Shown piece by piece: positions 1 to 64,000 of a DNA stretch of 64,000 bases. The stretch is from Firmicutes bacterium ASF500 (GTDB lineage Bacteria > Bacillota > Clostridia > Oscillospirales > Oscillospiraceae). Every line of letters starts with the position of its first letter. The stretch's first letter is position 1. The position numbers and the translations under genes were made by a program. Below the pieces are notes generated by a model. That model searched no databases. It worked only from the letters and a program-made list of their open reading frames with translations, and had not been told where the DNA came from. The stretch spans positions 2,852,001-2,916,000 of the forward strand of contig CP097573.1 of NCBI GenBank assembly GCA_000492175.2, written 5' to 3'.

Positions 1-155
1 CCCATCATGCCCAGCTTGGCCATCTTCTCCACGGTCTCCATGGGGAAGCGCTCCTCCTCGTCGATCTCCTCGGCCAAAGGCTTGACCTCGGTCTCGGCGA
101 ACTCGCGGTACATCTTGCGGACCATCTCTTGCTCTTTAGACAGGTGAAAATCCAT
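1..155 (-). CDS. acyl-CoA dehydrogenase, N-terminal part (gene runs off the left edge)
   Basis: The first 51 or so codons of a minus-strand gene are visible. The peptide begins MDFHLSKEQEMVRKMYREFA and continues with an acidic helix ending KLGMMG, which is the all-alpha N-terminal domain of short-chain (butyryl-CoA type) acyl-CoA dehydrogenases. AGGAGG lies 8 bases before the ATG at 155. With the 3-hydroxybutyryl-CoA dehydrogenase 2 kb away, a role in crotonyl-CoA to butyryl-CoA reduction is likely, but the catalytic glutamate and FAD site lie outside the window, so the substrate is inferred. A long leader (about 150 bases) with an intrinsic-terminator-like hairpin precedes it. Confidence 0.85.
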   Translation of the reverse strand, partial: MDFHLSKEQEMVRKMYREFAETEVKPLAEEIDEEERFPMETVEKMAKLGMM

Positions 156-233
156 TTTGCAGTCCTCCTACTTTGTAATTCCCGGTCCTGACCGGTTTTG
201 ATTGTTTGTTAGAAATTTAACAATCCAAAACCG

Positions 234-269
234 AAAAAAGAGCAACACGGGGATCTCCCCCGCCGTTGC
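234..269 (-). terminator. hairpin plus U-tract in the leader of the acyl-CoA dehydrogenase gene (possible attenuator)
   Basis: On the minus strand GCAAC-G-GCGGGG pairs with CCCCGTGTTGC around a GAGAT loop and is followed by TCTTTTTT. It lies downstream of the promoter at 313-341 and upstream of the ATG at 155. A second hairpin (arms near 193-206 and 219-232) follows. This could be an attenuator or an early terminator; no known riboswitch class was recognised. Confidence 0.5.
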
Positions 270-312
270 GGCACTTATCAGGGCCAGCATATGGGATGCC
301 TTAACCATAGAA

Positions 313-341
313 ATTATATCGGTTTTTCCCCCCAGGCGCAA
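313..341 (-). promoter_or_regulatory. sigma-A promoter of the acyl-CoA dehydrogenase gene
   Basis: Reading the minus strand, TTGCGC (336-341) and TATAAT (313-318) are separated by 17 bases. Transcription would start near 306, giving a leader of about 150 bases. Confidence 0.75.
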
Positions 342-436
342 GAGGGACATCCCTGGCAAAATAGACATTTTTTATCTTTTAATTTTGTACAAAAAAACGA
401 AAAGGAAAAAGCAGACTCTTTTTTTCATCAGAAGGG

Positions 437-467
437 TTGACTGTAAAGCCCCTTGATAGTGTAAATT
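437..467 (+). promoter_or_regulatory. MerR-type promoter of the MerR-RDD gene
   Basis: TTGACT (437-442) and TAAATT (462-467) are 19 bases apart, the over-long spacing typical of promoters activated by MerR-family proteins. An imperfect dyad (ACTGTAAAG...TTGATAGTGT) fills the spacer. Autoregulation is inferred. Confidence 0.6.
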
Positions 468-509
468 AGTGGCAGGAACACACAAAAAGAGGAGAGGAGG
501 CGCGTCTGT

Positions 510-2009
510 ATGACCATAAAGGAGGCGGAAATCCGCACAGGACTGGCCCGGGCCAACATCCGTTACTACGAGGCGCAGGGCTTTTTCACTCCGGCGCGGG
601 GGGAGAACGGTTATCGGGACTACAGCGAGGAGAACATCGAAACCCTGTTAAAGGTGAAGCTTCTGCGTCAGCTGGGCTTCTCCCTGGAGGAGATCAGCGC
701 CATTCAGCGGGGGGAGCGGCCCCTGGAGCCCGCCCTGGCGGAGCGGGAGGCCGGCCTGGAGCAGGAGCGCCGGGAGCTGGACCAGGCCATCACGCTGTGC
801 CGGGACATGCGGGCCGACGGTGTGGACTTCTACACCCTGGACGCCCGGCGGTACCTGGACCGGCTGGCCCGGGAGGAGGCGGTGCTGGAGCGGGACCGGG
901 ACCCGGTACGCGTCTTCCCCTGGCGGCGGTTCTTTGCCCGGGACCTGGACCTGACCATTTACACCACTCTGGTGACTGTGATCCTCCAGCTCACCGCCCG
1001 CATGAATTTTGCCCGCACCGGCACCCTGCTGCCCTCGCTGCTGGGACTGTTCCTGATGACGGGCGGAGAAATTCTCATGCTCCACTTCTGGGGGACCACC
1101 CCAGGCAAGGCCCTGCTGGGCTTAAAAATCCTCCGGGAGGACGGCACTCCCCTCAGCCTGGGGGAAGCCGCCCAGCGCACCCTGCTGGTGATGGCGTTCT
1201 TCGGCGGCAGCCTGCTCCTGGCCCACGTCCCCGTCCCACTGTGCGCCTTTATCAGCCTGGGCATGAATTTCTGGGCCTGCCGGCAGGCATACCACGAAAA
1301 GCCTCTGTTCTGGGAGGGGAGCGACCAGATCTATCTGGATGGAAGCACCCGGGAGACCGCCTTCTGGGACAGGAGAAACGGCTGGCTCCGGATTGCGGGC
1401 TATCTGGCCTCGTGGGCCGTCTGCATTGGCCTGATCGTGGGAGGCCACTGGCTGGCCTCCATGCCGCCCCACCGGGGCCCGGTGCTGACGGCGGGGGAGT
1501 TTGTGGAGAACTACAACCGGTATATGGAATTTTCCCATGGCAGAGAAAACCTGACCTACCGGCTGACAGACAACGGGACCTTTGAGGAAATTCCCCAGGA
1601 CAGCAACGCCTATGTGGTCCATATCTTTGGCGAGTCCCCGGTACCCCAGACCTCTTTCCAGTTTACAGAGGAGGGTGGCATCCTCACTGAGGTTACGCTG
1701 GTCCGCTCCTACGACAGCGGCGGGCCCATCACCAAGGGACAGACCTATGGTGTGGGCATCCCCTATGAGGAGATAGCCGTGGCCGCCCGGTGCTTTCTCT
1801 GGAAGCCCCTGGGCAATGACGGGGCGGCGGAGCTGTATCAGGAGCTGTTGGAGCGGGGCGGAACCCTCTGCTGGGACCGGGACGGCTTCATCATCGACAG
1901 TCAGGCCAGGTTCTCCGGCTACTCCTTCTTTGGCAGCGACGCCCTCTTCGCCGAGGAGGGACAGAAGCAGTCCTATTTTGTGGAATGCACCATGAAGCGG
2001 GCAGAATAG
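510..2009 (+). CDS. MerR-family regulator fused to an RDD membrane domain
   Basis: Residues 1-70 form a MerR winged helix (TGLARANIRYYEAQGF, then GYRDYSEENIETL) followed by a coiled-coil dimerisation helix to about residue 100. From about residue 138 to 285 an RDD domain follows (RDLDLTIYTTL, then WGTTPGKALLGLKI...DG), with several hydrophobic helices, another membrane helix at about 295-315 and a likely extracytoplasmic C-terminal domain to residue 499. The RDD family is found in membrane proteins of mostly unknown or transport function. A membrane-anchored one-component regulator is inferred. GAGGAGAGGAGG precedes the ATG. It sits between two butyrate-pathway genes; the target genes and ligand are unknown. 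Confidence 0.85.
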   Translation: MTIKEAEIRTGLARANIRYYEAQGFFTPARGENGYRDYSEENIETLLKVKLLRQLGFSLEEISAIQRGERPLEPALAEREAGLEQERRELDQAITLCRDMRADGVDFYTLDARRYLDRLAREEAVLERDRDPVRVFPWRRFFARDLDLTIYTTLVTVILQLTARMNFARTGTLLPSLLGLFLMTGGEILMLHFWGTTPGKALLGLKILREDGTPLSLGEAAQRTLLVMAFFGGSLLLAHVPVPLCAFISLGMNFWACRQAYHEKPLFWEGSDQIYLDGSTRETAFWDRRNGWLRIAGYLASWAVCIGLIVGGHWLASMPPHRGPVLTAGEFVENYNRYMEFSHGRENLTYRLTDNGTFEEIPQDSNAYVVHIFGESPVPQTSFQFTEEGGILTEVTLVRSYDSGGPITKGQTYGVGIPYEEIAVAARCFLWKPLGNDGAAELYQELLERGGTLCWDRDGFIIDSQARFSGYSFFGSDALFAEEGQKQSYFVECTMKRAE

Positions 2010-2010
2010 C

Positions 2011-2044
2011 AAAAATCCCGTCTCCGGTTGGAGACGGGATTTTT
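2011..2044. terminator. bidirectional terminator between the MerR-RDD gene and hbd
   Basis: A perfect 15-bp inverted repeat (AAAAATCCCGTCTCC and its complement, GGTT loop) carries A and T runs on both sides, so it can stop both convergent genes. Confidence 0.92.
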
Positions 2045-2052
2045 GATAAGCG

Positions 2053-2889
2053 TTACTTGCTGTAGTCGTAGAAGCCCTTGCCGGTCTTGCGGCCCAGCAG
2101 GCCGCCCCGGACCATCTTGCGGATGAGCAGGGAGCAGCGGTACTTGGGATCGCCGGTCTCATTGTACAGGGTGTCCATGATAGCCTGGCACACGTCCAGA
2201 CCCACCAGGTCGCCCAGAGCCAGGGGGCCCATGGGGTGGTTGGCGCCCAGCTTCATGGCGGTGTCGATGCCCTCGGCGGAGGCCACGCCGGTGTACAGCA
2301 GGTCGGCGGCCTCGTTAATCATGGGGATGAGAATCTTGTTGACCACGAACCCGGGGGCCTCGGCCACCTCGACGGGCTCCTTGCCGATCTCCTTGGACAG
2401 GTTGAAGATAAAGTCGAAGGTCTCCTGGTCGGTGTTGGCCCCGCGGATGACCTCAACCAGCTTCATGTTGGGCACGGGGTTGAAGAAGTGCATCCCGATC
2501 ACGGGGTGCTTCAGGCCCAGGGCCATCTCGGTGATGGACAGGGAGGAGGTGTTGGAGGCGAAGACGGTGCCCTCCTTGCACATGGCGTCCAGCTCGCCCA
2601 GCAGTTCCTTCTTGGTGGCCATGTCCTCTTTCACGCACTCGATAATCAGATCGGCGGCGGCGGCGGCGGACTTCTCCTCCACCAGCACGTGGGACATCAG
2701 CTCGTCCTTGGCGGCCTGGTCCATCTTGCCCTTGTCCACCCGCTTCTGGAGGGATTTGTCCAGATTGTCCTTGTGCCGCTGGGCGGAAGCCACGCTGCTG
2801 GCGTACATCAGGGCGGTGTGGCCCTTGGCCGCGAAGACCTGGGCAATGCCGCTGCCCATGGTGCCGGCGCCGAAAATCGCTACTTTCAT
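2053..2889 (-). CDS. hbd: 3-hydroxybutyryl-CoA dehydrogenase
   Basis: The 278-residue product starts [20 protein letters not shown], the NAD(P)-binding Rossmann motif GxGxMGxG of the family, and has the conserved [17 protein letters not shown] segment with the catalytic histidine and the C-terminal helical domain ([15 protein letters not shown]). Length matches the clostridial Hbd family (about 280). It reduces acetoacetyl-CoA to 3-hydroxybutyryl-CoA in butyrate formation or works in reverse in fatty-acid oxidation. The start at 2889 is chosen because AGGAGG lies just upstream and the NAD motif begins there; a longer frame extends to 3000 without support. It has its own promoter and a shared terminator. 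Confidence 0.95.
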
Positions 2890-2971
2890 ATTGTGTGTCC
2901 TCCTAAAAATTAGTATTGCCGGACGCTCCGGCGGGATTGGCCGGTGTCCCGGCCCCGCTCTCTTGCACATT

Positions 2972-3000
2972 AGTATAACTGGTTTTCTCCAAAAGCGCAA
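2972..3000 (-). promoter_or_regulatory. promoter of hbd
   Basis: Minus strand TTGCGC (2995-3000), 17-base spacer, TATACT (2972-2977). The start site would be about 75 bases before the ATG. Confidence 0.7.
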
Positions 3001-3027
3001 GAGGGGGCGGGGAATTTTTTGGAGGAG

Positions 3028-4569
3028 CTAATCCTCAAACAGCTCGGCCAGCTCCGCCGTCTCGGCGGCGGTGAGGTAGGCGGCCCCGGTGATTGTGCCG
3101 CCGGCGTCCCGGAGGATTTTCACGTTCACCGTTCCCGCCGGGTTCTGGTTCAGGGTATAGACCGACTTGTTTGGCCGCTGGTCCAGGAAGATATTCACCA
3201 GCTGGCCCTGATAGTAATAGTCCTTGCCGTCCATGGTCACCCCCACCGACTGGTACTCCGCGATCTGCTTGGCCTCCTGCTCCTTCTCCCACTCCTCGTC
3301 CCATTTATCTACCCAATCCCAATCCCAATCATCGTCTTTTTTGTCCGTCTTGTCTGGCTGGCTGCTGTTGGGGGCTGAATCTTGTTTTTCCTCGTTTCTA
3401 GAGGGAAAGTCCTCTCCGTCAGAAAACGCGGCCCGTTCCAGGCTTCCATAGCTCCGCCGCGCTCCCTCCTGCTCGTAGGGGAAGTACAGGTCGACGGTCA
3501 GCTCGTTCTGGTCGTTGTCGGTGTGGGCCCAGAGGGTGTAGCAGTCGATCCGCTTCCCGGCGTCGCATTTCTCCTCGTTGGGAATCAGGGAGGTAATCCG
3601 CCAGCCGGCTTCGGGCTCCATCGTTTCATTCAGCCATTTCAGGGACTGAAAGTAGATGGGCATAGGCAGCTCCTCGGCGCTGCTTGAGTCGTAATAAAAG
3701 GTCTCGTTGTGGTCCAGCTGCCACATGGAAGCAGGGCCGTCCGCCTTGCCCCACGCAAAATCCGGGTTGACGGTGTACACGTCCAGCCCGCCGGGGGCCA
3801 GCAGGGCCAGGTGATTGTCCCAATAGGCCTCGTACTCGCTGTAAGCGCCCACAGGGCCGTCGGGGGGCGCTTTGCCGTAGCGGGCATCCCCCTCCACCGG
3901 CCACTCCCAGGCCATGAACTCCCCGTCGAAGCGGATTACCCCCGCCTGACCGTCAAGCTGGCCGTTTTCCTGGCCGTTGAAGGTGTACAGCAGACGGAAT
4001 AATCCATCATCGCCCCGGAAGGTGACCACCTGGGGGACGCCGGCGTGGCAGGAGCGCTGGAATATCGCGTGGGGCACCTCCCCGGTCTCCTTGTCCATGA
4101 TGCCCAAAATCAGGGTGTTCTCCAGGTGGTCCTCCACAAAGACCGCCCCCAGAACCCAGCCGTCCTTCTGTACATAGTCCATCAGCTGGGCGGTGGGGGT
4201 CTGGAACTTGTAGCCGTTCACCCGCTCCGCGGTCCGGAACAGGGTCTCCAGCAGCTTCAGCTCTTCCCCGCTCAGGTTCGGGTCTTTCCGCAAGTAGGTG
4301 ACCCAGGCGGACTCGTGCTCCGTCAGGTCCAGAGAGACATCGGGCGTCTGGGAATTGTTCAGCCGGTCGGGGGTGCTCTCGTTTACCTCAGCCACCTGAC
4401 AGGACACCAGATTGCCGCAGAAGATACACATCGCAAAGACCAGGGCCAGAAACAGCGCCGGGGGCCGCTTCTTGGGCCCGGAGAAGATATTTTTCAGTCT
4501 CAGCTCCACCTCCCTCGCCGAGCCGGACAAAGGGGTGGAAAAGGGTGTGCGGGGAATTTTGTTGTTCAT
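3028..4569 (-). CDS. membrane-anchored M56/BlaR1-type sensor-domain protein, paralog 3
   Basis: The 513-residue protein begins with a block shared almost word for word with the next two genes: PRTPFSTPLSGSAREVELRL, then NIFSGPKKRPPALFLALVFA and a hydrophobic helix ending GNLVSC. In clostridial BlaR1-like M56 proteases this kind of block follows the HExxH peptidase domain and holds the last membrane helix. No peptidase domain is present here. LVSC also fits a lipobox, so the protein may be a lipoprotein or a membrane-anchored extracellular domain. The C-terminus (GKDYYYQGQLVNIFLDQRP...YTLNQNPAGTVNVKILRD) resembles C-terminal domains seen in such proteases. A low-complexity Asp/Glu/Lys-rich linker lies near residues 410-450. 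It follows the paralog upstream by 19 bases. Function as a sensor is inferred. Confidence 0.75.
   Translation of the reverse strand: MNNKIPRTPFSTPLSGSAREVELRLKNIFSGPKKRPPALFLALVFAMCIFCGNLVSCQVAEVNESTPDRLNNSQTPDVSLDLTEHESAWVTYLRKDPNLSGEELKLLETLFRTAERVNGYKFQTPTAQLMDYVQKDGWVLGAVFVEDHLENTLILGIMDKETGEVPHAIFQRSCHAGVPQVVTFRGDDGLFRLLYTFNGQENGQLDGQAGVIRFDGEFMAWEWPVEGDARYGKAPPDGPVGAYSEYEAYWDNHLALLAPGGLDVYTVNPDFAWGKADGPASMWQLDHNETFYYDSSSAEELPMPIYFQSLKWLNETMEPEAGWRITSLIPNEEKCDAGKRIDCYTLWAHTDNDQNELTVDLYFPYEQEGARRSYGSLERAAFSDGEDFPSRNEEKQDSAPNSSQPDKTDKKDDDWDWDWVDKWDEEWEKEQEAKQIAEYQSVGVTMDGKDYYYQGQLVNIFLDQRPNKSVYTLNQNPAGTVNVKILRDAGGTITGAAYLTAAETAELAELFED
4391..4566 (-). repeat. direct repeat copy 3 (5' end of paralog 3)
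   Basis: About 170 bp encoding the shared N-terminal membrane block. It is nearly identical in DNA to the stretches at 5530-5707 and 7331-7504, while the downstream parts of the three genes do not match, which indicates recent duplication or gene conversion of this end only. Confidence 0.85.
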
Positions 4570-4588
4570 AAATGTGCTCCTTTCTGTT

Positions 4589-5710
4589 TCACACAAAGCT
4601 GTCCATCTGTACCGCCGGGCCCAGCTTACACACGCCGTCCTCAAAGATCACGGGGAATCTGACGCTGGCCAGATATTCCAGGGTCATGCAGGAGAAATCC
4701 AGCTCCAGGTCACAGAAAATCTGGCCGTCTTTTTCCTCAAACCGAACCTGATTGCCCACCTCCACGGTCCCCTTGAAGGGCTCCACCAGCTGGGTCAGGT
4801 CCACGTCCAGCTCCTTTTCTCCGCTGACGAGCCGGGCGGTTTTCCCGTCGGGGCTGACGGTAATCTCCAGGGGGAGAGAAGAGTAATCCGGGGTGATATA
4901 GCACATATTGAAATAATCCAGATCAATCACATACAGGCTTTCCACATAGCACCCGGTCCCACTGCCCCAGGCCAGAGCGAGGGCCGCCTCGGGATCGGTA
5001 TCGCCGTCTTCGCCGTCGAGGTCGCCGGCATAGAACAGCGGGGCGGAGCCGTAATGGGCGTTTGTATACCAGGCGAGGTCGCCGTAGTAGGCGAAGCTGC
5101 CCCGGCGCATCACAATGCCTCTCTTCTCCAGGGCGTACAGGTCGGGGCTGGCTCCCGGCTCGATGTCGGGCATACTGCTTGGGACCACCACAAAGTAGAT
5201 GGTAACGTCCTCTGCCTCGTCATAGGCTACCGGCAGGAGCATATCGTGCCAGTAGTCCTGCCGTCTGGCCCGGTGGGGGGCCACCGCCTGACGGGGCAGC
5301 TGCTCCGCCACGTCAGGCGGGATATCCTCCAGCAGGGCGGTCTCCTCCCGGGTAAACCCGGCGTAGGGCTCGTCCACCAGACAGTCCGGGACGATGCTGT
5401 TTTTCAGCTCCACCGGGGCCCAGGCCTGAGACGGCCCCGCTTCAATCCGGTTTACATTTTCCTCTGGCTGAGAGGCCGCAGGAGGCTCGGAGCCGCTGGC
5501 GGCGGGCTCGGGCGTCTCCCGCTCCGCCTCGGCCACCTGACAGGACACCAGATTGCCGCAGAAGATACACATCGCAAAGACCAGGGCCAAAAACAGCGCC
5601 GGGGGCCGCTTCTTGGGCCCGGAGAAGATGTTTTTTAAGCGCAGCTCCGTCTCCTTGGCCGAGCTGGACAGGGGCGTGGAAAAGGGTGTGCGGGGAATTT
5701 TCTCTTTCAT
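4589..5710 (-). CDS. membrane-anchored M56/BlaR1-type sensor-domain protein, paralog 2
   Basis: The 373-residue product has the same N-terminal block (KIPRTPFSTPLSSSAKETEL, KNIFSGPKKRPPALFLALVF, helix ending LVSC). The rest is unrelated in sequence to its two neighbours: an acidic extracellular region with GDLDGEDGDTDPEAALALAW and a small beta-rich C-terminus. The start at 5710 is set by alignment to the paralogs and an AAAGGAAATCGCT site. It lies 20 bases after paralog 1 and 19 before paralog 3, so all three are probably one transcript. No enzymatic motif was recognised. Confidence 0.75.
   Translation of the reverse strand: MKEKIPRTPFSTPLSSSAKETELRLKNIFSGPKKRPPALFLALVFAMCIFCGNLVSCQVAEAERETPEPAASGSEPPAASQPEENVNRIEAGPSQAWAPVELKNSIVPDCLVDEPYAGFTREETALLEDIPPDVAEQLPRQAVAPHRARRQDYWHDMLLPVAYDEAEDVTIYFVVVPSSMPDIEPGASPDLYALEKRGIVMRRGSFAYYGDLAWYTNAHYGSAPLFYAGDLDGEDGDTDPEAALALAWGSGTGCYVESLYVIDLDYFNMCYITPDYSSLPLEITVSPDGKTARLVSGEKELDVDLTQLVEPFKGTVEVGNQVRFEEKDGQIFCDLELDFSCMTLEYLASVRFPVIFEDGVCKLGPAVQMDSFV
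5530..5707 (-). repeat. direct repeat copy 2 (5' end of paralog 2)
   Basis: Second copy of the 170-bp segment; it differs from the other copies by scattered substitutions, for example TTTTTTAAG where the others have TTTTTCAG-type sequence on the plus strand. Confidence 0.85.
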
Positions 5711-5730
5711 AGCGATTTCCTTTCTGTCTG

Positions 5731-7509
5731 TCAATCATCGGTGAAAAATCCGATCTCCGCCTCCAGGTTGTACAGGTCCCAACATCCCAGAGTTTCGCCG
5801 CCAGCCAGGTCGGGCCGGGGGAGGCACCAGTCCCAGAGTGCTTGCGCTCCGTACAGCTCGGTGCCTGGCTTGTCGCCCTTGGCGTCGGGGGAGTAGAGGA
5901 TAAACCGCGCGCCGGGCTCCAGGGCATTTCCTTCCCCGTCGGTGAAGCCGTTGGGCTGGCTGGAGATTTTGTGGAAGCCGCCCTCGTCCCACTCCTTGCC
6001 TACAGGGTATTTGGTGTCCAGTACCAGTTCCTCCAGGGTGAGGGACCAGGAGTGTTCGGTGAGCTGGACGAAGCCCCCCAGCTTTCCGTGGAACTGGCAG
6101 ACATACTGGATGGGGCCGTCGGAGTCGTGGTAGTCCGCCGTGAAGGTGCCGTCTGGGTTCAGGTCCAGGCCGGTACACCAGGCCCCCGCCCCGCTGAGGA
6201 AGATCATCTCCAGGGGCTGGTCAAAGGGCAGGATGTCCGGCTCCCCCAAGGGTGCGGGCGCGGGGTAAGCGGCGGTCATGGCCGCCTGGAAGTCCCGCAG
6301 GTTTTCCTCCAGGGACTTGTCCGGGTCCTGGGTGAAGATTTCCGGGTATGCGTCCAGCCAGGGGAGCGTCAGCTCCGGTTCCTCCGCCACCAGCTCCCCG
6401 TCCACGACGGACAGCCGCCAGCAGTGATCGTACAACTCGTTGAGCTCCTCCGCGTAGGCGGCGATGGCCTCCGGGTCGAAGCCCTTATGGAAAGGGGCGT
6501 TGAAGTTCAGGTCAAAGCTGACGCTGTTGGACTTGATGACCTCCTCATACTCTCCGGAGAAATCGCCGATGTGGTAGCTGTAGGAGTAGGACCCCGGGTA
6601 GTCGCTGTAGTCATAGTAGCGCAGGATGTGGTCCGGCCCGCCGGTGTAGCTGTAGACGCAGACCCCCGGCTGTTCCCAGCCGATAAGCTCTCCATCCTCA
6701 TAGAACCGCACCTCGTCCCGACCGTACTCATTCTCCAGGCGGGCCTCCTCCGGGATGCCGTTCTGGTTCAGGTCGAAGCTCAGCTCTGAGGCGGGCAGAT
6801 ATTCGGGCTCCTTTTGCTCCGGCGGAGACATGCTCCCGGGCCAGGCGATGAACCACGTGCCGTCCTCCTCCCGGCTGTCATCCGTGCCGAGGGCCAGCCT
6901 CCCCACTGAGACAGGCTCACCCTGGTCCAGATAGCCGCCCAGATACTCCCATTGGCTGACCTGGAGCTGTCCGTCCTCCAGGGACAGAGTATAGTCATAT
7001 TCCCTCCGATCCCACAGGAAGTACAGCTGTCCGGCAGCGTAGTCGTACACCTCAATGTGGTCGTCTATGATCCCGGAGCCGAAGCTGACCGTGGCGCAGA
7101 GCTCCCGTTTGCCGTCGCCGTTGAGGTCGCAGAGGAACACGTTCCAGACCGGCATCCCGCCAATCAGGGCGGTTTCCCCTGTCTCGTCCCCGGCGGTGAC
7201 GCCGTAGGGCGTCCAACGGAAGGTGACGCCGGGATATTCCTCCATCTGGAGCTCGACGCCCTCGTCCCAGGGCATTTCCCCGGTGCTGGAATAGTCCACC
7301 CACGCCTCCGCCTTCGGGGCTGCCCCCTTCACCTGGCAGGACACCAGATTTCCGCAGAAGAGACACATGGCAAAGACCAGCGCCAAAAACAGCGCCGGGG
7401 GCCGCTTCTTGGGCCCGGAGAAGATATTTTTCAGGCGCAGCTCCACCTCCCTCGCCGACCCGGACAGGGGCGTGGAAAAAGGCGTGCGGGGCATATTGTT
7501 CTTGTTCAT
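5731..7509 (-). CDS. membrane-anchored M56/BlaR1-type sensor-domain protein, paralog 1
   Basis: The 592-residue protein starts MNKNNMPRTPFSTPLSGSAR and carries the shared membrane block ending LVSC. The long extracellular part has Asp-rich calcium-loop-like repeats (CDLNGDGKREL, FDLNQNGIPEEARL) and further beta-rich sequence. It is the first gene after the M56 protease, whose reading frame stops 95 bases upstream; the two together would make one conventional BlaR1-like protein (see the finding on the split gene). Start chosen for AAAGGATGTGCCTCC before ATG. Confidence 0.78.
   Translation of the reverse strand: MNKNNMPRTPFSTPLSGSAREVELRLKNIFSGPKKRPPALFLALVFAMCLFCGNLVSCQVKGAAPKAEAWVDYSSTGEMPWDEGVELQMEEYPGVTFRWTPYGVTAGDETGETALIGGMPVWNVFLCDLNGDGKRELCATVSFGSGIIDDHIEVYDYAAGQLYFLWDRREYDYTLSLEDGQLQVSQWEYLGGYLDQGEPVSVGRLALGTDDSREEDGTWFIAWPGSMSPPEQKEPEYLPASELSFDLNQNGIPEEARLENEYGRDEVRFYEDGELIGWEQPGVCVYSYTGGPDHILRYYDYSDYPGSYSYSYHIGDFSGEYEEVIKSNSVSFDLNFNAPFHKGFDPEAIAAYAEELNELYDHCWRLSVVDGELVAEEPELTLPWLDAYPEIFTQDPDKSLEENLRDFQAAMTAAYPAPAPLGEPDILPFDQPLEMIFLSGAGAWCTGLDLNPDGTFTADYHDSDGPIQYVCQFHGKLGGFVQLTEHSWSLTLEELVLDTKYPVGKEWDEGGFHKISSQPNGFTDGEGNALEPGARFILYSPDAKGDKPGTELYGAQALWDWCLPRPDLAGGETLGCWDLYNLEAEIGFFTDD
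7331..7504 (-). repeat. direct repeat copy 1 (5' end of paralog 1)
   Basis: Third copy of the 170-bp segment, nearest to the M56 gene and therefore perhaps the ancestral C-terminal part of that gene. Confidence 0.85.
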
Positions 7510-7532
7510 GGAGGCACATCCTTTCTAAATGG

Positions 7533-7607
7533 CTCCCTCTCTGAGGGAGCTGTCGCCGCCGCAGGCGGTGACTGAGGGAGTTTTCCGCCGGGGTCGTCGC
7601 GCCCTAC
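7533..7607. repeat. palindromic repeat plus half GTAGGG element, providing the stop codon of the M56 gene
   Basis: CTCCCTCTCTGAGGGAG and CGCCGCCGCAGGCGG hairpins followed by ACTGAGGGAG (7533-7580) adjoin GCCGGGGTCGTCGCGCCCTAC (ending 7607), the same 20-base end seen at 17937, 44029 and 47419. The TAG stop of the M56 gene (7604-7606) lies inside this end. Confidence 0.8.
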
Positions 7608-8494
7608 AGGCCGTCCTTCCCCCGCAGGCGCGCCACCGCGTCCAGGATGGTCTGTCCATAGGCGGCGAAATCCTGGGGAGGCAGGGCGCGCAGGGCGTCC
7701 TCGTCGCAGGCCAGCTCAATGTCCCGCTCCACCAGGCGGACCATATACCACATGAGGGGGTTGAACCAGTGCAGGGCGTTAACCCACAGCACCAGGGTCT
7801 TGAGCCAAACGTCCCGGCGGCGGTAGTGGGTGAGCTCGTGGAGCAGGGAGAAGCCCAGCTCCTCGCCGGACAGCGCCCCCGGAGGCAGGAGAATGGCGGG
7901 GCGGAGCAGTCCGGCTAACATGGGGGCCTTCAAGCCCTGACACACCAGCAGCCGGGGCCTCCGGTCCAGGCCCAGCCGGTCCCCCAGCTGGTTGAAGGCG
8001 GCGATGGCCTCCCCGCCGGTCACCGGCGCGGCCCACCGCCTCAGCCAGCGCAGGAATCGGAGGTGAGCCGCGCCCGTCCACGCCAGGAACGCCGCCGCCC
8101 CCAACAGCCACACCCCCAGGGCGATTTGGGCGGGGCTGAGGCTGGGCCTCCGCGCGGGAGCGGGAGGCTGGACATCCGGGCGGGAGGAGGCCTCCGGGGC
8201 GCTGGCGGCAGGTTCCTTCGGCCCCGGGGCGGGCGCGGGCCCTGGAGCGTCCCCCGGGACAACGGGGGCAGGGGGCGCCACCGCGGCCGGGGGGAGGTCC
8301 ATCTGAATGGGGGCCCGGCGCTCGGACTGGGGCATCAGGGGCAGGGGGACGGCCAGCCGGAGGCAGAGGGCCAGCCAGGCCCAGCACCGCCATTTGGACC
8401 CGTAGCGCCCCCAGGTGGTGCGTCCGGCCAGCGCCAGAAGGACGACGGCGGCGGAGCCCCCCAGCGTCAGGCCGCCCAGGGTGAGAAGGCTCAT
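7604..8494 (-). CDS. M56-family (BlaR1-like) membrane metalloprotease, ends right after the peptidase domain
   Basis: The 296-residue protein has N-terminal membrane helices, a proline/alanine-rich linker (about residues 70-120), another helix near 130-150 and the M56 zinc-protease core LLHELTHYRRRDVW with HExxH, then NALHWFNPLMWYM and ERDIELACDEDAL. It ends at LRGKDGL, just where full-length relatives run on into a final membrane helix and sensor domain. The stop lies within a repeat element. It overlaps the BlaI gene by 4 bases (ATGA), so the pair is translationally coupled. In BlaR1/MecR1 systems the protease is activated by the extracellular sensor and leads to loss of the BlaI repressor; here that sensor is supplied, if at all, in trans. 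Confidence 0.85.
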   Translation of the reverse strand: MSLLTLGGLTLGGSAAVVLLALAGRTTWGRYGSKWRCWAWLALCLRLAVPLPLMPQSERRAPIQMDLPPAAVAPPAPVVPGDAPGPAPAPGPKEPAASAPEASSRPDVQPPAPARRPSLSPAQIALGVWLLGAAAFLAWTGAAHLRFLRWLRRWAAPVTGGEAIAAFNQLGDRLGLDRRPRLLVCQGLKAPMLAGLLRPAILLPPGALSGEELGFSLLHELTHYRRRDVWLKTLVLWVNALHWFNPLMWYMVRLVERDIELACDEDALRALPPQDFAAYGQTILDAVARLRGKDGL

Positions 8495-8865
8495 GTGCTC
8501 CGCCCTCCGCTCAGCTGGTCCAGGAGAGCCTGGAGGTCCTCCAGCTCCTCCCGGCCCATCCCCTCCCGGGCCAGCGCGGCCACAAAATTCCGGGGGGAAC
8601 CGTACAGCCGGTCCAGCACCGAGCGGCTGTCGAAGGCCTGATAGGCCTCCCGGTCCACCAGGGGGGTGTACAGGTTGCTCTTCCCCTCCCGGCGGACGGA
8701 GACAAAGCCCTTGTCCGCCAGGCGGACGAGGTAGGTATTGATGGTGTTGGCCGCCCAGCCGAAGGGGGCCAGCCGGTCCTCCAGCACCGACCGGGGGGTG
8801 TCCGCCCCGGTATCCCACAGCGCCTTCATGACCTCCAGCTCGGTATCAGGCAGTCGTTTCATCAT
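8491..8865 (-). CDS. BlaI/MecI-family transcriptional repressor
   Basis: The 124-residue winged-helix protein begins MMKRLPDTELEVMKALWDTG and continues with WAANTINTYLVRLADKGFVS and REGKSNLYTPLV, the BlaI/MecI/CopY signature. The C-terminal helix (residues 80-120) serves dimerisation. It is the first gene of the operon with the M56 protease. The ATG at 8865 is preferred because family members begin two residues before KRLPD; ATG 8862 or GTG 8877 are alternatives. An inverted repeat in the promoter just upstream suggests self-repression. Confidence 0.9.
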   Translation of the reverse strand: MMKRLPDTELEVMKALWDTGADTPRSVLEDRLAPFGWAANTINTYLVRLADKGFVSVRREGKSNLYTPLVDREAYQAFDSRSVLDRLYGSPRNFVAALAREGMGREELEDLQALLDQLSGGRST

Positions 8866-8883
8866 ACACACATCCACTTCATT

Positions 8884-8926
8884 TGTAGTTGAATATTATA
8901 CTACACTTGTCGTAGATCGGAGTCAA
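8884..8926 (-). promoter_or_regulatory. BlaI operator dyads over the blaI-M56 promoter
   Basis: TGTAGT (8884-8889) and ACTACA (8900-8905) form a dyad with a 10-base centre, and CTACACTTGTCGTAG (8901-8915) is a second quasi-palindrome; both hold the TACA/TGTA cores typical of BlaI boxes. On the minus strand TATAAT (8895-8900) and TTGACT (8921-8926) lie in the same stretch (20 bases apart; TAGTAT at 8898-8903 gives 17). Confidence 0.65.
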
Positions 8927-8984
8927 GTTACAGAACAGTTACAAAATATTCCTTCTAAATGGGAAAAACGGGCATTTCTTTTTG

Positions 8985-9013
8985 TTGACTTTCAACAAAG
9001 AATGTCGTATACT
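8985..9013 (+). promoter_or_regulatory. promoter of the DUF3048 lipoprotein gene
   Basis: TTGACT (8985-8990), 17 bases, TATACT (9008-9013). Confidence 0.8.
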
Positions 9014-9079
9014 GAGACGGAATATGGGACAGCCAGTTGGCTGTCAGACGCAAAAATAAAAGGACAGAGGGGATACGAT

Positions 9080-10180
9080 ATGAATAAAAAACGTTGGGGA
9101 ACACTGCTGCTGACCGGACTGCTGATGGTCCCGCTGGCCTCCTGCGGCGGAGGTGGAAAGTCCTCGGCCTCCTCCAGCGAACCAGGCAGCGCCTCCCTGC
9201 CGGAGGAGCCCAGCGTCTCGGTCATCGCTCCGGTGGAGGACCCGGAGCCCCTCCACATCAACCCGCTCACCGGCGAGGAGGCCGGCGAGGGCTTCAGCGC
9301 CAAGCGGCCCTTCGCCGTGATGATTAACAACCTGAGCAAGGCCCTGCCCCAGGTGGGGGTGTCCAAGGCGGACGTGATCTATGAGATCGTGGCCGAGGGG
9401 GGCATCACCCGGATGATGGCCGTTTTCCAGGACCTGGAGGGCACGGGGGATATCGGCTGTGTCCGCTCCGCCCGGGACTACTACGTCAGCCTCGCCGCCG
9501 GACACGACGCCGTCTTTGTCCACGCCGGAGGCAGTCCCCAGGCCTACTCCCTCCTGATGGGGGGCAGTATGCCCTATCTGGATTTCGTCAACGGCCCCTA
9601 CGGAAGCATGTGCTGGCGGGACCAGGCCAGAAGGAAGAGCGCCGGGTTTGAGCACTCCCTGTTTACCTCCAGCGAGAAGATTTTGGAGAATTTCCCCGAA
9701 AAATTCTCCCTGACCCACAATGACGGCTTTGAGGTGGGCTGGACCTTTGACAAGGAGACCCCCGCCGGAGGCCAGGGGGCCGTCAAGCTGACGGTGCCCT
9801 TCTCCAAGTATAAGACCGGCCATTTTACATACGACGAGGCCTCCGGGCAGTACCTCATTGAGCAGCACATCAACAAGAAGGACGTGCCCTATGTGGACGG
9901 TGCCGACGGGGGACAGGTGGGCGTGAGCAACGTGGTGGTGATCTTCACCGACGTGAGCCAGGTCAAGGGGGACTCGGCCGGACGCATGGCCGTTCGCACC
10001 ACCGGCACAGGCAACGGCCTCCTCCTCCGGGACGGTCAGCTCTACGAGATCACCTGGCGGCGGGACAGCGAAAAATCCTGTCTCTCCTTCCTGGACAAGC
10101 AGGGCAATCCCATCCCCCTGGCCGTAGGCCCCAGCTATATCAACGTGGTGAAAACAAATGCCGCGGTGGAGTGGGAATAA
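9080..10180 (+). CDS. DUF3048 (YerB-family) lipoprotein
   Basis: The 366-residue protein has a signal peptide with lipobox (MNKKRWGTLLLTGLLMVPLA then SC), a Ser-rich linker, and the DUF3048 core: NPLTGEEAGEG, RPFAVMINNLSKALPQVGVS, DVIYEIVAEGGITRMMAVFQ and the C-terminal half GQLYEITW. YerB-like proteins are surface lipoproteins of unknown biochemical role. Start at 9080 follows GGACAGAGGGG and gives a proper signal peptide; the open frame runs further upstream across the promoter and is not credible there. Confidence 0.9.
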   Translation: MNKKRWGTLLLTGLLMVPLASCGGGGKSSASSSEPGSASLPEEPSVSVIAPVEDPEPLHINPLTGEEAGEGFSAKRPFAVMINNLSKALPQVGVSKADVIYEIVAEGGITRMMAVFQDLEGTGDIGCVRSARDYYVSLAAGHDAVFVHAGGSPQAYSLLMGGSMPYLDFVNGPYGSMCWRDQARRKSAGFEHSLFTSSEKILENFPEKFSLTHNDGFEVGWTFDKETPAGGQGAVKLTVPFSKYKTGHFTYDEASGQYLIEQHINKKDVPYVDGADGGQVGVSNVVVIFTDVSQVKGDSAGRMAVRTTGTGNGLLLRDGQLYEITWRRDSEKSCLSFLDKQGNPIPLAVGPSYINVVKTNAAVEWE

Positions 10181-10196
10181 TACAAAAAACTGGAAG

Positions 10197-10222
10197 CCGC
10201 CCCCCTTGCAAAGGGGGGCGGT
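10197..10222 (+). terminator. terminator after the DUF3048 gene
   Basis: CCGCCCCCCTT pairs with AAGGGGGGCGG around a GC loop, followed by TTGGTGTT. It is 17 bases after the stop codon. Confidence 0.75.
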
Positions 10223-10249
10223 TGGTGTTACAATAAGGTAGCCTATAAA
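10222..10249 (+). promoter_or_regulatory. probable promoter of mgtE
   Basis: TTGGTG (10222-10227), 16 bases, TATAAA (10244-10249). The start site would fall near 10256, leaving a leader of about 250 bases. Confidence 0.5.
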
Positions 10250-10253
10250 GAAT

Positions 10254-10490
10254 CTGTAAATTTACAGGGAAAGGAGGTGGGACCTGGAATGGAAGGCCGA
10301 AGTCAGCGAAAGACAGAGAGCTGCCACGAACGAGGGGCGGCGGAACGGGGCCGGTCCGGGCTCCCGCCCCGCCGCCGGTAGATACGCCGGAGGGGGGACG
10401 CCCCCTCCCCTTGAACCTGCGCAGCCACAGGCGCGCCTGACCGGGTACGCCTGTGGCTTTCTGGCTTTTCGCGCCTGGCGTTTGAAAAAA
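10254..10490 (+). promoter_or_regulatory. structured mgtE 5' leader with intrinsic terminator, candidate riboswitch
   Basis: The leader holds a perfect palindrome (CTGTAAATTTACAG, 10254-10267), a purine-rich AAGGAGGTGGGACCTGG stretch, a long GC-rich stem (GGCGGCGG with CCGCCGCC, about 10335-10378), and near its end CCACAGGCG pairing with CGCCTGTGG followed by CTTTCTGGCTTTT (about 10425-10470), which looks like an intrinsic terminator just before the gene. This is the layout of a transcription-attenuating Mg2+ sensor, but I could not match the M-box consensus or another class, so the identity is open. Confidence 0.5.
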
Positions 10491-10508
10491 CGGGAGGAGG
10501 AAAGCGTT

Positions 10509-11879
10509 ATGCACGATAATTTTGACCTGGAGCAGCTGATGGAGCTGGTCCAGAACCGTCAGCTCCGCCGCCTGCGGGAGATTTTGGTGGAGATGAACGA
10601 GGTAGACATCGCCGGCTTCCTGGACGAGCTGGAGGTGGAACAGGAGATTCTGGTCTTCCGCCTGCTGCCCAAGGAGCTGGCGGCGGAGGTGTTCGCCTAC
10701 CTGGAGGACACGGAGGACCAGGAGAAGCTGATGGGCGCCCTCAGCGACAAGGAGCTGCGGGAGGTGCTGGACGAGCTCTATCTGGACGACACGGTGGACC
10801 TGATCGAGGACATGCCCGCCAATCTGGTGGACCGCATCCTGCGCAACACCGACGCCTCCACCCGCAGTCAGATCAACCAGCTGCTCAACTACCCCAAGGA
10901 CTCCGCCGGGTCCATCATGACCACGGAGTTCGTCTATCTCCACCCCGACTCCACGGTGGAGCAGTCCTTCGCCCGCATCCGGAAGGTGGGCCTGGACAAG
11001 GAGACGGTATACACCTGCTACGTCACCAAAAACCGGGTGCTCCAGGGGGTCGTCACCGTCAAGCGGCTGCTGCTGTCCACCTACGAGACCAGGATCAGCG
11101 ACATTATGGAGACCAACGTCCTGTCTGTCACCACCCACGAGGACAAGGAGGACGTAGCTCAGCTCTTCTCCAAATACGACCTGTCCGCCCTGCCTGTGGT
11201 GGATGGCGACAACCGTCTGGTGGGTATCATCACCTTCGACGACGCTATGGACGTTATGGAAGAGGAGGCCACTGAGGACTTTGAAAAGATGGCGGCCATC
11301 CTGCCCTCTGACAAACCCTACCTCAAGACCGGCGTCTTTGAGACCTGGCGCTCCCGCATCCCCTGGCTGATGCTGCTGATGCTGTCGGCCACCTTCACCG
11401 GTATCATCCTCACCTCCTTCGAGTCCGCCCTGGCGGCCTGCGTGGTGCTCACCTCCTTCATCCCCATGCTCACCGGCACCGGGGGCAACTCCGGCTCTCA
11501 GTCCTCCGTGGCGGTCATTCGCGCCCTGTCCCTGGGGGAGGTGGAGTTTTCCGATATGGCGGCGGTGGTCTGGAAGGAGATACGGGTGGCCGTGCTGTGC
11601 GGCCTGTGTCTGGCCGGGGCCAACTTCGCCAAGATGATGCTGGTGGACCGCTGGCTCATGCGCAACCCGGAGGTCACCCCCACCGTCGCCCTGGTGGTCT
11701 GCCTCACCCTCGCCGCCACCGTGCTGTGCGCCAAGATTGTGGGCTGTACCCTGCCTATGGCTGCGGAAAAAATCGGCATCGACCCCGCCGTGATGGCCTC
11801 CCCTTTCATCACTACCATTGTGGACGCCCTGTCTCTGCTGGTCTACTTCGCCATCGCCACACGGATTTTGGGACTATAA
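10509..11879 (+). CDS. mgtE: magnesium transporter MgtE
   Basis: The 456-residue protein has the MgtE N domain (residues 1-125, Asp/Glu-rich superhelix, LLPKELAAEVFAYLE), a CBS pair (about 130-255: DSAGSIMTTEFVYLHPDSTV and DISDIMET-type second repeat with SALPVVDGDNRLVGIITFDD), and five membrane helices with the selectivity segment TGTGGNSGSQSS. It is a homodimeric Mg2+ channel gated by Mg2+ bound between N and CBS domains. Start at 10509 after GGGAGGAGGAAAGC. The product length is typical. A strong hairpin follows the stop. Confidence 0.95.
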   Translation: MHDNFDLEQLMELVQNRQLRRLREILVEMNEVDIAGFLDELEVEQEILVFRLLPKELAAEVFAYLEDTEDQEKLMGALSDKELREVLDELYLDDTVDLIEDMPANLVDRILRNTDASTRSQINQLLNYPKDSAGSIMTTEFVYLHPDSTVEQSFARIRKVGLDKETVYTCYVTKNRVLQGVVTVKRLLLSTYETRISDIMETNVLSVTTHEDKEDVAQLFSKYDLSALPVVDGDNRLVGIITFDDAMDVMEEEATEDFEKMAAILPSDKPYLKTGVFETWRSRIPWLMLLMLSATFTGIILTSFESALAACVVLTSFIPMLTGTGGNSGSQSSVAVIRALSLGEVEFSDMAAVVWKEIRVAVLCGLCLAGANFAKMMLVDRWLMRNPEVTPTVALVVCLTLAATVLCAKIVGCTLPMAAEKIGIDPAVMASPFITTIVDALSLLVYFAIATRILGL

Positions 11880-11880
11880 G

Positions 11881-11924
11881 CAGCGCCCCCGGCTGGAGCT
11901 CATCCAGCCGGGGGCGCTGTATTT
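11881..11924 (+). terminator. terminator after mgtE
   Basis: A perfect 17-bp stem (CAGCGCCCCCGGCTGGA and complement, 5-base loop, 11881-11919) followed by TATTT. Confidence 0.85.
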
Positions 11925-11978
11925 AAATGTATTCGCCTGACGAGGCAGAATTATATCAGGTCATTCAATGTAACACCT

Positions 11979-13055
11979 TTAGAAGCCATACTTTTGAAAG
12001 TCTTCTGTGACGATCATACGGTACCACTCGTCTGCTGAGTTTTCATCGGAGGCGCTGGCATAGACGGTATAGGCAAAGTATGTGCTTGTATCGAATTGAA
12101 CGCCTTCTCTAACCGCCATTTGGGGGTACCATCCAATTCCTTCCCCGTTTTTGGTCACACTTAGGTTGTATCTGGCATCGACAGGGCCCGAGTTCGCAAA
12201 AGTGCCCACTTTGCCGCCGGTGCCGTTAAACGTTACAACCTTTCCCCATGATTCAGTGTTGTGGAAGAACTGCGGTTTGACATTACAGTTGAAAATGTCG
12301 CTGGCGGACCCGGAGGAACAAGGGGGATAGCCAGCATCAATCTGATTGGTAGCTTCCACCTTTGGAAGATCCCAGCCTGGGAACAGCTCCTCAAATGTGG
12401 GGACCCGCATTACCTCTCCAGTCTCGAGATTAACGACAGACGCGTTTCCGTCAGCGGTCCAGGCCTGATTGCCATAGATGATCTTCGCCCGGGCGTTGAG
12501 AATGGCCTGCTGAGCCTCCGGAGAAACGGTGTAAACGTCCATATAGGCCAGCTGGCTGTCCGGCATCCCGGACAGATCAGGACTGACAGCTCCGGCGCTG
12601 GAGGCCTCCATATCCAGCAGAGAATGATACTGCGCCAGGGAGGTCAGTCCATTCACAAGCCCGCCGTTTTCGGTATTCTCAACCCTGATTTTATAGGTCC
12701 CGGACCCCGCGTTCACGGAGAAGAAAATACCCTGTCCCTGGCTGTTCCCGGCAACGGACATGGCTCCGACGACCGTTTGACGGGAGCCGTCGACTTTGAG
12801 CAGATATACCGTACATTTGTATTCGGTGTCATTTCTGTAATAGAAGCGCAGATAGCTGCCGTTCTCCGGCTGAGCTGTCACCCGCGCGGTGTCAGCGGTG
12901 TTGGTTTGATTCAAAACTTTGGTAATCAGCCGGGTGGGCGGCATGACGGTCCCTTCGGCGGGGACAGCCGCAAAGGAGCTGTCGACGGCGAAGGCGGGAA
13001 CAGACACACACAGGGACATGACAAGGGCTAAAGCCACAGATAGAAAGCGTCTCAT
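11979..13055 (-). CDS. secreted protein of unknown function
   Basis: The 358-residue product has a clear Sec signal peptide (MRRFLSVALALVMSLCVSVP, cleavage after AFA) and no further membrane helix. The mature part looks beta-rich (SGTYKIRVENTENGG, then a region ending FDTSTYFAYTVYASAS). No domain or catalytic motif was recognised. AGGAGAACGACT precedes the ATG at 13055. It is a single gene with lower GC than its neighbours. Confidence 0.75.
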   Translation of the reverse strand: MRRFLSVALALVMSLCVSVPAFAVDSSFAAVPAEGTVMPPTRLITKVLNQTNTADTARVTAQPENGSYLRFYYRNDTEYKCTVYLLKVDGSRQTVVGAMSVAGNSQGQGIFFSVNAGSGTYKIRVENTENGGLVNGLTSLAQYHSLLDMEASSAGAVSPDLSGMPDSQLAYMDVYTVSPEAQQAILNARAKIIYGNQAWTADGNASVVNLETGEVMRVPTFEELFPGWDLPKVEATNQIDAGYPPCSSGSASDIFNCNVKPQFFHNTESWGKVVTFNGTGGKVGTFANSGPVDARYNLSVTKNGEGIGWYPQMAVREGVQFDTSTYFAYTVYASASDENSADEWYRMIVTEDFQKYGF

Positions 13056-13184
13056 AGTCGTTCTCCTCTTTTCATTTTTATTTTAAGCGTGCAAGCCGCT
13101 CCCCGTTCTAACAAGGAGCTGTTTTTACAAGCTCCAGTTTAGCACGGCCGCTTTAAATTGTCAATAATAAGTATGCTCAATATA

Positions 13185-13220
13185 AAACCGCCGCGCCGAA
13201 AACTCTGCGGCGCGGCGGTA
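13185..13220 (-). terminator. terminator of the Ntn-hydrolase-like gene
   Basis: On the minus strand ACCGCCGCGCCG pairs with CGGCGCGGCGGT around a 9-base loop, followed by TTTAT. Confidence 0.8.
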
Positions 13221-13227
13221 CTTTTGC

Positions 13228-13821
13228 TTATTCCTCCGGCTTTCGGATCACTTCAAAATAGGCGTTTTTGTCGATGAACTCGTCGAACATAACTCCCTGG
13301 GCCAGCACGTCCCAGAAGGCCCGCTGCAAGCCGTAGACGCTGACGCCGTACCGGTAGACACCGGCCACGAAATTCTCATAGTGGCGGTTGTCGCCGCAGG
13401 AGATCAGCTTGGCGTCCTTCTCGTCCTCCAGCTTCACGTCGGTGATCTGGCTGTTTTCGGCGAACACCGAGTTGATATAATAGGTCTTGGCCTCAAAGGC
13501 GCTGCCGTTCCAGCCGCAGACCAGGCTGAACACGTCGCACTCCCCCTGGTCCGTCATCTCCTGATACCGCCCGGCCACCCGGTCAAAGACCTCCTCCAGG
13601 CTGTCCCCGCAGTCCTCCTTCCGGGTGAAGTCCACGTTTAAATAGTCCTGGAACAGGTAGTAATTGTCCTCAATGGCGCCGGACAGCCCGATGATGACAT
13701 TCTCATTGACCCGGAAAACCTTCTTGAAATTGTGCAGCACGCCGCCGTTATTCAGGTTCAGCTGCTGTTCGCCGGCGACAAAGGCGAACTTGTCGCAAAT
13801 GACAGCTTGAACTAGGCTCAT
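13228..13821 (-). CDS. Ntn-hydrolase-like (proteasome/HslV-like) protein
   Basis: The 197-residue protein starts MSLVQAVICDKFAFVAGEQQ, then RVNENVIIGLSGAIEDNYYL, a pattern like the N-terminal beta-sandwich of proteasome-type Ntn hydrolases (nucleophile strand, AG-turn, then VIIGLSG helix start). After Met removal the N-terminal residue would be Ser. Later parts (DVFSLVCGWNGSAFEAKTYY, KLISCGDNRHYENFVAG) fit the same fold. Assignment rests on pattern only. GGAAAGGAGACGGCT precedes the ATG. It is a single gene between two terminators. Confidence 0.5.
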   Translation of the reverse strand: MSLVQAVICDKFAFVAGEQQLNLNNGGVLHNFKKVFRVNENVIIGLSGAIEDNYYLFQDYLNVDFTRKEDCGDSLEEVFDRVAGRYQEMTDQGECDVFSLVCGWNGSAFEAKTYYINSVFAENSQITDVKLEDEKDAKLISCGDNRHYENFVAGVYRYGVSVYGLQRAFWDVLAQGVMFDEFIDKNAYFEVIRKPEE

Positions 13822-13842
13822 AGCCGTCTCCTTTCCTTTCGA

Positions 13843-13878
13843 AAAACGGTACTGCCCGGTCTCAGGCAGTACCGTTTT
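13843..13878. terminator. terminator of the V-ATPase operon
   Basis: A 14-bp stem (AAAACGGTACTGCC and complement) with an 8-base loop lies 7 bases after the ntpD stop; A/T runs on both ends allow bidirectional use. Confidence 0.88.
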
Positions 13879-13884
13879 CCCGTG

Positions 13885-14592
13885 TTAAACAGATTGGGGC
13901 GCTTCTCCCCCAAAGGTCTCCACCGCGTGGGCGGTCTCAGCCCGCTTCTCTTCGATGGCCTCCTTCAGGATCATGTCCTTCACCTTCATCAGCCGGATGG
14001 TGTTGGCGCGTTCGTTCTCGTCCAGCTTCATGGTGATATACTTGATGTTGGCCTGCATCTCGGGGATTTTTACATACTCCAGGGCGTTGACCCGGCGGCG
14101 GGTCTTCTCAATCTCCTCGGCCAGGAGCTGAGAGGTCTTTTCCACCTCAGCCAGCCGGAGCATATCGCTGAGCACCCGGGACAGGGCGTCCACCGCGTCG
14201 TCCAGCTCGCCGCTGGTCTGGGCGAAGGCGTAGGGGTAGACCTCGCCGGGGTCCTGACTGCTGGTGCGGAATTGATACTGGGGAACATCCACCGACATGA
14301 TGTTCTGGAAGGTCATGTCCAGCTCCACGCTCTGCTTGGGGTAGAGCAGGGACTGCTCCAGCATCTCCGGGGACATGAGGGCGGCGGCCACGGTGAAAGC
14401 TCCGTGGGCCCGCATCAGCCCCTCCTCCACCCGCTTGCGCAGGGCCCGGTTCTCCCGCACCACGTCCATGAACTGCTTCATCAGCTCGTCCCGCTTGTCC
14501 TTGAGCAGCTTGTGCCCCCGGACAGAGGTGCGCAGGCGGTTTTTCAGCCGGGTCAGCTCCTGGCGGGTGGGGTTAATGGTTGTGGAAGGCAT
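13885..14592 (-). CDS. ntpD: V-type ATPase subunit D (central stalk)
   Basis: The 235-residue protein begins MPSTTINPTRQELTRLKNRL and contains KLLKDKRDELMKQF, the long coiled-coil hallmark of subunit D, which with subunit F forms the rotor axle. The C-terminal helix (EETRRRVNALEYVKIPEMQ-like, residues 180-200) closes the coil. Its ATG directly abuts the ntpB stop. The C-terminal tail (residues 215-235) is slightly longer than in Enterococcus. Last gene of the operon. Confidence 0.95.
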   Translation of the reverse strand: MPSTTINPTRQELTRLKNRLRTSVRGHKLLKDKRDELMKQFMDVVRENRALRKRVEEGLMRAHGAFTVAAALMSPEMLEQSLLYPKQSVELDMTFQNIMSVDVPQYQFRTSSQDPGEVYPYAFAQTSGELDDAVDALSRVLSDMLRLAEVEKTSQLLAEEIEKTRRRVNALEYVKIPEMQANIKYITMKLDENERANTIRLMKVKDMILKEAIEEKRAETAHAVETFGGEAPQSV

Positions 14593-15981
14593 TTATACCC
14601 CCCCTTGTTCCTTTTTGGGCATATACTTCGCGATAAACTCAGGCCGGATTCGCTTCAACTCGCCGGTGGGCAGGATGGAAAGCAGGTCCCAGCCCAGGTC
14701 CAGCGTCTCAAAGATGGAGCGGTTCTCGTCCGACCCCTGGGAGACATAGCGGCGCTCAAACTCGTCGGCGAACTTGGCGTACAGCAAATCGGTGGGAGAC
14801 AGAGCGGCCTCGCCCAGGATGGACATCAGCTCCTTGTTCTCCTTACCGGTGGCGTAGGCGGCGAAGAGCTGGTTCATGGTGCCGGCGTGGTCCTCCCGGG
14901 TCTTGCCCTCACCGGTGCCCTTGTCTTTCAGACGGGACAGGGAGGGCAGCACGTCCACAGGGGGATTGACGCCCTTACGGAACAGCTCCCGGGACAGGAT
15001 GATCTGACCCTCGGTGATATAGCCGGTCAGGTCGGGGATGGGGTGGGTCTTGTCGTCCTCGGGCATGGTGAGGATGGGGATCATGGTGATGGAGCCGTCC
15101 TTGCCCACCTGACGGCCGGCCCGCTCGTAGAGGGTGGCCAGGTCGGTGTACAGGTAGCCGGGGTAGCCGCGCCGGCCCGGGACCTCCTTCTTGGCGGCGG
15201 ACACCTCGCGCAGAGCCTCGGCATAGTTGGTGATGTCGGTGAGGATGACCAGAACGTGCATCCCCTTCTCAAAGGCCAGATACTCAGCGGCCGTGAGGGC
15301 CATACGGGGGGTGGCGATACGCTCAACGGCGGGGTCGTTAGCCAGGTTGGTGAACAGCACGGTTCGGTCGATGGCGCCGGTGCGGCGGAACTCCTGGACG
15401 AAGAACTCAGACTCCTCGAAGGTGATGCCGATGGCGGCGAACACCACGGCGAAGTTGGAGTCGCCGTCCAGCACCTTGGCCTGACGGGCGATCTGAGCGG
15501 CCAGGGCGGAGTGGGGCAGGCCGGAGCCGGAGAAGATGGGCAGCTTCTGTCCACGGACCAGGGTGTTCAGTCCGTCGATGGTGGAGATGCCCGTCTGAAT
15601 GAACTCGTTGGGGTAGTCCCGGGCGGCGGGGTTCATAGCCAGACCGTTGATGTCCCGGTACTCGTCGGCCAGGATGGCGGGGCCGCCGTCGATGGGCTGG
15701 CCCATGCCGTTGAACACCCGGCCCAGCATATCTCCGGAGACGGCCAGCTGAAGGGGGTGGCCCAGGAAGCGGATCTTGGACTCGGCCAGGTTGATGCCGG
15801 CGGAGGCCTCAAACAGCTGGACCACGGCGGAGTCGCCGTTGACCTCCAGCACCTTACAGCGGCGGACGGTGCCGTCGGTGAGCTCCACCTCGGCCAGCTC
15901 GTCATAGGTGACGCCCTGGACCCGTTTGACAACCATCAGAGGGCCGGAGATTTCTTCAATCGTCTTATATTCCCGAATCAC
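14593..15981 (-). CDS. ntpB: V-type ATPase subunit B (non-catalytic)
   Basis: The 462-residue protein starts at a GTG (15981) that overlaps the ntpA stop by 4 bases (GTGA), with GAAGGGAG upstream. It carries [35 protein letters not shown], the degenerate P-loop region [20 protein letters not shown] and [19 protein letters not shown]. Subunit B alternates with A in the A3B3 head and does not hydrolyse ATP. Length is typical (455-465). Confidence 0.97.
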
Positions 15982-17753
15982 AGCGTATCCTCTCCCTTCT
16001 CAGCGATGGCCGCGATCTCCTGCTCCATCTCCTTGGAGATGGCGGTGTAGGCATCCTGATACTCGTCTGCCCGCACCGACTTGGCCCGGCCGATCTTCTC
16101 CCGCACGGGGACGGCGAACAGGTCGTTGAGACTGCCGCCCTTGGCGGAGGCGTCCCGGCACAGGTCCTCATACTGGCGGATCATAGCCAGCATCCGGGCC
16201 TGACGGTCGTATTCGGAGTAGGAGTCGATGTCCACGAAGGAGTTCTGTTGGAGGAAGTCCTCCCGGAGCATCTTGGCGATCTCCAGGGTGATCTGGTCCT
16301 TGGCGGACAGGGAGTCCTTACCCACCAGCTGGACAATTTCGTTCAGGTTGGCCTCCTCCTGGAGGGTGGACATGGCCCACTCCCGGTTCTCCAGGAAGGA
16401 CTTGCCCAGGTTCTCGTCATACCAGGGGCGCAGGGAGTCCAGATACAGGGTATGGGAGGTGAGCCAGTTGATGGCGGGGAAGTGGCGGCGGTAGGCCAGG
16501 GAGGCGTCCAGGGCCCAGAACACTTTCACAATACGCATGGTGGCCTGGGAGACGGGCTCGGACAGGTCGCCGCCCGGAGGGGAGACCGCGCCCACGGCGG
16601 TCAGAGAGCCCCGGCGGTCCTCGTCGGACCCCAGGCAGGAGACGGAGCCGGCCCGCTCGTAGAACTGGGCCAGACGGGAGGACAGATATGCGGGGTAACC
16701 CTCCTCGCCGGGCATCTCCTCCAGACGGCCGGACATCTCGCGCAGAGCCTCGGCCCAGCGGGAGGTGGAGTCGGCGATGACGGCCACAGCGTAGCCCATG
16801 TCCCGGAAGTACTCGGCGATGGTGATGCCGGTGTAGATGGACGCCTCACGGGCGGCCACGGGCATATCGGAGGTGTTGGCGATGAGGACGGTCCGCTTCA
16901 TCAGGGACTCGCCGGTGCGGGGGTCCACCAGCTCGGGGAACTCCCGAAGCACGTCGGTCATCTCGTTGCCCCGCTCGCCGCAGCCGATGTAGACCACCAG
17001 GTCCACGTCGGACCACTTGGCAAGGGCGTGCTGCATGACGGTCTTGCCCGAGCCGAAGGGGCCGGGGATGGCGGCGGTGCCGCCCTTCGCCACGGGGAAG
17101 AAGGTGTCCACAATCCGCTGGCCGGACTGGAGGGGAATCACGGGGGGGTACTTGTGCTTGTAGGGCCGGCCCACACGGACGGGCCACTTCTGCATCATGG
17201 TCAGGTCGTGCTTCCCGCCCTTCTCGTCGGTGAGGGAGCCGATCTTGTCCAGAACGGTATAGGAGCCGGACTGGATGGAGTCGATGGTGCCGCTCATCTT
17301 GGGGGGGATCATGATCTTGTGGAGGATGGAGGGGGTCTCCTGGACAGTGCCGATGATGTCGCCGCCCACCACCTTGTCGCCAGCCTTGACGGTGGCGGTG
17401 AACTGCCACTTCTTCTCCCGGTCCAGGGCGGGCACCTCCACGCCGCGGGGCAGGTTGTTGCCCTTGACCTTCTTCATGATCTCCTCCAGCGGGCGCTGGA
17501 TGCCGTCGTAGATGTTCTCGATCAGGCCGGGGCCCAGCTCCACCGACAGGGGAGCGCCGGTGGTGACCACGTCGGCGCCGGGGCCCAGGCCGGAGGTCTC
17601 CTCATAGACCTGGATGGAGGCCGAGCCGCCGGTCATGGTGAGGATCTCACCGATCAGGCGCTGCTCGCCCACACGGACCACGTCGGCCATATTGGCCTCC
17701 TCCATGCCGGTGGCTACCACCAGCGGGCCAGAGACCTTAACGATTTTTCCCAT
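15978..17753 (-). CDS. ntpA: V-type ATPase subunit A (catalytic)
   Basis: The 591-residue subunit begins [20 protein letters not shown] and has the P-loop GPFGSGKTV, the catalytic GERGNEM segment, the subunit-A-specific bulge near residues 110-200, and [20 protein letters not shown]. Start 17753 is set by the family N-terminus; the reading frame open further upstream is a translation of the repeat element at 17801-17937. The ribosome site is weak (GAAGG), and 190 bases of repeat-derived sequence separate it from ntpG, unusual inside this operon. Confidence 0.97.
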
Positions 17754-17800
17754 AGGCGTTAAAACCTTCTTTCTGGGTGAATTTCTTATATTTGCGAACC

Positions 17801-17937
17801 GTAGGGACGCTTCACGAAGCGTCCGTCTTCTTTTTTCGGGCGGACGCATCGTGATGCGTCCCTACCACATAAATGGACCGGGGCGGGCGGATGATATCCG
17901 CCCCTGCACACGGCGCGCCGGGGTCGTCGCGCCCTAC
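17801..17937. repeat. composite palindromic element inside the V-ATPase operon
   Basis: Three units lie end to end: GTAGGGACGCTTCACGAAGCGTCC...GACGCATCGTGATGCGTCCCTAC (17801-17865, each arm itself a hairpin), GGGCGGATGATATCCGCCC, and CGGCGCGCCGGGGTCGTCGCGCCCTAC (ending 17937). They sit between the ntpG stop and the ntpA start. Confidence 0.85.
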
Positions 17938-17944
17938 ATTCCGG

Positions 17945-18253
17945 TTACAGAATATCCGCGCCGACCGCGCGTTCCACGGCGGTCTTGACGTTGGCCATAC
18001 CGATGCCCAGGGAGCCCTCCTTGCCGGGGATCAGAATGATGGCCGGGGTGAGGGCATCCTTATACCGGGCAATCTCCTGGGGGAGCTGGGCGGCCAGCTG
18101 CTCGGTCATATAGATGATGGCGTAGTTCTCCTTCGCCATGCGGTGGAGGGCCTCCCGGCCCTCCTCGGGGGAGTCCACAGGGCAGACCTCCAGGCCCAGG
18201 GCCTTGAAGCCCAGTACGCTGTCCTTATCGCCCATCACGGCAATTTTATACAT
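17945..18253 (-). CDS. ntpG: V-type ATPase subunit F (rotor stalk, NtpG type)
   Basis: The 102-residue protein begins MYKIAVMGDKDSVLGFKALG and has NYAIIYMTEQLAAQLP and TPAIILIPGKEGSLG, the small Rossmann-like fold of subunit F, which caps subunit D and couples it to the ring. It follows ntpC by 13 bases with GGGGTAG before ATG. Position corresponds to E. hirae ntpG. Confidence 0.93.
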   Translation of the reverse strand: MYKIAVMGDKDSVLGFKALGLEVCPVDSPEEGREALHRMAKENYAIIYMTEQLAAQLPQEIARYKDALTPAIILIPGKEGSLGIGMANVKTAVERAVGADIL

Positions 18254-18266
18254 CTACCCCACCCCC

Positions 18267-19250
18267 TTACACATAGGTTTCCCGGAGCCGGGAGCGGATG
18301 GTCTCTCCATCCAATCCCGCCGCCCGTCCGGCGAAGATGGCCCGGATGGCGGTGAACTCCTGTTCTTTGGCGTACAGATAGCCGATGACCGTCTCCTCCC
18401 CGAAGGGGACGCGGCGGGCGGCGGCCAGATAGGCGGTCAGGGCGTTGTCGCACTCCCGCTCGAAGGCGGTGAGGGACTCCCCTCCCGGCTGGGCCAGCTT
18501 GGCCCCCAGCTCAGCGGCCTGGGCCAGCGGTCCGGCCCGGAACACCTCGCCCAGGGCGTCCCCCCGGGCGGAGGCGATGGCCTGCTCGGAGGCGTTTCCG
18601 CCGGGCAGCAGCACCTGGCGCAGGAAGTCGCCCTCCCGGCCCATGCGGTGGACCCGGACAGCCGCCCGCAGATTGGCCACGTCCACCGACAGGCGGACAT
18701 AGCCCTGGAGGAAGGGGCTCTCCAGCTCCTTGGCCAGCTGGGCCATCTCGCTGTAACAGGCCCGGTCCAGAATCAGATCGGCCTGCTGGGGGTCGCCCCC
18801 CTCGGCCAGCGCGGCGGCGGCCTGGGTCATGGCCCGCTTGAAGGGCTCGCTCACCGAGCCCAGGGCCTCCCGCTGCCAGCCCTCCCACAGCTCCTTGGGG
18901 TCGTACCGGCCTCCGGCCAGCAGCAGCCGCGCCGGGTCGGAGCCCATCGCCTGGGCCTTCAGGATGGTCTTGGCGTTGTGGTAGTCATACTTGATCTGAA
19001 AAACCTCTACCAGACGGGGGTCAGGCGTCCCCTGCTCCATGTCCTTAAAGACCTCCGCCCGGGCCTGGGCCAGAACGGCGTCCAGGGGGCCCTCGGCGTA
19101 GCCGCACTCGGCCAGGCTTTTCATCGCCTCGGCGTCGTCCCGGGCCTCGATCATCCGGTCCATCCGCTCCCGGGTCAACAGCTTGTTTTCCATTGCCCGA
19201 ATGCGGGCGGAGATGACAAGATAATCCGTATCTTTTTTGCGGTGGGACAA
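18267..19250 (-). CDS. ntpC: V-type ATPase subunit C/d (rotor-ring adaptor)
   Basis: The 327-residue all-helical protein (DYLVISARIRAMENKLLTRE, FQIKYDYHNAKTILKAQAMG, later KEQEFTAIRAIFAGRAAGL) matches the funnel-shaped subunit C/d that links the central stalk to the c-ring. The start is a TTG at 19250, chosen because GAGGAGGGATATT lies right before it and no ATG fits the family N-terminus (DYLVISARIR). The 84-base gap to ntpE carries a GC-rich hairpin (CGGGGCCCG-like) but no promoter I can see. Confidence 0.93.
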   Translation of the reverse strand: MSHRKKDTDYLVISARIRAMENKLLTRERMDRMIEARDDAEAMKSLAECGYAEGPLDAVLAQARAEVFKDMEQGTPDPRLVEVFQIKYDYHNAKTILKAQAMGSDPARLLLAGGRYDPKELWEGWQREALGSVSEPFKRAMTQAAAALAEGGDPQQADLILDRACYSEMAQLAKELESPFLQGYVRLSVDVANLRAAVRVHRMGREGDFLRQVLLPGGNASEQAIASARGDALGEVFRAGPLAQAAELGAKLAQPGGESLTAFERECDNALTAYLAAARRVPFGEETVIGYLYAKEQEFTAIRAIFAGRAAGLDGETIRSRLRETYV

Positions 19251-19334
19251 AATATCCCTCCTCTCCGGTCAGGGCTCGGGCCCCGACCCGAATTTTTAGG
19301 ACCTGCTCCCGCCAACTGGCGGAAGCGGGGTCAA

Positions 19335-20021
19335 TTACGCAAACAGCGCGTCGGCGACCTTCCGCTCCAGCTTCTCCCGCTGGAGGCGGACCAGGGTCTC
19401 AAAGGCGCAGTTGATCTCCACGTCGCCGTCCACCATGATGAAGCCGCCCTGGATATCCCGGGTCTCCTCGGCCAGGGTGAGCATCCCCGCGCCGGTGACG
19501 GCGGCGGTGGTGCTGTGGACCAGCTTATCCACAAACGCGCCCACCTTGCTCTTGGTGACCTCCTCGGGCAGGGCGGGGACCCGCTCCTTGACCAGAGCCT
19601 CGTTGGCGGCGATGACCACCTGCTTGCCCACCTTGTTCCGGTCCTTCTGAGAGAAGATCAGCCGCTCCTTGCCGGAGGAGCTGGCCTCCAGAGCCAGCTT
19701 GGTGAGCAGGTCGATGTAGTCCTTCTCGGGCAGGGCGCACAGCTTGCTCAGGGCCAGGTCGAAGGCCTCGCCCAGCACCTCCTGCTTGGCGGACAGCTCC
19801 AGCTTGCGCCGCTCCATCTGGGCCGCGGAGCTCAGCCGCTCCAGCCGCTCGCTGGCGGCCATGCGGCCCTTCTCCACGATCTCGTTGGCCTCCTGCTGGG
19901 CCTGAGCCGCGGCGCTGGTCTGGATGGCTTTCACCTTCTCGCCGGTCTCGGCCATCAGCCGGTTGACCTCGGCCTGAGCGTCCTCGGCGATTTTGGCGGT
20001 GATTTTTTCGATTCCTTCCAT
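19335..20021 (-). CDS. ntpE: V-type ATPase subunit E (peripheral stalk)
   Basis: The 228-residue protein starts MEGIEKITAKIAEDAQAEVN, a long coiled coil to about residue 110, followed by the globular C-terminal domain (GGFIMVDGDVEINCAFETLV) that grips subunit B. It pairs with the 104-residue coiled-coil product of the first gene. ATG 20021 lies 22 bases after the ntpK stop with AAAGGGG upstream. Confidence 0.95.
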   Translation of the reverse strand: MEGIEKITAKIAEDAQAEVNRLMAETGEKVKAIQTSAAAQAQQEANEIVEKGRMAASERLERLSSAAQMERRKLELSAKQEVLGEAFDLALSKLCALPEKDYIDLLTKLALEASSSGKERLIFSQKDRNKVGKQVVIAANEALVKERVPALPEEVTKSKVGAFVDKLVHSTTAAVTGAGMLTLAEETRDIQGGFIMVDGDVEINCAFETLVRLQREKLERKVADALFA

Positions 20022-20043
20022 ATTGAATCCCCTTTCTGCGGGA

Positions 20044-20592
<549 letters not shown>

Positions 20593-22539
20593 TTATTTTA
20601 CTACTTTGTAGTATTTGGTATTGAGATCCAGGGGCTGGAACGGCTTTCCGCCGTCCTCATAGAACCGCCCGAAATACTCCAGGCATTGCAGGCGCATATC
20701 ATGGACAAAGCAGCCCAGAATGTTCAGGGCGAAGTTCAGCGCGTTGCCCACCATGGCGATAATCAGGAACAGGACCACATTGCCGGTCATAGCGCCCAGG
20801 GTGTTGAACACCTGCGCCGTCACCGCCCCGGCCAGCATCAGGGCCATCAGGCGGGAGTAGGACAGGATGTCGCTGAAATAGCCGGTGACGCCGTTATAGA
20901 GCGAACCGAAGACGCCCATAGCCTTGCCGATGATGCCCTTCTTGCCATAGCTCTGCGTAATGACCAGCACCACCAGGATGGCGATGACACAGGGGCCGAG
21001 ACCTCCCGTGACGTAGCCCGCCCCGGCCAGGATGAATACCAGGAACCATGCGCCCTCATTGCACAGCGCGGCCATAGTCTCTCCCGCCTTGATCTGCTTG
21101 TACATACTGACGGCCATACCGGTGAAGATTTGCAGTACGCCCAGAATCAGCGCGCCCACCAGCACGTTGACCGCCTTTTCCAGGGGGTCGAACAGCTTGG
21201 GCAGAGCGTAGCTCTCCACGGGCCCGCCCTTGACGATGCTGAGCAGCTGGGGAATCAGGTCCCCGAAGAAGCCGCCGGTGGCGGCTCCCCACAGGAAAGT
21301 GCTCACGCCGCACAGGCCCAGCAGGGGCATCATATACCGCATGGTGGCCCCGTCCGGCTTGGCCTTTTTCATGACCACCACCGAGGCGATCATCATAATC
21401 AGGCCGTACCCCATGTCGGCCATCATCATCCCGTAGAACAGGATGAAGAAGGGGGCCATCAGGGGATTGGGGTCCAGACTGCCGTAGGCGGGCAGGGAGT
21501 ACATGTCTGTGACCATGTTCAGCGGACTGGTAAACCAGTTGTTTTTCAGCCGTACCGGAACCTTGGGGTATTCCTCCGGGGCGGGGTCCTCCGCCTCGCA
21601 GGCGCAGGGGTACCGGTCCAGCTCCTGCTTCAGGGCGGGCCAGCTCTCCGCCGGTACCCAGCCCTCCAGCAGGAAGGTCTGGTCGGTGTCCAGCAGTCTG
21701 CCCCGGGATTCCTCCCGGCTGATGGCCGTCCCGGCCAGGTCGGACAGCCGCCGCAGGGGGGCGTTGTAGTCCGCCATACCGGACAGCTTCTCCTCAATGG
21801 AGGCGGCCTCCTCCATGAGGACTTTGGTCTCCCGCTCCAGGCGGGCGGTGTTCTCCGCCGCGGTGCCCGTCCAGTCCCGCAGATTGGCCCGGGACCAGCC
21901 CAGGCCCTTCACAGTCTCCAGGACCCCCTCCGCCTGACTGGCGTGACACACCAGCATGCAGTAGCGGGAATCCCGGTCGGCGGACACCTGGGTGAGCTGT
22001 GCCAGCTCTCCGGCGGCCCGGACCTCCGCCTCCGCCCGCTCCATGGGCAGGTTGGCGGGCAGGGTGCCCAGCTGAATGGTCACCTGCGGGGTGGAGCCCG
22101 TCTCCAGGGGCAGGTCCAGCCCCAGCCAGGGGGCCAGCAGTCCCCGCTGGGCGTCCAGCTTGGTCACCTCGGCGCGGATCGCGGCCAGCCGCCGGTCCAG
22201 ACCGTTGACCTCCCGCTCCAGGACCCGCGCCTGCTCCGCCCCGGACTCGTCCAGGAGGTCTCCCTCGGACAGGCCGGGCTTGGGGGCCAGCATCCCGCTT
22301 TTGACGGGGGCGTACCGCTTGAGGACGCCCAGGGCCCGCTCGGCTCCCGATTTCTCCTCGTGGGCGGCGGTCAGTCCCGCCGTCTCCGGGTGGGTCAGGG
22401 CGGCCAGCAGCGGGTCGTCCGGGTCGGTCTCCGGCTCGGTCAGCTCCACACAGCCCAGGTGCTGGAGCTTGCGCAGGAGCTCCTCCCGGTCCCGGGACAT
22501 GGCCACCACCCGCAGGCGCTTCATTTTTACGATAGCCAT
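20593..22539 (-). CDS. ntpI: V-type ATPase subunit I/a (membrane stator)
   Basis: The 648-residue subunit has a cytoplasmic N-terminal half (MAIVKMKRLRVVAMSRDREE, coiled coil near residues 80-130 and 210-270) and a membrane half with seven to eight helices (FFILFYGMMMADMGYGLIMM, WGAATGGFFGDLIP, SYSRLMALMLAGAV, NFALNILGCFVHDMRLQCLE). The SYSRLMALML segment includes the essential arginine of the ion half-channels. The ATG overlaps the upstream stop as TAATG. Confidence 0.95.
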   Translation of the reverse strand: MAIVKMKRLRVVAMSRDREELLRKLQHLGCVELTEPETDPDDPLLAALTHPETAGLTAAHEEKSGAERALGVLKRYAPVKSGMLAPKPGLSEGDLLDESGAEQARVLEREVNGLDRRLAAIRAEVTKLDAQRGLLAPWLGLDLPLETGSTPQVTIQLGTLPANLPMERAEAEVRAAGELAQLTQVSADRDSRYCMLVCHASQAEGVLETVKGLGWSRANLRDWTGTAAENTARLERETKVLMEEAASIEEKLSGMADYNAPLRRLSDLAGTAISREESRGRLLDTDQTFLLEGWVPAESWPALKQELDRYPCACEAEDPAPEEYPKVPVRLKNNWFTSPLNMVTDMYSLPAYGSLDPNPLMAPFFILFYGMMMADMGYGLIMMIASVVVMKKAKPDGATMRYMMPLLGLCGVSTFLWGAATGGFFGDLIPQLLSIVKGGPVESYALPKLFDPLEKAVNVLVGALILGVLQIFTGMAVSMYKQIKAGETMAALCNEGAWFLVFILAGAGYVTGGLGPCVIAILVVLVITQSYGKKGIIGKAMGVFGSLYNGVTGYFSDILSYSRLMALMLAGAVTAQVFNTLGAMTGNVVLFLIIAMVGNALNFALNILGCFVHDMRLQCLEYFGRFYEDGGKPFQPLDLNTKYYKVVK

Positions 22540-22853
22540 TACCGTTCCACGACCCTTCCAACAATGAGCTGCGCGGCCTGCTCAAGCCGCCCCCGGGCAT
22601 TTTGCTTCAGTACCTCGCAGTCCGCCCCGGCCCGTTCCAGTTCCTGCCGGGTCAGCTGCGCGGCCTTCTCCTCCGCCTCGGCCATCATTTTCCGGGCCTC
22701 CTCGTTCGCCTTCTGGCGGGCCGCTTCCACGGTCTGCTTGGCCTCCCGCTGAGCGTCGGACAGCCGCTGCTTGACCTGAGCGGCGGCGGCTTCCCGGTCG
22801 GCCTTGGCCTTGGCCTCGGCCTGGGTCACCGTCTGAATCGCTTCTAATGCCAT
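22539..22853 (-). CDS. ntpF: V-type ATPase peripheral stalk coiled-coil subunit (G/H, NtpF type)
   Basis: The 104-residue product is one long Ala/Glu/Lys-rich helix (QAEAKAKADREAAAAQVKQR, QRELERAGADCEVLKQN-like end), as expected for the partner of subunit E in the peripheral stalk. It is the first gene of the operon, matching the ntpFIKECGABD order of Enterococcus hirae. It starts at 22853 with AAGGTGG upstream and overlaps ntpI by one base. Confidence 0.88.
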   Translation of the reverse strand: MALEAIQTVTQAEAKAKADREAAAAQVKQRLSDAQREAKQTVEAARQKANEEARKMMAEAEEKAAQLTRQELERAGADCEVLKQNARGRLEQAAQLIVGRVVER

Positions 22854-22903
22854 GTTTTCACCACCTTTAGCGTTTAAGAAAGTTAGGGTATTGCTACCGT
22901 ATT

Positions 22904-22932
22904 ATTGTAGTAAATATTTCATAAAAAATCAA
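22904..22932 (-). promoter_or_regulatory. promoter of the V-ATPase operon
   Basis: Minus strand TTGATT (22927-22932), 17 bases, TACAAT (22904-22909). The start site would be about 45 bases before the ntpF ATG. Confidence 0.78.
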
Positions 22933-22955
22933 GGCTTTTTTCCAGGATTATTCAT

Positions 22956-22977
22956 GGTCATTTCCTTTGAAATGACC
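22956..22977. promoter_or_regulatory. perfect 9-bp dyad upstream of the V-ATPase promoter, possible operator
   Basis: GGTCATTTC and GAAATGACC flank a CTTT centre, 24 bases upstream of the -35 box. No U-tract follows, so a protein-binding site is more likely than a terminator. The binding protein is unknown. Confidence 0.45.
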
Positions 22978-23014
22978 AATTTTCTCAAACATTTTCCATT
23001 TTGAGTAAAATAGC

Positions 23015-23040
23015 GCCCGGCCGCTGAGCCGCGGCCGGGC
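23015..23040 (-). terminator. terminator of the glycoside-hydrolase-like gene
   Basis: On the minus strand GCCCGGCCGC pairs with GCGGCCGGGC, followed by GCTATTTTA. Confidence 0.75.
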
Positions 23041-23052
23041 CTATCGCTGTCT

Positions 23053-24159
23053 TTACTGCTCCAGGAGTGGGACCGCCTGGACCACCTGGCTCCCCTCGGT
23101 ATGGGCCGGGGCGATGACCACCAGGCGACCGGTCCCGCCGGTGATCCCCGCCTGCTCCAGCAGGTCCAGCGGGGCGGGCAGAAGACCGTCCTCCGCCATC
23201 CAGACCCGGCCGGCGTACTGCTCCACCAGCGAGGCGGTGATGCCGCTGTCGTTCTCCCCGCCGGTGAGGGTGTCCCGCTCCACCCGGAGGGAGATTTTGG
23301 TCCCGTAGGGCGCGGCCGCCTGCTGGACCTGGGTCAGGAGGGCGGTCACCTGTGCGGTCCGCTCCTCCGCCCCGGCGGGACGTCCCTTGCTGATCCGGTC
23401 CAGCTTCCCCTGGACGGGGAAGGCGTAGTGCTCCAGCACAATCTCGTCAAAGCCCAGCTCGGCCAGCTCGCCGCACAGACCAACGATATAGGCCTGGGCC
23501 TTCTCGTCGGAGGGGCTGAGCCACCGCAGGCCCAGCTCGTCCTTCCAGTTGCCGTTGCCGCTGCGCAGGGCCAGGGGGTTGTGATAGTAGGGCGCGGTGT
23601 TGTCCCGGAAGCAGCACACCCGGGCGATGGTATACACATCCCCGGCGTTCCACTGCCGCAGGGCGTCGGTGATCTCCTGGGTCCCGTTCACCTTGGAGCG
23701 GCTGGCTTCCGCCCGACCGGACAGCCAGGCCAGCTGGCCCTCCTGGTCCTTCATCTCCAGGATCAGCATGTCCGCCCCCGCCTCGGCCAGCCGCCCGGCG
23801 GCGGAGCCGTCGGCCACGGCGCTCACCGGGAGGGTCAGGGCAAAGCCGGCGGGCTCCTTCTGGACGGGCTCCGGCTCCTGGGACTGGGAGCCGCTTCCGG
23901 CGGGCTGGATATCAATGCTCAGGTCCCCCGGCTCGGGCACGGAGGCGGCGGGCTCCTTCTCCCCCCGGAGCATCTGAAGGAAGGGGGGCAGCTCCAGCTT
24001 GACCCCCTCGTCGGTATAGACCATATAGCGCTGGAGATAGACCACTCCGGCCACCGCCAGCACCACCAGCACCACCAGAACGATGGCAATCATTTTCAAA
24101 ACATCGGTCACGGTCCGCCGGCCTCGATAGCCGCCGACGTCGCGGTTGGAACTGCCCAT
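23053..24159 (-). CDS. membrane-anchored putative glycoside hydrolase (DUF4015-like)
   Basis: The 368-residue protein has a cytoplasmic N-terminus, one membrane helix (MIAIVLVVLVVLAVAGVVYL, about residues 23-43), a Ser/Pro/Glu-rich linker, and a beta/alpha-barrel-like domain with DMLILEMKDQEGQLAW, the RWLSPSDEKAQAYIVGLCGE segment and FDEIVLEHYAFPVQG, the arrangement of the DUF4015 glycoside-hydrolase-like family (usually FDEIQFDYIRFP). The domain is extracytoplasmic. Activity is not known for the family as a whole. Confidence 0.75.
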   Translation of the reverse strand: MGSSNRDVGGYRGRRTVTDVLKMIAIVLVVLVVLAVAGVVYLQRYMVYTDEGVKLELPPFLQMLRGEKEPAASVPEPGDLSIDIQPAGSGSQSQEPEPVQKEPAGFALTLPVSAVADGSAAGRLAEAGADMLILEMKDQEGQLAWLSGRAEASRSKVNGTQEITDALRQWNAGDVYTIARVCCFRDNTAPYYHNPLALRSGNGNWKDELGLRWLSPSDEKAQAYIVGLCGELAELGFDEIVLEHYAFPVQGKLDRISKGRPAGAEERTAQVTALLTQVQQAAAPYGTKISLRVERDTLTGGENDSGITASLVEQYAGRVWMAEDGLLPAPLDLLEQAGITGGTGRLVVIAPAHTEGSQVVQAVPLLEQ

Positions 24160-24208
24160 AGCTCTCCTCCACGCAAATTGCTCACTCTGAACACCTTGAT
24201 TTGGGGTT

Positions 24209-24237
24209 ATTATAGCAAGCTCTGGCTCCGTTTACAA
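24209..24237 (-). promoter_or_regulatory. promoter of the DUF4015-like gene
   Basis: Minus strand TTGTAA (24232-24237), 17 bases, TATAAT (24209-24214). Confidence 0.78.
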
Positions 24238-24268
24238 CTACAAAATCCAGAAATGATCTTAATTTTTC

Positions 24269-25002
24269 TTAAATTACCATGCCGCCGTCCACCCGGAGCA
24301 CCTGTCCGGTGATGAAGGAGGCCCGGTCCGAGGCCAGGAAAAAAATAGCCTCAGCCGCCTCCTCGGGCCGTCCCACCCGGCACAGAGGGGTCTCCTCCGC
24401 CAGCGCGGCCAGGTCCTCGGGGGCAAGGTGGCCGTTCATATCCGTGCGGATGACACCGGGGGCCACGCAGTTCACTCGGATCTGAGAGGGTCCCAGCTCC
24501 TTGGCCAGGGCCTTGGTCAGTCCGGCCACCCCCGCCTTGGCGGCGGAGTAGGGGGCCTCGCAGGAGCCGCCGGTCACCCCCCACATGGAGGACACCGTTA
24601 CAATGGCTCCCCGACGGCGGCGGACCATTCCAGGAATGACGGCCTTCAGCACGTAGAACATCCCGTCCAGATCGACGCCCATGAGGGCACGCCACTGGTC
24701 CGCCGTCGTGTCGGTGAGCAGCTGCTGGGGCAGGGCCGTCCCCGCGTTGCAGACCACGGCGTCCAGACCGCCCAGGGCCGCTTCCGCCGCCCGGACCAGC
24801 TCCTCCGCCTCCGCCGGGACCGAAATGTCCCCCTGAATGGGGACCGCTCTCACCCCCAACCCGGCCAGCTCCTCCGCCAGCGCCAGGGCCTCCCCCGGCT
24901 GCGGTTGTAGTTGACGGCCACGTCCCATCCCTCCCGGGCAAACATCCGCGCCGCGGCCGCGCCGATTCCCCGGGAGGCGCCGGTGATTAGTACGTTAGAC
25001 AC
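24269..25002 (-). pseudogene. short-chain dehydrogenase/reductase (FabG-like) with a single-base frameshift
   Basis: The start is GTG 25002 (AAAGGAGCGAGATTTT upstream), giving VSNVLITGASRGIGAAAARM and the Rossmann TGxxxGIG motif. After VAVNYNRSRG the frame breaks in a run of five G (near 24895-24899); one more G would join it to GEALALAEELAGLGVRAVPI and the rest of a normal SDR with CNAGTA, the SSMWGVTG serine and YSAAKAG (Tyr/Lys). The restored protein would be 244 residues, the usual length. Either a recent inactivating deletion or a homopolymer base-call error. The substrate cannot be told. Confidence 0.85.
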
Positions 25003-25016
25003 AAAATCTCGCTCCT

Positions 25017-25352
25017 TTACCCGAATACTCCCTGGACCAGGACCATATAGAATACGGTAGCGCCGAAGATGGAGATCAGGTCGTTGCCCTTCCACAGGTG
25101 GAGGAGGACGGCGGCCAGTCCGGCGGCGAGGGCGGGCAGCCAGCCGGAGGGGGCGGCGAAGGAGACGCCCCGGAAGCAGTAGACGATCAACATAGCGATA
25201 ATGGCCGGGGGCAGGACCTTTCCCAGGTAGAGGACCAGCTTGGGGGGATGGTCCCCGTGGTCGAAGAGGATAAAGGGCAGGGCCCGGGTGAGAAAGGTCA
25301 CCACAGCCATCACGGCGATGGAGGCCAGCGTCTGTGCGGGGGTCAAGGGCAT
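25017..25352 (-). CDS. azlD: AzlD-family branched-chain amino acid export subunit
   Basis: The 111-residue protein has four hydrophobic helices and the AzlD pattern MAVVTFLTRALPFILF, VLYLGKVLPPAIIAMLIVY. It works with AzlC as an exporter of branched-chain amino acids and analogues. It overlaps azlC by 10 bases; GGAGGGGACGGT precedes ATG 25352. Confidence 0.9.
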   Translation of the reverse strand: MPLTPAQTLASIAVMAVVTFLTRALPFILFDHGDHPPKLVLYLGKVLPPAIIAMLIVYCFRGVSFAAPSGWLPALAAGLAAVLLHLWKGNDLISIFGATVFYMVLVQGVFG

Positions 25353-26059
25353 ACCGTCCCCTCCTCTCTTCTGACGGATTTTTTGTCCAGCCTGGGCCGG
25401 AGCAGGGTCAGCGCGGCGACAATGATGCCCAGGGCGGGCAGGAGCATGTCCTCCGCCCCCACCAGCAGCAGGCTGGCCAGGGTGGCCGCGCCCCCCAGCA
25501 GGGCGGGCAGGTGGCTCCCCGCCGCCTTCCACTGCCCCACGGCAATGACCAGGAACAGGGCGGTCATGGCGAAGTCCACCCCGGTGGTGTCGAAGCCCAG
25601 GGCCGCCCCCAGCACCGCCCCCAGCACGGACCCGGCGACCCAGTAGCTCTGGTCCAGCAGGGCCACCAGGAAAAAGAAGTCGTGCTCCTCCACCCCCTCC
25701 GGGGCCTTGGCGGAGGAGAGCAGAGCATAGGTCTCGTCGGTGAGGGAAAAAATCATATAGAGCTTCCGCGCCCCCATGCCGTGGAACTTCTCCAACATAG
25801 ACAGCCCATAGACCAGATGGCGGAAGTTGACCATCAGGGTCATAAAGGCCACGTGGGCCAGCGGGGCCCCCGCGGCCAGGAGGGCCACCCCCAGGTACTG
25901 CCCGGAGCCGGCGTAGATGGTCAGGCTCATGAGCAGGGCCCAAAGAGGGCCGTAGCCGATGGACTGGAGCATCAGCCCAAAGGCCATCCCAATGGCCAGA
26001 TAGCCCATCAGCACAGGTACGGTCACCGGAAAGGCGGCGGCCAGGGTTTTTTGGTTCAT
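25343..26059 (-). CDS. azlC: AzlC-family branched-chain amino acid exporter
   Basis: The 238-residue membrane protein shows AFPVTVPVLMGYLAIGMAFG, YAGSGQYLGVALLAAGAPL and FRHLVYGLSM, the AzlC/YgaZ signature. Start 26059 was chosen because the family N-terminus begins a few residues before PVTVPVL; the site upstream (GGGGTG) is weak. The open frame extends to 26308 without signal. The SDR gene follows azlD by 14 bases and may share the transcript. Confidence 0.92.
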   Translation of the reverse strand: MNQKTLAAAFPVTVPVLMGYLAIGMAFGLMLQSIGYGPLWALLMSLTIYAGSGQYLGVALLAAGAPLAHVAFMTLMVNFRHLVYGLSMLEKFHGMGARKLYMIFSLTDETYALLSSAKAPEGVEEHDFFFLVALLDQSYWVAGSVLGAVLGAALGFDTTGVDFAMTALFLVIAVGQWKAAGSHLPALLGGAATLASLLLVGAEDMLLPALGIIVAALTLLRPRLDKKSVRREEGTVCP

Positions 26060-26094
26060 AGCAGAATACACCCCAATAAAATCAGTTTCGCTAT

Positions 26095-26123
26095 ATTTTA
26101 CTCGTTTTTTCCCGGCGGCGCAA
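26095..26123 (-). promoter_or_regulatory. promoter of azlCD
   Basis: Minus strand TTGCGC (26118-26123), 17 bases, TAAAAT (26095-26100). Confidence 0.7.
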
Positions 26124-26172
26124 GCCCTTTTCCTCGCTCCCGTTAAGATGGGGTAAAGTTTTCCTTCTTGTC

Positions 26173-26200
26173 TTGATTTTTCCGTTTTCCATACTATAAT
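26173..26200 (+). promoter_or_regulatory. promoter of the lipid kinase gene
   Basis: TTGATT (26173-26178), 16 bases, TATAAT (26195-26200), divergent from azlCD. Confidence 0.75.
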
Positions 26201-26239
26201 ATGTATCATATTCCCAATGATCGTGGAGGATTTGACCCC

Positions 26240-27136
26240 ATGGACAGGCTTCTTTTTATTTACAATCCCACCTCCGGAACCGGACAGGTGAAGGGGGCGC
26301 TGGCTCATATTTTAGACGTGTTTACCAAGGCGGGGTGGATCACCACCTCCTACCCCACCCAGTGCGCCGGAGACGCCGCCCGGATGGCCCGGGAGCTGGG
26401 AAGCCAGTTCGACCGGGTAATCTGCGCCGGCGGGGACGGCACCCTCAGCGAGGTGGCCGCCGGCCTTCTGGCGCTGGAGAACCCGCCCCATCTGGGCTAT
26501 ATCCCCTTCGGCTCCACCAACGACTGCGCCGCCACCCTCCATCTGCCCAAAAAGCCCCGGGAGGCCGCTCTGGTGGCCGCCGGCACCGGCGTGCCCGCCC
26601 CTATGGACATCGGCTTTCTCAACGACCGGCCCTTTGTCTATGTAGCCGCTTTCGGGGCCTTCACCAAGGTGGCCTACGACACCCCCCAGGATCTGAAAAA
26701 CACCTTCGGGCACCTGGCCTATATTTTCGCCGGGATCGCCTCCCTGCCCACCATCGCCCCCTACCACATCCAGGTGGAGTACGACGGCCAGTCCCTGGAG
26801 GACGACTTCTATTTCGGCATGGTGAGCAACGCCCAGTCCATCGCCGGGCTCAAGCCCCCCAAGGTGGACCAGGTGGTGCTGGACGACGGGCTCTTTGAGG
26901 TGACTCTGGTGAAAAAGCCCCTCAGCCTGGCCGACCTGGCAGACGGCCTCCAGGCCCTCATCAACCTCTCCCCCGCCGACCGCTCCGGGGCCCTGGTCCA
27001 ATTTCAGGCCCGGGACCTCACCTTCTCCTGCCAGCAGCCCATCCCCTGGACGGTGGACGGGGAGTTCGGCGGAAGCCAGCCGGTCAGCCGGGTGGTCAAC
27101 CGGCAGAAGGCCCTTCAAATTATACGCGGACAGTAA
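26240..27136 (+). CDS. diacylglycerol/lipid kinase (DagK/YegS family)
   Basis: The 298-residue protein has the lipid kinase catalytic domain: LLFIYNPTSGTGQ at the N-terminus, the GGDGTLSEVAAGL nucleotide loop and GYIPFGSTNDCAATL, then the C-terminal beta-domain with LDDGLFEVTLVKK and WTVDGEFGG. It phosphorylates diacylglycerol or a related lipid at the membrane surface. GTGGAGGATTTGACCCC precedes the ATG. Confidence 0.93.
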   Translation: MDRLLFIYNPTSGTGQVKGALAHILDVFTKAGWITTSYPTQCAGDAARMARELGSQFDRVICAGGDGTLSEVAAGLLALENPPHLGYIPFGSTNDCAATLHLPKKPREAALVAAGTGVPAPMDIGFLNDRPFVYVAAFGAFTKVAYDTPQDLKNTFGHLAYIFAGIASLPTIAPYHIQVEYDGQSLEDDFYFGMVSNAQSIAGLKPPKVDQVVLDDGLFEVTLVKKPLSLADLADGLQALINLSPADRSGALVQFQARDLTFSCQQPIPWTVDGEFGGSQPVSRVVNRQKALQIIRGQ

Positions 27137-27139
27137 GAT

Positions 27140-27171
27140 AAACCCCGAGGACTGCTCAGCCCTCGGGGTTT
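27140..27171. terminator. bidirectional terminator between the lipid kinase and the CobW gene
   Basis: AAACCCCGAGG and CCTCGGGGTTT flank a 10-base loop between two convergent genes. Confidence 0.88.
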
Positions 27172-27175
27172 CTGT

Positions 27176-28123
27176 TTATCGGAAATACACCAGCGGGTCC
27201 TCCGGGGCCTGGGCCTTCTCCACGCTCTGGGCGTAGAGCACTACACCCTCGTCCTCATACACGTCGGCGCGCTCCCACTTGATCTCAGCGGTGACGGTGA
27301 TCCACTCCCCCTTTTTCAGGGAGCGGGCCCTGTCGTATTTGCACAAAAAGCCGAAAAACCGGATGTCCTCCGCACAGCAGGTCATGGCGTTGCGCCCTGG
27401 GACGAAGGAGCCCCTGGGCAGCTTCATCCCCGTCATGGCCTGGGCCTTGTAGGTGATGGTCTTGCCCACATAGCGGTCTGGGTGCTCTTGGATGTCCAGA
27501 TACCAGATGCCGTAGTCGGCGTCCTCCAGGGTGATATGGGGCTCCTCCAGGGAGTAGGGCAGGATGTCCTCCACCTCCAGCTCCTCGCCGTTGACATTCT
27601 CAAAGACGATTTCACACATCCGGTTCACCGCCCGGACCGAGCGCTTCCACCCGGACAGGGGCATCTCGGCGGTACAGCGGTTGAAGAGGACCATATCCGC
27701 GTTGGACACCATGTCGATGAACATGGACTGCATATTGTTCAGATACATCTCAAAGGTGGAGCCGTCCACCACATGGATGGCCTGATACAGCCCCCAGGTC
27801 TTGGGCAGGCGCAGCTCAGCCAGCAGCTGGCCGGGCCACATCCCGTTGTACTCCATCAGCACCCGCTCCGGCTGATAGCGGCGGTCGATCTCCTTCAAAA
27901 ACTCGGTGGTCAGCTGTCCCTGGTCCTCCACAGGCACCAGACGGCAATTGCGCTTGGAGAGAAATTCCTGGTCGTACTCCTCCTCCCCGTCCTCGCACAT
28001 GAGCAGGACGGTGCGCTGGCCGTCGTTGAAATAGTCCATGTTCAGCGTGTCGCTGAGCAGGGTGGTCTTGCCGGCGTCCAGAAAGCCGGTGATGAGATAG
28101 AGAGGGATTCTTGAATCGGGCAT
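27176..28123 (-). CDS. CobW-type GTPase with a C-terminal DUF1980-like domain
   Basis: The 315-residue protein begins with a G3E GTPase domain (IPLYLITGFLDAGKTTLLSD Walker A; VLMEYNGMWPG; DMVLFNRC) but lacks the CxCC motif of classical CobW/ZNG1 proteins. The C-terminal third (residues 215-315: KTITYKAQAMTGMKLPRGSF, RNAMTCCAEDIRFFGFLCKY) resembles the C-terminal domain of the DUF1980/TIGR03943 (YcgQ) family, where a CC pair follows GRN/GRF. In Bacillus ycgR/ycgQ that family is linked to zinc. A GTP-dependent metal-handling role is inferred. It follows the His-rich CobW gene across the tandem-repeat element. Confidence 0.75.
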   Translation of the reverse strand: MPDSRIPLYLITGFLDAGKTTLLSDTLNMDYFNDGQRTVLLMCEDGEEEYDQEFLSKRNCRLVPVEDQGQLTTEFLKEIDRRYQPERVLMEYNGMWPGQLLAELRLPKTWGLYQAIHVVDGSTFEMYLNNMQSMFIDMVSNADMVLFNRCTAEMPLSGWKRSVRAVNRMCEIVFENVNGEELEVEDILPYSLEEPHITLEDADYGIWYLDIQEHPDRYVGKTITYKAQAMTGMKLPRGSFVPGRNAMTCCAEDIRFFGFLCKYDRARSLKKGEWITVTAEIKWERADVYEDEGVVLYAQSVEKAQAPEDPLVYFR

Positions 28124-28156
28124 GTTGTTTCACCTCATAAGGGGAGTTGATATTTT

Positions 28157-28390
28157 GTAGGGCGTGACCACTGGGCACGCCGTTCTCCGGAGGCGGCGGG
28201 CCGGGTCACCACGCCGTTCTCCGTGGACAGCGGGCCGGGTCACCACGCTGTTCTCCAGAGGCGGCGGGCCAGGTCACCACGCTGTTCTCCGGAGGCGGCG
28301 GGCCCAGGTCACCACGCCGTTCTCCGGAGGCGGCGGGCCAGGTCACCACGCTGTTCTCCAAAAGCGGCGGGCCGGGTCGTCCCGCCCTAC
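28157..28390. repeat. expanded GTAGGG-CCCTAC element with a 34-bp tandem array
   Basis: The element opens with GTAGGGCGTGACCACTGGGC and closes with GGGTCGTCCCGCCCTAC. Between them about six units of 34 bases repeat (CACCACGCCGTTCTCC then roughly GGAGGCGGCGGGCCGGGT), with single-base changes and one 35-base unit. There are no unique spacers. It fills the 276-base gap between two CobW genes. Confidence 0.9.
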
Positions 28391-28399
28391 AAAGCGTTT

Positions 28400-29593
28400 T
28401 TAAACCAGCAAAAACAGCTTCTCCAGCTGGTCCTCCTTCAGCTCGGAGCCGATGACGCACAGCCGGCCGGTGTAGTCGGGGGAGCCCTCCCGGATCTCGA
28501 ACTCTTCGGGGGTGAGGTCGAAGTGGAGCCAGGCGTCCCCGTCCTCGCAGGGAACCATACCCTTGGCCCGGAGGACATAGCCGTAGTCCTCAGTCATCGC
28601 CAGGGCGGACAGGGCCTCCTGGAGGTCCTCACGGCTGTATCTCCGGGCGGTCTCCCGGCCCCAGGCGGTAAAGACCTCGTCGGCGTCGTGATGGTGGTGA
28701 TGGTCGCAGCAGGCGGTGCAGGTGTCGCCGTGGTCGTGGTGGTGCTCATGGTCACAGTGGTCATGGTCGTGGTGGTGCTCATGGTCACAGTGGTCATGGT
28801 CGTGGTGGTGCTCATGGTCACAGTGGTCATGGCCGTGATGGTGCTCGTGCTCACAGTGGCCGTGGTCATGGTGGTGCTCGTGCTCACAATGGCCGTGCTC
28901 GTGGTCGCAGTGAGAGTGGTCCTCGTGGTCGTGGTGATGATGGTGGTGGTGTCCCTCGTGCCCGATTTCCTCCATCAGCTCATGGGCCAGGTCCTGGCCC
29001 CCCTCCATGGCGGAGAGAATCTGAGCCCCGGTGAGCTGGTCCCAGGGGGTGGTGAGGATAGCGGCCTTGGGGTTCTTCTCCCGCAGGAGGGTCACCGCCC
29101 CGTCCAGCTTGTGCTGGTCGATCTTCTGGGTGCGGGACAGGATGATGGCGCAGGCGTGCTCCACCTGGTCGTTGAAGAACTCGCCGAAGTTTTTCATATA
29201 GACCTTGGCCTTGGCGGCGTCCACCACGGTGACGAAGCTGTTCAGATGCAGGTCGGGGCTCTCGGCCTGGACCCGCTCCACGGCGGCTACCACATCGGAC
29301 AGCTTGCCCACCCCGGAGGGCTCGATGACGATGCGGTCGGGGGCGTAGTCGGCCAGCACCTGTTTCAGAGCCGCGCCGAAATCCCCCACCAGGGAGCAGC
29401 AGATACAGCCCGAGTTCATCTCGGTAATCTCCACCCCGGCGTCCTTCAAAAAGCCGCCGTCAATGCCGATCTCGCCGAACTCGTTCTCAATGAGGACGAG
29501 CTTCTCCCCCTTAAAGCTCTCGTCCAGCAGCTTTTTGATCAGAGTGGTCTTTCCGGCCCCTAAAAAGCCGGAGATAATGTCAATTTTGGTCAT
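28400..29593 (-). CDS. CobW/ZNG1-type GTPase with a His-rich metal-binding arm
   Basis: The 397-residue protein has the G3E GTPase core (IISGFLGAGKTTLIKKLLDE, NEFGEIGIDGGF, the metal-binding NSGCICCSL CxCC motif, IEPSGVGKL, ILSRTQKID) and the CobW C-terminal domain (YVLRAKGMV, residues 330-397). Between them, near residues 220-300, lies an arm of His, Asp, Glu and Cys in 11-residue repeats (HDHCDHEHHHD). Such GTPases act as zinc chaperones; the arm probably stores or hands over metal. ATG 29593 follows AAAGGACCTGAGAGAA. It follows the S41 protease by 22 bases. Confidence 0.9.
   Translation of the reverse strand: MTKIDIISGFLGAGKTTLIKKLLDESFKGEKLVLIENEFGEIGIDGGFLKDAGVEITEMNSGCICCSLVGDFGAALKQVLADYAPDRIVIEPSGVGKLSDVVAAVERVQAESPDLHLNSFVTVVDAAKAKVYMKNFGEFFNDQVEHACAIILSRTQKIDQHKLDGAVTLLREKNPKAAILTTPWDQLTGAQILSAMEGGQDLAHELMEEIGHEGHHHHHHHDHEDHSHCDHEHGHCEHEHHHDHGHCEHEHHHGHDHCDHEHHHDHDHCDHEHHHDHDHCDHEHHHDHGDTCTACCDHHHHHDADEVFTAWGRETARRYSREDLQEALSALAMTEDYGYVLRAKGMVPCEDGDAWLHFDLTPEEFEIREGSPDYTGRLCVIGSELKEDQLEKLFLLV
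28722..28915 (-). repeat. 33-bp tandem repeat encoding the His-rich arm
   Basis: Units of 33 bases (CATGGTCACAGTGGTCATGG and TCGTGGTGGTGCT on the plus strand) repeat about five times, three of them nearly identical, the outer ones diverged. Such arrays can change copy number by slippage in steps of 11 residues without breaking the frame. Confidence 0.88.
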
Positions 29594-29615
29594 TTCTCTC
29601 AGGTCCTTTCCCAAT

Positions 29616-31487
29616 TTAATCCCAAATCAAATGGATGCTCTCCATCAGCCGGCAGATCATAGCGGCGGCGACCTCACGGGTGCCGGGGTCGGCGGGGTCG
29701 AGCTCGCCGGCCAGAGCGCCCAGCTTGTCCAGATTGCGGACGGCGGTCTGGGCCCAGTCTGCATAGTCGTAATAAGCGCCCCACTCCTCAACGGTCAGGT
29801 CCTCCCGGTCCAGGTCGTAGCCGTCCATACTGGCCCAGGCGGCCGCCTTGTTGAGGATGACGGCCATCTCCTGGAAGGAGACGGTGGCCTCGGGGCGGAA
29901 GGTACCGTCCCCATAGCCGGAGACAAAGCCCATGTCAGCCATCGCGTTCACCGCCCCGGCGTACCAGGAGTCGGGGCTCACGTCGGCAAAGCGGTCCTTC
30001 CTGGCGGAATCGGGCAGGGCCAGGGCAGAGGCGGTCATCGCGCAGAACTGCGCCCGGGTGAGGGTGCCGCCGGGGTGGAACAGCCCGTCCTCAAAGCCGC
30101 TGACAATCCCGTAGGTGGTCAGCGTGTCGATCTCCCGGGCAAACTCGCTGTCCGCCGCGTCGGGGAGGGTGCGGGGAGTGAAGCTCAGCCCCAGCGTGCC
30201 CGCCAGGGCGGCGGGGGTAATGGGGGCGCAGTCCTCCCAGCTCTGCCCGGTGCTGTGCCACAGCCGGGCGGAGGGGGGCAGGGCCTCCAGCAGCTCGGTG
30301 AAGGCGGGGCGGTTCTCCTCCGTCAGCGCCTCGCTGAGGCTGACGCAGAAGGTCTGTCCGGCCAGCTCAAGCTTCAGGTGGTTCTCCGGGGAATCGGGCA
30401 GGCCGCAGGACAGCAGAAGCGCCGCCCGCTGGGTGTTCTCCAGAGAGATGAGCAGGGTAGGCAGTACGCCGGTGATGTGGTTGGTGGCTCCGTCGGGGGC
30501 GAAGAAGCGGTAGGCGGTGATCTTCATAGCCTCGCCGCCCTCCATGTACTCGCAGTTGCGCTCCTCCAGCACGATCTGGGCGGTGCCCTTGCCGAAGGTG
30601 CGCTGGCCCAGGGCGATGCCCGCCTCATAGGCTCGGATGTCCCCGGCGAATAACTCGGAGCCGCTGGCCGAGTGCTCGCTGGTGAGGACGATCACCGGCT
30701 TGTCGGTGAGGTCAGGGTAGCCGGGGAGGGTGAAGGTATAGTTGTAGTCCCCCGCCCCGTCCCGGAAATAGAGCATGATGCCGCTGCCCACGAAGTGGCC
30801 GGCGGTGGCGGCGGTGGCCTTGCTGTCCCCGCCGGGGTTGGCCCGCAGGTCCACAATCCAGACCTCCGCGTGGTCCTCCAGGGCCTTGATGGCCTCCTCA
30901 AAGGTGTCGGCGGTGGTCTCGCCGAAGCTGATACATTCGATGTACCCCGCGCCGCCCTGAGCCTCATAGGTGACAATGGGGATGGTCACCGCCCGGCGGG
31001 TGAGGGTGAAGTCCAGCCGGACCCCCTCCCGGACCACGGTGATGGTGACGGAGGTCCCCTCCTGGCCCACAATATAGGTCCGGGGATCGGTCTCGGCGGT
31101 GAGCTCCAGGCCGTTCACCGCCACCAGCAGGTCGCCGGGCTGGAGGCCCGCCTCCAGAGCCGGGGACTGGGGCAGAACGGACATCACCCGGTAGCCGCCG
31201 GCAAAGGCGTTCTCCACCGTGGCCCCGATGCCCACCACCACCCGGCCGTTCACCGACTGGTTGAACCAGTCATACTGTTCGGGGGTCATATAATAGGTGT
31301 AGGGGTCGCCCAGGGCCTCCAGGATGGCGTCCAGGGAGTCCAGCTCCAGCACCTCCGGCGGCACGCCATCCACATAGTAGACGGCCAGCAGCTCCTTGGC
31401 CTCCTCCAGCTCCAGCGCCGAGGCGGGCAGAACCGCCAGCGACAGCCCCAGCACTAGGGCCAGCAGGGTTGAAATCGCTTTTTTCAT
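29616..31487 (-). CDS. secreted S41-family C-terminal processing protease with SLH domains
   Basis: The 623-residue protein has a signal peptide (MKKAISTLLALVLGLSLAVL, cleavage near ASA), a short helical part (DSLDAILEALGDPYTYYMTP, the usual CtpA start), a PDZ domain (about 80-160: PALEAGLQPGDLLVAVNGLE), the S41 core with TSEHSASGSELFAGDI (Ser) and GQRTFGKGTAQIV (Lys) as the Ser/Lys dyad, and C-terminal SLH-type repeats (VSGFEDGLFHPGGTLTRAQF, FVSGYGDGTFRPEATVSFQE). The SLH part should hold it on the cell wall. It is 33 bases after purA. Confidence 0.92.
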   Translation of the reverse strand: MKKAISTLLALVLGLSLAVLPASALELEEAKELLAVYYVDGVPPEVLELDSLDAILEALGDPYTYYMTPEQYDWFNQSVNGRVVVGIGATVENAFAGGYRVMSVLPQSPALEAGLQPGDLLVAVNGLELTAETDPRTYIVGQEGTSVTITVVREGVRLDFTLTRRAVTIPIVTYEAQGGAGYIECISFGETTADTFEEAIKALEDHAEVWIVDLRANPGGDSKATAATAGHFVGSGIMLYFRDGAGDYNYTFTLPGYPDLTDKPVIVLTSEHSASGSELFAGDIRAYEAGIALGQRTFGKGTAQIVLEERNCEYMEGGEAMKITAYRFFAPDGATNHITGVLPTLLISLENTQRAALLLSCGLPDSPENHLKLELAGQTFCVSLSEALTEENRPAFTELLEALPPSARLWHSTGQSWEDCAPITPAALAGTLGLSFTPRTLPDAADSEFAREIDTLTTYGIVSGFEDGLFHPGGTLTRAQFCAMTASALALPDSARKDRFADVSPDSWYAGAVNAMADMGFVSGYGDGTFRPEATVSFQEMAVILNKAAAWASMDGYDLDREDLTVEEWGAYYDYADWAQTAVRNLDKLGALAGELDPADPGTREVAAAMICRLMESIHLIWD

Positions 31488-31520
31488 GGTGTTCTCCTTT
31501 GTTTTTTAAGCGTCCTGACG

Positions 31521-32813
31521 TCAGATTTTTGGCGTTCGGTAGGCCATCTCCTCCCGCTTGGGGCCGGTGGAGACCATGGTGATGGGGGTCCCGATGCGGG
31601 CCTCCAGGAAGTCCACATAGTCCCGGGCGTTGGCGGGAAGCTCCCGATACTCCAGACAGCCCCGGATGTCGCAGCGCCAGCCGGGGAGAGTGGTAAACAC
31701 CGGCTTGGCCCGGAGCAAAGCGGGGGTGGTGGGGAAGGTGTCGGTAACCTGCCCGTCGATCTCATAGCCGGTGCAGACGGGGATCTCGTCCAGGTAGCCC
31801 AGCACATCCAGGCAGGTGAGGGCCGCCTGGGTGGCCCCCTGGACCATACAGCCGTATTTGGTGGCCACCGCGTCGAACCAGCCTACCCGGCGGGGACGGC
31901 CGGTGGTCGCGCCGAACTCCCCGTGGTCGCCCCCCCGGCGGCGCAGCTCGTCCCCCTCCGGCCCGGTGACCTCGCTGACAAAGGGCTCGGTGTGGGAGCC
32001 CACGCAGGAGGAGTAGGCCTTGGTGACGCAGATCACGTCCTGGATGGCGGTGGGAGGCACCGAGGCCCCCACGCAACCGTATCCGGCCAAGGTGTGGGAG
32101 GAGGTGGTCATGGGGAAGATGCCCAGGTCCGGGTCCTTCATCGAGCCCAACTGACCCTCCAGCAGGATGGTCTTGCCCTCCTCCAGGGCCCGGTGGACAA
32201 AGGACACCGTGTCCCCTACCCAGGGCCGGACCTGCTCCCGCAGGGTCAGGAGCTGTACCATCAGCTCGTCCGCATCCACCGGCGGCTGGTGGTACAGATG
32301 CTGAAAGAGGACGTTTTTCAGCTCCACCGCCGCCGTCAGCCGCTCCCGAAGCCGTTTTTCGTCGAAGAGGTCGCACACCTGTATGCCCGTTTTGGCGTAC
32401 TTGTCGGAGTAGAAGGGGGCGATACCGCTCTTGGTGGAGCCGAAGGCCCGTCCCCCCAGCCGGCCCTCCTCATAGGTGTCCTGGAGGATGTGGTAGGGCA
32501 TCAGCAGCTGGGCCCGGTCAGAGACAATCAGCCTCGGCGCGGGCACCCCCTGGGCCTCCACCTGCTCCAGCTCGGCGGCCAGCTTTCCGATGTCCAGCGC
32601 CACGCCGTTGCCGACCACGTTGGTCACATGGGGGTAAAATACCCCCGAGGGCAGCGTATGCAGGGCAAAACGCCCAAAATCATTGATGATGGTGTGCCCC
32701 GCGTTGGCCCCTCCCTGAAAGCGGATGACCACGTCGGACTGCTCCGCCAGCAGGTCGGTGACCTTGCCCTTCCCCTCATCGCCCCAGTTGGCGCCTACAA
32801 TCGCTTTTACCAT
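31521..32813 (-). CDS. purA: adenylosuccinate synthetase
   Basis: The 430-residue enzyme begins MVKAIVGANWGDEGKGKVTD (usually QWGDEGKGK), followed by RFQGGANAGHTI, GIAPFYSDKYAKTGI, LLEGQLGSMKDPDLG and GATTGRPRRVGWFD. It converts IMP, Asp and GTP to adenylosuccinate. The Gln-to-Asn change before WGDEGKGK and the variant LGSMKDPDLGIFPMTTSS are notable but the catalytic Asp and His (GNAGH type) are kept. GGAGGTAACGGACT precedes the ATG. It heads an apparent operon with the S41 protease and the CobW genes. Confidence 0.95.
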   Translation of the reverse strand: MVKAIVGANWGDEGKGKVTDLLAEQSDVVIRFQGGANAGHTIINDFGRFALHTLPSGVFYPHVTNVVGNGVALDIGKLAAELEQVEAQGVPAPRLIVSDRAQLLMPYHILQDTYEEGRLGGRAFGSTKSGIAPFYSDKYAKTGIQVCDLFDEKRLRERLTAAVELKNVLFQHLYHQPPVDADELMVQLLTLREQVRPWVGDTVSFVHRALEEGKTILLEGQLGSMKDPDLGIFPMTTSSHTLAGYGCVGASVPPTAIQDVICVTKAYSSCVGSHTEPFVSEVTGPEGDELRRRGGDHGEFGATTGRPRRVGWFDAVATKYGCMVQGATQAALTCLDVLGYLDEIPVCTGYEIDGQVTDTFPTTPALLRAKPVFTTLPGWRCDIRGCLEYRELPANARDYVDFLEARIGTPITMVSTGPKREEMAYRTPKI

Positions 32814-32884
32814 AGTCCGTTACCTCCGGGGACCGGGATTCGCAGCCCTTGAGGATCTGCCTTTTCCGCCCCTGTAACAGAGGT

Positions 32885-32913
32885 ATTATACCCCTTTTTG
32901 TGTAACAGCGCAA
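32885..32913 (-). promoter_or_regulatory. promoter of purA
   Basis: Minus strand TTGCGC (32908-32913), 17 bases, TATAAT (32885-32890). The rest of 32814-33096 shows no further gene; no purine riboswitch was recognised. Confidence 0.78.
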
Positions 32914-33096
32914 GGGGAAATGCGGAGGATCGCCGTGGCCGGAGTTTTCCAGCTCCCTATGGAAAACATGTCTTTTTTCGGTATCCTGTAGAAGGACAAT
33001 GATTGCAGGCTGCGGCAGCGCGGCATTGGGCGGACTGCCGGAAGGGGCTGTGGGGCCGCTGAAATTTGTTCATGTTGCTGCCGGTATCATAACAAA

Positions 33097-33127
33097 CCAG
33101 GGCGCCCCGGATATCGGGGCGCCCTGG
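33097..33127 (-). terminator. terminator of the BCCT-lyase operon
   Basis: CCAGGGCGCCCCG and CGGGGCGCCCTGG flank a 5-base centre; on the minus strand the stem is followed by TTTGTTATG. It lies 22 bases after the last stop. Confidence 0.78.
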
Positions 33128-33148
33128 CTGGCGGATGAGGGTTCCGCC

Positions 33149-33403
33149 TCAGCGGCAAAATTCAGATTTACGGAACAGCGAGCGCAGCAGCACGATCCAG
33201 CCCCAGGAGACGGACAGGGCGGGCAGGCTGGCCAGAAGGATGGCCTTCACCGGATGGATCTCAGTAAAGCAGATGGGGCCAAAGAACATCACGAACAGCA
33301 CCACCATCATCGCCAGGAGGGTGATCTGCTCCCGGCGGGTGTTGGGGGGTGTGAGGAATATTTTTTTCAAATCGATTTCCACTCTGGTGACTTCCTTTTT
33401 CAT
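33149..33403 (-). CDS. small two-helix membrane protein of the lyase operon
   Basis: The 84-residue protein has two hydrophobic helices (TLLAMMVVLFVMFFGPICFT and ILLASLPALSVSWGWIVLL) and a basic N-terminus. Its ATG follows the lyase stop by a single base, so it is translated with it. No family was recognised. It may help the transporter or act in export of the product; this is guesswork from position. Confidence 0.75.
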   Translation of the reverse strand: MKKEVTRVEIDLKKIFLTPPNTRREQITLLAMMVVLFVMFFGPICFTEIHPVKAILLASLPALSVSWGWIVLLRSLFRKSEFCR

Positions 33404-33404
33404 A

Positions 33405-34937
33405 TCAGCTCAGCGCTCCTGTCACTTGCTCGGCCACCCGGATCAATCCGCCCGAGTGGATAAAGTCCTTCAGGTACTCAATGTAGGGATGGAGCAGCAT
33501 GTCCTTCTCCATCACCGGCACGGTCTTGCCGATTTCGGCCAGCACCGCCGCCGTGGCGGGGGCGCGGCTCACGTCCGGGTCCACGAACTGCTGCACCTCA
33601 TACACGCTGAGCAGCTCGATGGCCAGCATGTACTCCAGCTTCTCCGCCATGGGCCCCGACTTCTTGCAGGCGTTGTAGCCCATGGCTACGTAGTCCTCCT
33701 GGTTGCCGCAGGTGGGGGTGTTGTCGATGGTGGAGGGGGTGGCAAGCATCCGCATCTCGTTCAACAGGCCGGCCTGGACATACTGGGGGATCATCAGCCC
33801 GGAGTTCAGCCCCGGCTCCTTGATGCAGAAGAAGGGGTAGCCCGACAGAGAGCCGTCCACAATGCGGTTGTTCCGCCGCTCGGACATCTTCGCCAAGCCC
33901 ACGGCGGCGATGCAGGCGCTGTCCATCTCCATGCCCACATAGGCCGAGTCGGCGTTGCAGGCGGAGATCACGTCCTCGTTGCCCTTCTCCGGCCAGATGA
34001 TGGGGTTGTCACAGCAGGAGTTCATCTCGATCTCGATGGTCTTTTTCGCGTCCTCCAGGGTCTTCCGGGCCGCGCCGTGGAGCTGGGGGATGCACCGCAG
34101 GGACAGGGCGTCCTGGACCCGGCTGCCCCGGTACTTCTCCATGATGCCCGACCCTTTCAGCATCCGGCGGACATTCTCCGAGGCGTTGAGCTGGTCGGGG
34201 TGGGGACGGACGGCCATCACCCGGGGGTCAAAGGCGTTGATGACCCCCTTCATAGCCTCCAGGGACATAGCCCCCACGATATCGGCGGACTTGGCGGCGT
34301 TGAGCATGTCGTAGAGAGCCAAGGCGGCCATCGCGGTGGCGGAGGTGGTGCCGGACACCAGGGCCAGGCCCTCCTTGGAGCTGAGCTCCATAGGCTCCAT
34401 CCCGGCCCGGGCCAACGCCTCGGCCCCCTCCAGCAGCTCACCCTGATAATAGGCCTTCCCCCGGCCCAGCAGGACCAGGGCCATATGGGCCTCGGGGGAG
34501 AGGTAGCCCACGCTGCCGTCCCCGGGGGCGTAGGGGGTCAGACCGGCGTTGAGGAAGTCCCGGTACTTCTCCAGCACACACATCCGCACGCCGCTGTACC
34601 CCTGGCCGATGTTTTGCAGTACCATGAGCATGATGCCCCGCACCCGCTCCACGCTCAGGGGCTCGCCCACCGAGACGGAGTGGGACAGAATGATATTTTC
34701 CTGGAGCTGGGCGGTCTCCTTCTTGTCGATGGCCTTGGTACACAGGGCCCCGAAGCCGGTGGTGACGCCGTACATCACCCGCTCCTCCTCCACCCACCGC
34801 TCCACCAGAGCCCGGGAGCGGGCCACCCGCTCCGTGTACGCGGGGGAAAACTCCACCTTCCGCCCGAACCGGGCCACGGAGACGAAGTCCTCCAGGGTGA
34901 TGGGCTCGCCCAGAGTTAACGTATCCTTGATTTCCAT
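33405..34937 (-). CDS. aromatic amino acid lyase-family protein lacking the MIO triad, candidate ergothionase
   Basis: The 510-residue protein has the histidine ammonia-lyase fold: YGVTTGFG (56-63, with the catalytic Tyr), SRVQDALSLRCIPQLHGAAR (273-292) and NSCCDNPII (306-314). The cofactor loop reads GSVGYLSPEAHMAL (141-154), where MIO enzymes have GSVGASGDLAPLAH, so the Ala-Ser-Gly that forms MIO is deleted. The Tyr of QDxYS is Leu. Ergothionase is a known MIO-less member of this superfamily; it removes trimethylamine, a good leaving group, from ergothioneine. The BCCT transporter upstream fits a betaine substrate. Other aromatic betaines such as hercynine are possible; histidine itself is unlikely. 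ATG 34937 is preferred over 34946 for its spacing from AGGAAGG. Confidence 0.75.
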   Translation of the reverse strand: MEIKDTLTLGEPITLEDFVSVARFGRKVEFSPAYTERVARSRALVERWVEEERVMYGVTTGFGALCTKAIDKKETAQLQENIILSHSVSVGEPLSVERVRGIMLMVLQNIGQGYSGVRMCVLEKYRDFLNAGLTPYAPGDGSVGYLSPEAHMALVLLGRGKAYYQGELLEGAEALARAGMEPMELSSKEGLALVSGTTSATAMAALALYDMLNAAKSADIVGAMSLEAMKGVINAFDPRVMAVRPHPDQLNASENVRRMLKGSGIMEKYRGSRVQDALSLRCIPQLHGAARKTLEDAKKTIEIEMNSCCDNPIIWPEKGNEDVISACNADSAYVGMEMDSACIAAVGLAKMSERRNNRIVDGSLSGYPFFCIKEPGLNSGLMIPQYVQAGLLNEMRMLATPSTIDNTPTCGNQEDYVAMGYNACKKSGPMAEKLEYMLAIELLSVYEVQQFVDPDVSRAPATAAVLAEIGKTVPVMEKDMLLHPYIEYLKDFIHSGGLIRVAEQVTGALS

Positions 34938-34968
34938 GGATTCCATCCCTTCCTGTGGTTGATTTTTT

Positions 34969-35042
34969 GTAGGGCGCGACGACCCGGCGCGCCGTTTTTT
35001 GGTTTTGCTCAGAAGCGGCGGGCCGGGGTCCTCCCGCCCTAC
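34969..35042. repeat. GTAGGG-CCCTAC element between the BCCT and lyase genes
   Basis: GTAGGGCGCGACGACCCGGC opens and GCCGGGGTCCTCCCGCCCTAC-type sequence closes the 74-bp element; the arms are imperfect complements and can fold in the mRNA between the two genes. Confidence 0.85.
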
Positions 35043-35050
35043 AGAGGGAG

Positions 35051-36628
35051 TTACCCCTCGATCTGGTCCACGCTGTCCACGATGTCCTTTTTGGTCTCGG
35101 GGTCGAAGAAGAACACCTTAAAGGCCGCGGCCACCTGGAAGATAAACACCACCAGCACCACGAAACCGCCGCAGGCCGCCAGATATTTCACGCCGTCCAC
35201 GCCCTGAGCGCCGCCGCCGAAGGCCACCATAATGCAGGCGATCACGCCGATGGACACGCCCCAGACGATTTTCTGCCAGATGGCGGGCTCCTCGTCGTGG
35301 CGGGCTCCGCTGGTGCACAGGGCGGCGATGGTGGTGGACATGGTGTCCGCCGTGGTGGAGAAGGCGGCGATGAGGGCCAGGATGATAACGGGAATGATAA
35401 TCATGCCCAGGGGGACGTTCTTGAGGAACTCCCACAGACCGGCGGTGGCGCCGCCGGCGTTGATGGCGGCAATGATGTCGGCGCTGCCGCTCTTCTGCCA
35501 CTCCAGGGCGGTGGAGCCCCACACGGAGAACCACACAAAGCCGAAGGAGGCGGGCAGAATCCAGTTGACGATGAGGAACTGCCGCACGGTGCGGCCGTAA
35601 GCGATGATGGCGAAGAAGATGCCCATCAGGGGGGCGTAGGCGATCCAGATGGCCCAGTCATACATGGTCCACCAGGTGACCAGGGCGGAGCCGCCCACAG
35701 TGTAGGGGTCGAAGCCCCACATCCAGAACCGGTCCAGCCAGTAGCCCAAGCCCACGTTGGCCATATTCAAAATGTAGATGGTGGGGCCGATGATGAACAG
35801 CAGGACCAGCAGCACATAGAAGATCTTGGAGGTCAGTCCGGCCAGCCACTTGATGCCCTTGTCGATGCCGGTGACCGAGGCGATGGTAAAGGTGATGGTG
35901 ATAATGGCGGTGAGGGCCATCCACACGATGGGGCCCTGCTGTACGCCGTAGGCGGAGTAGAGGCCGGAGCCGATGAGGGCCAGACCGGCGCCCAGAGAGG
36001 AGGCCAGACCCAGAGCGATAGCCAGCACAGACAGCACGTCCACCAGCACCACCCAGATGCCCTGAGTCACCTTCTCCCCAAAGATGGGGGTGAGGGAAGC
36101 CGCTACAGAGAGTTGTTTTTTACGATTGAAATACATATAGGCGATGAGCACGCCGGACATGGCGTACATGGCGTAGGGGATGAAGGTCCAGTTATAGAAG
36201 CAGCGGCCCATGGCGAACAGCTCCGCGTCCTGGGTCAGGGGGGTGATGCCGTAGCCGTCCAGCTCGCCGTAGATGTTGCCGTAGTAGATGAGCACCTCGT
36301 TGACGCCGTAAGTAATCAGACCGGTGGCGATGCCGCCGGTGAGGGTCATGGCGAACCAGGAGCCGAAGGAGTGCTTGGCTTTGGCCTCCGGGCCGCCGAA
36401 GCGGATCTTGCCCACCTTGGTGAACATCAGCAGACAGGCCAGCAGCAGGGTGACCATCGCCACGATCTGATACAGCCAGCCGAAGGTGCTCAGCGACCAG
36501 TCGAACATGGTATAGGTGACCTCGGTCAGCCAGGCGTTGTTGACGATGCCCAGCAGGGCCGCGCCGCCGATGACCACAAAGCAGGGGATGAATACGTTCC
36601 ATCGGATCGGTTTGTTTTCGTGTTTCAT
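35051..36628 (-). CDS. BCCT-family betaine/carnitine/choline transporter
   Basis: The 525-residue protein has twelve membrane helices and the BCCT signature WTMYDWAIWIAYAPLMGIFF followed by YGRTVRQF. The aromatic box normally reads WxWWxxW in BetP; here it is W-A-I-W-I-A-Y, with the final Tyr as in CaiT-type carnitine exchangers. NxxTDGxS-like regions (KNAWLTEVTYTMF at helix 1) fit the family. It should carry a trimethylammonium compound, by ion symport or exchange. ATG 36628 after GGAGAGAAAC; first gene of a sigma-54-driven operon with the lyase. Confidence 0.92.
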   Translation of the reverse strand: MKHENKPIRWNVFIPCFVVIGGAALLGIVNNAWLTEVTYTMFDWSLSTFGWLYQIVAMVTLLLACLLMFTKVGKIRFGGPEAKAKHSFGSWFAMTLTGGIATGLITYGVNEVLIYYGNIYGELDGYGITPLTQDAELFAMGRCFYNWTFIPYAMYAMSGVLIAYMYFNRKKQLSVAASLTPIFGEKVTQGIWVVLVDVLSVLAIALGLASSLGAGLALIGSGLYSAYGVQQGPIVWMALTAIITITFTIASVTGIDKGIKWLAGLTSKIFYVLLVLLFIIGPTIYILNMANVGLGYWLDRFWMWGFDPYTVGGSALVTWWTMYDWAIWIAYAPLMGIFFAIIAYGRTVRQFLIVNWILPASFGFVWFSVWGSTALEWQKSGSADIIAAINAGGATAGLWEFLKNVPLGMIIIPVIILALIAAFSTTADTMSTTIAALCTSGARHDEEPAIWQKIVWGVSIGVIACIMVAFGGGAQGVDGVKYLAACGGFVVLVVFIFQVAAAFKVFFFDPETKKDIVDSVDQIEG

Positions 36629-36638
36629 GTTTCTCTCC

Positions 36639-36660
36639 GTATGCGGCGGGAGCCGCATAC
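36639..36660 (-). promoter_or_regulatory. hairpin in the BCCT leader
   Basis: GTATGCGGC and GCCGCATAC flank GGGA within the roughly 54-base leader, 10 bases before the ATG. It has no U-tract; it may affect mRNA stability or translation. Confidence 0.5.
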
Positions 36661-36692
36661 TCTCCTTTCCTGTTATTCTGCTATATTTATGA

Positions 36693-36708
36693 AGCAAGCT
36701 TCGGGCCA
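36693..36708 (-). promoter_or_regulatory. sigma-54 (-24/-12) promoter of the BCCT-lyase operon
   Basis: The minus strand reads TGGCCCGAAGCTTGCT, one mismatch from the consensus TGGCACGN4TTGCT, with GG and GC exactly 10 bases apart. The start site would be near 36682. It lies between the divergent activator gene and the transporter, as expected. Confidence 0.85.
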
Positions 36709-36748
36709 ACCCGGTCGAAAGAGAGGAGATTAAGAGAAATTTATATTA

Positions 36749-36860
36749 TTTGCACAGATTTGCTCCGTTCAGATTGTGCAAACCATCCACAGAAAATGCG
36801 GGCCGCGCAGTACCGCCCCTGGGTGCGGCTGGGTCTTTATGCAAAATTTCTTTGCATATC
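36749..36860. promoter_or_regulatory. two TGCAAA dyads, probable enhancer (UAS) for the sigma-54 activator
   Basis: TTTGCACA (36749-36756) and TGTGCAAA (36775-36782) form one inverted pair; TATGCAAA and TTTGCATA around ATTTC (about 36839-36859) form a second. They lie 40 to 165 bases upstream of the -24 box, the usual place for activator sites. The rest of this intergenic region carries only the divergent promoters. Confidence 0.65.
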
Positions 36861-36881
36861 GCAAAAATTTGGTGCACCTTC

Positions 36882-36910
36882 TTGACAACCGCCCCGCCTT
36901 CCGGTAAACT
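36882..36910 (+). promoter_or_regulatory. sigma-A promoter of the sigma-54 activator gene
   Basis: TTGACA (36882-36887), 17 bases, TAAACT (36905-36910). Confidence 0.8.
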
Positions 36911-36961
36911 GACCCTTGCGGGGCCCTGTGCCCCAAGCGTTTGGAGGGGAGGGGGCGCGCT

Positions 36962-38614
36962 GTGCTTTACGACATCCTGTTCACCCTGGACGCCCAGGGG
37001 CGTTTCTGCGGCGTCTCCTGGGGGAGCCGGGAGGCGGAGGATCTGTATCGGGACCTCTTTGAGAGCTGGGCCGGCAGCGGCCGGATGGCTAACACCGCCT
37101 TCGACCTCCCCGAGGGCGCGTCCAGCGGACAGTTTATCTGGGAGGAGAGCGCCTTTTCCTTTCAGATTCTCCCCGCCCCGGAGAACACCCGCTGGCTGCT
37201 GCTCAAGCGGGTGGACCAGCGGCCCTATCTCCTGGCCCGGGCTCTGGACCAGATCACCGACGGGGTGCAGATTTATGACAAAAACGCCTGCGCCGTCTTC
37301 TTCAACCGGGCCAGCCGGGGCATCTCCCACATCCCCAGCGGGGTCAATATAGAGGGGCGGCACCTCCTGGACCTGTATAACCTGGACGAGAGCGTCAGCA
37401 CCACCATGACCGCCCTCCAGACCCAGGCCCCGGTGATCGACCGGGTGGACAGCTTCCGGGCCAACGACTTCAGCACCGCCCCCATCGCCTCGGCCAACAC
37501 CTCCTACCCCATCTTCCGGGAGGGGGAACTGCTGGGGGCGGTGGTCTTTGAGCAGACGGCGGACATCGTGGGCGCCAACATCAAGAAGCTGGAGGCCACC
37601 CGGCGGGCTCTCAGCTCCTTTCAGAACAAGCCGCCGAACATCAGCTTTTCCGGCTATACCTTCGATAACGTGATTGGCAGCTGTCCCAAGCTGCGGGAGG
37701 CGGTGGCCCTGGCCCAGCGGGTGGCCCCCCAGGATAGTCCCATCCTCCTGGTGGGGGAGACGGGTACGGGCAAGGAGATCTTCGCCCAGAGCATTCACCG
37801 GGCCAGCCGCCGCCGGGGCGGCAAGTTTCTAGCCATCAACTGCGCCGCCGTCCCGGAGACGCTGATTGAAAGCCTCCTCTTCGGCACCAAAAAGGGCAGC
37901 TTTACCGGCAGTGAGGACAAGGCGGGCTATCTGGAGGAGGCCGCCGGGGGCACTCTGTTTCTGGACGAGCTGAACTCCATGAGCCTGGCGATGCAGTCCA
38001 AAATTCTGCGGGTCCTTCAGGAAAAAACCTTCCGCCGGGTGGGGGGCAGTCAGGATCTGCGGCTGGATGTGCGGGTGATCTCCTCCTGCAACGAGGACCC
38101 CTTCAAGGCCATTTCGGAAAATACCTTCCGCCGGGACCTGTTCTACCGGCTGTCCACGGTGATGATCGAGCTGCCCCCCCTCCGGGACCACCTGGAGGAC
38201 CTGGAGGAGCTGATCCGCTACCGCCTGGACGCCACCGCCTACCAGTTTGTCCGGGCGGTCACCCGGATCGAGCCGGAGGTCTACGCCCTCCTGCGCTCCT
38301 ACCACTGGCCGGGCAACGTGCGGGAGCTGTTCCACGTGCTGGACTACGCCCAGAACGTCACCGACTCCGAGCTCATCGGGGCGCGGCACCTGCCCCCCTA
38401 CCTCCTCAAGCACCGCGCTGAGCCCGCCGCCCCCATCCAGCCGGTGGATTTCTCCCAAAAGACCCTGCAAGGGCTGATGGACGACTATGAGAGGCAGATC
38501 ATCGCCCAGGCCCTGGAGCACTGCGGCTACAACATCTCTCAAACCGCCCAGGCGCTGGGCATTCTGCGGCAGAGCCTGCAATACCGCATCAGAAAATACG
38601 GACTGATCTTTTGA
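36962..38614 (+). CDS. sigma-54-dependent enhancer-binding activator (PAS-AAA+-Fis HTH, RocR-like)
   Basis: The 550-residue protein has an N-terminal sensory region with a PAS-like part (residues 90-200: ARALDQITDGVQIYDKNACA), an AAA+ domain with Walker A GETGTGKE (265-272), the sigma-54 contact loop as GSFTG (312-316, usually GAFTG), Walker B GGTLFLDEL (329-337), FRRDLFYRLS and HWPGNVREL, and a Fis-type HTH at the end (NISQTAQALGILRQSLQYRI). It binds upstream dyads and opens sigma-54 promoters on sensing a ligand, perhaps the betaine. The start is GTG 36962, 7 bases after GGAGGGGAGGGGG; TTG 36941 is less likely. Confidence 0.93.
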   Translation: MLYDILFTLDAQGRFCGVSWGSREAEDLYRDLFESWAGSGRMANTAFDLPEGASSGQFIWEESAFSFQILPAPENTRWLLLKRVDQRPYLLARALDQITDGVQIYDKNACAVFFNRASRGISHIPSGVNIEGRHLLDLYNLDESVSTTMTALQTQAPVIDRVDSFRANDFSTAPIASANTSYPIFREGELLGAVVFEQTADIVGANIKKLEATRRALSSFQNKPPNISFSGYTFDNVIGSCPKLREAVALAQRVAPQDSPILLVGETGTGKEIFAQSIHRASRRRGGKFLAINCAAVPETLIESLLFGTKKGSFTGSEDKAGYLEEAAGGTLFLDELNSMSLAMQSKILRVLQEKTFRRVGGSQDLRLDVRVISSCNEDPFKAISENTFRRDLFYRLSTVMIELPPLRDHLEDLEELIRYRLDATAYQFVRAVTRIEPEVYALLRSYHWPGNVRELFHVLDYAQNVTDSELIGARHLPPYLLKHRAEPAAPIQPVDFSQKTLQGLMDDYERQIIAQALEHCGYNISQTAQALGILRQSLQYRIRKYGLIF

Positions 38615-38630
38615 CGGCCAGGAGGCGTTT

Positions 38631-39983
38631 ATGATGGAATTATCCCAGGTACAGACCCAACAGCTGAATCACCAGCAGCTGATGGGATTAAAGGTGCTCC
38701 AGATGGGGACCATGGAGCTGGAGCAGTATCTCCGCGAGCTGACCCAGGACAACCCCCTGGTGGACCTGGAGCCGGAGGCCCCCGTCCCGGAGAAGGAGGA
38801 CGAGCTGCTCCAGTATCTCCAGTGGCTGGAGGACAACGACCACCAGAATTTCTACTGCCACCAGCTCAGCGAGGAGGAGCTGGACCCCCTGTCCCGGGTG
38901 GGGACTGACGGCGGTCTGGAGGAGACCCTGTTCCGCTTCCTCTCCCGGCAGCTCTACTCCATGGACCTGGAGGAGGAGACCGCCGAGACGGTGCGGTATC
39001 TGGCCTCCTGCCTGGACGAGCGGGGCTATCTCACCATCCCCCTGGACGAGCTGTCCCGGAGCGGCCGTATCCCCCTCCCCCGGCTGGAGCGGGCGCTGGA
39101 CATCCTCCGGGGGCGGGAGCCCGCCGGGGTGGGGGCGGAGAACCTGTCCCAGTGCCTGGAGCTCCAGCTGAAGCGCATCCACGAGGAGGGCCCCGCCCTG
39201 GACATCGTGCGCCATCACCTGGAGGCGCTGGCCCGGCGGCACTACGCCGCCATCGCCTCCCGGCTGAGCCTGCCCATTGAGGAGGTCAAGGCCGCCGCCG
39301 CCCTCATCCGGGAGCTGGACCCCCGGCCGGGCGCTGTCTTTGACCGGGCGGAGCAGGCCCCCTATATCCTCCCCGACCTCTTTGTGGAGGAGCAGGACGG
39401 GCGGTATTTGGCCCGCCTCCGGAAGCCGGGCCGGCCCCCCTTTCAGATCAACGGCTATTACCGCAGCCTCCTGGCCCAGTCCCAGGACCCCCAGGTGGCG
39501 GACTATCTCCGGGACAAGCTCCATCAGGCGGAGGGCGTCCTTCAGGCGGTGGCCCAGCGGGAGAGCACCCTGCTTCGGTGCGCCCAGGCCATTGTGGACG
39601 CCCAGGCCGATTTCCTCCGCCAGGGCCCCCAGGCCCTGCGGCCCATGACCATGGCCGAGACGGCGGAGCGGCTGGAGCTCCACGAGTCCACCGTCAGCCG
39701 GGCGGTGCGGGACAAGTACATCCAGTGCCCCCAGGGCACCTATCCCCTGAGCTATTTCTTCTCCCGCGGCGCTACCGCGAAGAAGGGGGGCTCACAGGTG
39801 GGAGGGACCGCCGCCCGGCTGATGCTGAAACAGCTCATCGACCAGGAGGACCCCCGCAGCCCCCTGTCCGACCAGAAGCTGTCCGGCCTCATGACTCAGG
39901 CCGGCTGTCCCATCTCCCGGCGGACCGTGGCCAAATACCGGGGAGAGATGAACATACCGGATATGCCCGGACGAAAGCAGTAA
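38631..39983 (+). CDS. rpoN: RNA polymerase sigma-54 factor
   Basis: The 450-residue protein has region I (Gln-rich QVQTQQLNHQQLMGLKVLQM, then LEQYLRELTQDNPLVDL), the core-binding part, the HTH (TMAETAERLELHESTVSRAV, then YIQCPQGTYPLSYFFSRG) and the RpoN box near the end as SRRTVAKYRGEMN (usually ARRTVAKYRE). It lies 16 bases after the activator gene and is probably co-transcribed with it, with AGGAGGCGTTT before ATGATG. Region II is short. Confidence 0.96.
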   Translation: MMELSQVQTQQLNHQQLMGLKVLQMGTMELEQYLRELTQDNPLVDLEPEAPVPEKEDELLQYLQWLEDNDHQNFYCHQLSEEELDPLSRVGTDGGLEETLFRFLSRQLYSMDLEEETAETVRYLASCLDERGYLTIPLDELSRSGRIPLPRLERALDILRGREPAGVGAENLSQCLELQLKRIHEEGPALDIVRHHLEALARRHYAAIASRLSLPIEEVKAAAALIRELDPRPGAVFDRAEQAPYILPDLFVEEQDGRYLARLRKPGRPPFQINGYYRSLLAQSQDPQVADYLRDKLHQAEGVLQAVAQRESTLLRCAQAIVDAQADFLRQGPQALRPMTMAETAERLELHESTVSRAVRDKYIQCPQGTYPLSYFFSRGATAKKGGSQVGGTAARLMLKQLIDQEDPRSPLSDQKLSGLMTQAGCPISRRTVAKYRGEMNIPDMPGRKQ

Positions 39984-39991
39984 AAAATTGA

Positions 39992-40016
39992 GGGCCCGCT
40001 TTTGGCGGGCCCTTCT
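39992..40016 (+). terminator. terminator after rpoN
   Basis: GGGCCCGC and GCGGGCCC around a TTTTG loop, followed by TTCTTCC. Confidence 0.85.
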
Positions 40017-40021
40017 TCCGG

Positions 40022-40375
40022 CTAACGCTTGCGGAAGCCTCTCCATAAAATCACCAGGGCAGAGACGCCGTGCCACAAAAAGCCGATGGGAGTAATCGGG
40101 AACACATGTCCCAATAATGAAAAATGGCCGTGATTATAATGAATCCAATAAAAGCCGGGAAATAAAATAAATATGGAGAATATCACTGCCGTAACTTTTC
40201 GGACCTTTTCATCTTCAACATCTGTCAGCTTCCCCATCATAAAAACGAACAGCAATAACGCGACGCTGTAGCACTGCGTGACGGCGCCTTTGCTGAAATC
40301 TGCCCAGGCATAGAAAAATACCGTTATGATTGTCCAACCATAAAAGAACAGCGTGTAAATTAAACTCACCTCCAT
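40022..40375 (-). CDS. small membrane protein of unknown function
   Basis: The 117-residue protein has four hydrophobic helices (IYTLFFYGWTIITVFFYAWA, YSVALLLFVFMMG, VTAVIFSIFILFPGFYWIHY, LWHGVSALVILWRGF). The composition is AT-richer than its surroundings, which suggests acquisition. No family was recognised. Its ATG follows the stop of a 37-codon frame by 5 bases; the ribosome site is weak. Confidence 0.65.
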   Translation of the reverse strand: MEVSLIYTLFFYGWTIITVFFYAWADFSKGAVTQCYSVALLLFVFMMGKLTDVEDEKVRKVTAVIFSIFILFPGFYWIHYNHGHFSLLGHVFPITPIGFLWHGVSALVILWRGFRKR

Positions 40376-40379
40376 TATT

Positions 40380-40493
40380 TCATATTCTTTGGCTAAATTC
40401 TTCCGAAAAAGCAGCTACGACCTGATCTAACGTATTTTCTACCTGTGATTGCTCGTCTGGATTTTCCGCGACTTGAAAGATGAATCGGGGCAC
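40380..40493 (-). CDS. possible 37-residue protein or gene remnant
   Basis: From a GTG at 40493 the frame reads MPRFIFQVAENPDEQSQVEN and ends AAFSEEFSQRI. The residue make-up looks like real protein (amphipathic acidic helix) and it is coupled to the 117-residue gene by 5 bases. But the start lies inside the terminator hairpin of the gene upstream and there is no clear ribosome site, so it may be the tail of a lost gene. Confidence 0.3.
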   Translation of the reverse strand: MPRFIFQVAENPDEQSQVENTLDQVVAAFSEEFSQRI

Positions 40494-40510
40494 GCCTTTT
40501 GGCGTGCCCC
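40487..40510 (-). terminator. terminator of the phosphoribosyltransferase-like gene
   Basis: GGGGCACGCC and GGCGTGCCCC around TTTT (a 10-bp perfect stem) lie 11 bases after the stop codon. The U-tract is poor, so termination strength is uncertain. Confidence 0.65.
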
Positions 40511-40520
40511 TCTGCCCGTT

Positions 40521-41162
40521 TTACAGGGCGGAATAACCATATTTGTCCACGACGGCGTCCAGCTCCTGCTTCTCCCGGCACATGGGGCACTCCTCCGGCA
40601 AATAGCTGGCGTAGCCGGGCAGGTCGTTGGTGTCGAAGAGGGATACCACCGGGATGCCGTCGATCTCCTTCAGGTGGCTGTAGATGGCGGCGATGCCCGC
40701 CACGTTTCCCTTGTAGTACTGGATGCAGTCGATGCCTTTGCGCACCGTGCCGCCGGTGGTCACCGACGCCAGCAGCAGCAACACGTTTTTGCCCTCCAGC
40801 ATGGGGCGGGCGTTGTCCCGGAAGATCAGCTTGCCGCTGGTGCCCACGTTCTCCCGGAGGACGTAAATCTCCCGGCCCGCGTTTATGGAGCGGAACCCGC
40901 CGCCGGTCAGCTTCTGGGCCAGGCAGGTGCCGATCACCCGGGTGCCGTCCATACAGAGAATGGTGTCGATTATCAGGTGCTGGGCCAAATTGCGCTGGGA
41001 CAGCTGTTGGGCCACCGCGTCGGCGTCCCGAATGCAGGACTGCTGGCTGGTCACATCGATGAAGTAGTTGGTGTGGCTGTTCCTGGTGGCGAAATGCCCC
41101 TGGGCCACCCGAAGGGATACGTCACCGACGCTGGTCGGAATCTTAAAAAACCTGGGTTCCAT
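40521..41162 (-). CDS. orotate phosphoribosyltransferase-like PRTase with altered PRPP loop
   Basis: The 213-residue protein resembles PyrE-type phosphoribosyltransferases: DTILCMDGTRVIGTCLAQKL in the middle, then NVLLLLASVTTGGTVRKGID at the PRPP site. The usual acidic pair before the TTGGT loop (VDDVITTGGT) is replaced by LAS, so normal PRPP/Mg2+ chemistry is doubtful. The C-terminus has LPEECPMCREKQELDAVV, with a CxxC pair. It is far from the pyr operon at 53-58 kb. It may be a regulatory or salvage relative rather than a true PyrE. Confidence 0.7.
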   Translation of the reverse strand: MEPRFFKIPTSVGDVSLRVAQGHFATRNSHTNYFIDVTSQQSCIRDADAVAQQLSQRNLAQHLIIDTILCMDGTRVIGTCLAQKLTGGGFRSINAGREIYVLRENVGTSGKLIFRDNARPMLEGKNVLLLLASVTTGGTVRKGIDCIQYYKGNVAGIAAIYSHLKEIDGIPVVSLFDTNDLPGYASYLPEECPMCREKQELDAVVDKYGYSAL

Positions 41163-41208
41163 CGCTGTTCCTCCTTTTCGCTGGTTTGTATGTCATAGTT
41201 ACCCCTTA

Positions 41209-41237
41209 AATATACCATATTTTTCCCGTTTTGTCCA
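41209..41237 (-). promoter_or_regulatory. promoter of the PRTase-like gene
   Basis: Minus strand TGGACA (41232-41237), 17 bases, TATATT (41209-41214). Confidence 0.6.
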
Positions 41238-41288
41238 GCTGTTTTTGTAAATAATCACAAACACTATTTTTCTCCAAAAATATCTGCC

Positions 41289-41317
41289 TTGTAAAGCCGC
41301 CTGAAATCGTATATAAT
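41289..41317 (+). promoter_or_regulatory. promoter of the toxin-antitoxin pair
   Basis: TTGTAA (41289-41294), 17 bases, TATAAT (41312-41317). Confidence 0.75.
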
Positions 41318-41351
41318 ACAGATATAAAAGTGCAGAAACGGAGGTAAGTTT

Positions 41352-41594
41352 ATGGAGGTAGTCCGAAAATTTGTTGATTCACAAAATCTGATGTCCATTC
41401 TTTCCCTGCCCGAAACCTTCCGAAATCGAAAGCTGGAAATTATTATCCTCCCGGTAGAGGAACAGGCCCCTGATGCGCAAAAAAAAGACATTTCCCTCAT
41501 TGTGCAATCTCTGATTGGCGCCATTCCCCACACCGATTTAACCTTAGAGGAGCTTCGAGAGGAGCGGCTTGGAAAATATGAAACTGCTTATTGA
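41352..41594 (+). CDS. antitoxin of a PIN-domain toxin-antitoxin pair
   Basis: The 80-residue protein begins MEVVRKFVDSQNLMSILSLP, then FRNRKLEIIILPVEE, a short beta-strand N-terminus of the type that dimerises as a DNA-binding swapped hairpin in many antitoxins, and a helical tail (LTLEELREERLGKYE) that would wrap the toxin. It overlaps the toxin gene by 17 bases. GGAGGTAAGTTT precedes the ATG. Confidence 0.8.
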   Translation: MEVVRKFVDSQNLMSILSLPETFRNRKLEIIILPVEEQAPDAQKKDISLIVQSLIGAIPHTDLTLEELREERLGKYETAY

Positions 41595-42003
41595 TACCAA
41601 TGTTGTTCTGGACCTCCTCCTGAAACGTGAGCCGTTTTATCAGGATGCGGCAGAAGTCCTGAAGCTGGCTCAGCGGGACGGGATTCAGGAATATGTTTCC
41701 GCCTCTGCTGTCACAGATATCTACTACATCGCTCACAAAATGCTTCGGGACAGCGCAGCTGTCAGAGCACTTTTACAGAAGCTCCTTATGGTAGTGTCGG
41801 TCGCGGCGGTCTCCCAGCGCGAGATTTTTCATGCCTTGGAGCTGCCCTGGAGTGATTTTGAAGATTGTGTTCAATATTCTGTCGCTTTTATCAACGAGAT
41901 GGATGGGCTTGTAACAAGAAACCCCGGCGACTATAAAGAGTCTAATATTCCCGTTTGGCAGCCATCCCAACTTTTGCAGCGGTTTTCTGTTGGAAATCAA
42001 TAA
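41578..42003 (+). CDS. PIN-domain ribonuclease toxin (VapC-like)
   Basis: The 141-residue PIN protein begins MKLLIDTNVVLDLLLKREPF with the first catalytic Asp, carries SASAVTDIYYIAHK, and has the later acidic residues in SDFEDCVQYSVA and DGLVTRNPGDYK. It probably cuts tRNA or mRNA when released from the antitoxin. ATG 41578 lies inside the antitoxin gene with GAGAGGAGCGG upstream. Lower GC than its surroundings points to acquisition. Confidence 0.9.
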   Translation: MKLLIDTNVVLDLLLKREPFYQDAAEVLKLAQRDGIQEYVSASAVTDIYYIAHKMLRDSAAVRALLQKLLMVVSVAAVSQREIFHALELPWSDFEDCVQYSVAFINEMDGLVTRNPGDYKESNIPVWQPSQLLQRFSVGNQ

Positions 42004-42030
42004 CCCAGGTACGCAAAGCGCACCTGGGTT
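42002..42030. terminator. bidirectional terminator after the PIN toxin gene
   Basis: AACCCAGGT and ACCTGGGTT with an inner GC/GC pairing, lying between convergent genes and overlapping the toxin stop codon. Confidence 0.78.
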
Positions 42031-42042
42031 ATTCCATTTCCT

Positions 42043-42621
42043 TCAGTTCAGCGCCCCGGCGCTGGCCTTCAAATAGGACAGATAAAATACCAGTGCGATG
42101 ATACTCACAATAAGAATGCCCAGCACCAGTATAATGCTCAGCGCCGGCGTCATAAAAAACGTCACTGCGGCCAGCACCGTAACAGCCACCGAGGCGACGG
42201 CGGAAATCAGCTGCCACCTCCAGGCCTTGTCGCCCATGGACACCTCCGTCAGGCATCCACGGTCCCGCAGGAAACTGTTGGTTCCGCGAATGATAAAGTA
42301 AGCCTGGAGCAGACTGCAAATTGAATTGGCCAGGTCCATCAGGCTTCCGAACGTGCTCTCATTATTTGCCAGCAGGCCAAACACAATCCCAAGCACGCAG
42401 GCCACCAAAGCGCTCATGTAGTCCGTGTGCTCATTGCGCAGCTTCGCCAGTCCCACCAGAGATACGATTCCGCCCAAAAGAGCCACAAAGGCAATCACCA
42501 GTGCCAGTAAAGGCATCAGAAACGCAAGCAAGATACCTAACAAGGACACAATGGCAATCATATTTCCTGTATAGATCAGGTGCAGGCCCTCGCTGATTTT
42601 TTTCGTATTTTCCACAGTCAT
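42043..42621 (-). CDS. multi-helix membrane protein of unknown function
   Basis: The 192-residue protein has about five hydrophobic helices (MIAIVSLLGILLAFLMPLLA, VIAFVALLGGIVSLVGLAKL, ALVACVLGIVFGLLA, AVASVAVTVLAAVTFFM, IILVLGILIVSIIALVFYL) and a short soluble loop with TNSFLRDRG. No family was recognised. Start 42621 is within GAGGGAGGGAATG, which is very close to its ribosome site; ATG 42633 is the alternative. Confidence 0.65.
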   Translation of the reverse strand: MTVENTKKISEGLHLIYTGNMIAIVSLLGILLAFLMPLLALVIAFVALLGGIVSLVGLAKLRNEHTDYMSALVACVLGIVFGLLANNESTFGSLMDLANSICSLLQAYFIIRGTNSFLRDRGCLTEVSMGDKAWRWQLISAVASVAVTVLAAVTFFMTPALSIILVLGILIVSIIALVFYLSYLKASAGALN

Positions 42622-42646
42622 TCCCTCCCTCATTTCAGAAATTTAG

Positions 42647-42675
42647 AAAAAGGACAGGCCGAAACCTGTCCTTTT
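42647..42675 (-). terminator. terminator of the str operon after tuf
   Basis: AAAAAGGACAGG and CCTGTCCTTTT around CCGAAA lie 13 bases after the tuf stop. Confidence 0.9.
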
Positions 42676-42688
42676 ATGGCGTTATATC

Positions 42689-43891
42689 TTACTCGTTGAT
42701 GCCGATAACCACGCCGGAGCCGACGGTACGACCGCCCTCACGGATGGCGAAGCGCAGGCCGTTCTCAATGGCGATGGGGGTGATGAGCTCCACGTCCATG
42801 TCCACGTTGTCGCCGGGCATGCACATCTCAGTGCCCTCGGGCAGGGAGATGATGCCGGTCACGTCGGTGGTACGGAAGTAGAACTGGGGCCGGTAGTTGT
42901 TGAAGAAGGGGGTGTGACGGCCGCCCTCGTCCTTGGACAGGACGTAAACCTGGCCCTTGAACTTGGTGTGGGGGTGAATGGAGCCGGGCTTGCACAGAAC
43001 CTGGCCGCGCTCGATGTCGGTCTTGGCGATACCGCGCAGCAGGCAGCCGGCGTTGTCACCGGCCTCGATGAAGTCCAGAGTCTTGCGGAACATCTCCATG
43101 GAGGTGACGACGGTGCTCTTCTTCTCCTCCTGCAGGCCCACGATATCGACGGTCTCGCCGGCCTTCAGCTGGCCGCGCTCCACACGGCCGGTAGCCACGG
43201 TGCCGCGGCCGGAGATGGTGAACACGTCCTCGACGGGCATCAGGAAGGGCAGAGAGTCGTCACGGGGAGGATTGGGGATATAGCTGTCGACGGAATCCAT
43301 CAGCTCCTTGATGCAGGCGAAGTCGGCGTCGTTCACGTCGCCGGACTCGCAGGTCAGGGCATTCAGGGCGGAGCCCTTGATGATGGGGATGTCGTCGCCG
43401 GGGAACTCATAGAAGGACAGGATCTCGCGGACCTCCATCTCGACCAGCTCCAGCAGGTCGGGGTCGTCCATCTGGTCGCACTTGTTCAGGAAGACCACGA
43501 TGGCGGGCACGCCCACCTGACGGGCCAGCAGGATATGCTCCTTGGTCTGAGCCATAACGCCGTCGGTGGCGGAGATGACCAGGATCGCGCCGTCCATCTG
43601 AGCGGCGCCGGTGATCATGTTCTTGATATAGTCGGCGTGGCCCGGGCAGTCGACGTGGGCATAGTGCCGGGCGTCGGTCTCATACTCCACGTGGGCGGTG
43701 TTGATGGTGATGCCGCGCTCGCGCTCCTCGGGAGCCTTGTCGATGCTGGAGTAGTCCTCATACTGGGCCTGGCCCTTCAGAGCCAGATACTTGGTGATGG
43801 CGGCGGTCAGGGTGGTCTTGCCGTGGTCGACGTGACCGATGGTGCCGATGTTTACATGGGGCTTGGTACGCTCGAATTTTGCCTTAGCCAT
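42689..43891 (-). CDS. tuf: elongation factor Tu
   Basis: The 400-residue GTPase starts [20 protein letters not shown] with the P-loop GHVDHGKTT, then [28 protein letters not shown], and ends with [13 protein letters not shown] sequence. It brings aminoacyl-tRNA to the ribosome. Length and all G motifs are normal. AAGGAGGAAACATCC precedes the ATG. It has its own promoter in the 140-base gap after fusA. Confidence 0.99.
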
Positions 43892-43924
43892 TGGATGTTT
43901 CCTCCTTATATTACAGTTGTGGAT

Positions 43925-43953
43925 ATTTTATCCTATTTCGTCCAGAAATGCAA
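43925..43953 (-). promoter_or_regulatory. promoter of tuf
   Basis: Minus strand TTGCAT (43948-43953), 17 bases, TAAAAT (43925-43930). Confidence 0.7.
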
Positions 43954-43967
43954 CCCTATTTTTTCAA

Positions 43968-44029
43968 GGGCACGGAGCTCCCCGCCTTACGCTCCGCCTG
44001 AGCGGCGCGCCGGGGTCGTCGCGCCCTAC
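43968..44029. repeat. half GTAGGG-CCCTAC element between fusA and tuf
   Basis: GCGGCGCGCCGGGGTCGTCGCGCCCTAC-type end (up to 44029), the same as at 17937 and 47419, with a shorter unrelated left part (GGGCACGGAGCTCCCC). Confidence 0.8.
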
Positions 44030-44032
44030 AGG

Positions 44033-46138
44033 TTAATCCTGGTTGCGGCCGCGCTCGGCCACGATCTTCTCGGCGATGCTCTTGGGAATCTGCACGTAGC
44101 TGTGGGGCTCCATGGAGTACTGGCCGCGGCCCTGAGTGGAGGACCGCAGATCGGTGGCGTAGCCAAACATGTTGGCCAGAGGCACCAGAGAGTCCACCTG
44201 GACAGCGCCGGTGCGGTTCTCCTGACCCTGGATCTGTCCGCGGCGGCTGTTCAGGTCGCCGATGACGTTGCCCAGGTAGTCGTCGGGCACGATCACGCTC
44301 ACCTTCATGATGGGCTCCAGCAGCACGGGACCGGCCTTGCGGCAGGCCTCCTTAAAGGCCATGGAACCGGCGATCTTGAAGGCCATCTCAGAGGAGTCCA
44401 CCTCGTGGAAGGAGCCGTCGTACAGGGTGACCTTCACGTCCACCACGGGGTAGCCGGCCAGCACGCCGGCCTGCATGGCCCCCTGGATGCCCTGGTCTAC
44501 GGCGGGGATATACTCCTTGGGAATCGCGCCGCCCACGATGGCGTTCTCGAACACGTAGCCCGCGCCGGACTCGTTGGGCTCCACGCGAATCTTGACGTGG
44601 CCGTACTGGCCCTTACCGCCGGACTGGCGGGCATACTTGGTGTCCTGCTCCACCTGCTTGGTGATGGTCTCCTTATAGGCCACCTGGGGCGCGCCCACGT
44701 TGGCCTCCACCTTGTACTCGCGGAGCAGACGGTCCACGATGATCTCCAGATGGAGCTCGCCCATACCGGCGATGATGGTCTGGCCGGTCTCCTCGTCGGT
44801 GTAGGTCTTGAAGGTGGGGTCCTCCTCGGCCAGCTTCATCAGGGCGACACCCATCTTCTCCTGACCGGCCTTGGTCTTGGGCTCGATGGCCACCCGGATC
44901 ACGGGCTCGGGGAACTCCATGGACTCCAGGATGATGGGGTGCTTCTCGTCGCAGAGGGTGTCGCCGGTGGTGGAGTTCTTCAGACCGATGACGGCGGCGA
45001 TGTCGCCGGAGTAGACGGTCTCGATGTCCTCCCGGTGGTTGGCGTGCATCTGGAGGATGCGGCCGATGCGCTCCTTCTGCTTCTTGGTGGAGTTCAGCAC
45101 GGAGGTGCCGGTGTTCAGCACGCCGGAGTAGACCCGCACGAAGGACAGACGGCCCACATAGGGGTCGGTGGCGATCTTGAAGGCCAGAGCGGAGAAGGGG
45201 GCGTTGTCGTCGGCGGGACGCTCGTCCGCCTCGTCGGTGTCAGGGTTGACGCCCTGAATGGCGGGGATGTCGATGGGGGAGGGCATATAGTCCACAATGG
45301 CGTCCAGCAGCTTCTGGACCCCCTTGTTCTTGTAGGAGGTGCCGCACACCACGGGGACCATCAGGTTGTCGATGGTGCCCTTGCGGATGGCCTTGCGGAT
45401 CATGTCCTCGGGGACAGGCTGCTCGTCCAGCACCAGCATCATGATCTCCTCGTCGATATCCGACACGGCGTCCAGCAGCTTGGTGCGGTACTCCTGGGCC
45501 TTCTCCATCATGTCGGCGGGGATCTCCTCCACCCGCATGTCCTTGCCCAGGTCGTCGTAGTAGATGTCGGCCTTCATCTCCACCAGGTCGATGATCCCCT
45601 TGAAGGTCTCCTCCGTGCCGATGGGCAGCTGGATGGGGACGGCGTTGCACTTGAGCCGGTCATGGATCATGTCCAGCACGTGGTAGAAGTCGGCGCCCAT
45701 GATGTCCATCTTGTTGACATAGATCATCCGGGGGACCTTGTAGTGGTCGGCCTGACGCCAAACGGTCTCGGACTGGGGCTCCACGCCGCCCTTGGCGCAC
45801 ATGACGGTAACGGAGCCGTCCAGCACGCGCAGGGAGCGCTCCACCTCTACGGTGAAGTCCACGTGACCCGGGGTGTCGATGATGTTGATCCGGGTCTGGG
45901 GGAACTGGGTCTTGGTGCCCGTCCAATAGCAGGTGGTGGCGGCGGAAGTGATGGTGATGCCGCGCTCCTGCTCCTGGGCCATCCAGTCCATGGTGGCGGT
46001 ACCCTCGTGGGTCTCGCCGATCTTGTAGTTGACGCCGGTGTAGTAGAGGATACGCTCGGTGGTGGTCGTCTTGCCCGCGTCAATGTGGGCCATGATGCCG
46101 ATGTTGCGCGTATTCTCCAGAGATACTTTTCTAGGCAT
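44033..46138 (-). CDS. fusA: elongation factor G
   Basis: The 701-residue translocase has [20 protein letters not shown], the switch regions with [33 protein letters not shown] and domains II to V ([37 protein letters not shown]). Length is typical. It follows rpsG by 18 bases. The product drives GTP-dependent translocation; the residues usually changed in fusidate resistance were not examined. Confidence 0.99.
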
Positions 46139-46156
46139 ACTGTTTTTGCTCCTTCG

Positions 46157-46627
46157 TTACCAGCGGTAGTGAGCGAACGCCTTGTTGGACTCGGCCATCT
46201 TGTGGGTGTCCTCGCGCTTCTTCACCGCGGAGCCGGTGTTGTTGGCCGCGTCCATAATCTCGCCGGCCAGCCGCTCCTTCATGGTCTTTTCGCCCCGGTT
46301 GCGGGCGTAGGTGGTCAGCCAGCGCAGACCCAGGGTCTGCCGGCGCTCGGGCCGGACCTCGATGGGCACCTGGTAGGTGGCGCCGCCCACGCGGCGGGCC
46401 TTGACCTCCAGGGAAGGCATGATGTTCTCGAGCGCCTGGGTATAGACCTCCATGGGCTCCTTGTCGGTCTTGTCCTTGATGATGTCAAAGGCTCCGTAGA
46501 CGACCTTCTGCGCCACGCCCTTTTTGCCATCCAGCATGATGCTGTTGACAAGCTTAGTAACCAGGACGGAGTTGTAAAGCGGGTCGGGTAAAATCTCCCG
46601 CTTGGGTACATTTCCTCTTCTGGGCAC
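46157..46627 (-). CDS. rpsG: 30S ribosomal protein S7
   Basis: The 156-residue protein reads [20 protein letters not shown] and later [20 protein letters not shown] and [25 protein letters not shown] end, typical S7. The start is GTG 46627 with GGAGGGAAGCAAA upstream; the longer open frame to 46684 is not family-like. The 158-base gap to rpsL carries a small hairpin (GCAAGGCTTTTGCCTTGC). Confidence 0.98.
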
Positions 46628-46785
46628 TTTGCTTCCCTCCTTCTTATATAAATAGAAATCATAGGTACTCGTCATGAAATTCATGGCGTGTAATGCCTGT
46701 CCGAGGTTTCCCCATATATATGGTTAAACGCCCGGCAAGGCTTTTGCCTTGCGCGTACGCACAATGCAAGTTAAGGTGTGAAGAA

Positions 46786-47211
46786 TTATTTCTTCTTGGC
46801 TCCCTTGGGCCGCTTGGCGCCGTACTTGGAGCGGGCCTGCATACGGCCGTTGACGCCCTGGGTGTCCAGAGTGCCGCGGATGATGTGGTAGCGCACGCCG
46901 GGCAGGTCCTTGACACGGCCGCCGCGGATCATCACGACGCTGTGCTCCTGAAGATTGTGGCCCACGCCGGGGATATAGGCGGTGACCTCCATCCCGTTGG
47001 TCAGCTTCACACGGGCGATCTTACGAAGAGCCGAGTTGGGCTTCTTGGGGGTGGAAGTACGCACGGCGGTGCAGACGCCTCTCTTCTGGGGAGAGGGCAG
47101 ATCGGTGCTCCGGTTCTTCAGGGTGTTCAGACCGTGCTGAAGAGCGGGGGAGGTGGACTTGTACGCCGCCATCGTGCGGCCCTTGCGCACCAGCTGGTTA
47201 AAGGTAGGCAT
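46786..47211 (-). CDS. rpsL: 30S ribosomal protein S12
   Basis: The 141-residue protein starts [20 protein letters not shown] and has the conserved [20 protein letters not shown] loop. The two Lys corresponding to K42/K43 of E. coli (here 56-57) are wild type, so no streptomycin-resistance change is seen. The N-terminal insert is typical of Firmicutes. GGAAAGGAGGAAACCC precedes the ATG. Confidence 0.99.
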
Positions 47212-47340
47212 GAGTGGGTTTCCTCCTTTCCTCAATTCTGCCCCGTGTCGGGGCGTAATATATATTTTAACAAATTTGGGATTTTTTATCCCTCTTTTGT
47301 TAAAACCGAAGCGTTCGTGCGAAATGTGCCTGTAACGTGT

Positions 47341-47419
47341 GTAGGGCGCGACGACCCGGCGCGCCGCCCTGAGACCACATCCCGCTATCGTACGGCGCGC
47401 CGGGGTCGTCGCGCCCTAC
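47341..47419. repeat. complete GTAGGG-CCCTAC element between ybxF and rpsL
   Basis: A 79-bp element with near-perfect arms GTAGGGCGCGACGACCCGGC(GCGCCG) and (CGGCGC)GCCGGGGTCGTCGCGCCCTAC around a 26-base centre. This is the best-preserved member of the family in the window. Confidence 0.92.
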
Positions 47420-47434
47420 AGTCAAAAAGGCAGA

Positions 47435-47677
47435 TCATTTCAGCAAAACCGCCACCGCGGCCCCTACGGCGATGCCGCAGGACTGGCCCAGCTCCTTCAT
47501 GGTGGGCGCCTGGCTCACCGGCACCTGCCGGTTGACCGCCTCCTGGACCAGGGGCTGGAGCAGGCGGGGGTCGGCGTCCATGGCCATATACAGCCTGGCC
47601 GCCCGGCCATCTTTCAAGGCCCGCTTGACCTGTTTGGCTCCAACCACCCTATTGGAGCCGCTGAGCTCTGGAATCAT
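47435..47677 (-). CDS. rplGB: L7Ae-family kink-turn-binding protein (YbxF type)
   Basis: The 80-residue protein (SNRVVGAKQVKRALKDGRAA, LYMAMDADPRLLQPLVQEAV, SCGIAVGAAVAVLLK) is an L7Ae/L30e-fold RNA-binding protein. In Bacillus the same gene, ybxF, sits between rpoC and rpsL; here it heads the operon and rpoBC are absent from the flank. GGGAGGGTTGCCGAT precedes the ATG at 47677. Confidence 0.88.
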   Translation of the reverse strand: MIPELSGSNRVVGAKQVKRALKDGRAARLYMAMDADPRLLQPLVQEAVNRQVPVSQAPTMKELGQSCGIAVGAAVAVLLK

Positions 47678-47756
47678 ATCGGCAACCCTCCCTTTCCCCT
47701 GCGCGGGGAACCTCATCGGGTAAAAGGGCACAGTGCCCCTACCGCCACGAAATGAT

Positions 47757-47785
47757 ATTATACCATCCCGCTGTCCTCCCGTCAA
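47757..47785 (-). promoter_or_regulatory. promoter of the ybxF-rpsL-rpsG-fusA operon
   Basis: Minus strand TTGACG (47780-47785), 17 bases, TATAAT (47757-47762), divergent from the serpin gene. Confidence 0.82.
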
Positions 47786-47886
47786 GGACGAACTGCCGGA
47801 ATCCTTCCAAAAAAATCTCAAAAATATACAACCGCGGCCCCCGGTTTTCGTCTATATTGGTAACCACACTTGAAAGGAGAATTTTT

Positions 47887-49137
47887 ATGAAGCAAGCTCT
47901 TTCCCTTCTCCTGGCCGCTGTTCTGGGGCTCGGACTGCCGTCCGGCTGCTCCCAGGCCTCCGCCGCCAGAGAGCTCACCGCGTCCAAATTATCCGCTAGT
48001 CCGTCTGAGAGCGCGGAGGTCAACAGCGCCCTGTCCAACTTCGGTCTGGAGCTGCTGCAAAGGAGCCGGGAGGCGGACAAAGCCTCCACCCTGATCTCTC
48101 CCCTGTCCGTGGCCCTGGCCCTGTCCATGACCGCCAACGGGGCGGAGGGGGAAACCCTGGCCCAGTTCCAGAAGGTCCTGGGGGGCGGCGTGGACCTGGT
48201 GGAGCTGAACGGGGCCTGTGTCCAGCTGACGCGGGACTATCAAAGCCTGGGCGGCTCCACCAAATGCTCCATCGCCAACAGCCTATGGCTGGACCCGGAC
48301 GGCCAGATCAAGGACGAATTTGTAGGCAAGTGCCTGGGCGTCTTTGACGCCCAGGTCTTTCAGGGGGAGCTGTCCGCCCCCGGGATTGTGGGCGGCCTGA
48401 ACGGCTGGGTGTCGAAGCACACCAACAAGCTGATCCCCAAGATCATCGACCAGCCCTTCCCCGAGGAGACCGCCTGTCTGCTGGTCAACGCCCTCTATCT
48501 GAAAAACAAGTGGCTCAGCGAGTTCGACCCCCTGTCCACCAGCGAGATGGATTTTCACCATGAGGACGGCTCCGACAGCCGGGTGGAGTACTTGCAGAAA
48601 TTCAACACAGAGCTGTCCTACCTCGAAGGGGAGGGGGCTCAGGGCGCGGTCCTGCCCTACGACGACGGACGGCTGGCCTTTTTCGTCCTCCTGCCCGACC
48701 TGTACCCAGATTCCCCGGAGTTTGGCAAATGGCTGAGCAATTTGGATGGAAGCGGCCTGACCCAGCTCATCAACAACCGGGAGGACGCCCTGTTTCTCCG
48801 TTTCTCCATGCCCAAGTTCGAGGCGGAGTGGAGGGGCAATCTGGAAAAAATCCTGCCCCTTATGGGGCTGGAGGACGCCTTTGTCAACGGCGTGGCCGAC
48901 TTTTCCAGCATGGGCGAGAACCCCAATGGCTACTATATCTCTCAGGTGGTCCACGCCGCGAAAATCCAGGTCAACGAGAAGGGCACCGAGGCGGCCGCCG
49001 CCACGGTGGTGGACGCGCCCGCCGGTGCTGCCCCGCCGCCGCCGGAGGGAATCACCCTCGTCCTGGACCGGCCCTTCCTCTACGGCATCGTAGACCTGTA
49101 CACCGGCGTGCCCCTGTTCCTGGGGACCTATGAATGA
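47887..49137 (+). CDS. lipoprotein serpin (serine protease inhibitor)
   Basis: The 416-residue protein has a signal peptide with lipobox (LGLGLPSGC) and the serpin fold: LSNFGLELLQ, STLISPLSVALALSMTANGA, CSIANSLWLD, LVNALYLKNKWLSEFD and the end LDRPFLYGIVDLYTGVPLFL. The hinge is VNEKGTEAAAATVVDAP, the small-residue pattern of inhibitory serpins; counting from the hinge puts P1-P1' near Gly-Ala in DAPAGAAPPPP, which suggests an elastase-like target. It would sit on the outer face of the cell membrane, perhaps to resist host or competitor proteases. AAAGGAGAATTTTT precedes the ATG. Confidence 0.95.
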   Translation: MKQALSLLLAAVLGLGLPSGCSQASAARELTASKLSASPSESAEVNSALSNFGLELLQRSREADKASTLISPLSVALALSMTANGAEGETLAQFQKVLGGGVDLVELNGACVQLTRDYQSLGGSTKCSIANSLWLDPDGQIKDEFVGKCLGVFDAQVFQGELSAPGIVGGLNGWVSKHTNKLIPKIIDQPFPEETACLLVNALYLKNKWLSEFDPLSTSEMDFHHEDGSDSRVEYLQKFNTELSYLEGEGAQGAVLPYDDGRLAFFVLLPDLYPDSPEFGKWLSNLDGSGLTQLINNREDALFLRFSMPKFEAEWRGNLEKILPLMGLEDAFVNGVADFSSMGENPNGYYISQVVHAAKIQVNEKGTEAAAATVVDAPAGAAPPPPEGITLVLDRPFLYGIVDLYTGVPLFLGTYE

Positions 49138-49188
49138 TATCCGCCGTTCCGGGCATACTCTCCTGTACTCAATATAAGGAGGTATCCC

Positions 49189-49374
49189 ATGAAGGTCCAT
49201 GTCAACGCCAACTGTATCAGCTGCGGCCTGTGCGTCAGCCTGTGTCCCAACGTCTTTCACATCACCGAGGGCGGCACCGCCGGCGTCTACAGCCAGGAGG
49301 TGGCCCCCGAGCTGGAGGCCCAGGTCCAGGAGGCCGCAAGCAGCTGCCCGGTGAGCGCCATTGAGGCGGGCTGA
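49189..49374 (+). CDS. 4Fe-4S ferredoxin
   Basis: The 61-residue protein MKVHVNANCISCGLCVSLCP has CxxCxxC followed by CP and a second conserved Cys in ASSCPVSAIEAG. The first three Cys and the Cys of SSCP should bind one [4Fe-4S] cluster, as in Thermotoga-type single-cluster ferredoxins; the Cys of SLCP has no disulfide partner here. It is a small soluble electron carrier. AAGGAGGTATCCC precedes the ATG. Confidence 0.95.
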   Translation: MKVHVNANCISCGLCVSLCPNVFHITEGGTAGVYSQEVAPELEAQVQEAASSCPVSAIEAG

Positions 49375-49404
49375 CCGCCTCTCAAGTAAAAACACTGCAA
49401 AAAG

Positions 49405-49436
49405 CTGAGGCGGGGCAAGCCCCGCCTCAGTTTTTT
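49405..49436. terminator. terminator between the ferredoxin and GH25 genes
   Basis: CTGAGGCGGGG and CCCCGCCTCAG around CAAG, flanked by AAAAAG and TTTTTT; bidirectional. Confidence 0.93.
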
Positions 49437-49439
49437 ATG

Positions 49440-50411
49440 CTATTCCATCCCCCGCAGGTCCAGATTCAGGTCCACATCGCCCTTGATTCCCGCCGCCGTT
49501 CCGGTGTGGGTATACTGCCACAGGTCGAAGCGGTAATAGAAATCCGGCCTGACTCCATATTCCGCCAGCCAGAGGTCGTAGTCGGCGAGCTCCCGCAGGT
49601 CATAGCGGAGATATGCCTGGGTCTGATTGAAGTAGACCGCCGGACGCAGGCCGGCCTTCTCCACCCGCTTGCAGAAGGCCACGGCGCAACGGGTCAGGGC
49701 GGCCCCGTCCAGCCCGTCGGTACGGGCGTTCTCGCCGGGGGTGATGGGCTCCCAGTCAAAGGCCACGGGGTAGGTAATCTTCCTGCCCCCCAGGGCCTCC
49801 AGGATGTAGTCGGCCTCCTCCTCGGCCTCCTCGGGGGTGATGGCCTGGGAAAAGAAATAGACCCCCACCTCCAGACCGGCATCCAGCGCCCCCTGGAGGT
49901 TTTGGGCAAAGGTCTGGTCGGGGAACAGCCCGCCTTCGGTGTACCCCCGGTAGCCCACCCGGAGAATGGCAAAGTCGATGCCGTCCGCCGCCACGGCGGG
50001 CCAGTCCACCTCCCCCTGATAGATGGACACATCCACCCCGGTCTTGGCCCGTTTGCCGTCCTTCTCATAGGTCAGGCGGCCCTGGTCGTCCACGGTAAAG
50101 GCGGAGCGGTCGTAGGGGTTGAGGGGCATTCCCTCCAAGGCGGTCAGGGTCCGGTCCCCAAAGCGGAAGGTGACGGGCTCCTCTGTGGACGGTGAGGGGG
50201 CGGGCGGCTCCTCCGCCTGCTCCGGCCGCAGCGCAACGAACAGCGCGGCAATGGACACGATCAGGGCCAGGGCTGAGAGGATCAGGGGGAGGTCGACCTG
50301 CACCTGGGAACTCTGACGCTCTTTCCGCCGCCGGGGCGCTTCCCGCCTTCCCCGCGTCTCCCGGTGCTCCCGCTCTTCCAGTTCCTCCCGCTGAGTGGGC
50401 TGTTCGTTCAT
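49440..50411 (-). CDS. membrane-anchored GH25 lysozyme-type muramidase
   Basis: The 323-residue protein has a highly charged cytoplasmic N-terminus (Arg/Glu-rich, 1-45), one membrane helix (LPLILSALALIVSIAALFVA), a linker and a GH25 domain: KTGVDVSIYQGEVDWPAVAA (catalytic Asp region), FAILRVGYRG, GVYFFSQAITPEEA, PVAFDWEPI (DxE) and YDLWLAEYG, FDLWQYTHTG. It cuts peptidoglycan between MurNAc and GlcNAc outside the cell. Start 50411 after GGAGGAGAGCGCTT; the open frame further upstream has no signal. Confidence 0.92.
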   Translation of the reverse strand: MNEQPTQREELEEREHRETRGRREAPRRRKERQSSQVQVDLPLILSALALIVSIAALFVALRPEQAEEPPAPSPSTEEPVTFRFGDRTLTALEGMPLNPYDRSAFTVDDQGRLTYEKDGKRAKTGVDVSIYQGEVDWPAVAADGIDFAILRVGYRGYTEGGLFPDQTFAQNLQGALDAGLEVGVYFFSQAITPEEAEEEADYILEALGGRKITYPVAFDWEPITPGENARTDGLDGAALTRCAVAFCKRVEKAGLRPAVYFNQTQAYLRYDLRELADYDLWLAEYGVRPDFYYRFDLWQYTHTGTAAGIKGDVDLNLDLRGME

Positions 50412-50491
50412 AAGCGCTCTCCTCCATGCTTCGACGGTTTTTCTTATCTTACCACAAAACCGCCTACGCCGCAAGGGCTTGTAAAAATAGG

Positions 50492-50614
50492 GGGCGTCCA
50501 AGCAAAGAGTTACAGGAAGTCAACGAGAGAAACTGGTTTCTTCCGGATACGCATACTGTTTCAGAGCTATTGTGTAATATATTCCGTACTCCTTACACTT
50601 GCTTGGACACGCCC
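50492..50614. repeat. 123-bp segment bounded by inverted repeats
   Basis: GGGCGTCCAAGCAA (50492-50505) and TTGCTTGGACACGCCC (50599-50614) are complementary apart from a 2-base insertion. No coding sequence is visible inside. It may be a small MITE-like element or an RNA hairpin. The rest of 50412-50657 shows nothing else. Confidence 0.55.
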
Positions 50615-50634
50615 TTTTCCACCCGCTCCAACGC

Positions 50635-50663
50635 TTGCGGAGGCTGTCGGATTTTGGTATAAT
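50635..50663 (+). promoter_or_regulatory. promoter of the 27-residue membrane peptide gene
   Basis: TTGCGG (50635-50640), 17 bases, TATAAT (50658-50663); start site near 50670. Confidence 0.75.
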
Positions 50664-50714
50664 GGCGGTGCTGCCCTGCCCTGTCCAATCTGGCAACAGA
50701 GAGGAGGTGGGGCC

Positions 50715-50798
50715 ATGGAAGTTCTCACTAATTTTTTGGTGTCGGTCGCAGCGGGCGTACTTTGTTACTACATCTGCAAGTGGCTTGACCAGCACTGA
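50715..50798 (+). CDS. 27-residue membrane peptide, candidate type I toxin
   Basis: The peptide MEVLTNFLVSVAAGVLCYYI continues CKWLDQH: one membrane helix with a short charged tail, the build of type I toxins in Firmicutes. GAGGAGGTGGGGCC precedes the ATG. The transcript would be about 200 bases, ending at a strong hairpin (50824-50872). A convergent antisense promoter just beyond (50916-50944) completes the layout of a type I toxin-antitoxin locus. The resemblance to small clostridial toxins ending ICKW is from memory and should be checked. Confidence 0.65.
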   Translation: MEVLTNFLVSVAAGVLCYYICKWLDQH

Positions 50799-50822
50799 TC
50801 AGGACAGCGAGCCCATCCACAG

Positions 50823-50909
50823 CAAAAGCGGACCCCCGGAGAGGTAGGATCTCTCTGGGGGTCCGCTTTTTTGCGTGAAACCATGGTCGTTCTCACTCAG
50901 CTCATGGCT
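50823..50909 (-). ncRNA. candidate antisense antitoxin RNA
   Basis: A minus-strand promoter (TTGCAG 50939-50944, 17 bases, TATAAT 50916-50921) should start an RNA near 50909 that runs into the shared terminator hairpin and ends near 50823. It would overlap the 3' end of the toxin mRNA by the whole hairpin, as in fst and txpA systems. No ORF lies in it. Confidence 0.55.
50824..50872. terminator. strong bidirectional terminator shared by toxin mRNA and antisense RNA
   Basis: AAAAGCGGACCCCC-GG-AGAG pairs with CTCT-CT-GGGGGTCCGCTTTT, with T runs on one side and an A run on the other. Confidence 0.9.
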
Positions 50910-50915
50910 GTCGCT

Positions 50916-50944
50916 ATTATATCACATTCCCTCTGTCCCTGCAA
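50916..50944 (-). promoter_or_regulatory. antisense promoter facing the toxin gene
   Basis: Minus strand TTGCAG (50939-50944), 17 bases, TATAAT (50916-50921). Confidence 0.75.
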
Positions 50945-51004
50945 GGGACAATTTTCCCGCGGGAGCGTCTTATTGCATATCTTATCAGGATAGCTAAGCG
51001 TTCT

Positions 51005-51084
51005 GTAGGGGCGGCTATTAGCCGCCCGTTCTATAGCAAAACCCAAATCCCCTAGAGGAGCGGGCGGATAATATCCGCCCCTAC
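51005..51084. repeat. GTAGGG-CCCTAC element, GGCGG(AT)-type
   Basis: GTAGGGGCGGCTATTAGCCGCCC opens and GGGCGGATAATATCCGCCCCTAC closes this 80-bp element, each half a hairpin by itself. The same inner hairpin (GGGCGGAT-ATCCGCCC) occurs at 17884-17903. Confidence 0.88.
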
Positions 51085-51113
51085 AATAAAACCTGAAAAA
51101 TGGGCGTTCTCTT

Positions 51114-51332
51114 TCACCGCCGCTCCCGGTTGTCGGAGCGGCCCACCAGGTAGTCCAGGCTGACGTCGAAGAAGTCAGCGAAGGCGATCAGTCCTTTTAG
51201 GTCAGGCGTTCTGGTGGCGTATTCATAGGCCTGGTAGGAGTTCAGAGCCAAATCGAACTGCTCCGCCATCTCCCGCTGCTTCAACCGGCGCTCATTTCTG
51301 AGAAGCTTTAGCCGGTCACATAATTCCGCCAT
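51114..51332 (-). CDS. XRE-family helix-turn-helix regulator
   Basis: The 72-residue protein is a lambda-repressor-type HTH: LCDRLKLLRNERRLKQREMA, then NSYQAYEYATRTPDLKGLIA and DFFDVSLDYLVGRSD. It consists of the DNA-binding domain only. GGAGGTAAAAAT precedes the ATG at 51332. It is divergent from a small gene, and the shared promoter region carries a dyad, so it probably controls that gene and itself. Confidence 0.9.
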   Translation of the reverse strand: MAELCDRLKLLRNERRLKQREMAEQFDLALNSYQAYEYATRTPDLKGLIAFADFFDVSLDYLVGRSDNRERR

Positions 51333-51351
51333 ATTTTTACCTCCAGACGGC

Positions 51352-51401
51352 TTGACTTTTACCATCATAACGAGTATAATTATAACCACAATCTGATGGT
51401 A
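51352..51401 (+). promoter_or_regulatory. promoter and XRE operator between the divergent genes
   Basis: TTGACT (51352-51357), 17 bases, TATAAT (51375-51380) drives the plus-strand gene. TACCATCA (51360-51367) and TGATGGTA (51394-51401) are a perfect 8-bp inverted pair that brackets the -10 box. Confidence 0.75.
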
Positions 51402-51415
51402 ATAGGAGTGATAAA

Positions 51416-51679
51416 ATGCAGGACCTACTTTCCAAACTGCTGTGGTATAACAGCGAGATATCCGCTCAGGCGGTACAGCTCCGCCGGAGTCTGCCCGGCT
51501 ATGGCGCCGCCAAACGCAGCTATGACGAAGCCTCCGAACAGCTCCGGGCTGTTGTGGGGTATGAGCTGTATGACCAGTACATCACCCGGCTGGGCGCCCT
51601 CCTGGAGTACGAAAATCTGTCCTATTACGCCCTGGGGCTCGGCCTGCGGGAGGCCTTTGTCCGGGAGCTCTGCATGTAG
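51416..51679 (+). CDS. small protein of unknown function (DUF6809-like)
   Basis: The 87-residue helical protein begins MQDLLSKLLWYNSEISAQAV and has AKRSYDEASEQLRAVVGYEL and LEYENLSYYALGLGLREAFV. It resembles small helical proteins common in gut Firmicutes next to XRE regulators; the family name is tentative. TAATAGGAGTGATAAA precedes the ATG. It stops 3 bases before the convergent phosphatase-GNAT gene ends, with no terminator between. Confidence 0.7.
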   Translation: MQDLLSKLLWYNSEISAQAVQLRRSLPGYGAAKRSYDEASEQLRAVVGYELYDQYITRLGALLEYENLSYYALGLGLREAFVRELCM

Positions 51680-51682
51680 CGC

Positions 51683-52837
51683 TCACCGGTCGTAGCCGAT
51701 GTATTTCTCCAAAATATCCAGGGGGACGGCGCTGTTTTCCTCCTCGCCGATCTTGACGAAGCCGTGCTTTTGATAGAACCGCTGGGCCCGCTGGTTATAG
51801 GGGGCGCACCGCAGGCGGAGCTTGTCCCGGCCCATGGGCCGGAAGATGGCCACCGCCTGACCGATAAGCTGGACGCCCAAGCCGTACCCCCGGCGCTGGG
51901 GGACGATGTAGCAGAAGGGGATATACCCGGCGTTGTCCGCCTGATACCGCTCCCCGTCCAGCTGGAGGACGCCGGCGATCTGGTCCCCGGCCATAGCCAC
52001 GGTCACCCCCCAGGGGGTCTGGGACAGGCAGTCCTCCGCTCCCCGGAGGAAGGCTTCCCCGTCGAAGGGGACCTCCGTCCCATGGGTGCAGGTCCAGGCG
52101 TCCCGGCGGGCCTCCAGATAGACCTCCCGCTCCTTCTCCCAGTCGATGGGCCGGTACCAGAGGTTGATATCCACCTTCTTGCTCCCGTCCCTGCGCCACC
52201 AGGCCTGCCGGGCCAGGGTGGAGATCTCCTCGGGCAGGTGGGAGTTGTCCAGCTCATAGTCGATGGTCAGCCGCTCCCCGTCGAAGGCCAGCTTGGTCAC
52301 CGCCGTGTTGTCCCCGTGGGGGACCGAGGGCCAGTCCGCCTCGGGCAGTCCCTTGATTCGGGAGAGCAGCTGGCGGATGGCCATACCGTGGCTGAACAGG
52401 GCGATGGTCTGATCGGGGTACTGGGCCGCGATGCGGCGCACCGTCCCCTCCAGCCGGTCCCCCAGCTGATGGAAGCCCTCCCCGTTGGGAGCCTGCCAGG
52501 TGGGGTCGTCGGTGTCAAAGCGGGTCAGCTCCTCCAGGAAGTCGTGCCGGGCCTGCCCCCAGGTCACATCCTCCCAGTCCCCCAGATTGATCTCCCGCAG
52601 GCCGGGGGCGGTGTTCAGGGGCAGGTTCTTCGGTATGTAGACGGCCCGGGCGGTGGTCATGGTGCGGTACAGGTCGCTGGACCAGACCGCGTCAATCTGG
52701 ATGTCCTGGAACCGCTTTTCCAGCGCTTTGATCTGGGCAAAGCCGTTGTCTGTGATGAGCGCGTTGTACCAGCCGTGGATCCGGCGGTACAGGTTGCCCT
52801 CCGCCTCGGCGTGGCGGATGAGATAGATGGTTGTCAT
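51683..52837 (-). CDS. histidine phosphatase-GNAT acetyltransferase fusion
   Basis: The 384-residue protein joins a histidine phosphatase domain (1-215: MTTIYLIRHAEAEGN with the RHA motif, VWSSDLYRTMTTARAVY, ALFSHGMAIRQLL with the second His) to a GNAT domain (about 225-384: VAMAGDQIAGVLQL, VPQRRGYGLGVQLIGQAVAI with the acetyl-CoA loop, NQRAQRFYQKHGFVKIGEE). All phosphatase catalytic residues are seen. Both substrates are unknown. The ATG lies 4 bases after the DUF1622 stop. Confidence 0.93.
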   Translation of the reverse strand: MTTIYLIRHAEAEGNLYRRIHGWYNALITDNGFAQIKALEKRFQDIQIDAVWSSDLYRTMTTARAVYIPKNLPLNTAPGLREINLGDWEDVTWGQARHDFLEELTRFDTDDPTWQAPNGEGFHQLGDRLEGTVRRIAAQYPDQTIALFSHGMAIRQLLSRIKGLPEADWPSVPHGDNTAVTKLAFDGERLTIDYELDNSHLPEEISTLARQAWWRRDGSKKVDINLWYRPIDWEKEREVYLEARRDAWTCTHGTEVPFDGEAFLRGAEDCLSQTPWGVTVAMAGDQIAGVLQLDGERYQADNAGYIPFCYIVPQRRGYGLGVQLIGQAVAIFRPMGRDKLRLRCAPYNQRAQRFYQKHGFVKIGEEENSAVPLDILEKYIGYDR

Positions 52838-52841
52838 GGGA

Positions 52842-53156
52842 TCAGTCCTTTTTCATTTCAAAGTGAATCAGCAGGGACAGCAGGGCCCGCAGGAGAATCA
52901 CCGCCCCCAGGACCATCAGCTCGTTCAGGTCCCGGACCAGCACGGTCTTTAAAATCTCGGCGGCCATTTTAAATTCCAGACTGGTGGCAAGTCCCTCGGC
53001 CAGCTGGAATTTGATATTTTTTGGGGTGCGGGTGACCATCCCCACGCAGTACAGCCAGAAGGCATGGACCGCGGTGACGGCCACCACGAAAATGCCCATC
53101 AGCTCACAGGCGGAGATGATGGTGGGCAGACACTGCTCAATGATGTGTTCCAGCAC
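52842..53156 (-). CDS. DUF1622 small membrane protein
   Basis: The 104-residue protein has two to three helices (IISACELMGIFVVAVTAVHA, LMVLGAVILLRALLSLLIHF) and the DUF1622 middle (FQLAEGLATSLEFKMAAEIL, LNELMVLGAVI). The GTG at 53156 is chosen because AAGGAAGGAAGGG lies 7 bases upstream; GTG 53189 would add 11 charged residues. It lies 63 bases after pyrD. Confidence 0.85.
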   Translation of the reverse strand: MLEHIIEQCLPTIISACELMGIFVVAVTAVHAFWLYCVGMVTRTPKNIKFQLAEGLATSLEFKMAAEILKTVLVRDLNELMVLGAVILLRALLSLLIHFEMKKD

Positions 53157-53219
53157 AGGGACACCCTTCCTTCCTTTTTCACGGTCCACCTATAGGGGCG
53201 AACAGGACACACCCCGGCG

Positions 53220-54134
53220 TCACCAGGGCTTCACCCCTCCGGTGAGCTCCGACACGGCGGACAGCCCCTGATGGGCGGCGATCTCCGCCAAACCGTCCCG
53301 GACCTTCAGGGGGGCGAAGGGGTCGGCGAACAGGGCGGTGCCCACCGCCACGGCGGAGGCCCCGGCCAGCATCAGCTGAGCTCCGTCCTCCCCCTTGGAC
53401 ACGCCCCCCATGCCCAGGATGGGCAGGGAGACCGCCTGGGACACCTCCCACACCATCCGCACCGCCACCGGCAGTACGGCGGGGCCGGACAGCCCTCCGG
53501 TGTTCATCCGCAGAATGGGGCGGCGGGTGTTTACGTCAATGCGCATCCCCCGGATGGTGTTGATGAGGGACAGGGCGTCCGCCCCGGCTCCCTCCACCGC
53601 CTTGGCGATCTCGGTGATATCCGTCACGTTGGGGGACAGCTTCACCATCACAGGCACGCCTCCGGCGTGCTTTTTTGCCTCCTCCGTCACCTCTGCGGCC
53701 AGCTCGGGCCGGGTGCCGTAGGCCAGCCCCCCCGCCTTCACGTTGGGGCAGGAGATATTTACCTCGATCATGTCCACCCCGGCGGCGGACAGCTTCGCGC
53801 ACATAATTCCGTACTCCTCCGGGGTGTTGCCGGAGATGTTGGCGATTACCTTGGTGTCAAATTTCCGCAGGAAGGGCAGCTCTTCGGCAATGAAAGCGTC
53901 TACCCCGGGGTTTTCCAGGCCCACGGAGTTGAGAATACCCATGGGGGTCTCGGCAATGCGGGGGGCGGGGTTGCCCGTCCGGGGGTACAGGGTGAGGCCC
54001 TTGGCGCAGACGCCGCCCAGCTCCCCCAGGTCATAGAACTGGCTGTACTCCCGGCCGAAGCCGAAGGTCCCCGAGGCCACCACCACCGGGTTTTTCAGCG
54101 TCACACCGGCCAGCTTGACGGACATATCAGGCAT
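53220..54134 (-). CDS. pyrD: dihydroorotate dehydrogenase B, catalytic subunit
   Basis: The 304-residue protein has the class 1B pattern: LKNPVVVASGTFGFGREYSQ, GLTLYPRTGNPAPRIAETPM, NISGNTPEEY, EVNISCPNVKAGG with the catalytic Cys, MGGVSKGEDGAQLMLAGASA. FMN-bound PyrD works with the PyrK electron-transfer subunit and uses NAD+. It overlaps pyrK by 8 bases. Confidence 0.98.
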   Translation of the reverse strand: MPDMSVKLAGVTLKNPVVVASGTFGFGREYSQFYDLGELGGVCAKGLTLYPRTGNPAPRIAETPMGILNSVGLENPGVDAFIAEELPFLRKFDTKVIANISGNTPEEYGIMCAKLSAAGVDMIEVNISCPNVKAGGLAYGTRPELAAEVTEEAKKHAGGVPVMVKLSPNVTDITEIAKAVEGAGADALSLINTIRGMRIDVNTRRPILRMNTGGLSGPAVLPVAVRMVWEVSQAVSLPILGMGGVSKGEDGAQLMLAGASAVAVGTALFADPFAPLKVRDGLAEIAAHQGLSAVSELTGGVKPW

Positions 54135-54912
54135 CCCAGTCCACCTCCTCCGCGTTGAACACCGGGCCGTCCTTGCACACGTGCCTGACGCTCCCGTCCT
54201 TCATGCCGCAGGAGCACACCAGGCACGCCCCCACGCCGCAGCCCATCCGCTCCTCCATGGACACCTGGCAGGGCACGCCGAACTCGGCGGAAACCTTCGC
54301 CACGCTTTTCAGCATAGGCTTGGGCCCGCAGGCCAGGACGGCGGTGTAGCTCCGGTCCCGTTCCAAGATGTCCCGGACCTGGGCGTCCACAAAGCCGTGA
54401 CGGCCCAGCGTGCCGTCGTCGGTACAGATATAGGTCTGCTCACAGTGGTCCTGGAACCGGCTGGTGACGGCGGGAAAGGCCTTGGCCCCTGTGCGGAAGC
54501 CCAGCACCGCCGTCCGGGGCCATTGCAGGCATTCCCCGTATTGCATCAGCGGCGGGACGCCGATGCCGCCCCCCACCAGGAGGTAGCGTCCCGGCTGAGC
54601 GGCGTCAAAGCCATTGCCCAGGGGGCCCATCACATCCAGCTCGTCCCCCACCTTCCTCCGGGACAGCCATTCCGTGCCCTCTCCCCGGACCTCGAAGATC
54701 AGGGTGGCCAGGTCCTCCGGCTCGTCCGGCACGGCGCAGGCCACCGAAATGGGGCGGCGGAGCAGCTGGCCGTCTCCGCATTTGATATGCAGGAACTGCC
54801 CGCCCCGCAGGCCGTGCTTCTCCACCATCTTACCGACTTCCAACACCATCCAGAAGGTAACGGCGTCCAGCTGGGTCATTTCAACAATTCTGCACTTGCT
54901 CTCTATGTTCAT
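54127..54912 (-). CDS. pyrK: dihydroorotate dehydrogenase B, electron-transfer subunit
   Basis: The 261-residue protein has an FAD domain (RRPISVACAVPD), an NAD domain (LLVGGGIGVPPL, AVLACGPKPMLKSVAK) and the [2Fe-2S] site ERMGCGVGACLVCSCGMKDG plus a fourth Cys in RHVCKDGP. It passes electrons from PyrD to NAD+. It follows the zinc-ribbon gene by 6 bases. Confidence 0.97.
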   Translation of the reverse strand: MNIESKCRIVEMTQLDAVTFWMVLEVGKMVEKHGLRGGQFLHIKCGDGQLLRRPISVACAVPDEPEDLATLIFEVRGEGTEWLSRRKVGDELDVMGPLGNGFDAAQPGRYLLVGGGIGVPPLMQYGECLQWPRTAVLGFRTGAKAFPAVTSRFQDHCEQTYICTDDGTLGRHGFVDAQVRDILERDRSYTAVLACGPKPMLKSVAKVSAEFGVPCQVSMEERMGCGVGACLVCSCGMKDGSVRHVCKDGPVFNAEEVDWDA

Positions 54913-54918
54913 GGGGGA

Positions 54919-55380
54919 TCACCCTCCGCGTAAGTTTTGTTTGATGGCCCTGGGGTCAATAAACTTGGGGTTCATAAATTTTACCTGTCCGCACTGCTCG
55001 CACTGGAACACCGCCAGCTCCATAGCCCCGGCGATGATGTTGGGCCAATCGCCCGTAAAGAAACCCTGGCGTCCCAGCTGGAACTCGGACACGCTCACCG
55101 GCGTCATGGGCTGGCCGCAGCAGCTCATCAGCTTTCCCAGGCGCTCCTGCTCGGCGTTTATCTCGTCCAGCTCCTTCTGTTCCCGCTCCAGAAAAGCCTG
55201 GACAAGCTCTGGCTCAACAGGACTGCCCTTCTCCACCAGGTCCCGGCACCGCAGCGCCTGCGGCGCGTCTTGATACTTCTTCCGGCAGTCCTGACACACC
55301 GGCTGGCTGATGTTTCCGCACACAAGGCTGTCGTTGAACAGCCCCAATTTCTTGCCGCAAAACGCGCATTGCTCCGCCAT
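54919..55380 (-). CDS. zinc-ribbon protein inside the pyr operon, unknown function
   Basis: The 153-residue protein has two Cys pairs at the N-terminus (EQCAFCGKKLGLFNDSLVCG, then VCQDCRKKY), a helical linker (LEREQKELDEINAEQERLGK), a CCGQ pair and a second ribbon FQCEQCGQVKFMNPK at the C-terminus. It may bind nucleic acid or act as a metal-dependent scaffold. Start 55380 follows AAAGGAGTTTGCCT. Its place between pyrF and pyrK with 6- and 19-base gaps is unusual. Confidence 0.8.
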   Translation of the reverse strand: MAEQCAFCGKKLGLFNDSLVCGNISQPVCQDCRKKYQDAPQALRCRDLVEKGSPVEPELVQAFLEREQKELDEINAEQERLGKLMSCCGQPMTPVSVSEFQLGRQGFFTGDWPNIIAGAMELAVFQCEQCGQVKFMNPKFIDPRAIKQNLRGG

Positions 55381-55399
55381 AGGCAAACTCCTTTCGCCG

Positions 55400-56323
55400 T
55401 TACACGATGGTCACAAACTGCTTGATGTCGTCCCGCATTTTGAGGGCGGCGTTCCGGGCGGCCTGGGCGAAGTCGCGGCCGTCGCCGCCGGTCTTCTGCC
55501 AGGCGCACATGATGCCCCGGGAGGAATTCACGATAGCCCCGTGGCCGTATTTGTCAAAGGCGAACTTCACATCCTCCGCCGTGCCCCCCTGGGCGCCGTA
55601 GCCGGGGACCAGGAAGAAGGTCTTTTCCAGCCGCTTGCGCAGGGCCCGGATGTCGGAGGGGTAGGTGGCCCCGGTGACCGCCCCGGCCATGGTGTAGCCG
55701 TATTTGCCCTCAGTCCCGGCGGCGATGCGCTCGTTGAGGTCGCCCATCACCTCATACACCTGCCGGTCCCCGGCGAGGATATCCTGGAGCTCCCCGGAGC
55801 CCGGGTTGGAGGTTTTCACCAGCACAAACACGCACTTGTCCTCCCCCTTGGCCGCCTCCAGGAAGGGCTTGATGGAATCGGAGCCCATGTAGCCGTTGAG
55901 GGTGACGCAGTCGGCATCGAAGCTCTTGAACTGCCCCCCCTCGATCTTCGCCCCGGACAGCCAGCCCTCGGCGTAGGCGGCGGCGGTGGAGCCGATGTCC
56001 CCCCGCTTGATGTCGGCGATGACAAAGAGGCCCTTCTCCTTGGCGTAGCGAATGGTGCGCTCCAGTACCTCTATCCCCTGCCAGCCCAGGTTCTCATAAT
56101 AAGCCGCCTGGGGCTTTACCGCCGGGACGATGTCGCACAGGGCGTCGACCAGCCCTGTGTTGAACTGCCAGATGGCCTCCGCCGCCCCCTTGAGCCCTAC
56201 GCCGTGCTCCTCAAAGGCGGCTGCGCGGATGTGCTCCGGCACATACTCAATGCGGGCGTCCAGCCCCGCCACGGTGGGATTCTTCATCGCTCGGATTTTA
56301 TCCTGTAAAACGTCAAATGACAT
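55400..56323 (-). CDS. pyrF: orotidine 5'-phosphate decarboxylase, type 2
   Basis: The 307-residue enzyme has the long form typical of type 2 PyrF: NPTVAGLDARIEYVPEHIRA, IADIKRGDIGSTAAAYAEGW with the Asp-Lys-Asp catalytic set, VTLNGYMGSDSIKPFLEAAK and YGAQGGTAEDVKFAF. It makes UMP from OMP. ATG 56323 is chosen for ribosome-site spacing; ATG 56332 adds three residues. Confidence 0.96.
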   Translation of the reverse strand: MSFDVLQDKIRAMKNPTVAGLDARIEYVPEHIRAAAFEEHGVGLKGAAEAIWQFNTGLVDALCDIVPAVKPQAAYYENLGWQGIEVLERTIRYAKEKGLFVIADIKRGDIGSTAAAYAEGWLSGAKIEGGQFKSFDADCVTLNGYMGSDSIKPFLEAAKGEDKCVFVLVKTSNPGSGELQDILAGDRQVYEVMGDLNERIAAGTEGKYGYTMAGAVTGATYPSDIRALRKRLEKTFFLVPGYGAQGGTAEDVKFAFDKYGHGAIVNSSRGIMCAWQKTGGDGRDFAQAARNAALKMRDDIKQFVTIV

Positions 56324-56360
56324 TTGTCTCATTCCCTTCCGAATTTATGCTCTCTTCTGT

Positions 56361-56437
56361 GTAGGGCGTGACCACCGGGCACGCCGTTTTTCAGGGTATG
56401 TAGGTCCTCCCAATACGGCGCGCCCCGCGATTCGGCG
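56361..56437. repeat. degenerate GTAGGG element between pyrC and pyrF
   Basis: It starts GTAGGGCGTGACCACCGGGC and ends near CGGCGCGCCCCGCGATTCGG without a CCCTAC end; a worn copy of the family. Confidence 0.65.
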
Positions 56438-57718
56438 TTATACCCCGTCCCGATAAATGACCTCGCCCTTGACGATGGTGTATTTCACCCGGCCCTTGAC
56501 CCTTCGGCCGGCAAAGGGGGTGTTGCGGGCCTTGGATGCGAAAAGGAGGGGGTCCACAGTCCACTCCTCGTCCGCGTCGAAGATAACCAGGTCGGCGGTA
56601 GCGCCCAAGGACATATGTCCCCGTGCCAGGCGGAGCAGGTCGGCGGGGTTGGTGGACATCCGCTGAATGATGGCGGGAAGCTCCATTTTCCCGGTGTGGT
56701 ACAGCTGCGTGAGGGTCACGGCCAGGCCGGTTTCCAGGCCGATCATCCCGCTGGGGGCCCGGCTGAGGGGGCGGGACTTCTCGTCCACCGAATGGGGGGC
56801 GTGGTCGGTGGCAATCACGTCGATGGTGCCGTCCTTCAATCCGGCGATGATGCCCTGGACATCCTTCTGGGTGCGCAGGGGCGGGTTGACCCGGGCCATA
56901 GCACCCATATTCAAAACCTCGTCCTCGGTGAGGGTGAAGTACTGGGGGCAGGTCTCGCAGGTGATAAGCACCCCCTTTTTCTTCATCCTGCGGATGATGT
57001 CCACGCTCTTGGCGGTGGAGACGTGGCAGATATGGACCCGCCCGCCGGTCTCCTCGGCCAGCATGGCGTCCCGCATGACCATAATCTCCTCGGCGATGGC
57101 GGGCCTGCCCTCCAGCCACAGCTGGCGGGAGACGCTGCCCTCGTTCACCGCCCGCCCGGCCACCATGGAGGTGTCCTCGCAGTGGCACAGCACGGGCAGC
57201 TCCAGCTGCCGGGCCCGGATGAGGGTGTCCCGCATCAGGTTGGCGTTGTCCACGTTGCTCCCGTCGTCGGACAGGGCGACGGCCCCCGCCTGCTTCAGTG
57301 CCTCGGCGTCGGTGGGCTCCTCCCCCCGCAGGCCCTGGGAGAGAGCGGCGATGGGATACACCCCCACCCCGTTGGCCTCCTTGGCCCGGTTATAGACATA
57401 GGATACCAGCTCCGGGCAGTCGATGGCGGGGCTGGTGTTGGCCATACAGGCCACCGAGGTGACGCCCCCCCGGGCGGCGGCGGCGCAGCCGGTGATAATG
57501 TCCTCCTTATAGGTCAGGCCCGGGTCCCGGAGATGGACGTGCATATCCACCAGTCCCGGGGACACAAACAGCCCCGCGGCGTCAATCACCTGGTCCGCCT
57601 CACAGTCCAGCCCGTGCTCCATCAGACTGATCCGTCCATTTTCCACCAGAACGTCCTGCATCAGGACCGTCCCCGTCACCGGATGGATCACTCTGCCATT
57701 CAGAATCAAAAGTCTCAT
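56438..57718 (-). CDS. pyrC: dihydroorotase
   Basis: The 426-residue amidohydrolase has GLVDMHVHLRDPGLTYKEDI (HxH metal ligands), VALSDDGSNVDN, LPVLCHCEDTSM, VHICHVSTAKSVDIIR and DVIATDHAPHSVDEKS. This is the class I form of Gram-positive pyr operons. It is the first gene of the operon; no pyrR or carAB is in the window and no PyrR attenuator was recognised in the short leader. Confidence 0.97.
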   Translation of the reverse strand: MRLLILNGRVIHPVTGTVLMQDVLVENGRISLMEHGLDCEADQVIDAAGLFVSPGLVDMHVHLRDPGLTYKEDIITGCAAAARGGVTSVACMANTSPAIDCPELVSYVYNRAKEANGVGVYPIAALSQGLRGEEPTDAEALKQAGAVALSDDGSNVDNANLMRDTLIRARQLELPVLCHCEDTSMVAGRAVNEGSVSRQLWLEGRPAIAEEIMVMRDAMLAEETGGRVHICHVSTAKSVDIIRRMKKKGVLITCETCPQYFTLTEDEVLNMGAMARVNPPLRTQKDVQGIIAGLKDGTIDVIATDHAPHSVDEKSRPLSRAPSGMIGLETGLAVTLTQLYHTGKMELPAIIQRMSTNPADLLRLARGHMSLGATADLVIFDADEEWTVDPLLFASKARNTPFAGRRVKGRVKYTIVKGEVIYRDGV

Positions 57719-57797
57719 ACGCTTCCTCCGGAAATTTTTTTATCTCCTCTTCTCCCCAACGCGCCGCCGATACCGGCGCATAGTCACCTTATATTAA

Positions 57798-57826
57798 ATT
57801 ATAGCGGAAGATGCAGGATTTAGCAA
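57798..57826 (-). promoter_or_regulatory. promoter of the pyr operon
   Basis: Minus strand TTGCTA (57821-57826), 17 bases, TATAAT (57798-57803). Confidence 0.78.
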
Positions 57827-57904
57827 CGTTTTTTTCGAATTTTCGGGGCAAGCTATCCGCAGCGGAGAGGAAGTTTCCTTCTCCGGGAAAAAGGAGGGAA
57901 AAAT

Positions 57905-58099
57905 ATGTGCGATAGCTCCTACAGCTGCCACGGGACCGGCGCGTTTCTCATGGGCGCGGTGGCCGGTATGGCCGCCGGCGCAGCCCTGAACGCCGCTATG
58001 ACGCCGTCCTCCACCCGCCAGATCAAGCGGGCCGCTCACAGGGCCGCCAAGCGGGTCAACGAGGCCGTGGACCACCTGGCCGACGCGATGGATATGTAG
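57905..58099 (+). CDS. small YtxH-like protein
   Basis: The 64-residue protein has a Gly/Ala-rich hydrophobic stretch (GAFLMGAVAGMAAGAALNAA) followed by a basic amphipathic helix (RQIKRAAHRAAKRVNEAVDH). It looks like a YtxH-type or glycine-zipper membrane-associated small protein. AAAGGAGGGAAAAAT precedes the ATG. Confidence 0.75.
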   Translation: MCDSSYSCHGTGAFLMGAVAGMAAGAALNAAMTPSSTRQIKRAAHRAAKRVNEAVDHLADAMDM

Positions 58100-58106
58100 A
58101 CAGACA

Positions 58107-58139
58107 CAGCGTCCCGACGGCACGACCGGCGGGACGCTG
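58107..58139. terminator. hairpin between the small protein and Nudix genes
   Basis: CAGCGTCCCG and CGGGACGCTG around a 13-base loop between convergent genes; no long T run, so a moderate terminator. Confidence 0.6.
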
Positions 58140-58149
58140 CTATCATCTG

Positions 58150-58797
58150 TCAGTCAAGGGCGGGCGGCGGGAAGCCCCCGCTTTGGGCAATTTGAATCAA
58201 ATTGCGGGTGATCCGCCCGGTGAGCCCCCAAATGGCCCGCCCCTGCCAGGGGTAGACGGGGACGTTCTCATGTCCTAGCTGCCACTGGTAGTCCCGGGGG
58301 ATACCGATGAGCTCATAGGGGAAGCTCTCCGCCGGGGTGGGGATCAGGTCGTACTCATAGACGATGGACTCCGCCTCCAGCAGGTGGGACAGGGGGACGA
58401 AAAACACCTGGTCCACCTCGGCGGGGCTGGGGCGCATATCCGCCAGGGCGGCGGCATCCACCAGGCCCAGGACGGGCTGCATCAGGAAGCTGGCCCGGTG
58501 GGCGATGAAGTCCAGCCGGCCCAGCAGCTGGATTTTCTCCGGCGGAATGGACAGCTCCTCATAGGTCTCACGCAGGGCGCACTCCTCGGGGGTCTCCCCC
58601 GCCTCCATCCGGCCCCCGGGGAAGCAGACCTCCCCCGGCTGACGGCGCAGCGTCCTGGCCCGGACCTCATAGAGCAGATGGAGCGCCCCGTCCCGCTCCA
58701 CCAGCGGTACCAGCACCGCGTAGGTCCGGCGGGAATCCATCAGGCCGGGGGTGCGGGCCCGCAGGGCGCGTGCCAGGGCGTTCAGGTCAAAGCTCAT
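58150..58797 (-). CDS. Nudix hydrolase (CoA pyrophosphatase-like)
   Basis: The 215-residue protein has [40 protein letters not shown] and the Nudix box [20 protein letters not shown] followed by ELSI, with the [13 protein letters not shown] stretch typical of the NUDT7/YeaB CoA-diphosphatase group. The last Gly of the box is Ser. It overlaps the CAT-like gene by 4 bases (ATGA). Confidence 0.9.
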
Positions 58798-59420
58798 AAC
58801 AGCTCCGCCAGCCGCGCGTTCAGGGCGGCGTATAACTGCCCCACGTGAAAGCCGTCCAGCAGGCGGTGGTTCAGCTCCAGGCTGAGGCTGAGGGTGGTCC
58901 GGCCGTCCCGCTCCTCCCAGCGGCCCCAGGAGACCCGGGGGATGGTGTCGGAGGGGTCCGCATTCCGCTCGTTGGTCAGGCCGGTGATGGGAAACCAGGG
59001 CAGGCAGGTGAAATAGACCTCCTGGTCCGCGTCCCAGTCCCCGGCGGTGATGAACTCGGTCTGTTGGGCGGACGCCTCCTTGGCCCGGGCGCAGAAGTCC
59101 GCCATATCCTCCCCGGCGGGGAGGGTCACAATGTGAAACAGCTCGCTGCCCGGCTTCAGGTCGGTGAAGCTGGGCACCAGCCGGTCGTGGCGGACGATGG
59201 TCCCGTTCCGGTCCCGGAGGCGGAAGGCCTCCACGTCGTCCATCGCCCGGGTGACCTGATAGACCATCGCAGGGTAGAAAGGCAGACGGCGCTCCTTCAC
59301 ACAGGCCCGCAGGGCGGTCACGTCCACCGGGAAGGTGAGGGAGTAGAAGGGCTGGGACATGGGGGCGAAAAAGCGGTAATGTCCCTCTCTGGGCCAGGCT
59401 CCGCGGTCGATGATCTCCAT
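58794..59420 (-). CDS. chloramphenicol acetyltransferase-like protein
   Basis: The 208-residue protein has the CAT fold: [55 protein letters not shown] and the active site [20 protein letters not shown], where the catalytic His and the Asp four residues later are kept (classical HHxxxDG reads NHRLLDG). As in many housekeeping CAT-like proteins, the natural acyl acceptor is unknown and resistance should not be assumed. It follows argS by 2 bases. Confidence 0.88.
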
Positions 59421-59422
59421 GC

Positions 59423-61174
59423 TTACATCCTCTCCGGGGCGGTGACCCCAAGCAGGTTCAGGCCGTTGGCCAGCACGGCCCGGGCGGCGTCGGCCAGCTT
59501 GAGCCGGGCGGCCTGGAGGCAGGGGTCGTCCACCATACAGCGGCATGCGTTGTAGAAGCGGTGGAAGTCGCCGGCCAGGGCGGTGAGATAGCGGTTGACG
59601 CGGCTGGGGTCGTAGTCCCGGGCGGCCAGATGGAGCTCCTCGGGGTACTGGGCCAGGGATTTGATCAGGGCCAGCTCCTCGGGCTGGGTGAGAACGCGGG
59701 CGTCGATCTGCCCGGCGGAACACACCTGCGCGCCGCTCTCCTCCATGCGGGCCAGCAGGGAGCAGATGCGGGCATGGGCGTACTGGACATAGTACACCGG
59801 GTTCTCGCTGTCCTGGCGGACGGCCAGGTCCAGGTCGAAGTCCAGGGGGCTGGAGCTGGCCCGGTTGTTGAAATAGTACCGGGCGGCGTCTACGCTGATC
59901 TCATCCAGAAGGTCGTGGAGGGCGATGGCCTTGCCCGTCCGCTTGGACATGCGCACCGGCTTGCCGTCCTGGAGGAGGTTGACCAGCTGCATCAGCACGA
60001 TCACCAGCCGGCGGGAGCCGTCCAGCCCTAAGCCGTCCAGCGCCGCCTGGAGCCGGGCCACATGGCCGTGGTGGTCGGCCCCCCAGATGTTGATGGCCAG
60101 GTCGAACCCCCGCTCCTCCAGCTTGTTCCGGTGGTAGGCGATGTCGGCGGCGAAGTAGGTGTAAAAGCCGTTGGCCCGGCGGAGCACGTCATCTTTCAGG
60201 TCCAGCTTGTCCGCCTGCTCCTGACTCTTGCCCTCGGCCATATATTTTTTCTTCAACAGCTCGGTGGTATTCAGCCAAAGGGCCCCGTCCTTCTCATAGG
60301 TCCAGCCCTTTTCGGTGAGGAGCTGCACCGTATCGGCCACAAAGCCGCTGTTATGGAGGGAGGACTCCAGAAACCACTGGTCGTACTCAATACCGTACTT
60401 TTTCAGGTCGGCTTTCATCTTGGGGATGTTCCGCTCCAGGCCGAACTGGGCGATGGCAAACAGCTCATCCTGCTCCGGCTCGTTGAGGCCGGCGTCGCCG
60501 TACGCCTCATAGTATGCCTGGGCCAGCTCCTTGATATCCTCCCCCTGGTAGCCGTCCTCGGGGAAGGGGAGGGTATCGTCCTTCCAGACAATCTGCTGGT
60601 AGCGGGCGTAGATAGACCGGGCAAACTTGTTGATCTGGTTGCCCGCGTCGTTGACGTAGAACTCCCGCCACACCTTCCAGCCGTCCCGGGCCAGGACGTT
60701 GGCCAGGGTGTCGCCCAGCACACCCCCCCGGGCGTTGCCCATGTGCATGGGGCCGGTGGGGTTGGCGGAGACAAACTCCACCATCACTTTTTTCCCCGCC
60801 CCTTCGTTGCCGGAGCCGTAGGCGGGCCCCTCCGTCTCCACGGCGGACAGCACCTCGCCGTACCACTTGGGGCCCAGGGTGAAGTTTAAAAAGCCGGGAC
60901 CGGCGATCTCCGCCTTGCTGAAATAGCTGCCCTCCAGCTCCAGGTGGTCCACAATGGCCTGGGCGATGGCCCGGGGGGCCATATGGAGGGCCTTGGCCCC
61001 TGCCATAGCGAAGGAGGAGGCGTAGTCCCCGTGGGAGGTGTCCTTGGGAATCTCAATGGTGGCCCTCACCGCCTCCCCCCCGGCGGGCAGAGCCCCCGAA
61101 GCGGCGGCGGCCTGATAGGCCGCCTGAGTCAGCGCGGCCACCTGCTCCCTGGCGGACTGGATCATGTTTGTCAT
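59423..61174 (-). CDS. argS: arginyl-tRNA synthetase
   Basis: The 583-residue class I synthetase has the N-terminal ArgRS domain, the HIGH-type motif [40 protein letters not shown], the KMSKS-type [10 protein letters not shown] and the DALR anticodon domain ending [24 protein letters not shown] precedes ATG 61174. The DUF1934 gene upstream is a conserved neighbour (ywiB-argS in Bacillus). Confidence 0.98.
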
Positions 61175-61212
61175 GTTATATCACCTTTTCTCTGTTGTAA
61201 AACTTACGTAAT

Positions 61213-61287
61213 GTAGGGCAAGGGCTCTGCCCTTGCCTGATCGGGTACCGCCCTTGGGAAATGGCAAGGGCAGAGCCCTTGCCCTAC
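61213..61287. repeat. GTAGGG-CCCTAC element, CAAGGGC type
   Basis: GTAGGGCAAGGGCTCTGCCC and GGGCAGAGCCCTTGCCCTAC are perfect 20-base inverted arms of this 75-bp element between the DUF1934 gene and argS. Confidence 0.92.
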
Positions 61288-61300
61288 ATGATGTGAGCCC

Positions 61301-61750
61301 TTACTGCTTCAAGCTCTCCAGGCCCTTCTCGGCCTCCTTCACGCTGATACGGAAGACGTTCCGGCCGGCCAGAGCGTGGTCGATCTCAATAAAGTAGTCC
61401 ACCTCGATGTCGCCCCCCCGGTCGCTGAGCTCAGCCAGGAGATGACGGGTATTCACACCCACCGACATCGCGCCATAGGGTGTATTGTACACCGACAGGT
61501 GGCGGCGCCCCTCCTGGAACACCAGCTGGGAGTTAAACTCCCCCACCCGCATCAGGGTGACCTGCTCCCCGTCCACCTGGATGGTGGTCAGGGTGCCGTC
61601 CAGGCCGGTGAGCTCGCTCTCCTGATAGGACAGGGTGTAGCCCGTCCCGTCCCGGGCCAGCCGTCCGGCGGTAACCAGCTCCACCGCGTCGGGCAGAGCG
61701 CCCTCATACTGCTGCATCCCCTTGATGGAGATGACCACTTCCTTTTCCAT
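61301..61750 (-). CDS. DUF1934 (YwiB-like) protein
   Basis: The 149-residue lipocalin-like protein reads EVVISIKGMQQYEGALPDAV, YTLSYQESELTGLDGTLTTI, EFNSQLVFQEGRRHLSVYNT and ends DHALAGRNVFRISVKEA. The family is a calycin-type beta-barrel of unknown role that sits beside argS in many Firmicutes. ATG 61750 is preceded by GGAGGGTCCCCC. Confidence 0.88.
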   Translation of the reverse strand: MEKEVVISIKGMQQYEGALPDAVELVTAGRLARDGTGYTLSYQESELTGLDGTLTTIQVDGEQVTLMRVGEFNSQLVFQEGRRHLSVYNTPYGAMSVGVNTRHLLAELSDRGGDIEVDYFIEIDHALAGRNVFRISVKEAEKGLESLKQ

Positions 61751-61907
61751 GGGGGACCCTCCATTCGCTGTGTCATTTTTTGGCTCCGGCGGCGGAATGG
61801 CCGGTAGTCGGAGGTATTATACACAGTTTGGGAGCGGCTGTAAAGGGGCAAGAGTATTGTATGTCATTTTGCCTGAAAAAACAAGGGATTTTGCCGTGTT
61901 TCTCCAT

Positions 61908-61935
61908 TTGACAAATTGGAAATGGAGGCTATAAT
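61908..61935 (+). promoter_or_regulatory. promoter of the 137-residue protein gene
   Basis: TTGACA (61908-61913), 16 bases, TATAAT (61930-61935), close to ideal. Confidence 0.85.
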
Positions 61936-61974
61936 GCTATATGAACATTCGATTCCTGGAAAGGAGACTCCCCC

Positions 61975-62388
61975 ATGAATTTGGAATTGAGTAAAAAGCA
62001 GTTTCGCCGCCTGCTGGACCTGGCCTATATCGGAAACTGGATCTTAAATTCTACCCGGGGGAACGACCGGTTCGCCGACTATGACGAGGTGGAAAGCCTC
62101 CTCTTCGGCCGGGCCGCCGTGGAGGGAATGCCCCAGCTGGCCGAGCTGTACCAGGGTGAGATCGTCCCCTCCCGGGCCTTCGTGGAGGGAGGCATTCACG
62201 AGGCCATCGTGGAGTATGAGAACAACGTCTTTTTCGAGATCCTGGCCGAGGACCTGGCCCGCCGCGACATGGACGACGCGCCCATTGACGAGGACAACTA
62301 CGCCGAGCTCACCAGCCGCATCGATGCCTATATCGCCGAGTTTGAGGAGCACGGCACCGACAACATTCTGGTGGACATTGAGGACTGA
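61975..62388 (+). CDS. acidic protein of unknown function
   Basis: The 137-residue protein starts MNLELSKKQFRRLLDLAYIG and has NWILNSTRGNDRF, DYDEVESLLFGRA and an acidic tail (EEHGTDNILVDIED). It is helical, soluble and conserved-looking, but no family was recognised. GGAAAGGAGACTCCCCC precedes the ATG. It has its own strong promoter and terminator. Confidence 0.75.
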   Translation: MNLELSKKQFRRLLDLAYIGNWILNSTRGNDRFADYDEVESLLFGRAAVEGMPQLAELYQGEIVPSRAFVEGGIHEAIVEYENNVFFEILAEDLARRDMDDAPIDEDNYAELTSRIDAYIAEFEEHGTDNILVDIED

Positions 62389-62393
62389 CCGGG

Positions 62394-62418
62394 GCCCCGC
62401 GGAAACGCGGGGCTTTTT
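62394..62418 (+). terminator. terminator after the 137-residue protein gene
   Basis: GCCCCGC and GCGGGGC around GGAAAC, followed by TTTTT. Confidence 0.9.
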
Positions 62419-62478
62419 CCCCATTTTGGGAACCTTTTCTTTTGGGATGCGTCTATTAGGGATAAGAGGCTATCTCTT

Positions 62479-63482
62479 TTATAAAATGTGGTTATCCCTT
62501 TTAATCAGCCAGAGGAAAAGGCCGGATTATGGGATATGCCGGAGAATATAATCAGGCCATGAACCCAAAAAGGAGGGAAAGGGTCATGGCAAAGAGTAAG
62601 CGGTATCCTCTGGGAACTTTCATGAAAGAGTTTTCCAACGAGGCAAAATGCCGGGAGTACCTGGCAAATCTGCGGTGGCCGGTCGGGTTTGTCTGCCCTA
62701 AATGCGGCTGTCACCACGCTTGCCTGCTATCCAACGGCCGGTATCAATGTGCTGAGTGCCACCACCAGAACTCAGTGACAGCGGGAACGGTGCTCCATAG
62801 GACCCATATGCCGCTGACGCAGTGGTTTTTTGCATTCTACTTTGTCAGCCAGGATAAGCGGGGCATCTCAGCCGTTGCGCTGATGTCGGTGCTGGGAACG
62901 ACTTATAAAACCGCATGGTATATGCTCATGCGTATCCGTACCGCTATGGGTCAGCGGGACAAAATCCATCAGCTCAATGGGAGCATTGAATTTGACGACA
63001 CCTACTTTGGTGGGCCAACTGTTGGGAAAAAACGGGGCCGGGGTACGGAAAAGGCGAAGGTTTTTGTGGCTGTGTCTTTGGATGAGCGTGGAAATCCTCT
63101 CTATACCAAGATGCGGGTCACGCAGAATATCAAGCGGACCTCTGTCAAAAAATTTGCCCAAGCTGCGTTTGTCCAGGGCAGTACGATCCACAGTGACGGT
63201 TACGGGAGTTATATCCCGGCTCTGGAGGGCTATGCCCATGAGCACAAACCCTACGCCCCCCATTCGGGCCTGCTCCATTGGCTGCACATCGTAATCAGTA
63301 ACGCCAAGGCGTTCATCCTGGGTACTTACCATGGCCTGCCTAAAAAGTACCTCCAAGCCTACCTTGACGAATATTGCTTCCGCTTCAGCCGCCGTGACTT
63401 TGGCCCCCGCCTCCTGGAGCGCCTGGTCTTAGCTATTGGTGCTTCTGCTTGGCTGAGTTAAAGGGATAACCACATTATAAAA
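62479..63482 (+). mobile_element. IS1595-family insertion sequence with its 8-bp target duplication
   Basis: The IS runs 62487-63474 (988 bp). Its ends are TGTGGTTATCCCTTTT and the inverse AAAGGGATAACCACA. TTATAAAA is repeated directly at 62479-62486 and 63475-63482, an exact 8-bp duplication as expected for IS1595. It carries one transposase gene. It landed in the region before the GNAT gene. Confidence 0.93.
62586..63461 (+). CDS. IS1595-family (ISXO2-like) transposase
   Basis: The 291-residue transposase has an N-terminal zinc ribbon (CPKCGCHHACLL, YQCAECHHQNSV), a helical region (GTVLHRTHMPLTQWFFAFYF) and an ISXO2-like catalytic core with Asp residues in GSIEFDDTYFGGPTV and STIHSDGYGSYIP and the later H-IVISNAKAFILGTYHGLP and YLDEYCFRFSRR segments. 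It seems intact. ATG 62586 follows AAGGAGGGAAAGGGTC; ATG 62559 is possible. Confidence 0.95.
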   Translation: MAKSKRYPLGTFMKEFSNEAKCREYLANLRWPVGFVCPKCGCHHACLLSNGRYQCAECHHQNSVTAGTVLHRTHMPLTQWFFAFYFVSQDKRGISAVALMSVLGTTYKTAWYMLMRIRTAMGQRDKIHQLNGSIEFDDTYFGGPTVGKKRGRGTEKAKVFVAVSLDERGNPLYTKMRVTQNIKRTSVKKFAQAAFVQGSTIHSDGYGSYIPALEGYAHEHKPYAPHSGLLHWLHIVISNAKAFILGTYHGLPKKYLQAYLDEYCFRFSRRDFGPRLLERLVLAIGASAWLS

Positions 63483-63498
63483 TAACAGGAAAGGCCTA

Positions 63499-64000
63499 AT
63501 GATTCAATACCGTGAGCTGTCCCCCGGCGAGCTGAGCCCGGAGCTCTTCGCCGCCTTTGTCCGCCGTCAGGTGGTCACCAAATGCTGGCGCAGGGAGGGA
63601 GGCAAGTGGGTCATCCGGGAGGACCCGTTTATTGACGACTGGTCGGCAGAGGACATTCAGACCCTGGTCTCCTGCCTGAGCAACACCCTGAACACCGGGG
63701 GACTGGTCCAGGCGGCATTTCTCGATGGGGCGCTGAAGGGCTTCGTCTCGGTGGAGCCCGCCCTGTTCGGCGGTGAGCACCGGTATCTGGACCTGTCCAG
63801 CATCCATGTGTCCCAGGAGCTGCGGGGCTCCGGAACCGGCAGGGCCCTCTTTTCCGCCGCGGCGGACTGGGCCCGGGCCAGAGGGGCGAAAAAGCTGTAC
63901 ATCTCCGCCCACTCCGCCGTCGAGACCCAGGCCTTCTACCGCAGTCTGGGCTGTGTGGACGCCCAGCTCCCCGACTCCCGCCACATGGAGGCGGAACCCT
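63499..64000 (+). CDS. GNAT-family N-acetyltransferase, cut by the window end
   Basis: The first 167 residues are visible: MIQYRELSPGELSPELFAAF, LVQAAFLDGALKGFVSVEPA, LSSIHVSQELRGSGTGRALF with the acetyl-CoA-binding RGxGTG loop, and YISAHSAVETQAFYRSLGCV. AGGAAAGGCCTA precedes the ATG. It lies 17 bases after the target duplication of the IS, so its original promoter is probably separated from it. The substrate is unknown. Confidence 0.9.
   Translation, partial: MIQYRELSPGELSPELFAAFVRRQVVTKCWRREGGKWVIREDPFIDDWSAEDIQTLVSCLSNTLNTGGLVQAAFLDGALKGFVSVEPALFGGEHRYLDLSSIHVSQELRGSGTGRALFSAAADWARARGAKKLYISAHSAVETQAFYRSLGCVDAQLPDSRHMEAEP

Follow-up and report, generated by a model that had tools for sequence, protein, structure and literature searches.

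Introduction

Hercynine (N-alpha-trimethylhistidine) is a histidine betaine. For histidine ammonia-lyase (HAL; HutH), we take Tyr53 to be the base that removes the beta proton, His83 and Glu414 to be the residues holding the imidazole, and Arg283 to be the residue holding the carboxylate. Ergothionase from Treponema denticola (6s7j and 6s7q), another member of PF00221, has no MIO triad and carries Ser at HAL position 195 and Leu at position 280. Ergothionase is stated to be MIO-free in PMC13405746, where it is also argued from BLAST, with divergent homologues not accounted for, that the enzyme is not widespread among gut bacteria.

The DNA analyzed here (the window) is a stretch of 64,000 nt, CP097573.1 positions 2,852,001 to 2,916,000, and feature coordinates are given as positions within it. 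An initial annotation had described a MIO-less HAL-family lyase encoded beside a BCCT transporter and an 84-residue membrane protein, and had read the genes as a candidate module for cleavage of ergothioneine or another aromatic betaine.

Results

Organization of the locus

The three annotated genes were borne out by the open reading frames (ORFs) and, for the lyase and the transporter, by Pfam matches, and the window ORF list places all of them in a row on the minus strand. The ORF of the BCCT transporter, as mechanically listed with a TTG start, occupied positions 35051..36709. It was followed by a 513-residue ORF (33405..34946) encoding the MIO-less HAL-family lyase, which is predicted to be a hercynine trimethylamine-lyase from its Pfam match, active-site comparison, and position in the tree. 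The 84-residue protein (33149..33403), with two hydrophobic stretches in the hydropathy analysis, began one base past the lyase stop codon. This protein had 233 homologues and matched no Pfam or NCBIfam family at E 0.001, in agreement with its earlier description as apparently undescribed. Neighbourhoods were counted by tblastn across 80 loci, some of them on short contigs. A homologue of the 84-residue protein was directly 3′ of the lyase gene in 28 of the 80 loci, and the BCCT-lyase-small protein trio, for which the initial annotation had proposed a survey, recurred in 26.

Active site of the lyase

The window lyase belongs to the HAL/PAL superfamily, matching PF00221 (Lyase_aromatic) with an E-value of 7e-163 over profile positions 1-464 of 466, and it missed the NCBIfam hutH cut-offs (499 vs 539 bits for the equivalog TIGR01225 and 516.5 vs 524 bits for PRK09367). 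The quoted motifs YGVTTGFG, GSVGYLSPEAH, QDALS, and NSCCDNPII were all present. GSVGYLSPEAH (residues 144-154; 34485..34517, minus strand) is the MIO-site segment, where HAL has GSVGASGDLAPLAH. Alignment with P. putida HAL revealed that the MIO-forming Ala/Ser-Ser-Gly triad, which characterizes HutH, was absent; the supposed bare deletion of Ala-Ser-Gly proved to be a replacement of the whole Ala-Ser-Gly-Asp by one Tyr, with a net loss of three residues. Asn195, Tyr280, and Phe329 of HAL were replaced by Ser, Leu, and Ala, respectively, confirming the reported Leu in place of the Tyr of QDxYS, and the equivalents of Tyr53, His83, Arg283, and Glu414 were retained. When T. denticola ergothionase was included, as had been proposed, Ser195 and Leu280 were the same as in ergothionase. 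Hence, the amine-handling residues of HAL (the MIO triad, Asn195, and Tyr280) were lost, and those for the imidazole, carboxylate, and beta proton were kept.

The residues were surveyed in the matching lyases kept from the loci of the best 80 relatives. The MIO site was Tyr (Tyr148 of the window lyase) in 80/80 loci, indicating that the change is not a sequencing accident, and Glu152 was likewise present in every locus. The equivalents of Tyr53, Gln277, and Arg283 were found in all 80 loci, and those of His83 and Glu414 in 79 each. Position 280 was Leu in 79 loci and Met in one, position 195 was Ser in 75 and Asn in five, and position 329 was variable (Ala, 48; Pro, 18; Cys, 14). A HutH with a shifted triad was rejected because the segment contains no Ala-Ser-Gly and Tyr occupies the site throughout.

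Relationship to HutH and ergothionase

The best PDB matches of the window lyase were HALs, with a top score of 297 bits compared to 180 bits for ergothionase, and its sequence identity was 42% to the HutH of the same genome and 28% to ergothionase 6s7j. An ergothionase orthologue (L032), 60% identical to 6s7j and with its own adjoining BCCT gene, was encoded elsewhere in this genome. The tree placed the window lyase in a separate clade outside the ergothionase clade (support 100/100). At the MIO site, 6s7j and L032 have GEGD, a GxGD-type segment; this segment was missing from the window lyase, which has GSVGYL there. The possibility that the window lyase is the ergothionase of this organism was rejected, since the orthologue is another gene and the clades are separate. 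A lyase at least 46% identical to L032 was found in nine of 30 chosen genomes holding a window-type lyase, indicating that the window-type lyase usually occurs without one.

In the tree constructed without a PAL/TAL outgroup, all 22 MIO-type sequences fell to the same side of a weakly supported split (77/51), and two alternative topologies parting the window lyase from ergothionase were not rejected (AU p 0.097 and 0.416). A single loss of MIO and two separate losses would both be compatible with these results. The lyases in which Tyr replaces the triad (GYL lyases) were divided into several groups, at least three in the tree. One four-member group kept Asn195 and Tyr280, and others kept Asn195, suggesting that the Ser195/Leu280 likeness of the window lyase and ergothionase is probably in part convergent.

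BCCT transporter

The transporter matched the BCCT family profile PF02028 with an E-value of 7e-107 over positions 1-480 of 485, and its best PDB relatives were the trimethylamine transporter 8zw8 and BetP. The listed TTG start at 36709 is doubted because it overlaps the sigma-54 site described below; judged by eye, the ATG at 36658 or 36628 is the likelier start. The TM8 segment of the glycine-betaine subtype (FYWAWWISWS in BetP) was not found in the window BCCT, which has YDWAIWIAYA. The TM8 search pattern matched 42 of 45 window-type BCCTs including that of the window, 38 of them with exactly YDWAIWIAYA and four with one or two changes.

A BCCT gene was located within 400 nt of the lyase gene in 56 of the 80 loci. 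Twenty loci had no BCCT, and nine of these had an SSF-type transporter instead. In five loci the window-type lyase was paired with an ergothionase-type BCCT, and in locus L055 an ergothionase gene was followed by that of a window-type BCCT. Transporter types are thus exchanged between the lyase modules, which suggests that the compounds handled by the two lyases are related.

Promoter and divergent activator gene

A sigma-54 (-24/-12) promoter-like site, TGGCCCGAAGCTTGCT, was found upstream of the BCCT gene at 36693..36708 on the minus strand. It was the only match in the window with one mismatch, and there was none with zero. With two mismatches allowed, 15 matches were observed in the window vs 29 expected, and the number of sites is therefore no argument for sigma-54. 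Forty-one of 46 loci carried an equivalent site with no more than two mismatches, and the mean number of mismatches was 1.15 compared to 3.70 in shuffles. The divergent gap contained a palindrome, TTTGC-N5-GCAAA (36851..36865), which was the sole TTTGC-N3-8-GCAAA in a pattern search of the window and is a candidate activator-binding site. On the plus strand, 36941..38614 encoded a sigma-54-dependent activator with AAA+ and Fis-type HTH domains (PF00158 and PF02954), its start codon being uncertain, and rpoN, encoding the sigma-54 factor, lay immediately 3′ of it (38631..39983, plus strand; TIGR02395, 376 bits against a cut-off of 277). An activator homologue was found in 47 of the 80 loci, and the divergent activator is predicted to regulate the operon.

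Linkage to hut genes and distribution

Both hutU and hutI were located within 10 kb of the lyase gene in 14 of the 80 loci, on the same strand in 14/14, and these loci were from Acidaminococcus, Lachnospiraceae, Sporomusa, Bacillaceae, and Acinetobacter. The other 66 loci did not have the pair within 10 kb; among the 63 loci flanked by at least 2.5 kb in each direction, 13 had it. Eight of the 14 hut-linked HutU proteins were scanned, and six of them, of the classic full-length form, were identified as urocanase with 984 to 1020 bits, under the thiourocanate-hydratase cut-offs. The remaining two were a long form (L092) above the hutU cut-off and a contig-cut one (L075) below it. The operon and hutU (439 bits, cut-off 375) were about 1 Mb apart in the genome of the window. 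Homologues of hutI, ftcD, and fchA adjoined hutU in BLAST, and the urocanate pathway expected alongside the proposed hercynine lyase was thus present.

The hut neighbours, together with ordinary urocanase-type HutU, point to hercynine as the substrate, and the lyase product is best read as urocanate; the linkage could also have been inherited from an ancestral hutH gene. A separate lyase with the MIO triad was found in 16/16 genomes tested, which were chosen from the 80 loci, and also in the window's genome. For one of these genomes (L112), a TAG was listed inside the matched stretch, yet a 505-residue open frame was present there. The window-type lyase is accordingly no substitute for HutH, and its interpretation as a replacement was rejected.

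Among 398 genomes drawn from the phylum, 100 had matches at a cut-off of E 1e-100, none above 46% identity outside the window's own genome, and these are likely HutH. Among 894 plasmid records with a match, none reached 60% identity or more. The distribution of the close lyase family looks patchy. Among the 120 matches listed, those with public names were called histidine or aromatic amino acid (ammonia-)lyases, though without the cofactor triad.

Discussion

We consider it fairly probable, from gene content, active-site residues, the hut linkage of relatives, the conserved promoter site, and the separate ergothionase and HutH genes, that the operon lyase is an inducible hercynine trimethylamine-lyase that feeds the Hut pathway, with uptake by the BCCT protein. 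The transporter would import a histidine betaine, most likely hercynine. The conserved Tyr (Tyr53 of HAL) would take the beta proton while the equivalents of His83 and Glu414 hold the imidazole and that of Arg283 holds the carboxylate, and the lyase would expel trimethylamine, leaving urocanate, which would enter the ordinary Hut pathway through HutU, HutI, and FtcD. MIO, Asn195, and Tyr280 would be dispensable because a quaternary ammonium already leaves readily and is unable to enter into an amine-MIO adduct. The divergent sigma-54 activator would switch the operon on, presumably by sensing the betaine. Counting against this proposal are the distance of the operon from hutU in this genome, the 66 loci with no hutU and hutI pair nearby, the 20 loci with no BCCT, the Asn at position 195 in five loci, and the variation at position 329. 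Ergothioneine or other aromatic betaines are possible additional substrates. The initial reading thus held as to a MIO-less lyase beside a betaine-type transporter, with ergothionase-like Ser195 and Leu280 alongside unchanged residues for the imidazole and the carboxylate, and fell short as to ergothioneine being the main substrate, given the separate ergothionase with its own BCCT, the separate clade, and the hutU and hutI genes near 14 of the 80 lyases.

A second ergothionase, converting ergothioneine to trimethylamine and thiourocanate, would share the absence of the MIO triad, Ser195, and Leu280, and would fit the ergothionase-like neighbours in five of the 80 loci and the exchanged transporter types. 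However, we regard this as unlikely because the orthologue with its own BCCT is another gene, the window lyase is distant from 6s7j, falls outside the ergothionase clade, and is without GxGD, the classic HutU beside hut-linked relatives is an ordinary urocanase, and an ergothionase-like lyase usually does not accompany the window type. BCCT linkage, loss of the triad, and the several groups of GYL lyases would also suit cleavage of another aromatic betaine, such as trimethyl-tyrosine, trimethyl-tryptophan, or phenylalanine betaine, to an aryl acrylate, but the imidazole-holding residues kept in 79 of the 80 loci each and the nearby hut genes, which suggest urocanate, make this quite improbable.

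The hut linkage and the imidazole residues would also fit a MIO-independent histidine ammonia-lyase, or a lyase for an N-methylated histidine other than hercynine. This seems very unlikely in view of the coexisting MIO-triad lyases, the lost amine-side residues, and the frequent betaine-type transporter within 400 nt. There is hardly any likelihood that the protein is a catalytically dead HAL-fold sensor or regulator: although the residues making the catalytic cofactor are lost, Tyr53, Gln277, and Arg283 are invariant, and the gene belongs to a transporter operon behind a sigma-54 site and is located among catabolic genes.

Returning to the hercynine lyase, we lean modestly toward the view that it represents a second, undescribed family of MIO-free trimethylamine-lyases, which would channel hercynine into the Hut pathway in gut and soil, giving trimethylamine and glutamate carbon, and would belong to a broader GYL-type radiation among MIO-less lyases, each group perhaps cleaving another histidine or aromatic betaine. 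Among the literature matches listed, no title or abstract start described a hercynine lyase, most subscription papers being outside this scope, so that an earlier description is possible; the terms "hercynine lyase", "hercynine degradation", and "hercynine ammonia" were absent from a subset of these papers. If the proposal is true, it provides a gene for catabolism of hercynine, a compound derived from diet and fungi, and a possible source of gut trimethylamine missed by surveys of choline TMA-lyase or ergothionase. It would also be a natural test of the circumstances in which a HAL-fold enzyme can dispense with MIO, here an already quaternary leaving group.

Compared to known systems, the window lyase is closest to HutH by sequence, with the same imidazole and carboxylate residues and with some relatives among hut genes, but differs in carrying Tyr in place of ASGD and Ser, Leu, and Ala in place of Asn195, Tyr280, and Phe329, in scoring under the hutH cut-offs, and in coexisting with a MIO-triad lyase in all genomes tested. 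It shares with ergothionase the PF00221 family, Tyr53, His83, Arg283, and Glu414, and a neighbouring BCCT gene, that of the orthologue in the same genome lying 3′ of it, whereas ergothionase has GEGD in place of GYL and Phe329 in place of Ala. This genome carries both an ergothionase orthologue and a second MIO-less lyase. The bbu gamma-butyrobetaine cluster, as described in PMC8364193, is likewise a trimethylamine-releasing gene set of the gut with a betaine/carnitine/choline transporter; there, however, a flavoenzyme eliminates trimethylamine from a CoA thioester, whereas the candidate in the window is a HAL-family lyase.

Operon organization and regulation

The window lyase, a HAL-family protein of 513 aa read here as a predicted hercynine trimethylamine-lyase, was encoded on the minus strand (33405–34946; Pfam Lyase_aromatic), together with a BCCT transporter (35051–36709 as listed; Pfam BCCT) and an 84-aa protein (33149–33403), whose gene begins 1 base past the lyase stop codon. 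The 84-aa protein had two hydrophobic stretches and did not match any family in Pfam or NCBIfam. It had 233 homologues, and the few with a named source among the 120 listed were from Lawsonibacter, Flintibacter, and Pseudoflavonifractor. A scan of genome contigs gave 240 relatives, and among the best 80, which were kept, the closest named loci were from Pseudoflavonifractor, Lawsonibacter, and Flintibacter, which points to a gut bacterium of Oscillospiraceae type. Elsewhere in the window, a 404-aa ORF (28400–29614, minus strand) with a His/Asp/Glu-rich tandem stretch at about 28731–28905 appeared CobW-GTPase-like by eye, and a 34-bp tandem repeat of about six copies (28176–28378) adjoined it.

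A sigma-54-dependent activator and rpoN, identified by Pfam and NCBIfam, were encoded on the plus strand, divergent from the operon. The sole sigma-54 site with one mismatch in the window (36693–36708; none had zero mismatches) lay ahead of the BCCT gene. With two mismatches allowed, 15 sites were found in the window against 29 expected by chance, so the number of sites alone means nothing. Site conservation was tested in 46 loci with an upstream activator homologue, some of which were only 33–42% identical and could represent different activators. Ahead of the first gene, the best site averaged 1.15 mismatches versus 3.70 in mononucleotide shuffles, and 41 of the 46 loci had at most two mismatches, the exceptions being L044, L082, L090, L091, and L092. 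The window contained a single TTTGC-N5-GCAAA palindrome, which lay between the divergent genes at 36851. Among 15 picked relatives, seven carried one a short distance upstream of the BCCT gene, seven lacked it, and L043 had it elsewhere only; all 80 loci together (1.41 Mb) contained 34 palindromes of this type.

Active-site residues

In an alignment with P. putida HAL, the window lyase retained Tyr53, His83, Gln277, Arg283, and Glu414, one Tyr stood in place of Ala-Ser-Gly-Asp, and Asn195, Tyr280, and Phe329 were replaced by Ser, Leu, and Ala, respectively. The initial annotation had claimed that the MIO-forming Ala-Ser-Gly is absent and that the Tyr of the QDxYS motif is Leu, and both claims held when the matching lyase in each of the 80 kept relatives was inspected: Tyr at the MIO site was found in all 80, and position 280 was Leu in 79 and Met in one. 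Tyr53, Glu152, Gln277, and Arg283 were each present in 80/80, and His83 and Glu414 in 79/80 (Asp and a gap, respectively, in the remaining one). Position 195 was Ser in 75 and Asn in five, and position 329 was Ala in 48, Pro in 18, and Cys in 14.

Transporters and the substrate

A BCCT gene was located within 400 nt of the lyase gene in 56 of the 80 loci and in 47 of the 63 loci flanked on each side by 2.5 kb or more, and the BCCT was at least 50% identical to that of the window operon (window-type) in 49 of the 80. BCCT was absent from 20 loci, nine of which contained an SSF-type transporter. In L046, L079, L087, L101, and L106, the lyase was paired with a BCCT 54–56% identical to the ergothionase-linked BCCT and 31–32% identical to that of the window; in L055, the ergothionase gene was followed by one for a window-type BCCT (52%). 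This exchange of transporter types between the two lyases was read as suggesting that they handle related cargo, and the substrate of the window lyase would be a betaine.

The TM8 segment of BetP is FYWAWWISWS. Among 45 window-type BCCT sequences, including that of the window, 42 matched the search pattern; 38 of these had YDWAIWIAYA, four carried one or two substitutions, and all 42 retained the Asp. The six ergothionase-type BCCTs had NYWSWMIAYA (five) or NYWSFMIAYT (one).

Linkage to hut genes and the product

Hut neighbours were detected by tblastn within 10 kb of the lyase. Both hutU and hutI were found in 14 of the 80 loci, always on the lyase strand, downstream in nine and upstream in five; 13 of these 14 were among the 63 loci flanked on each side by 2.5 kb or more. 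The 14 loci belonged to Acidaminococcus (2), Lachnospiraceae (3, one labelled Blautia), Sporomusa (3), Bacillaceae (5), and Acinetobacter (1). A rough estimate (20-kb span, 3–6-Mb genome) gives less than one hut-linked locus in 80 by chance, the loci not being independent. An NCBIfam scan covered eight of the 14 linked hutU genes. The six classic full-length genes scored 984–1020 bits for hutU and 688–718 bits for thiourocanate hydratase, whose cut-off is 930. The long form in L092 reached 450 bits for hutU (cut-off 375) and 296 bits for thiourocanate hydratase, and the L075 gene, truncated by the contig end, scored 329 bits, below the hutU cut-off. The product of the window lyase is best read as urocanate.

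The hut neighbourhood alone would also fit a histidine lyase, yet a separate MIO-triad lyase was present in all 16 genomes chosen (the 12 loci where hutU was initially detected plus four of Bacilli type), and in the hut loci L058, L104, and L109 a MIO-triad HutH lay beside the matching lyase. In the window's genome, a single 3.67-Mb contig, a HutH with the MIO triad was encoded at L031, and hutU (439 bits, cut-off 375), adjoined by hutI, ftcD, and fchA homologues, was located about 1 Mb from the operon. No match to an MttB-type methyltransferase was obtained in this genome, so any trimethylamine released together with urocanate would probably be excreted or used otherwise.

Other HAL-family lyases

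At L034 of the window's genome (6297–8532, minus strand; G000:C1 about 1866296–1868531), adjacent ORFs of 361 and 378 aa matched different parts of the HAL family, the first with GSTGLSDLAP at the MIO site, as if a lyase had been split into two interlocking subunits. Another MIO-less group with Tyr at the MIO site (L144, L145, and L146 from same-genus genomes, L047:7734–9290, and L101:13388–14956) retained Asn195 and Tyr280 (four tree rows). The L144, L145, and L146 lyases adjoined a sigma-54 regulator, and those of L144 and L145 also a gene 27% identical to SSF transporters. Tandem HutH-like genes (L128, L129, L138, and L139, genomes of L075 and L074) comprised one ASGD and one SSD copy, the latter lacking the MIO-triad Gly and retaining Asn195 and Tyr280.

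Comparison with ergothionase and HutH

The lyase at L032 of the window's genome matched T. denticola ergothionase (6s7j) with 659 bits and 60% identity and was directly followed by a BCCT gene. The window lyase shared 28% identity with 6s7j, 30% with the ergothionase at L032, and 42% with the HutH of its own genome. In a tree of 71 rows selected from the loci, 43 lyases with the Tyr replacement formed one clade (support 99/97) and six ergothionase-type rows a separate one (100/100). Among 30 chosen genomes holding the window lyase, nine had a lyase at least 46% identical to the L032 ergothionase, and the best match was at most 35% identical in the other 21.

Molybdenum hydroxylase (xanthine-dehydrogenase-like) genes adjoined the L032 ergothionase (L032:2039–5587), and such genes also lay beside ergothionase-like genes in L055, L075, L077, L099, and L148; in L074 they were present and ergothionase was not detected. 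They perhaps serve a downstream step on thiourocanate. At L033 of the window's genome (5781–11410), another ergothionase-like gene (GEAD; 51% to 6s7j) with a shortened 3′ end adjoined a sigma-54 regulator, and its neighbours resembled 3-hydroxyacyl-CoA dehydrogenase and cis-3-hydroxyproline dehydratase, with scores under the family cut-off in each case.

A hercynine lyase was not found in the titles and abstract beginnings of the literature searched. HutH is the nearest family in sequence, but the window lyase is not a HutH; by identity, orthology, and clade, it also falls outside the ergothionase family, and its identification as ergothionase itself was rejected. The likeness to ergothionase proposed in the initial annotation would lie in the mechanism, which is probably MIO-free trimethylamine elimination; MIO may have been lost on one occasion or on two. 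The 6s7j ergothionase has Ser195 and Leu280 as in the window lyase and, unlike it, GEGD at the MIO site and a retained Phe329.
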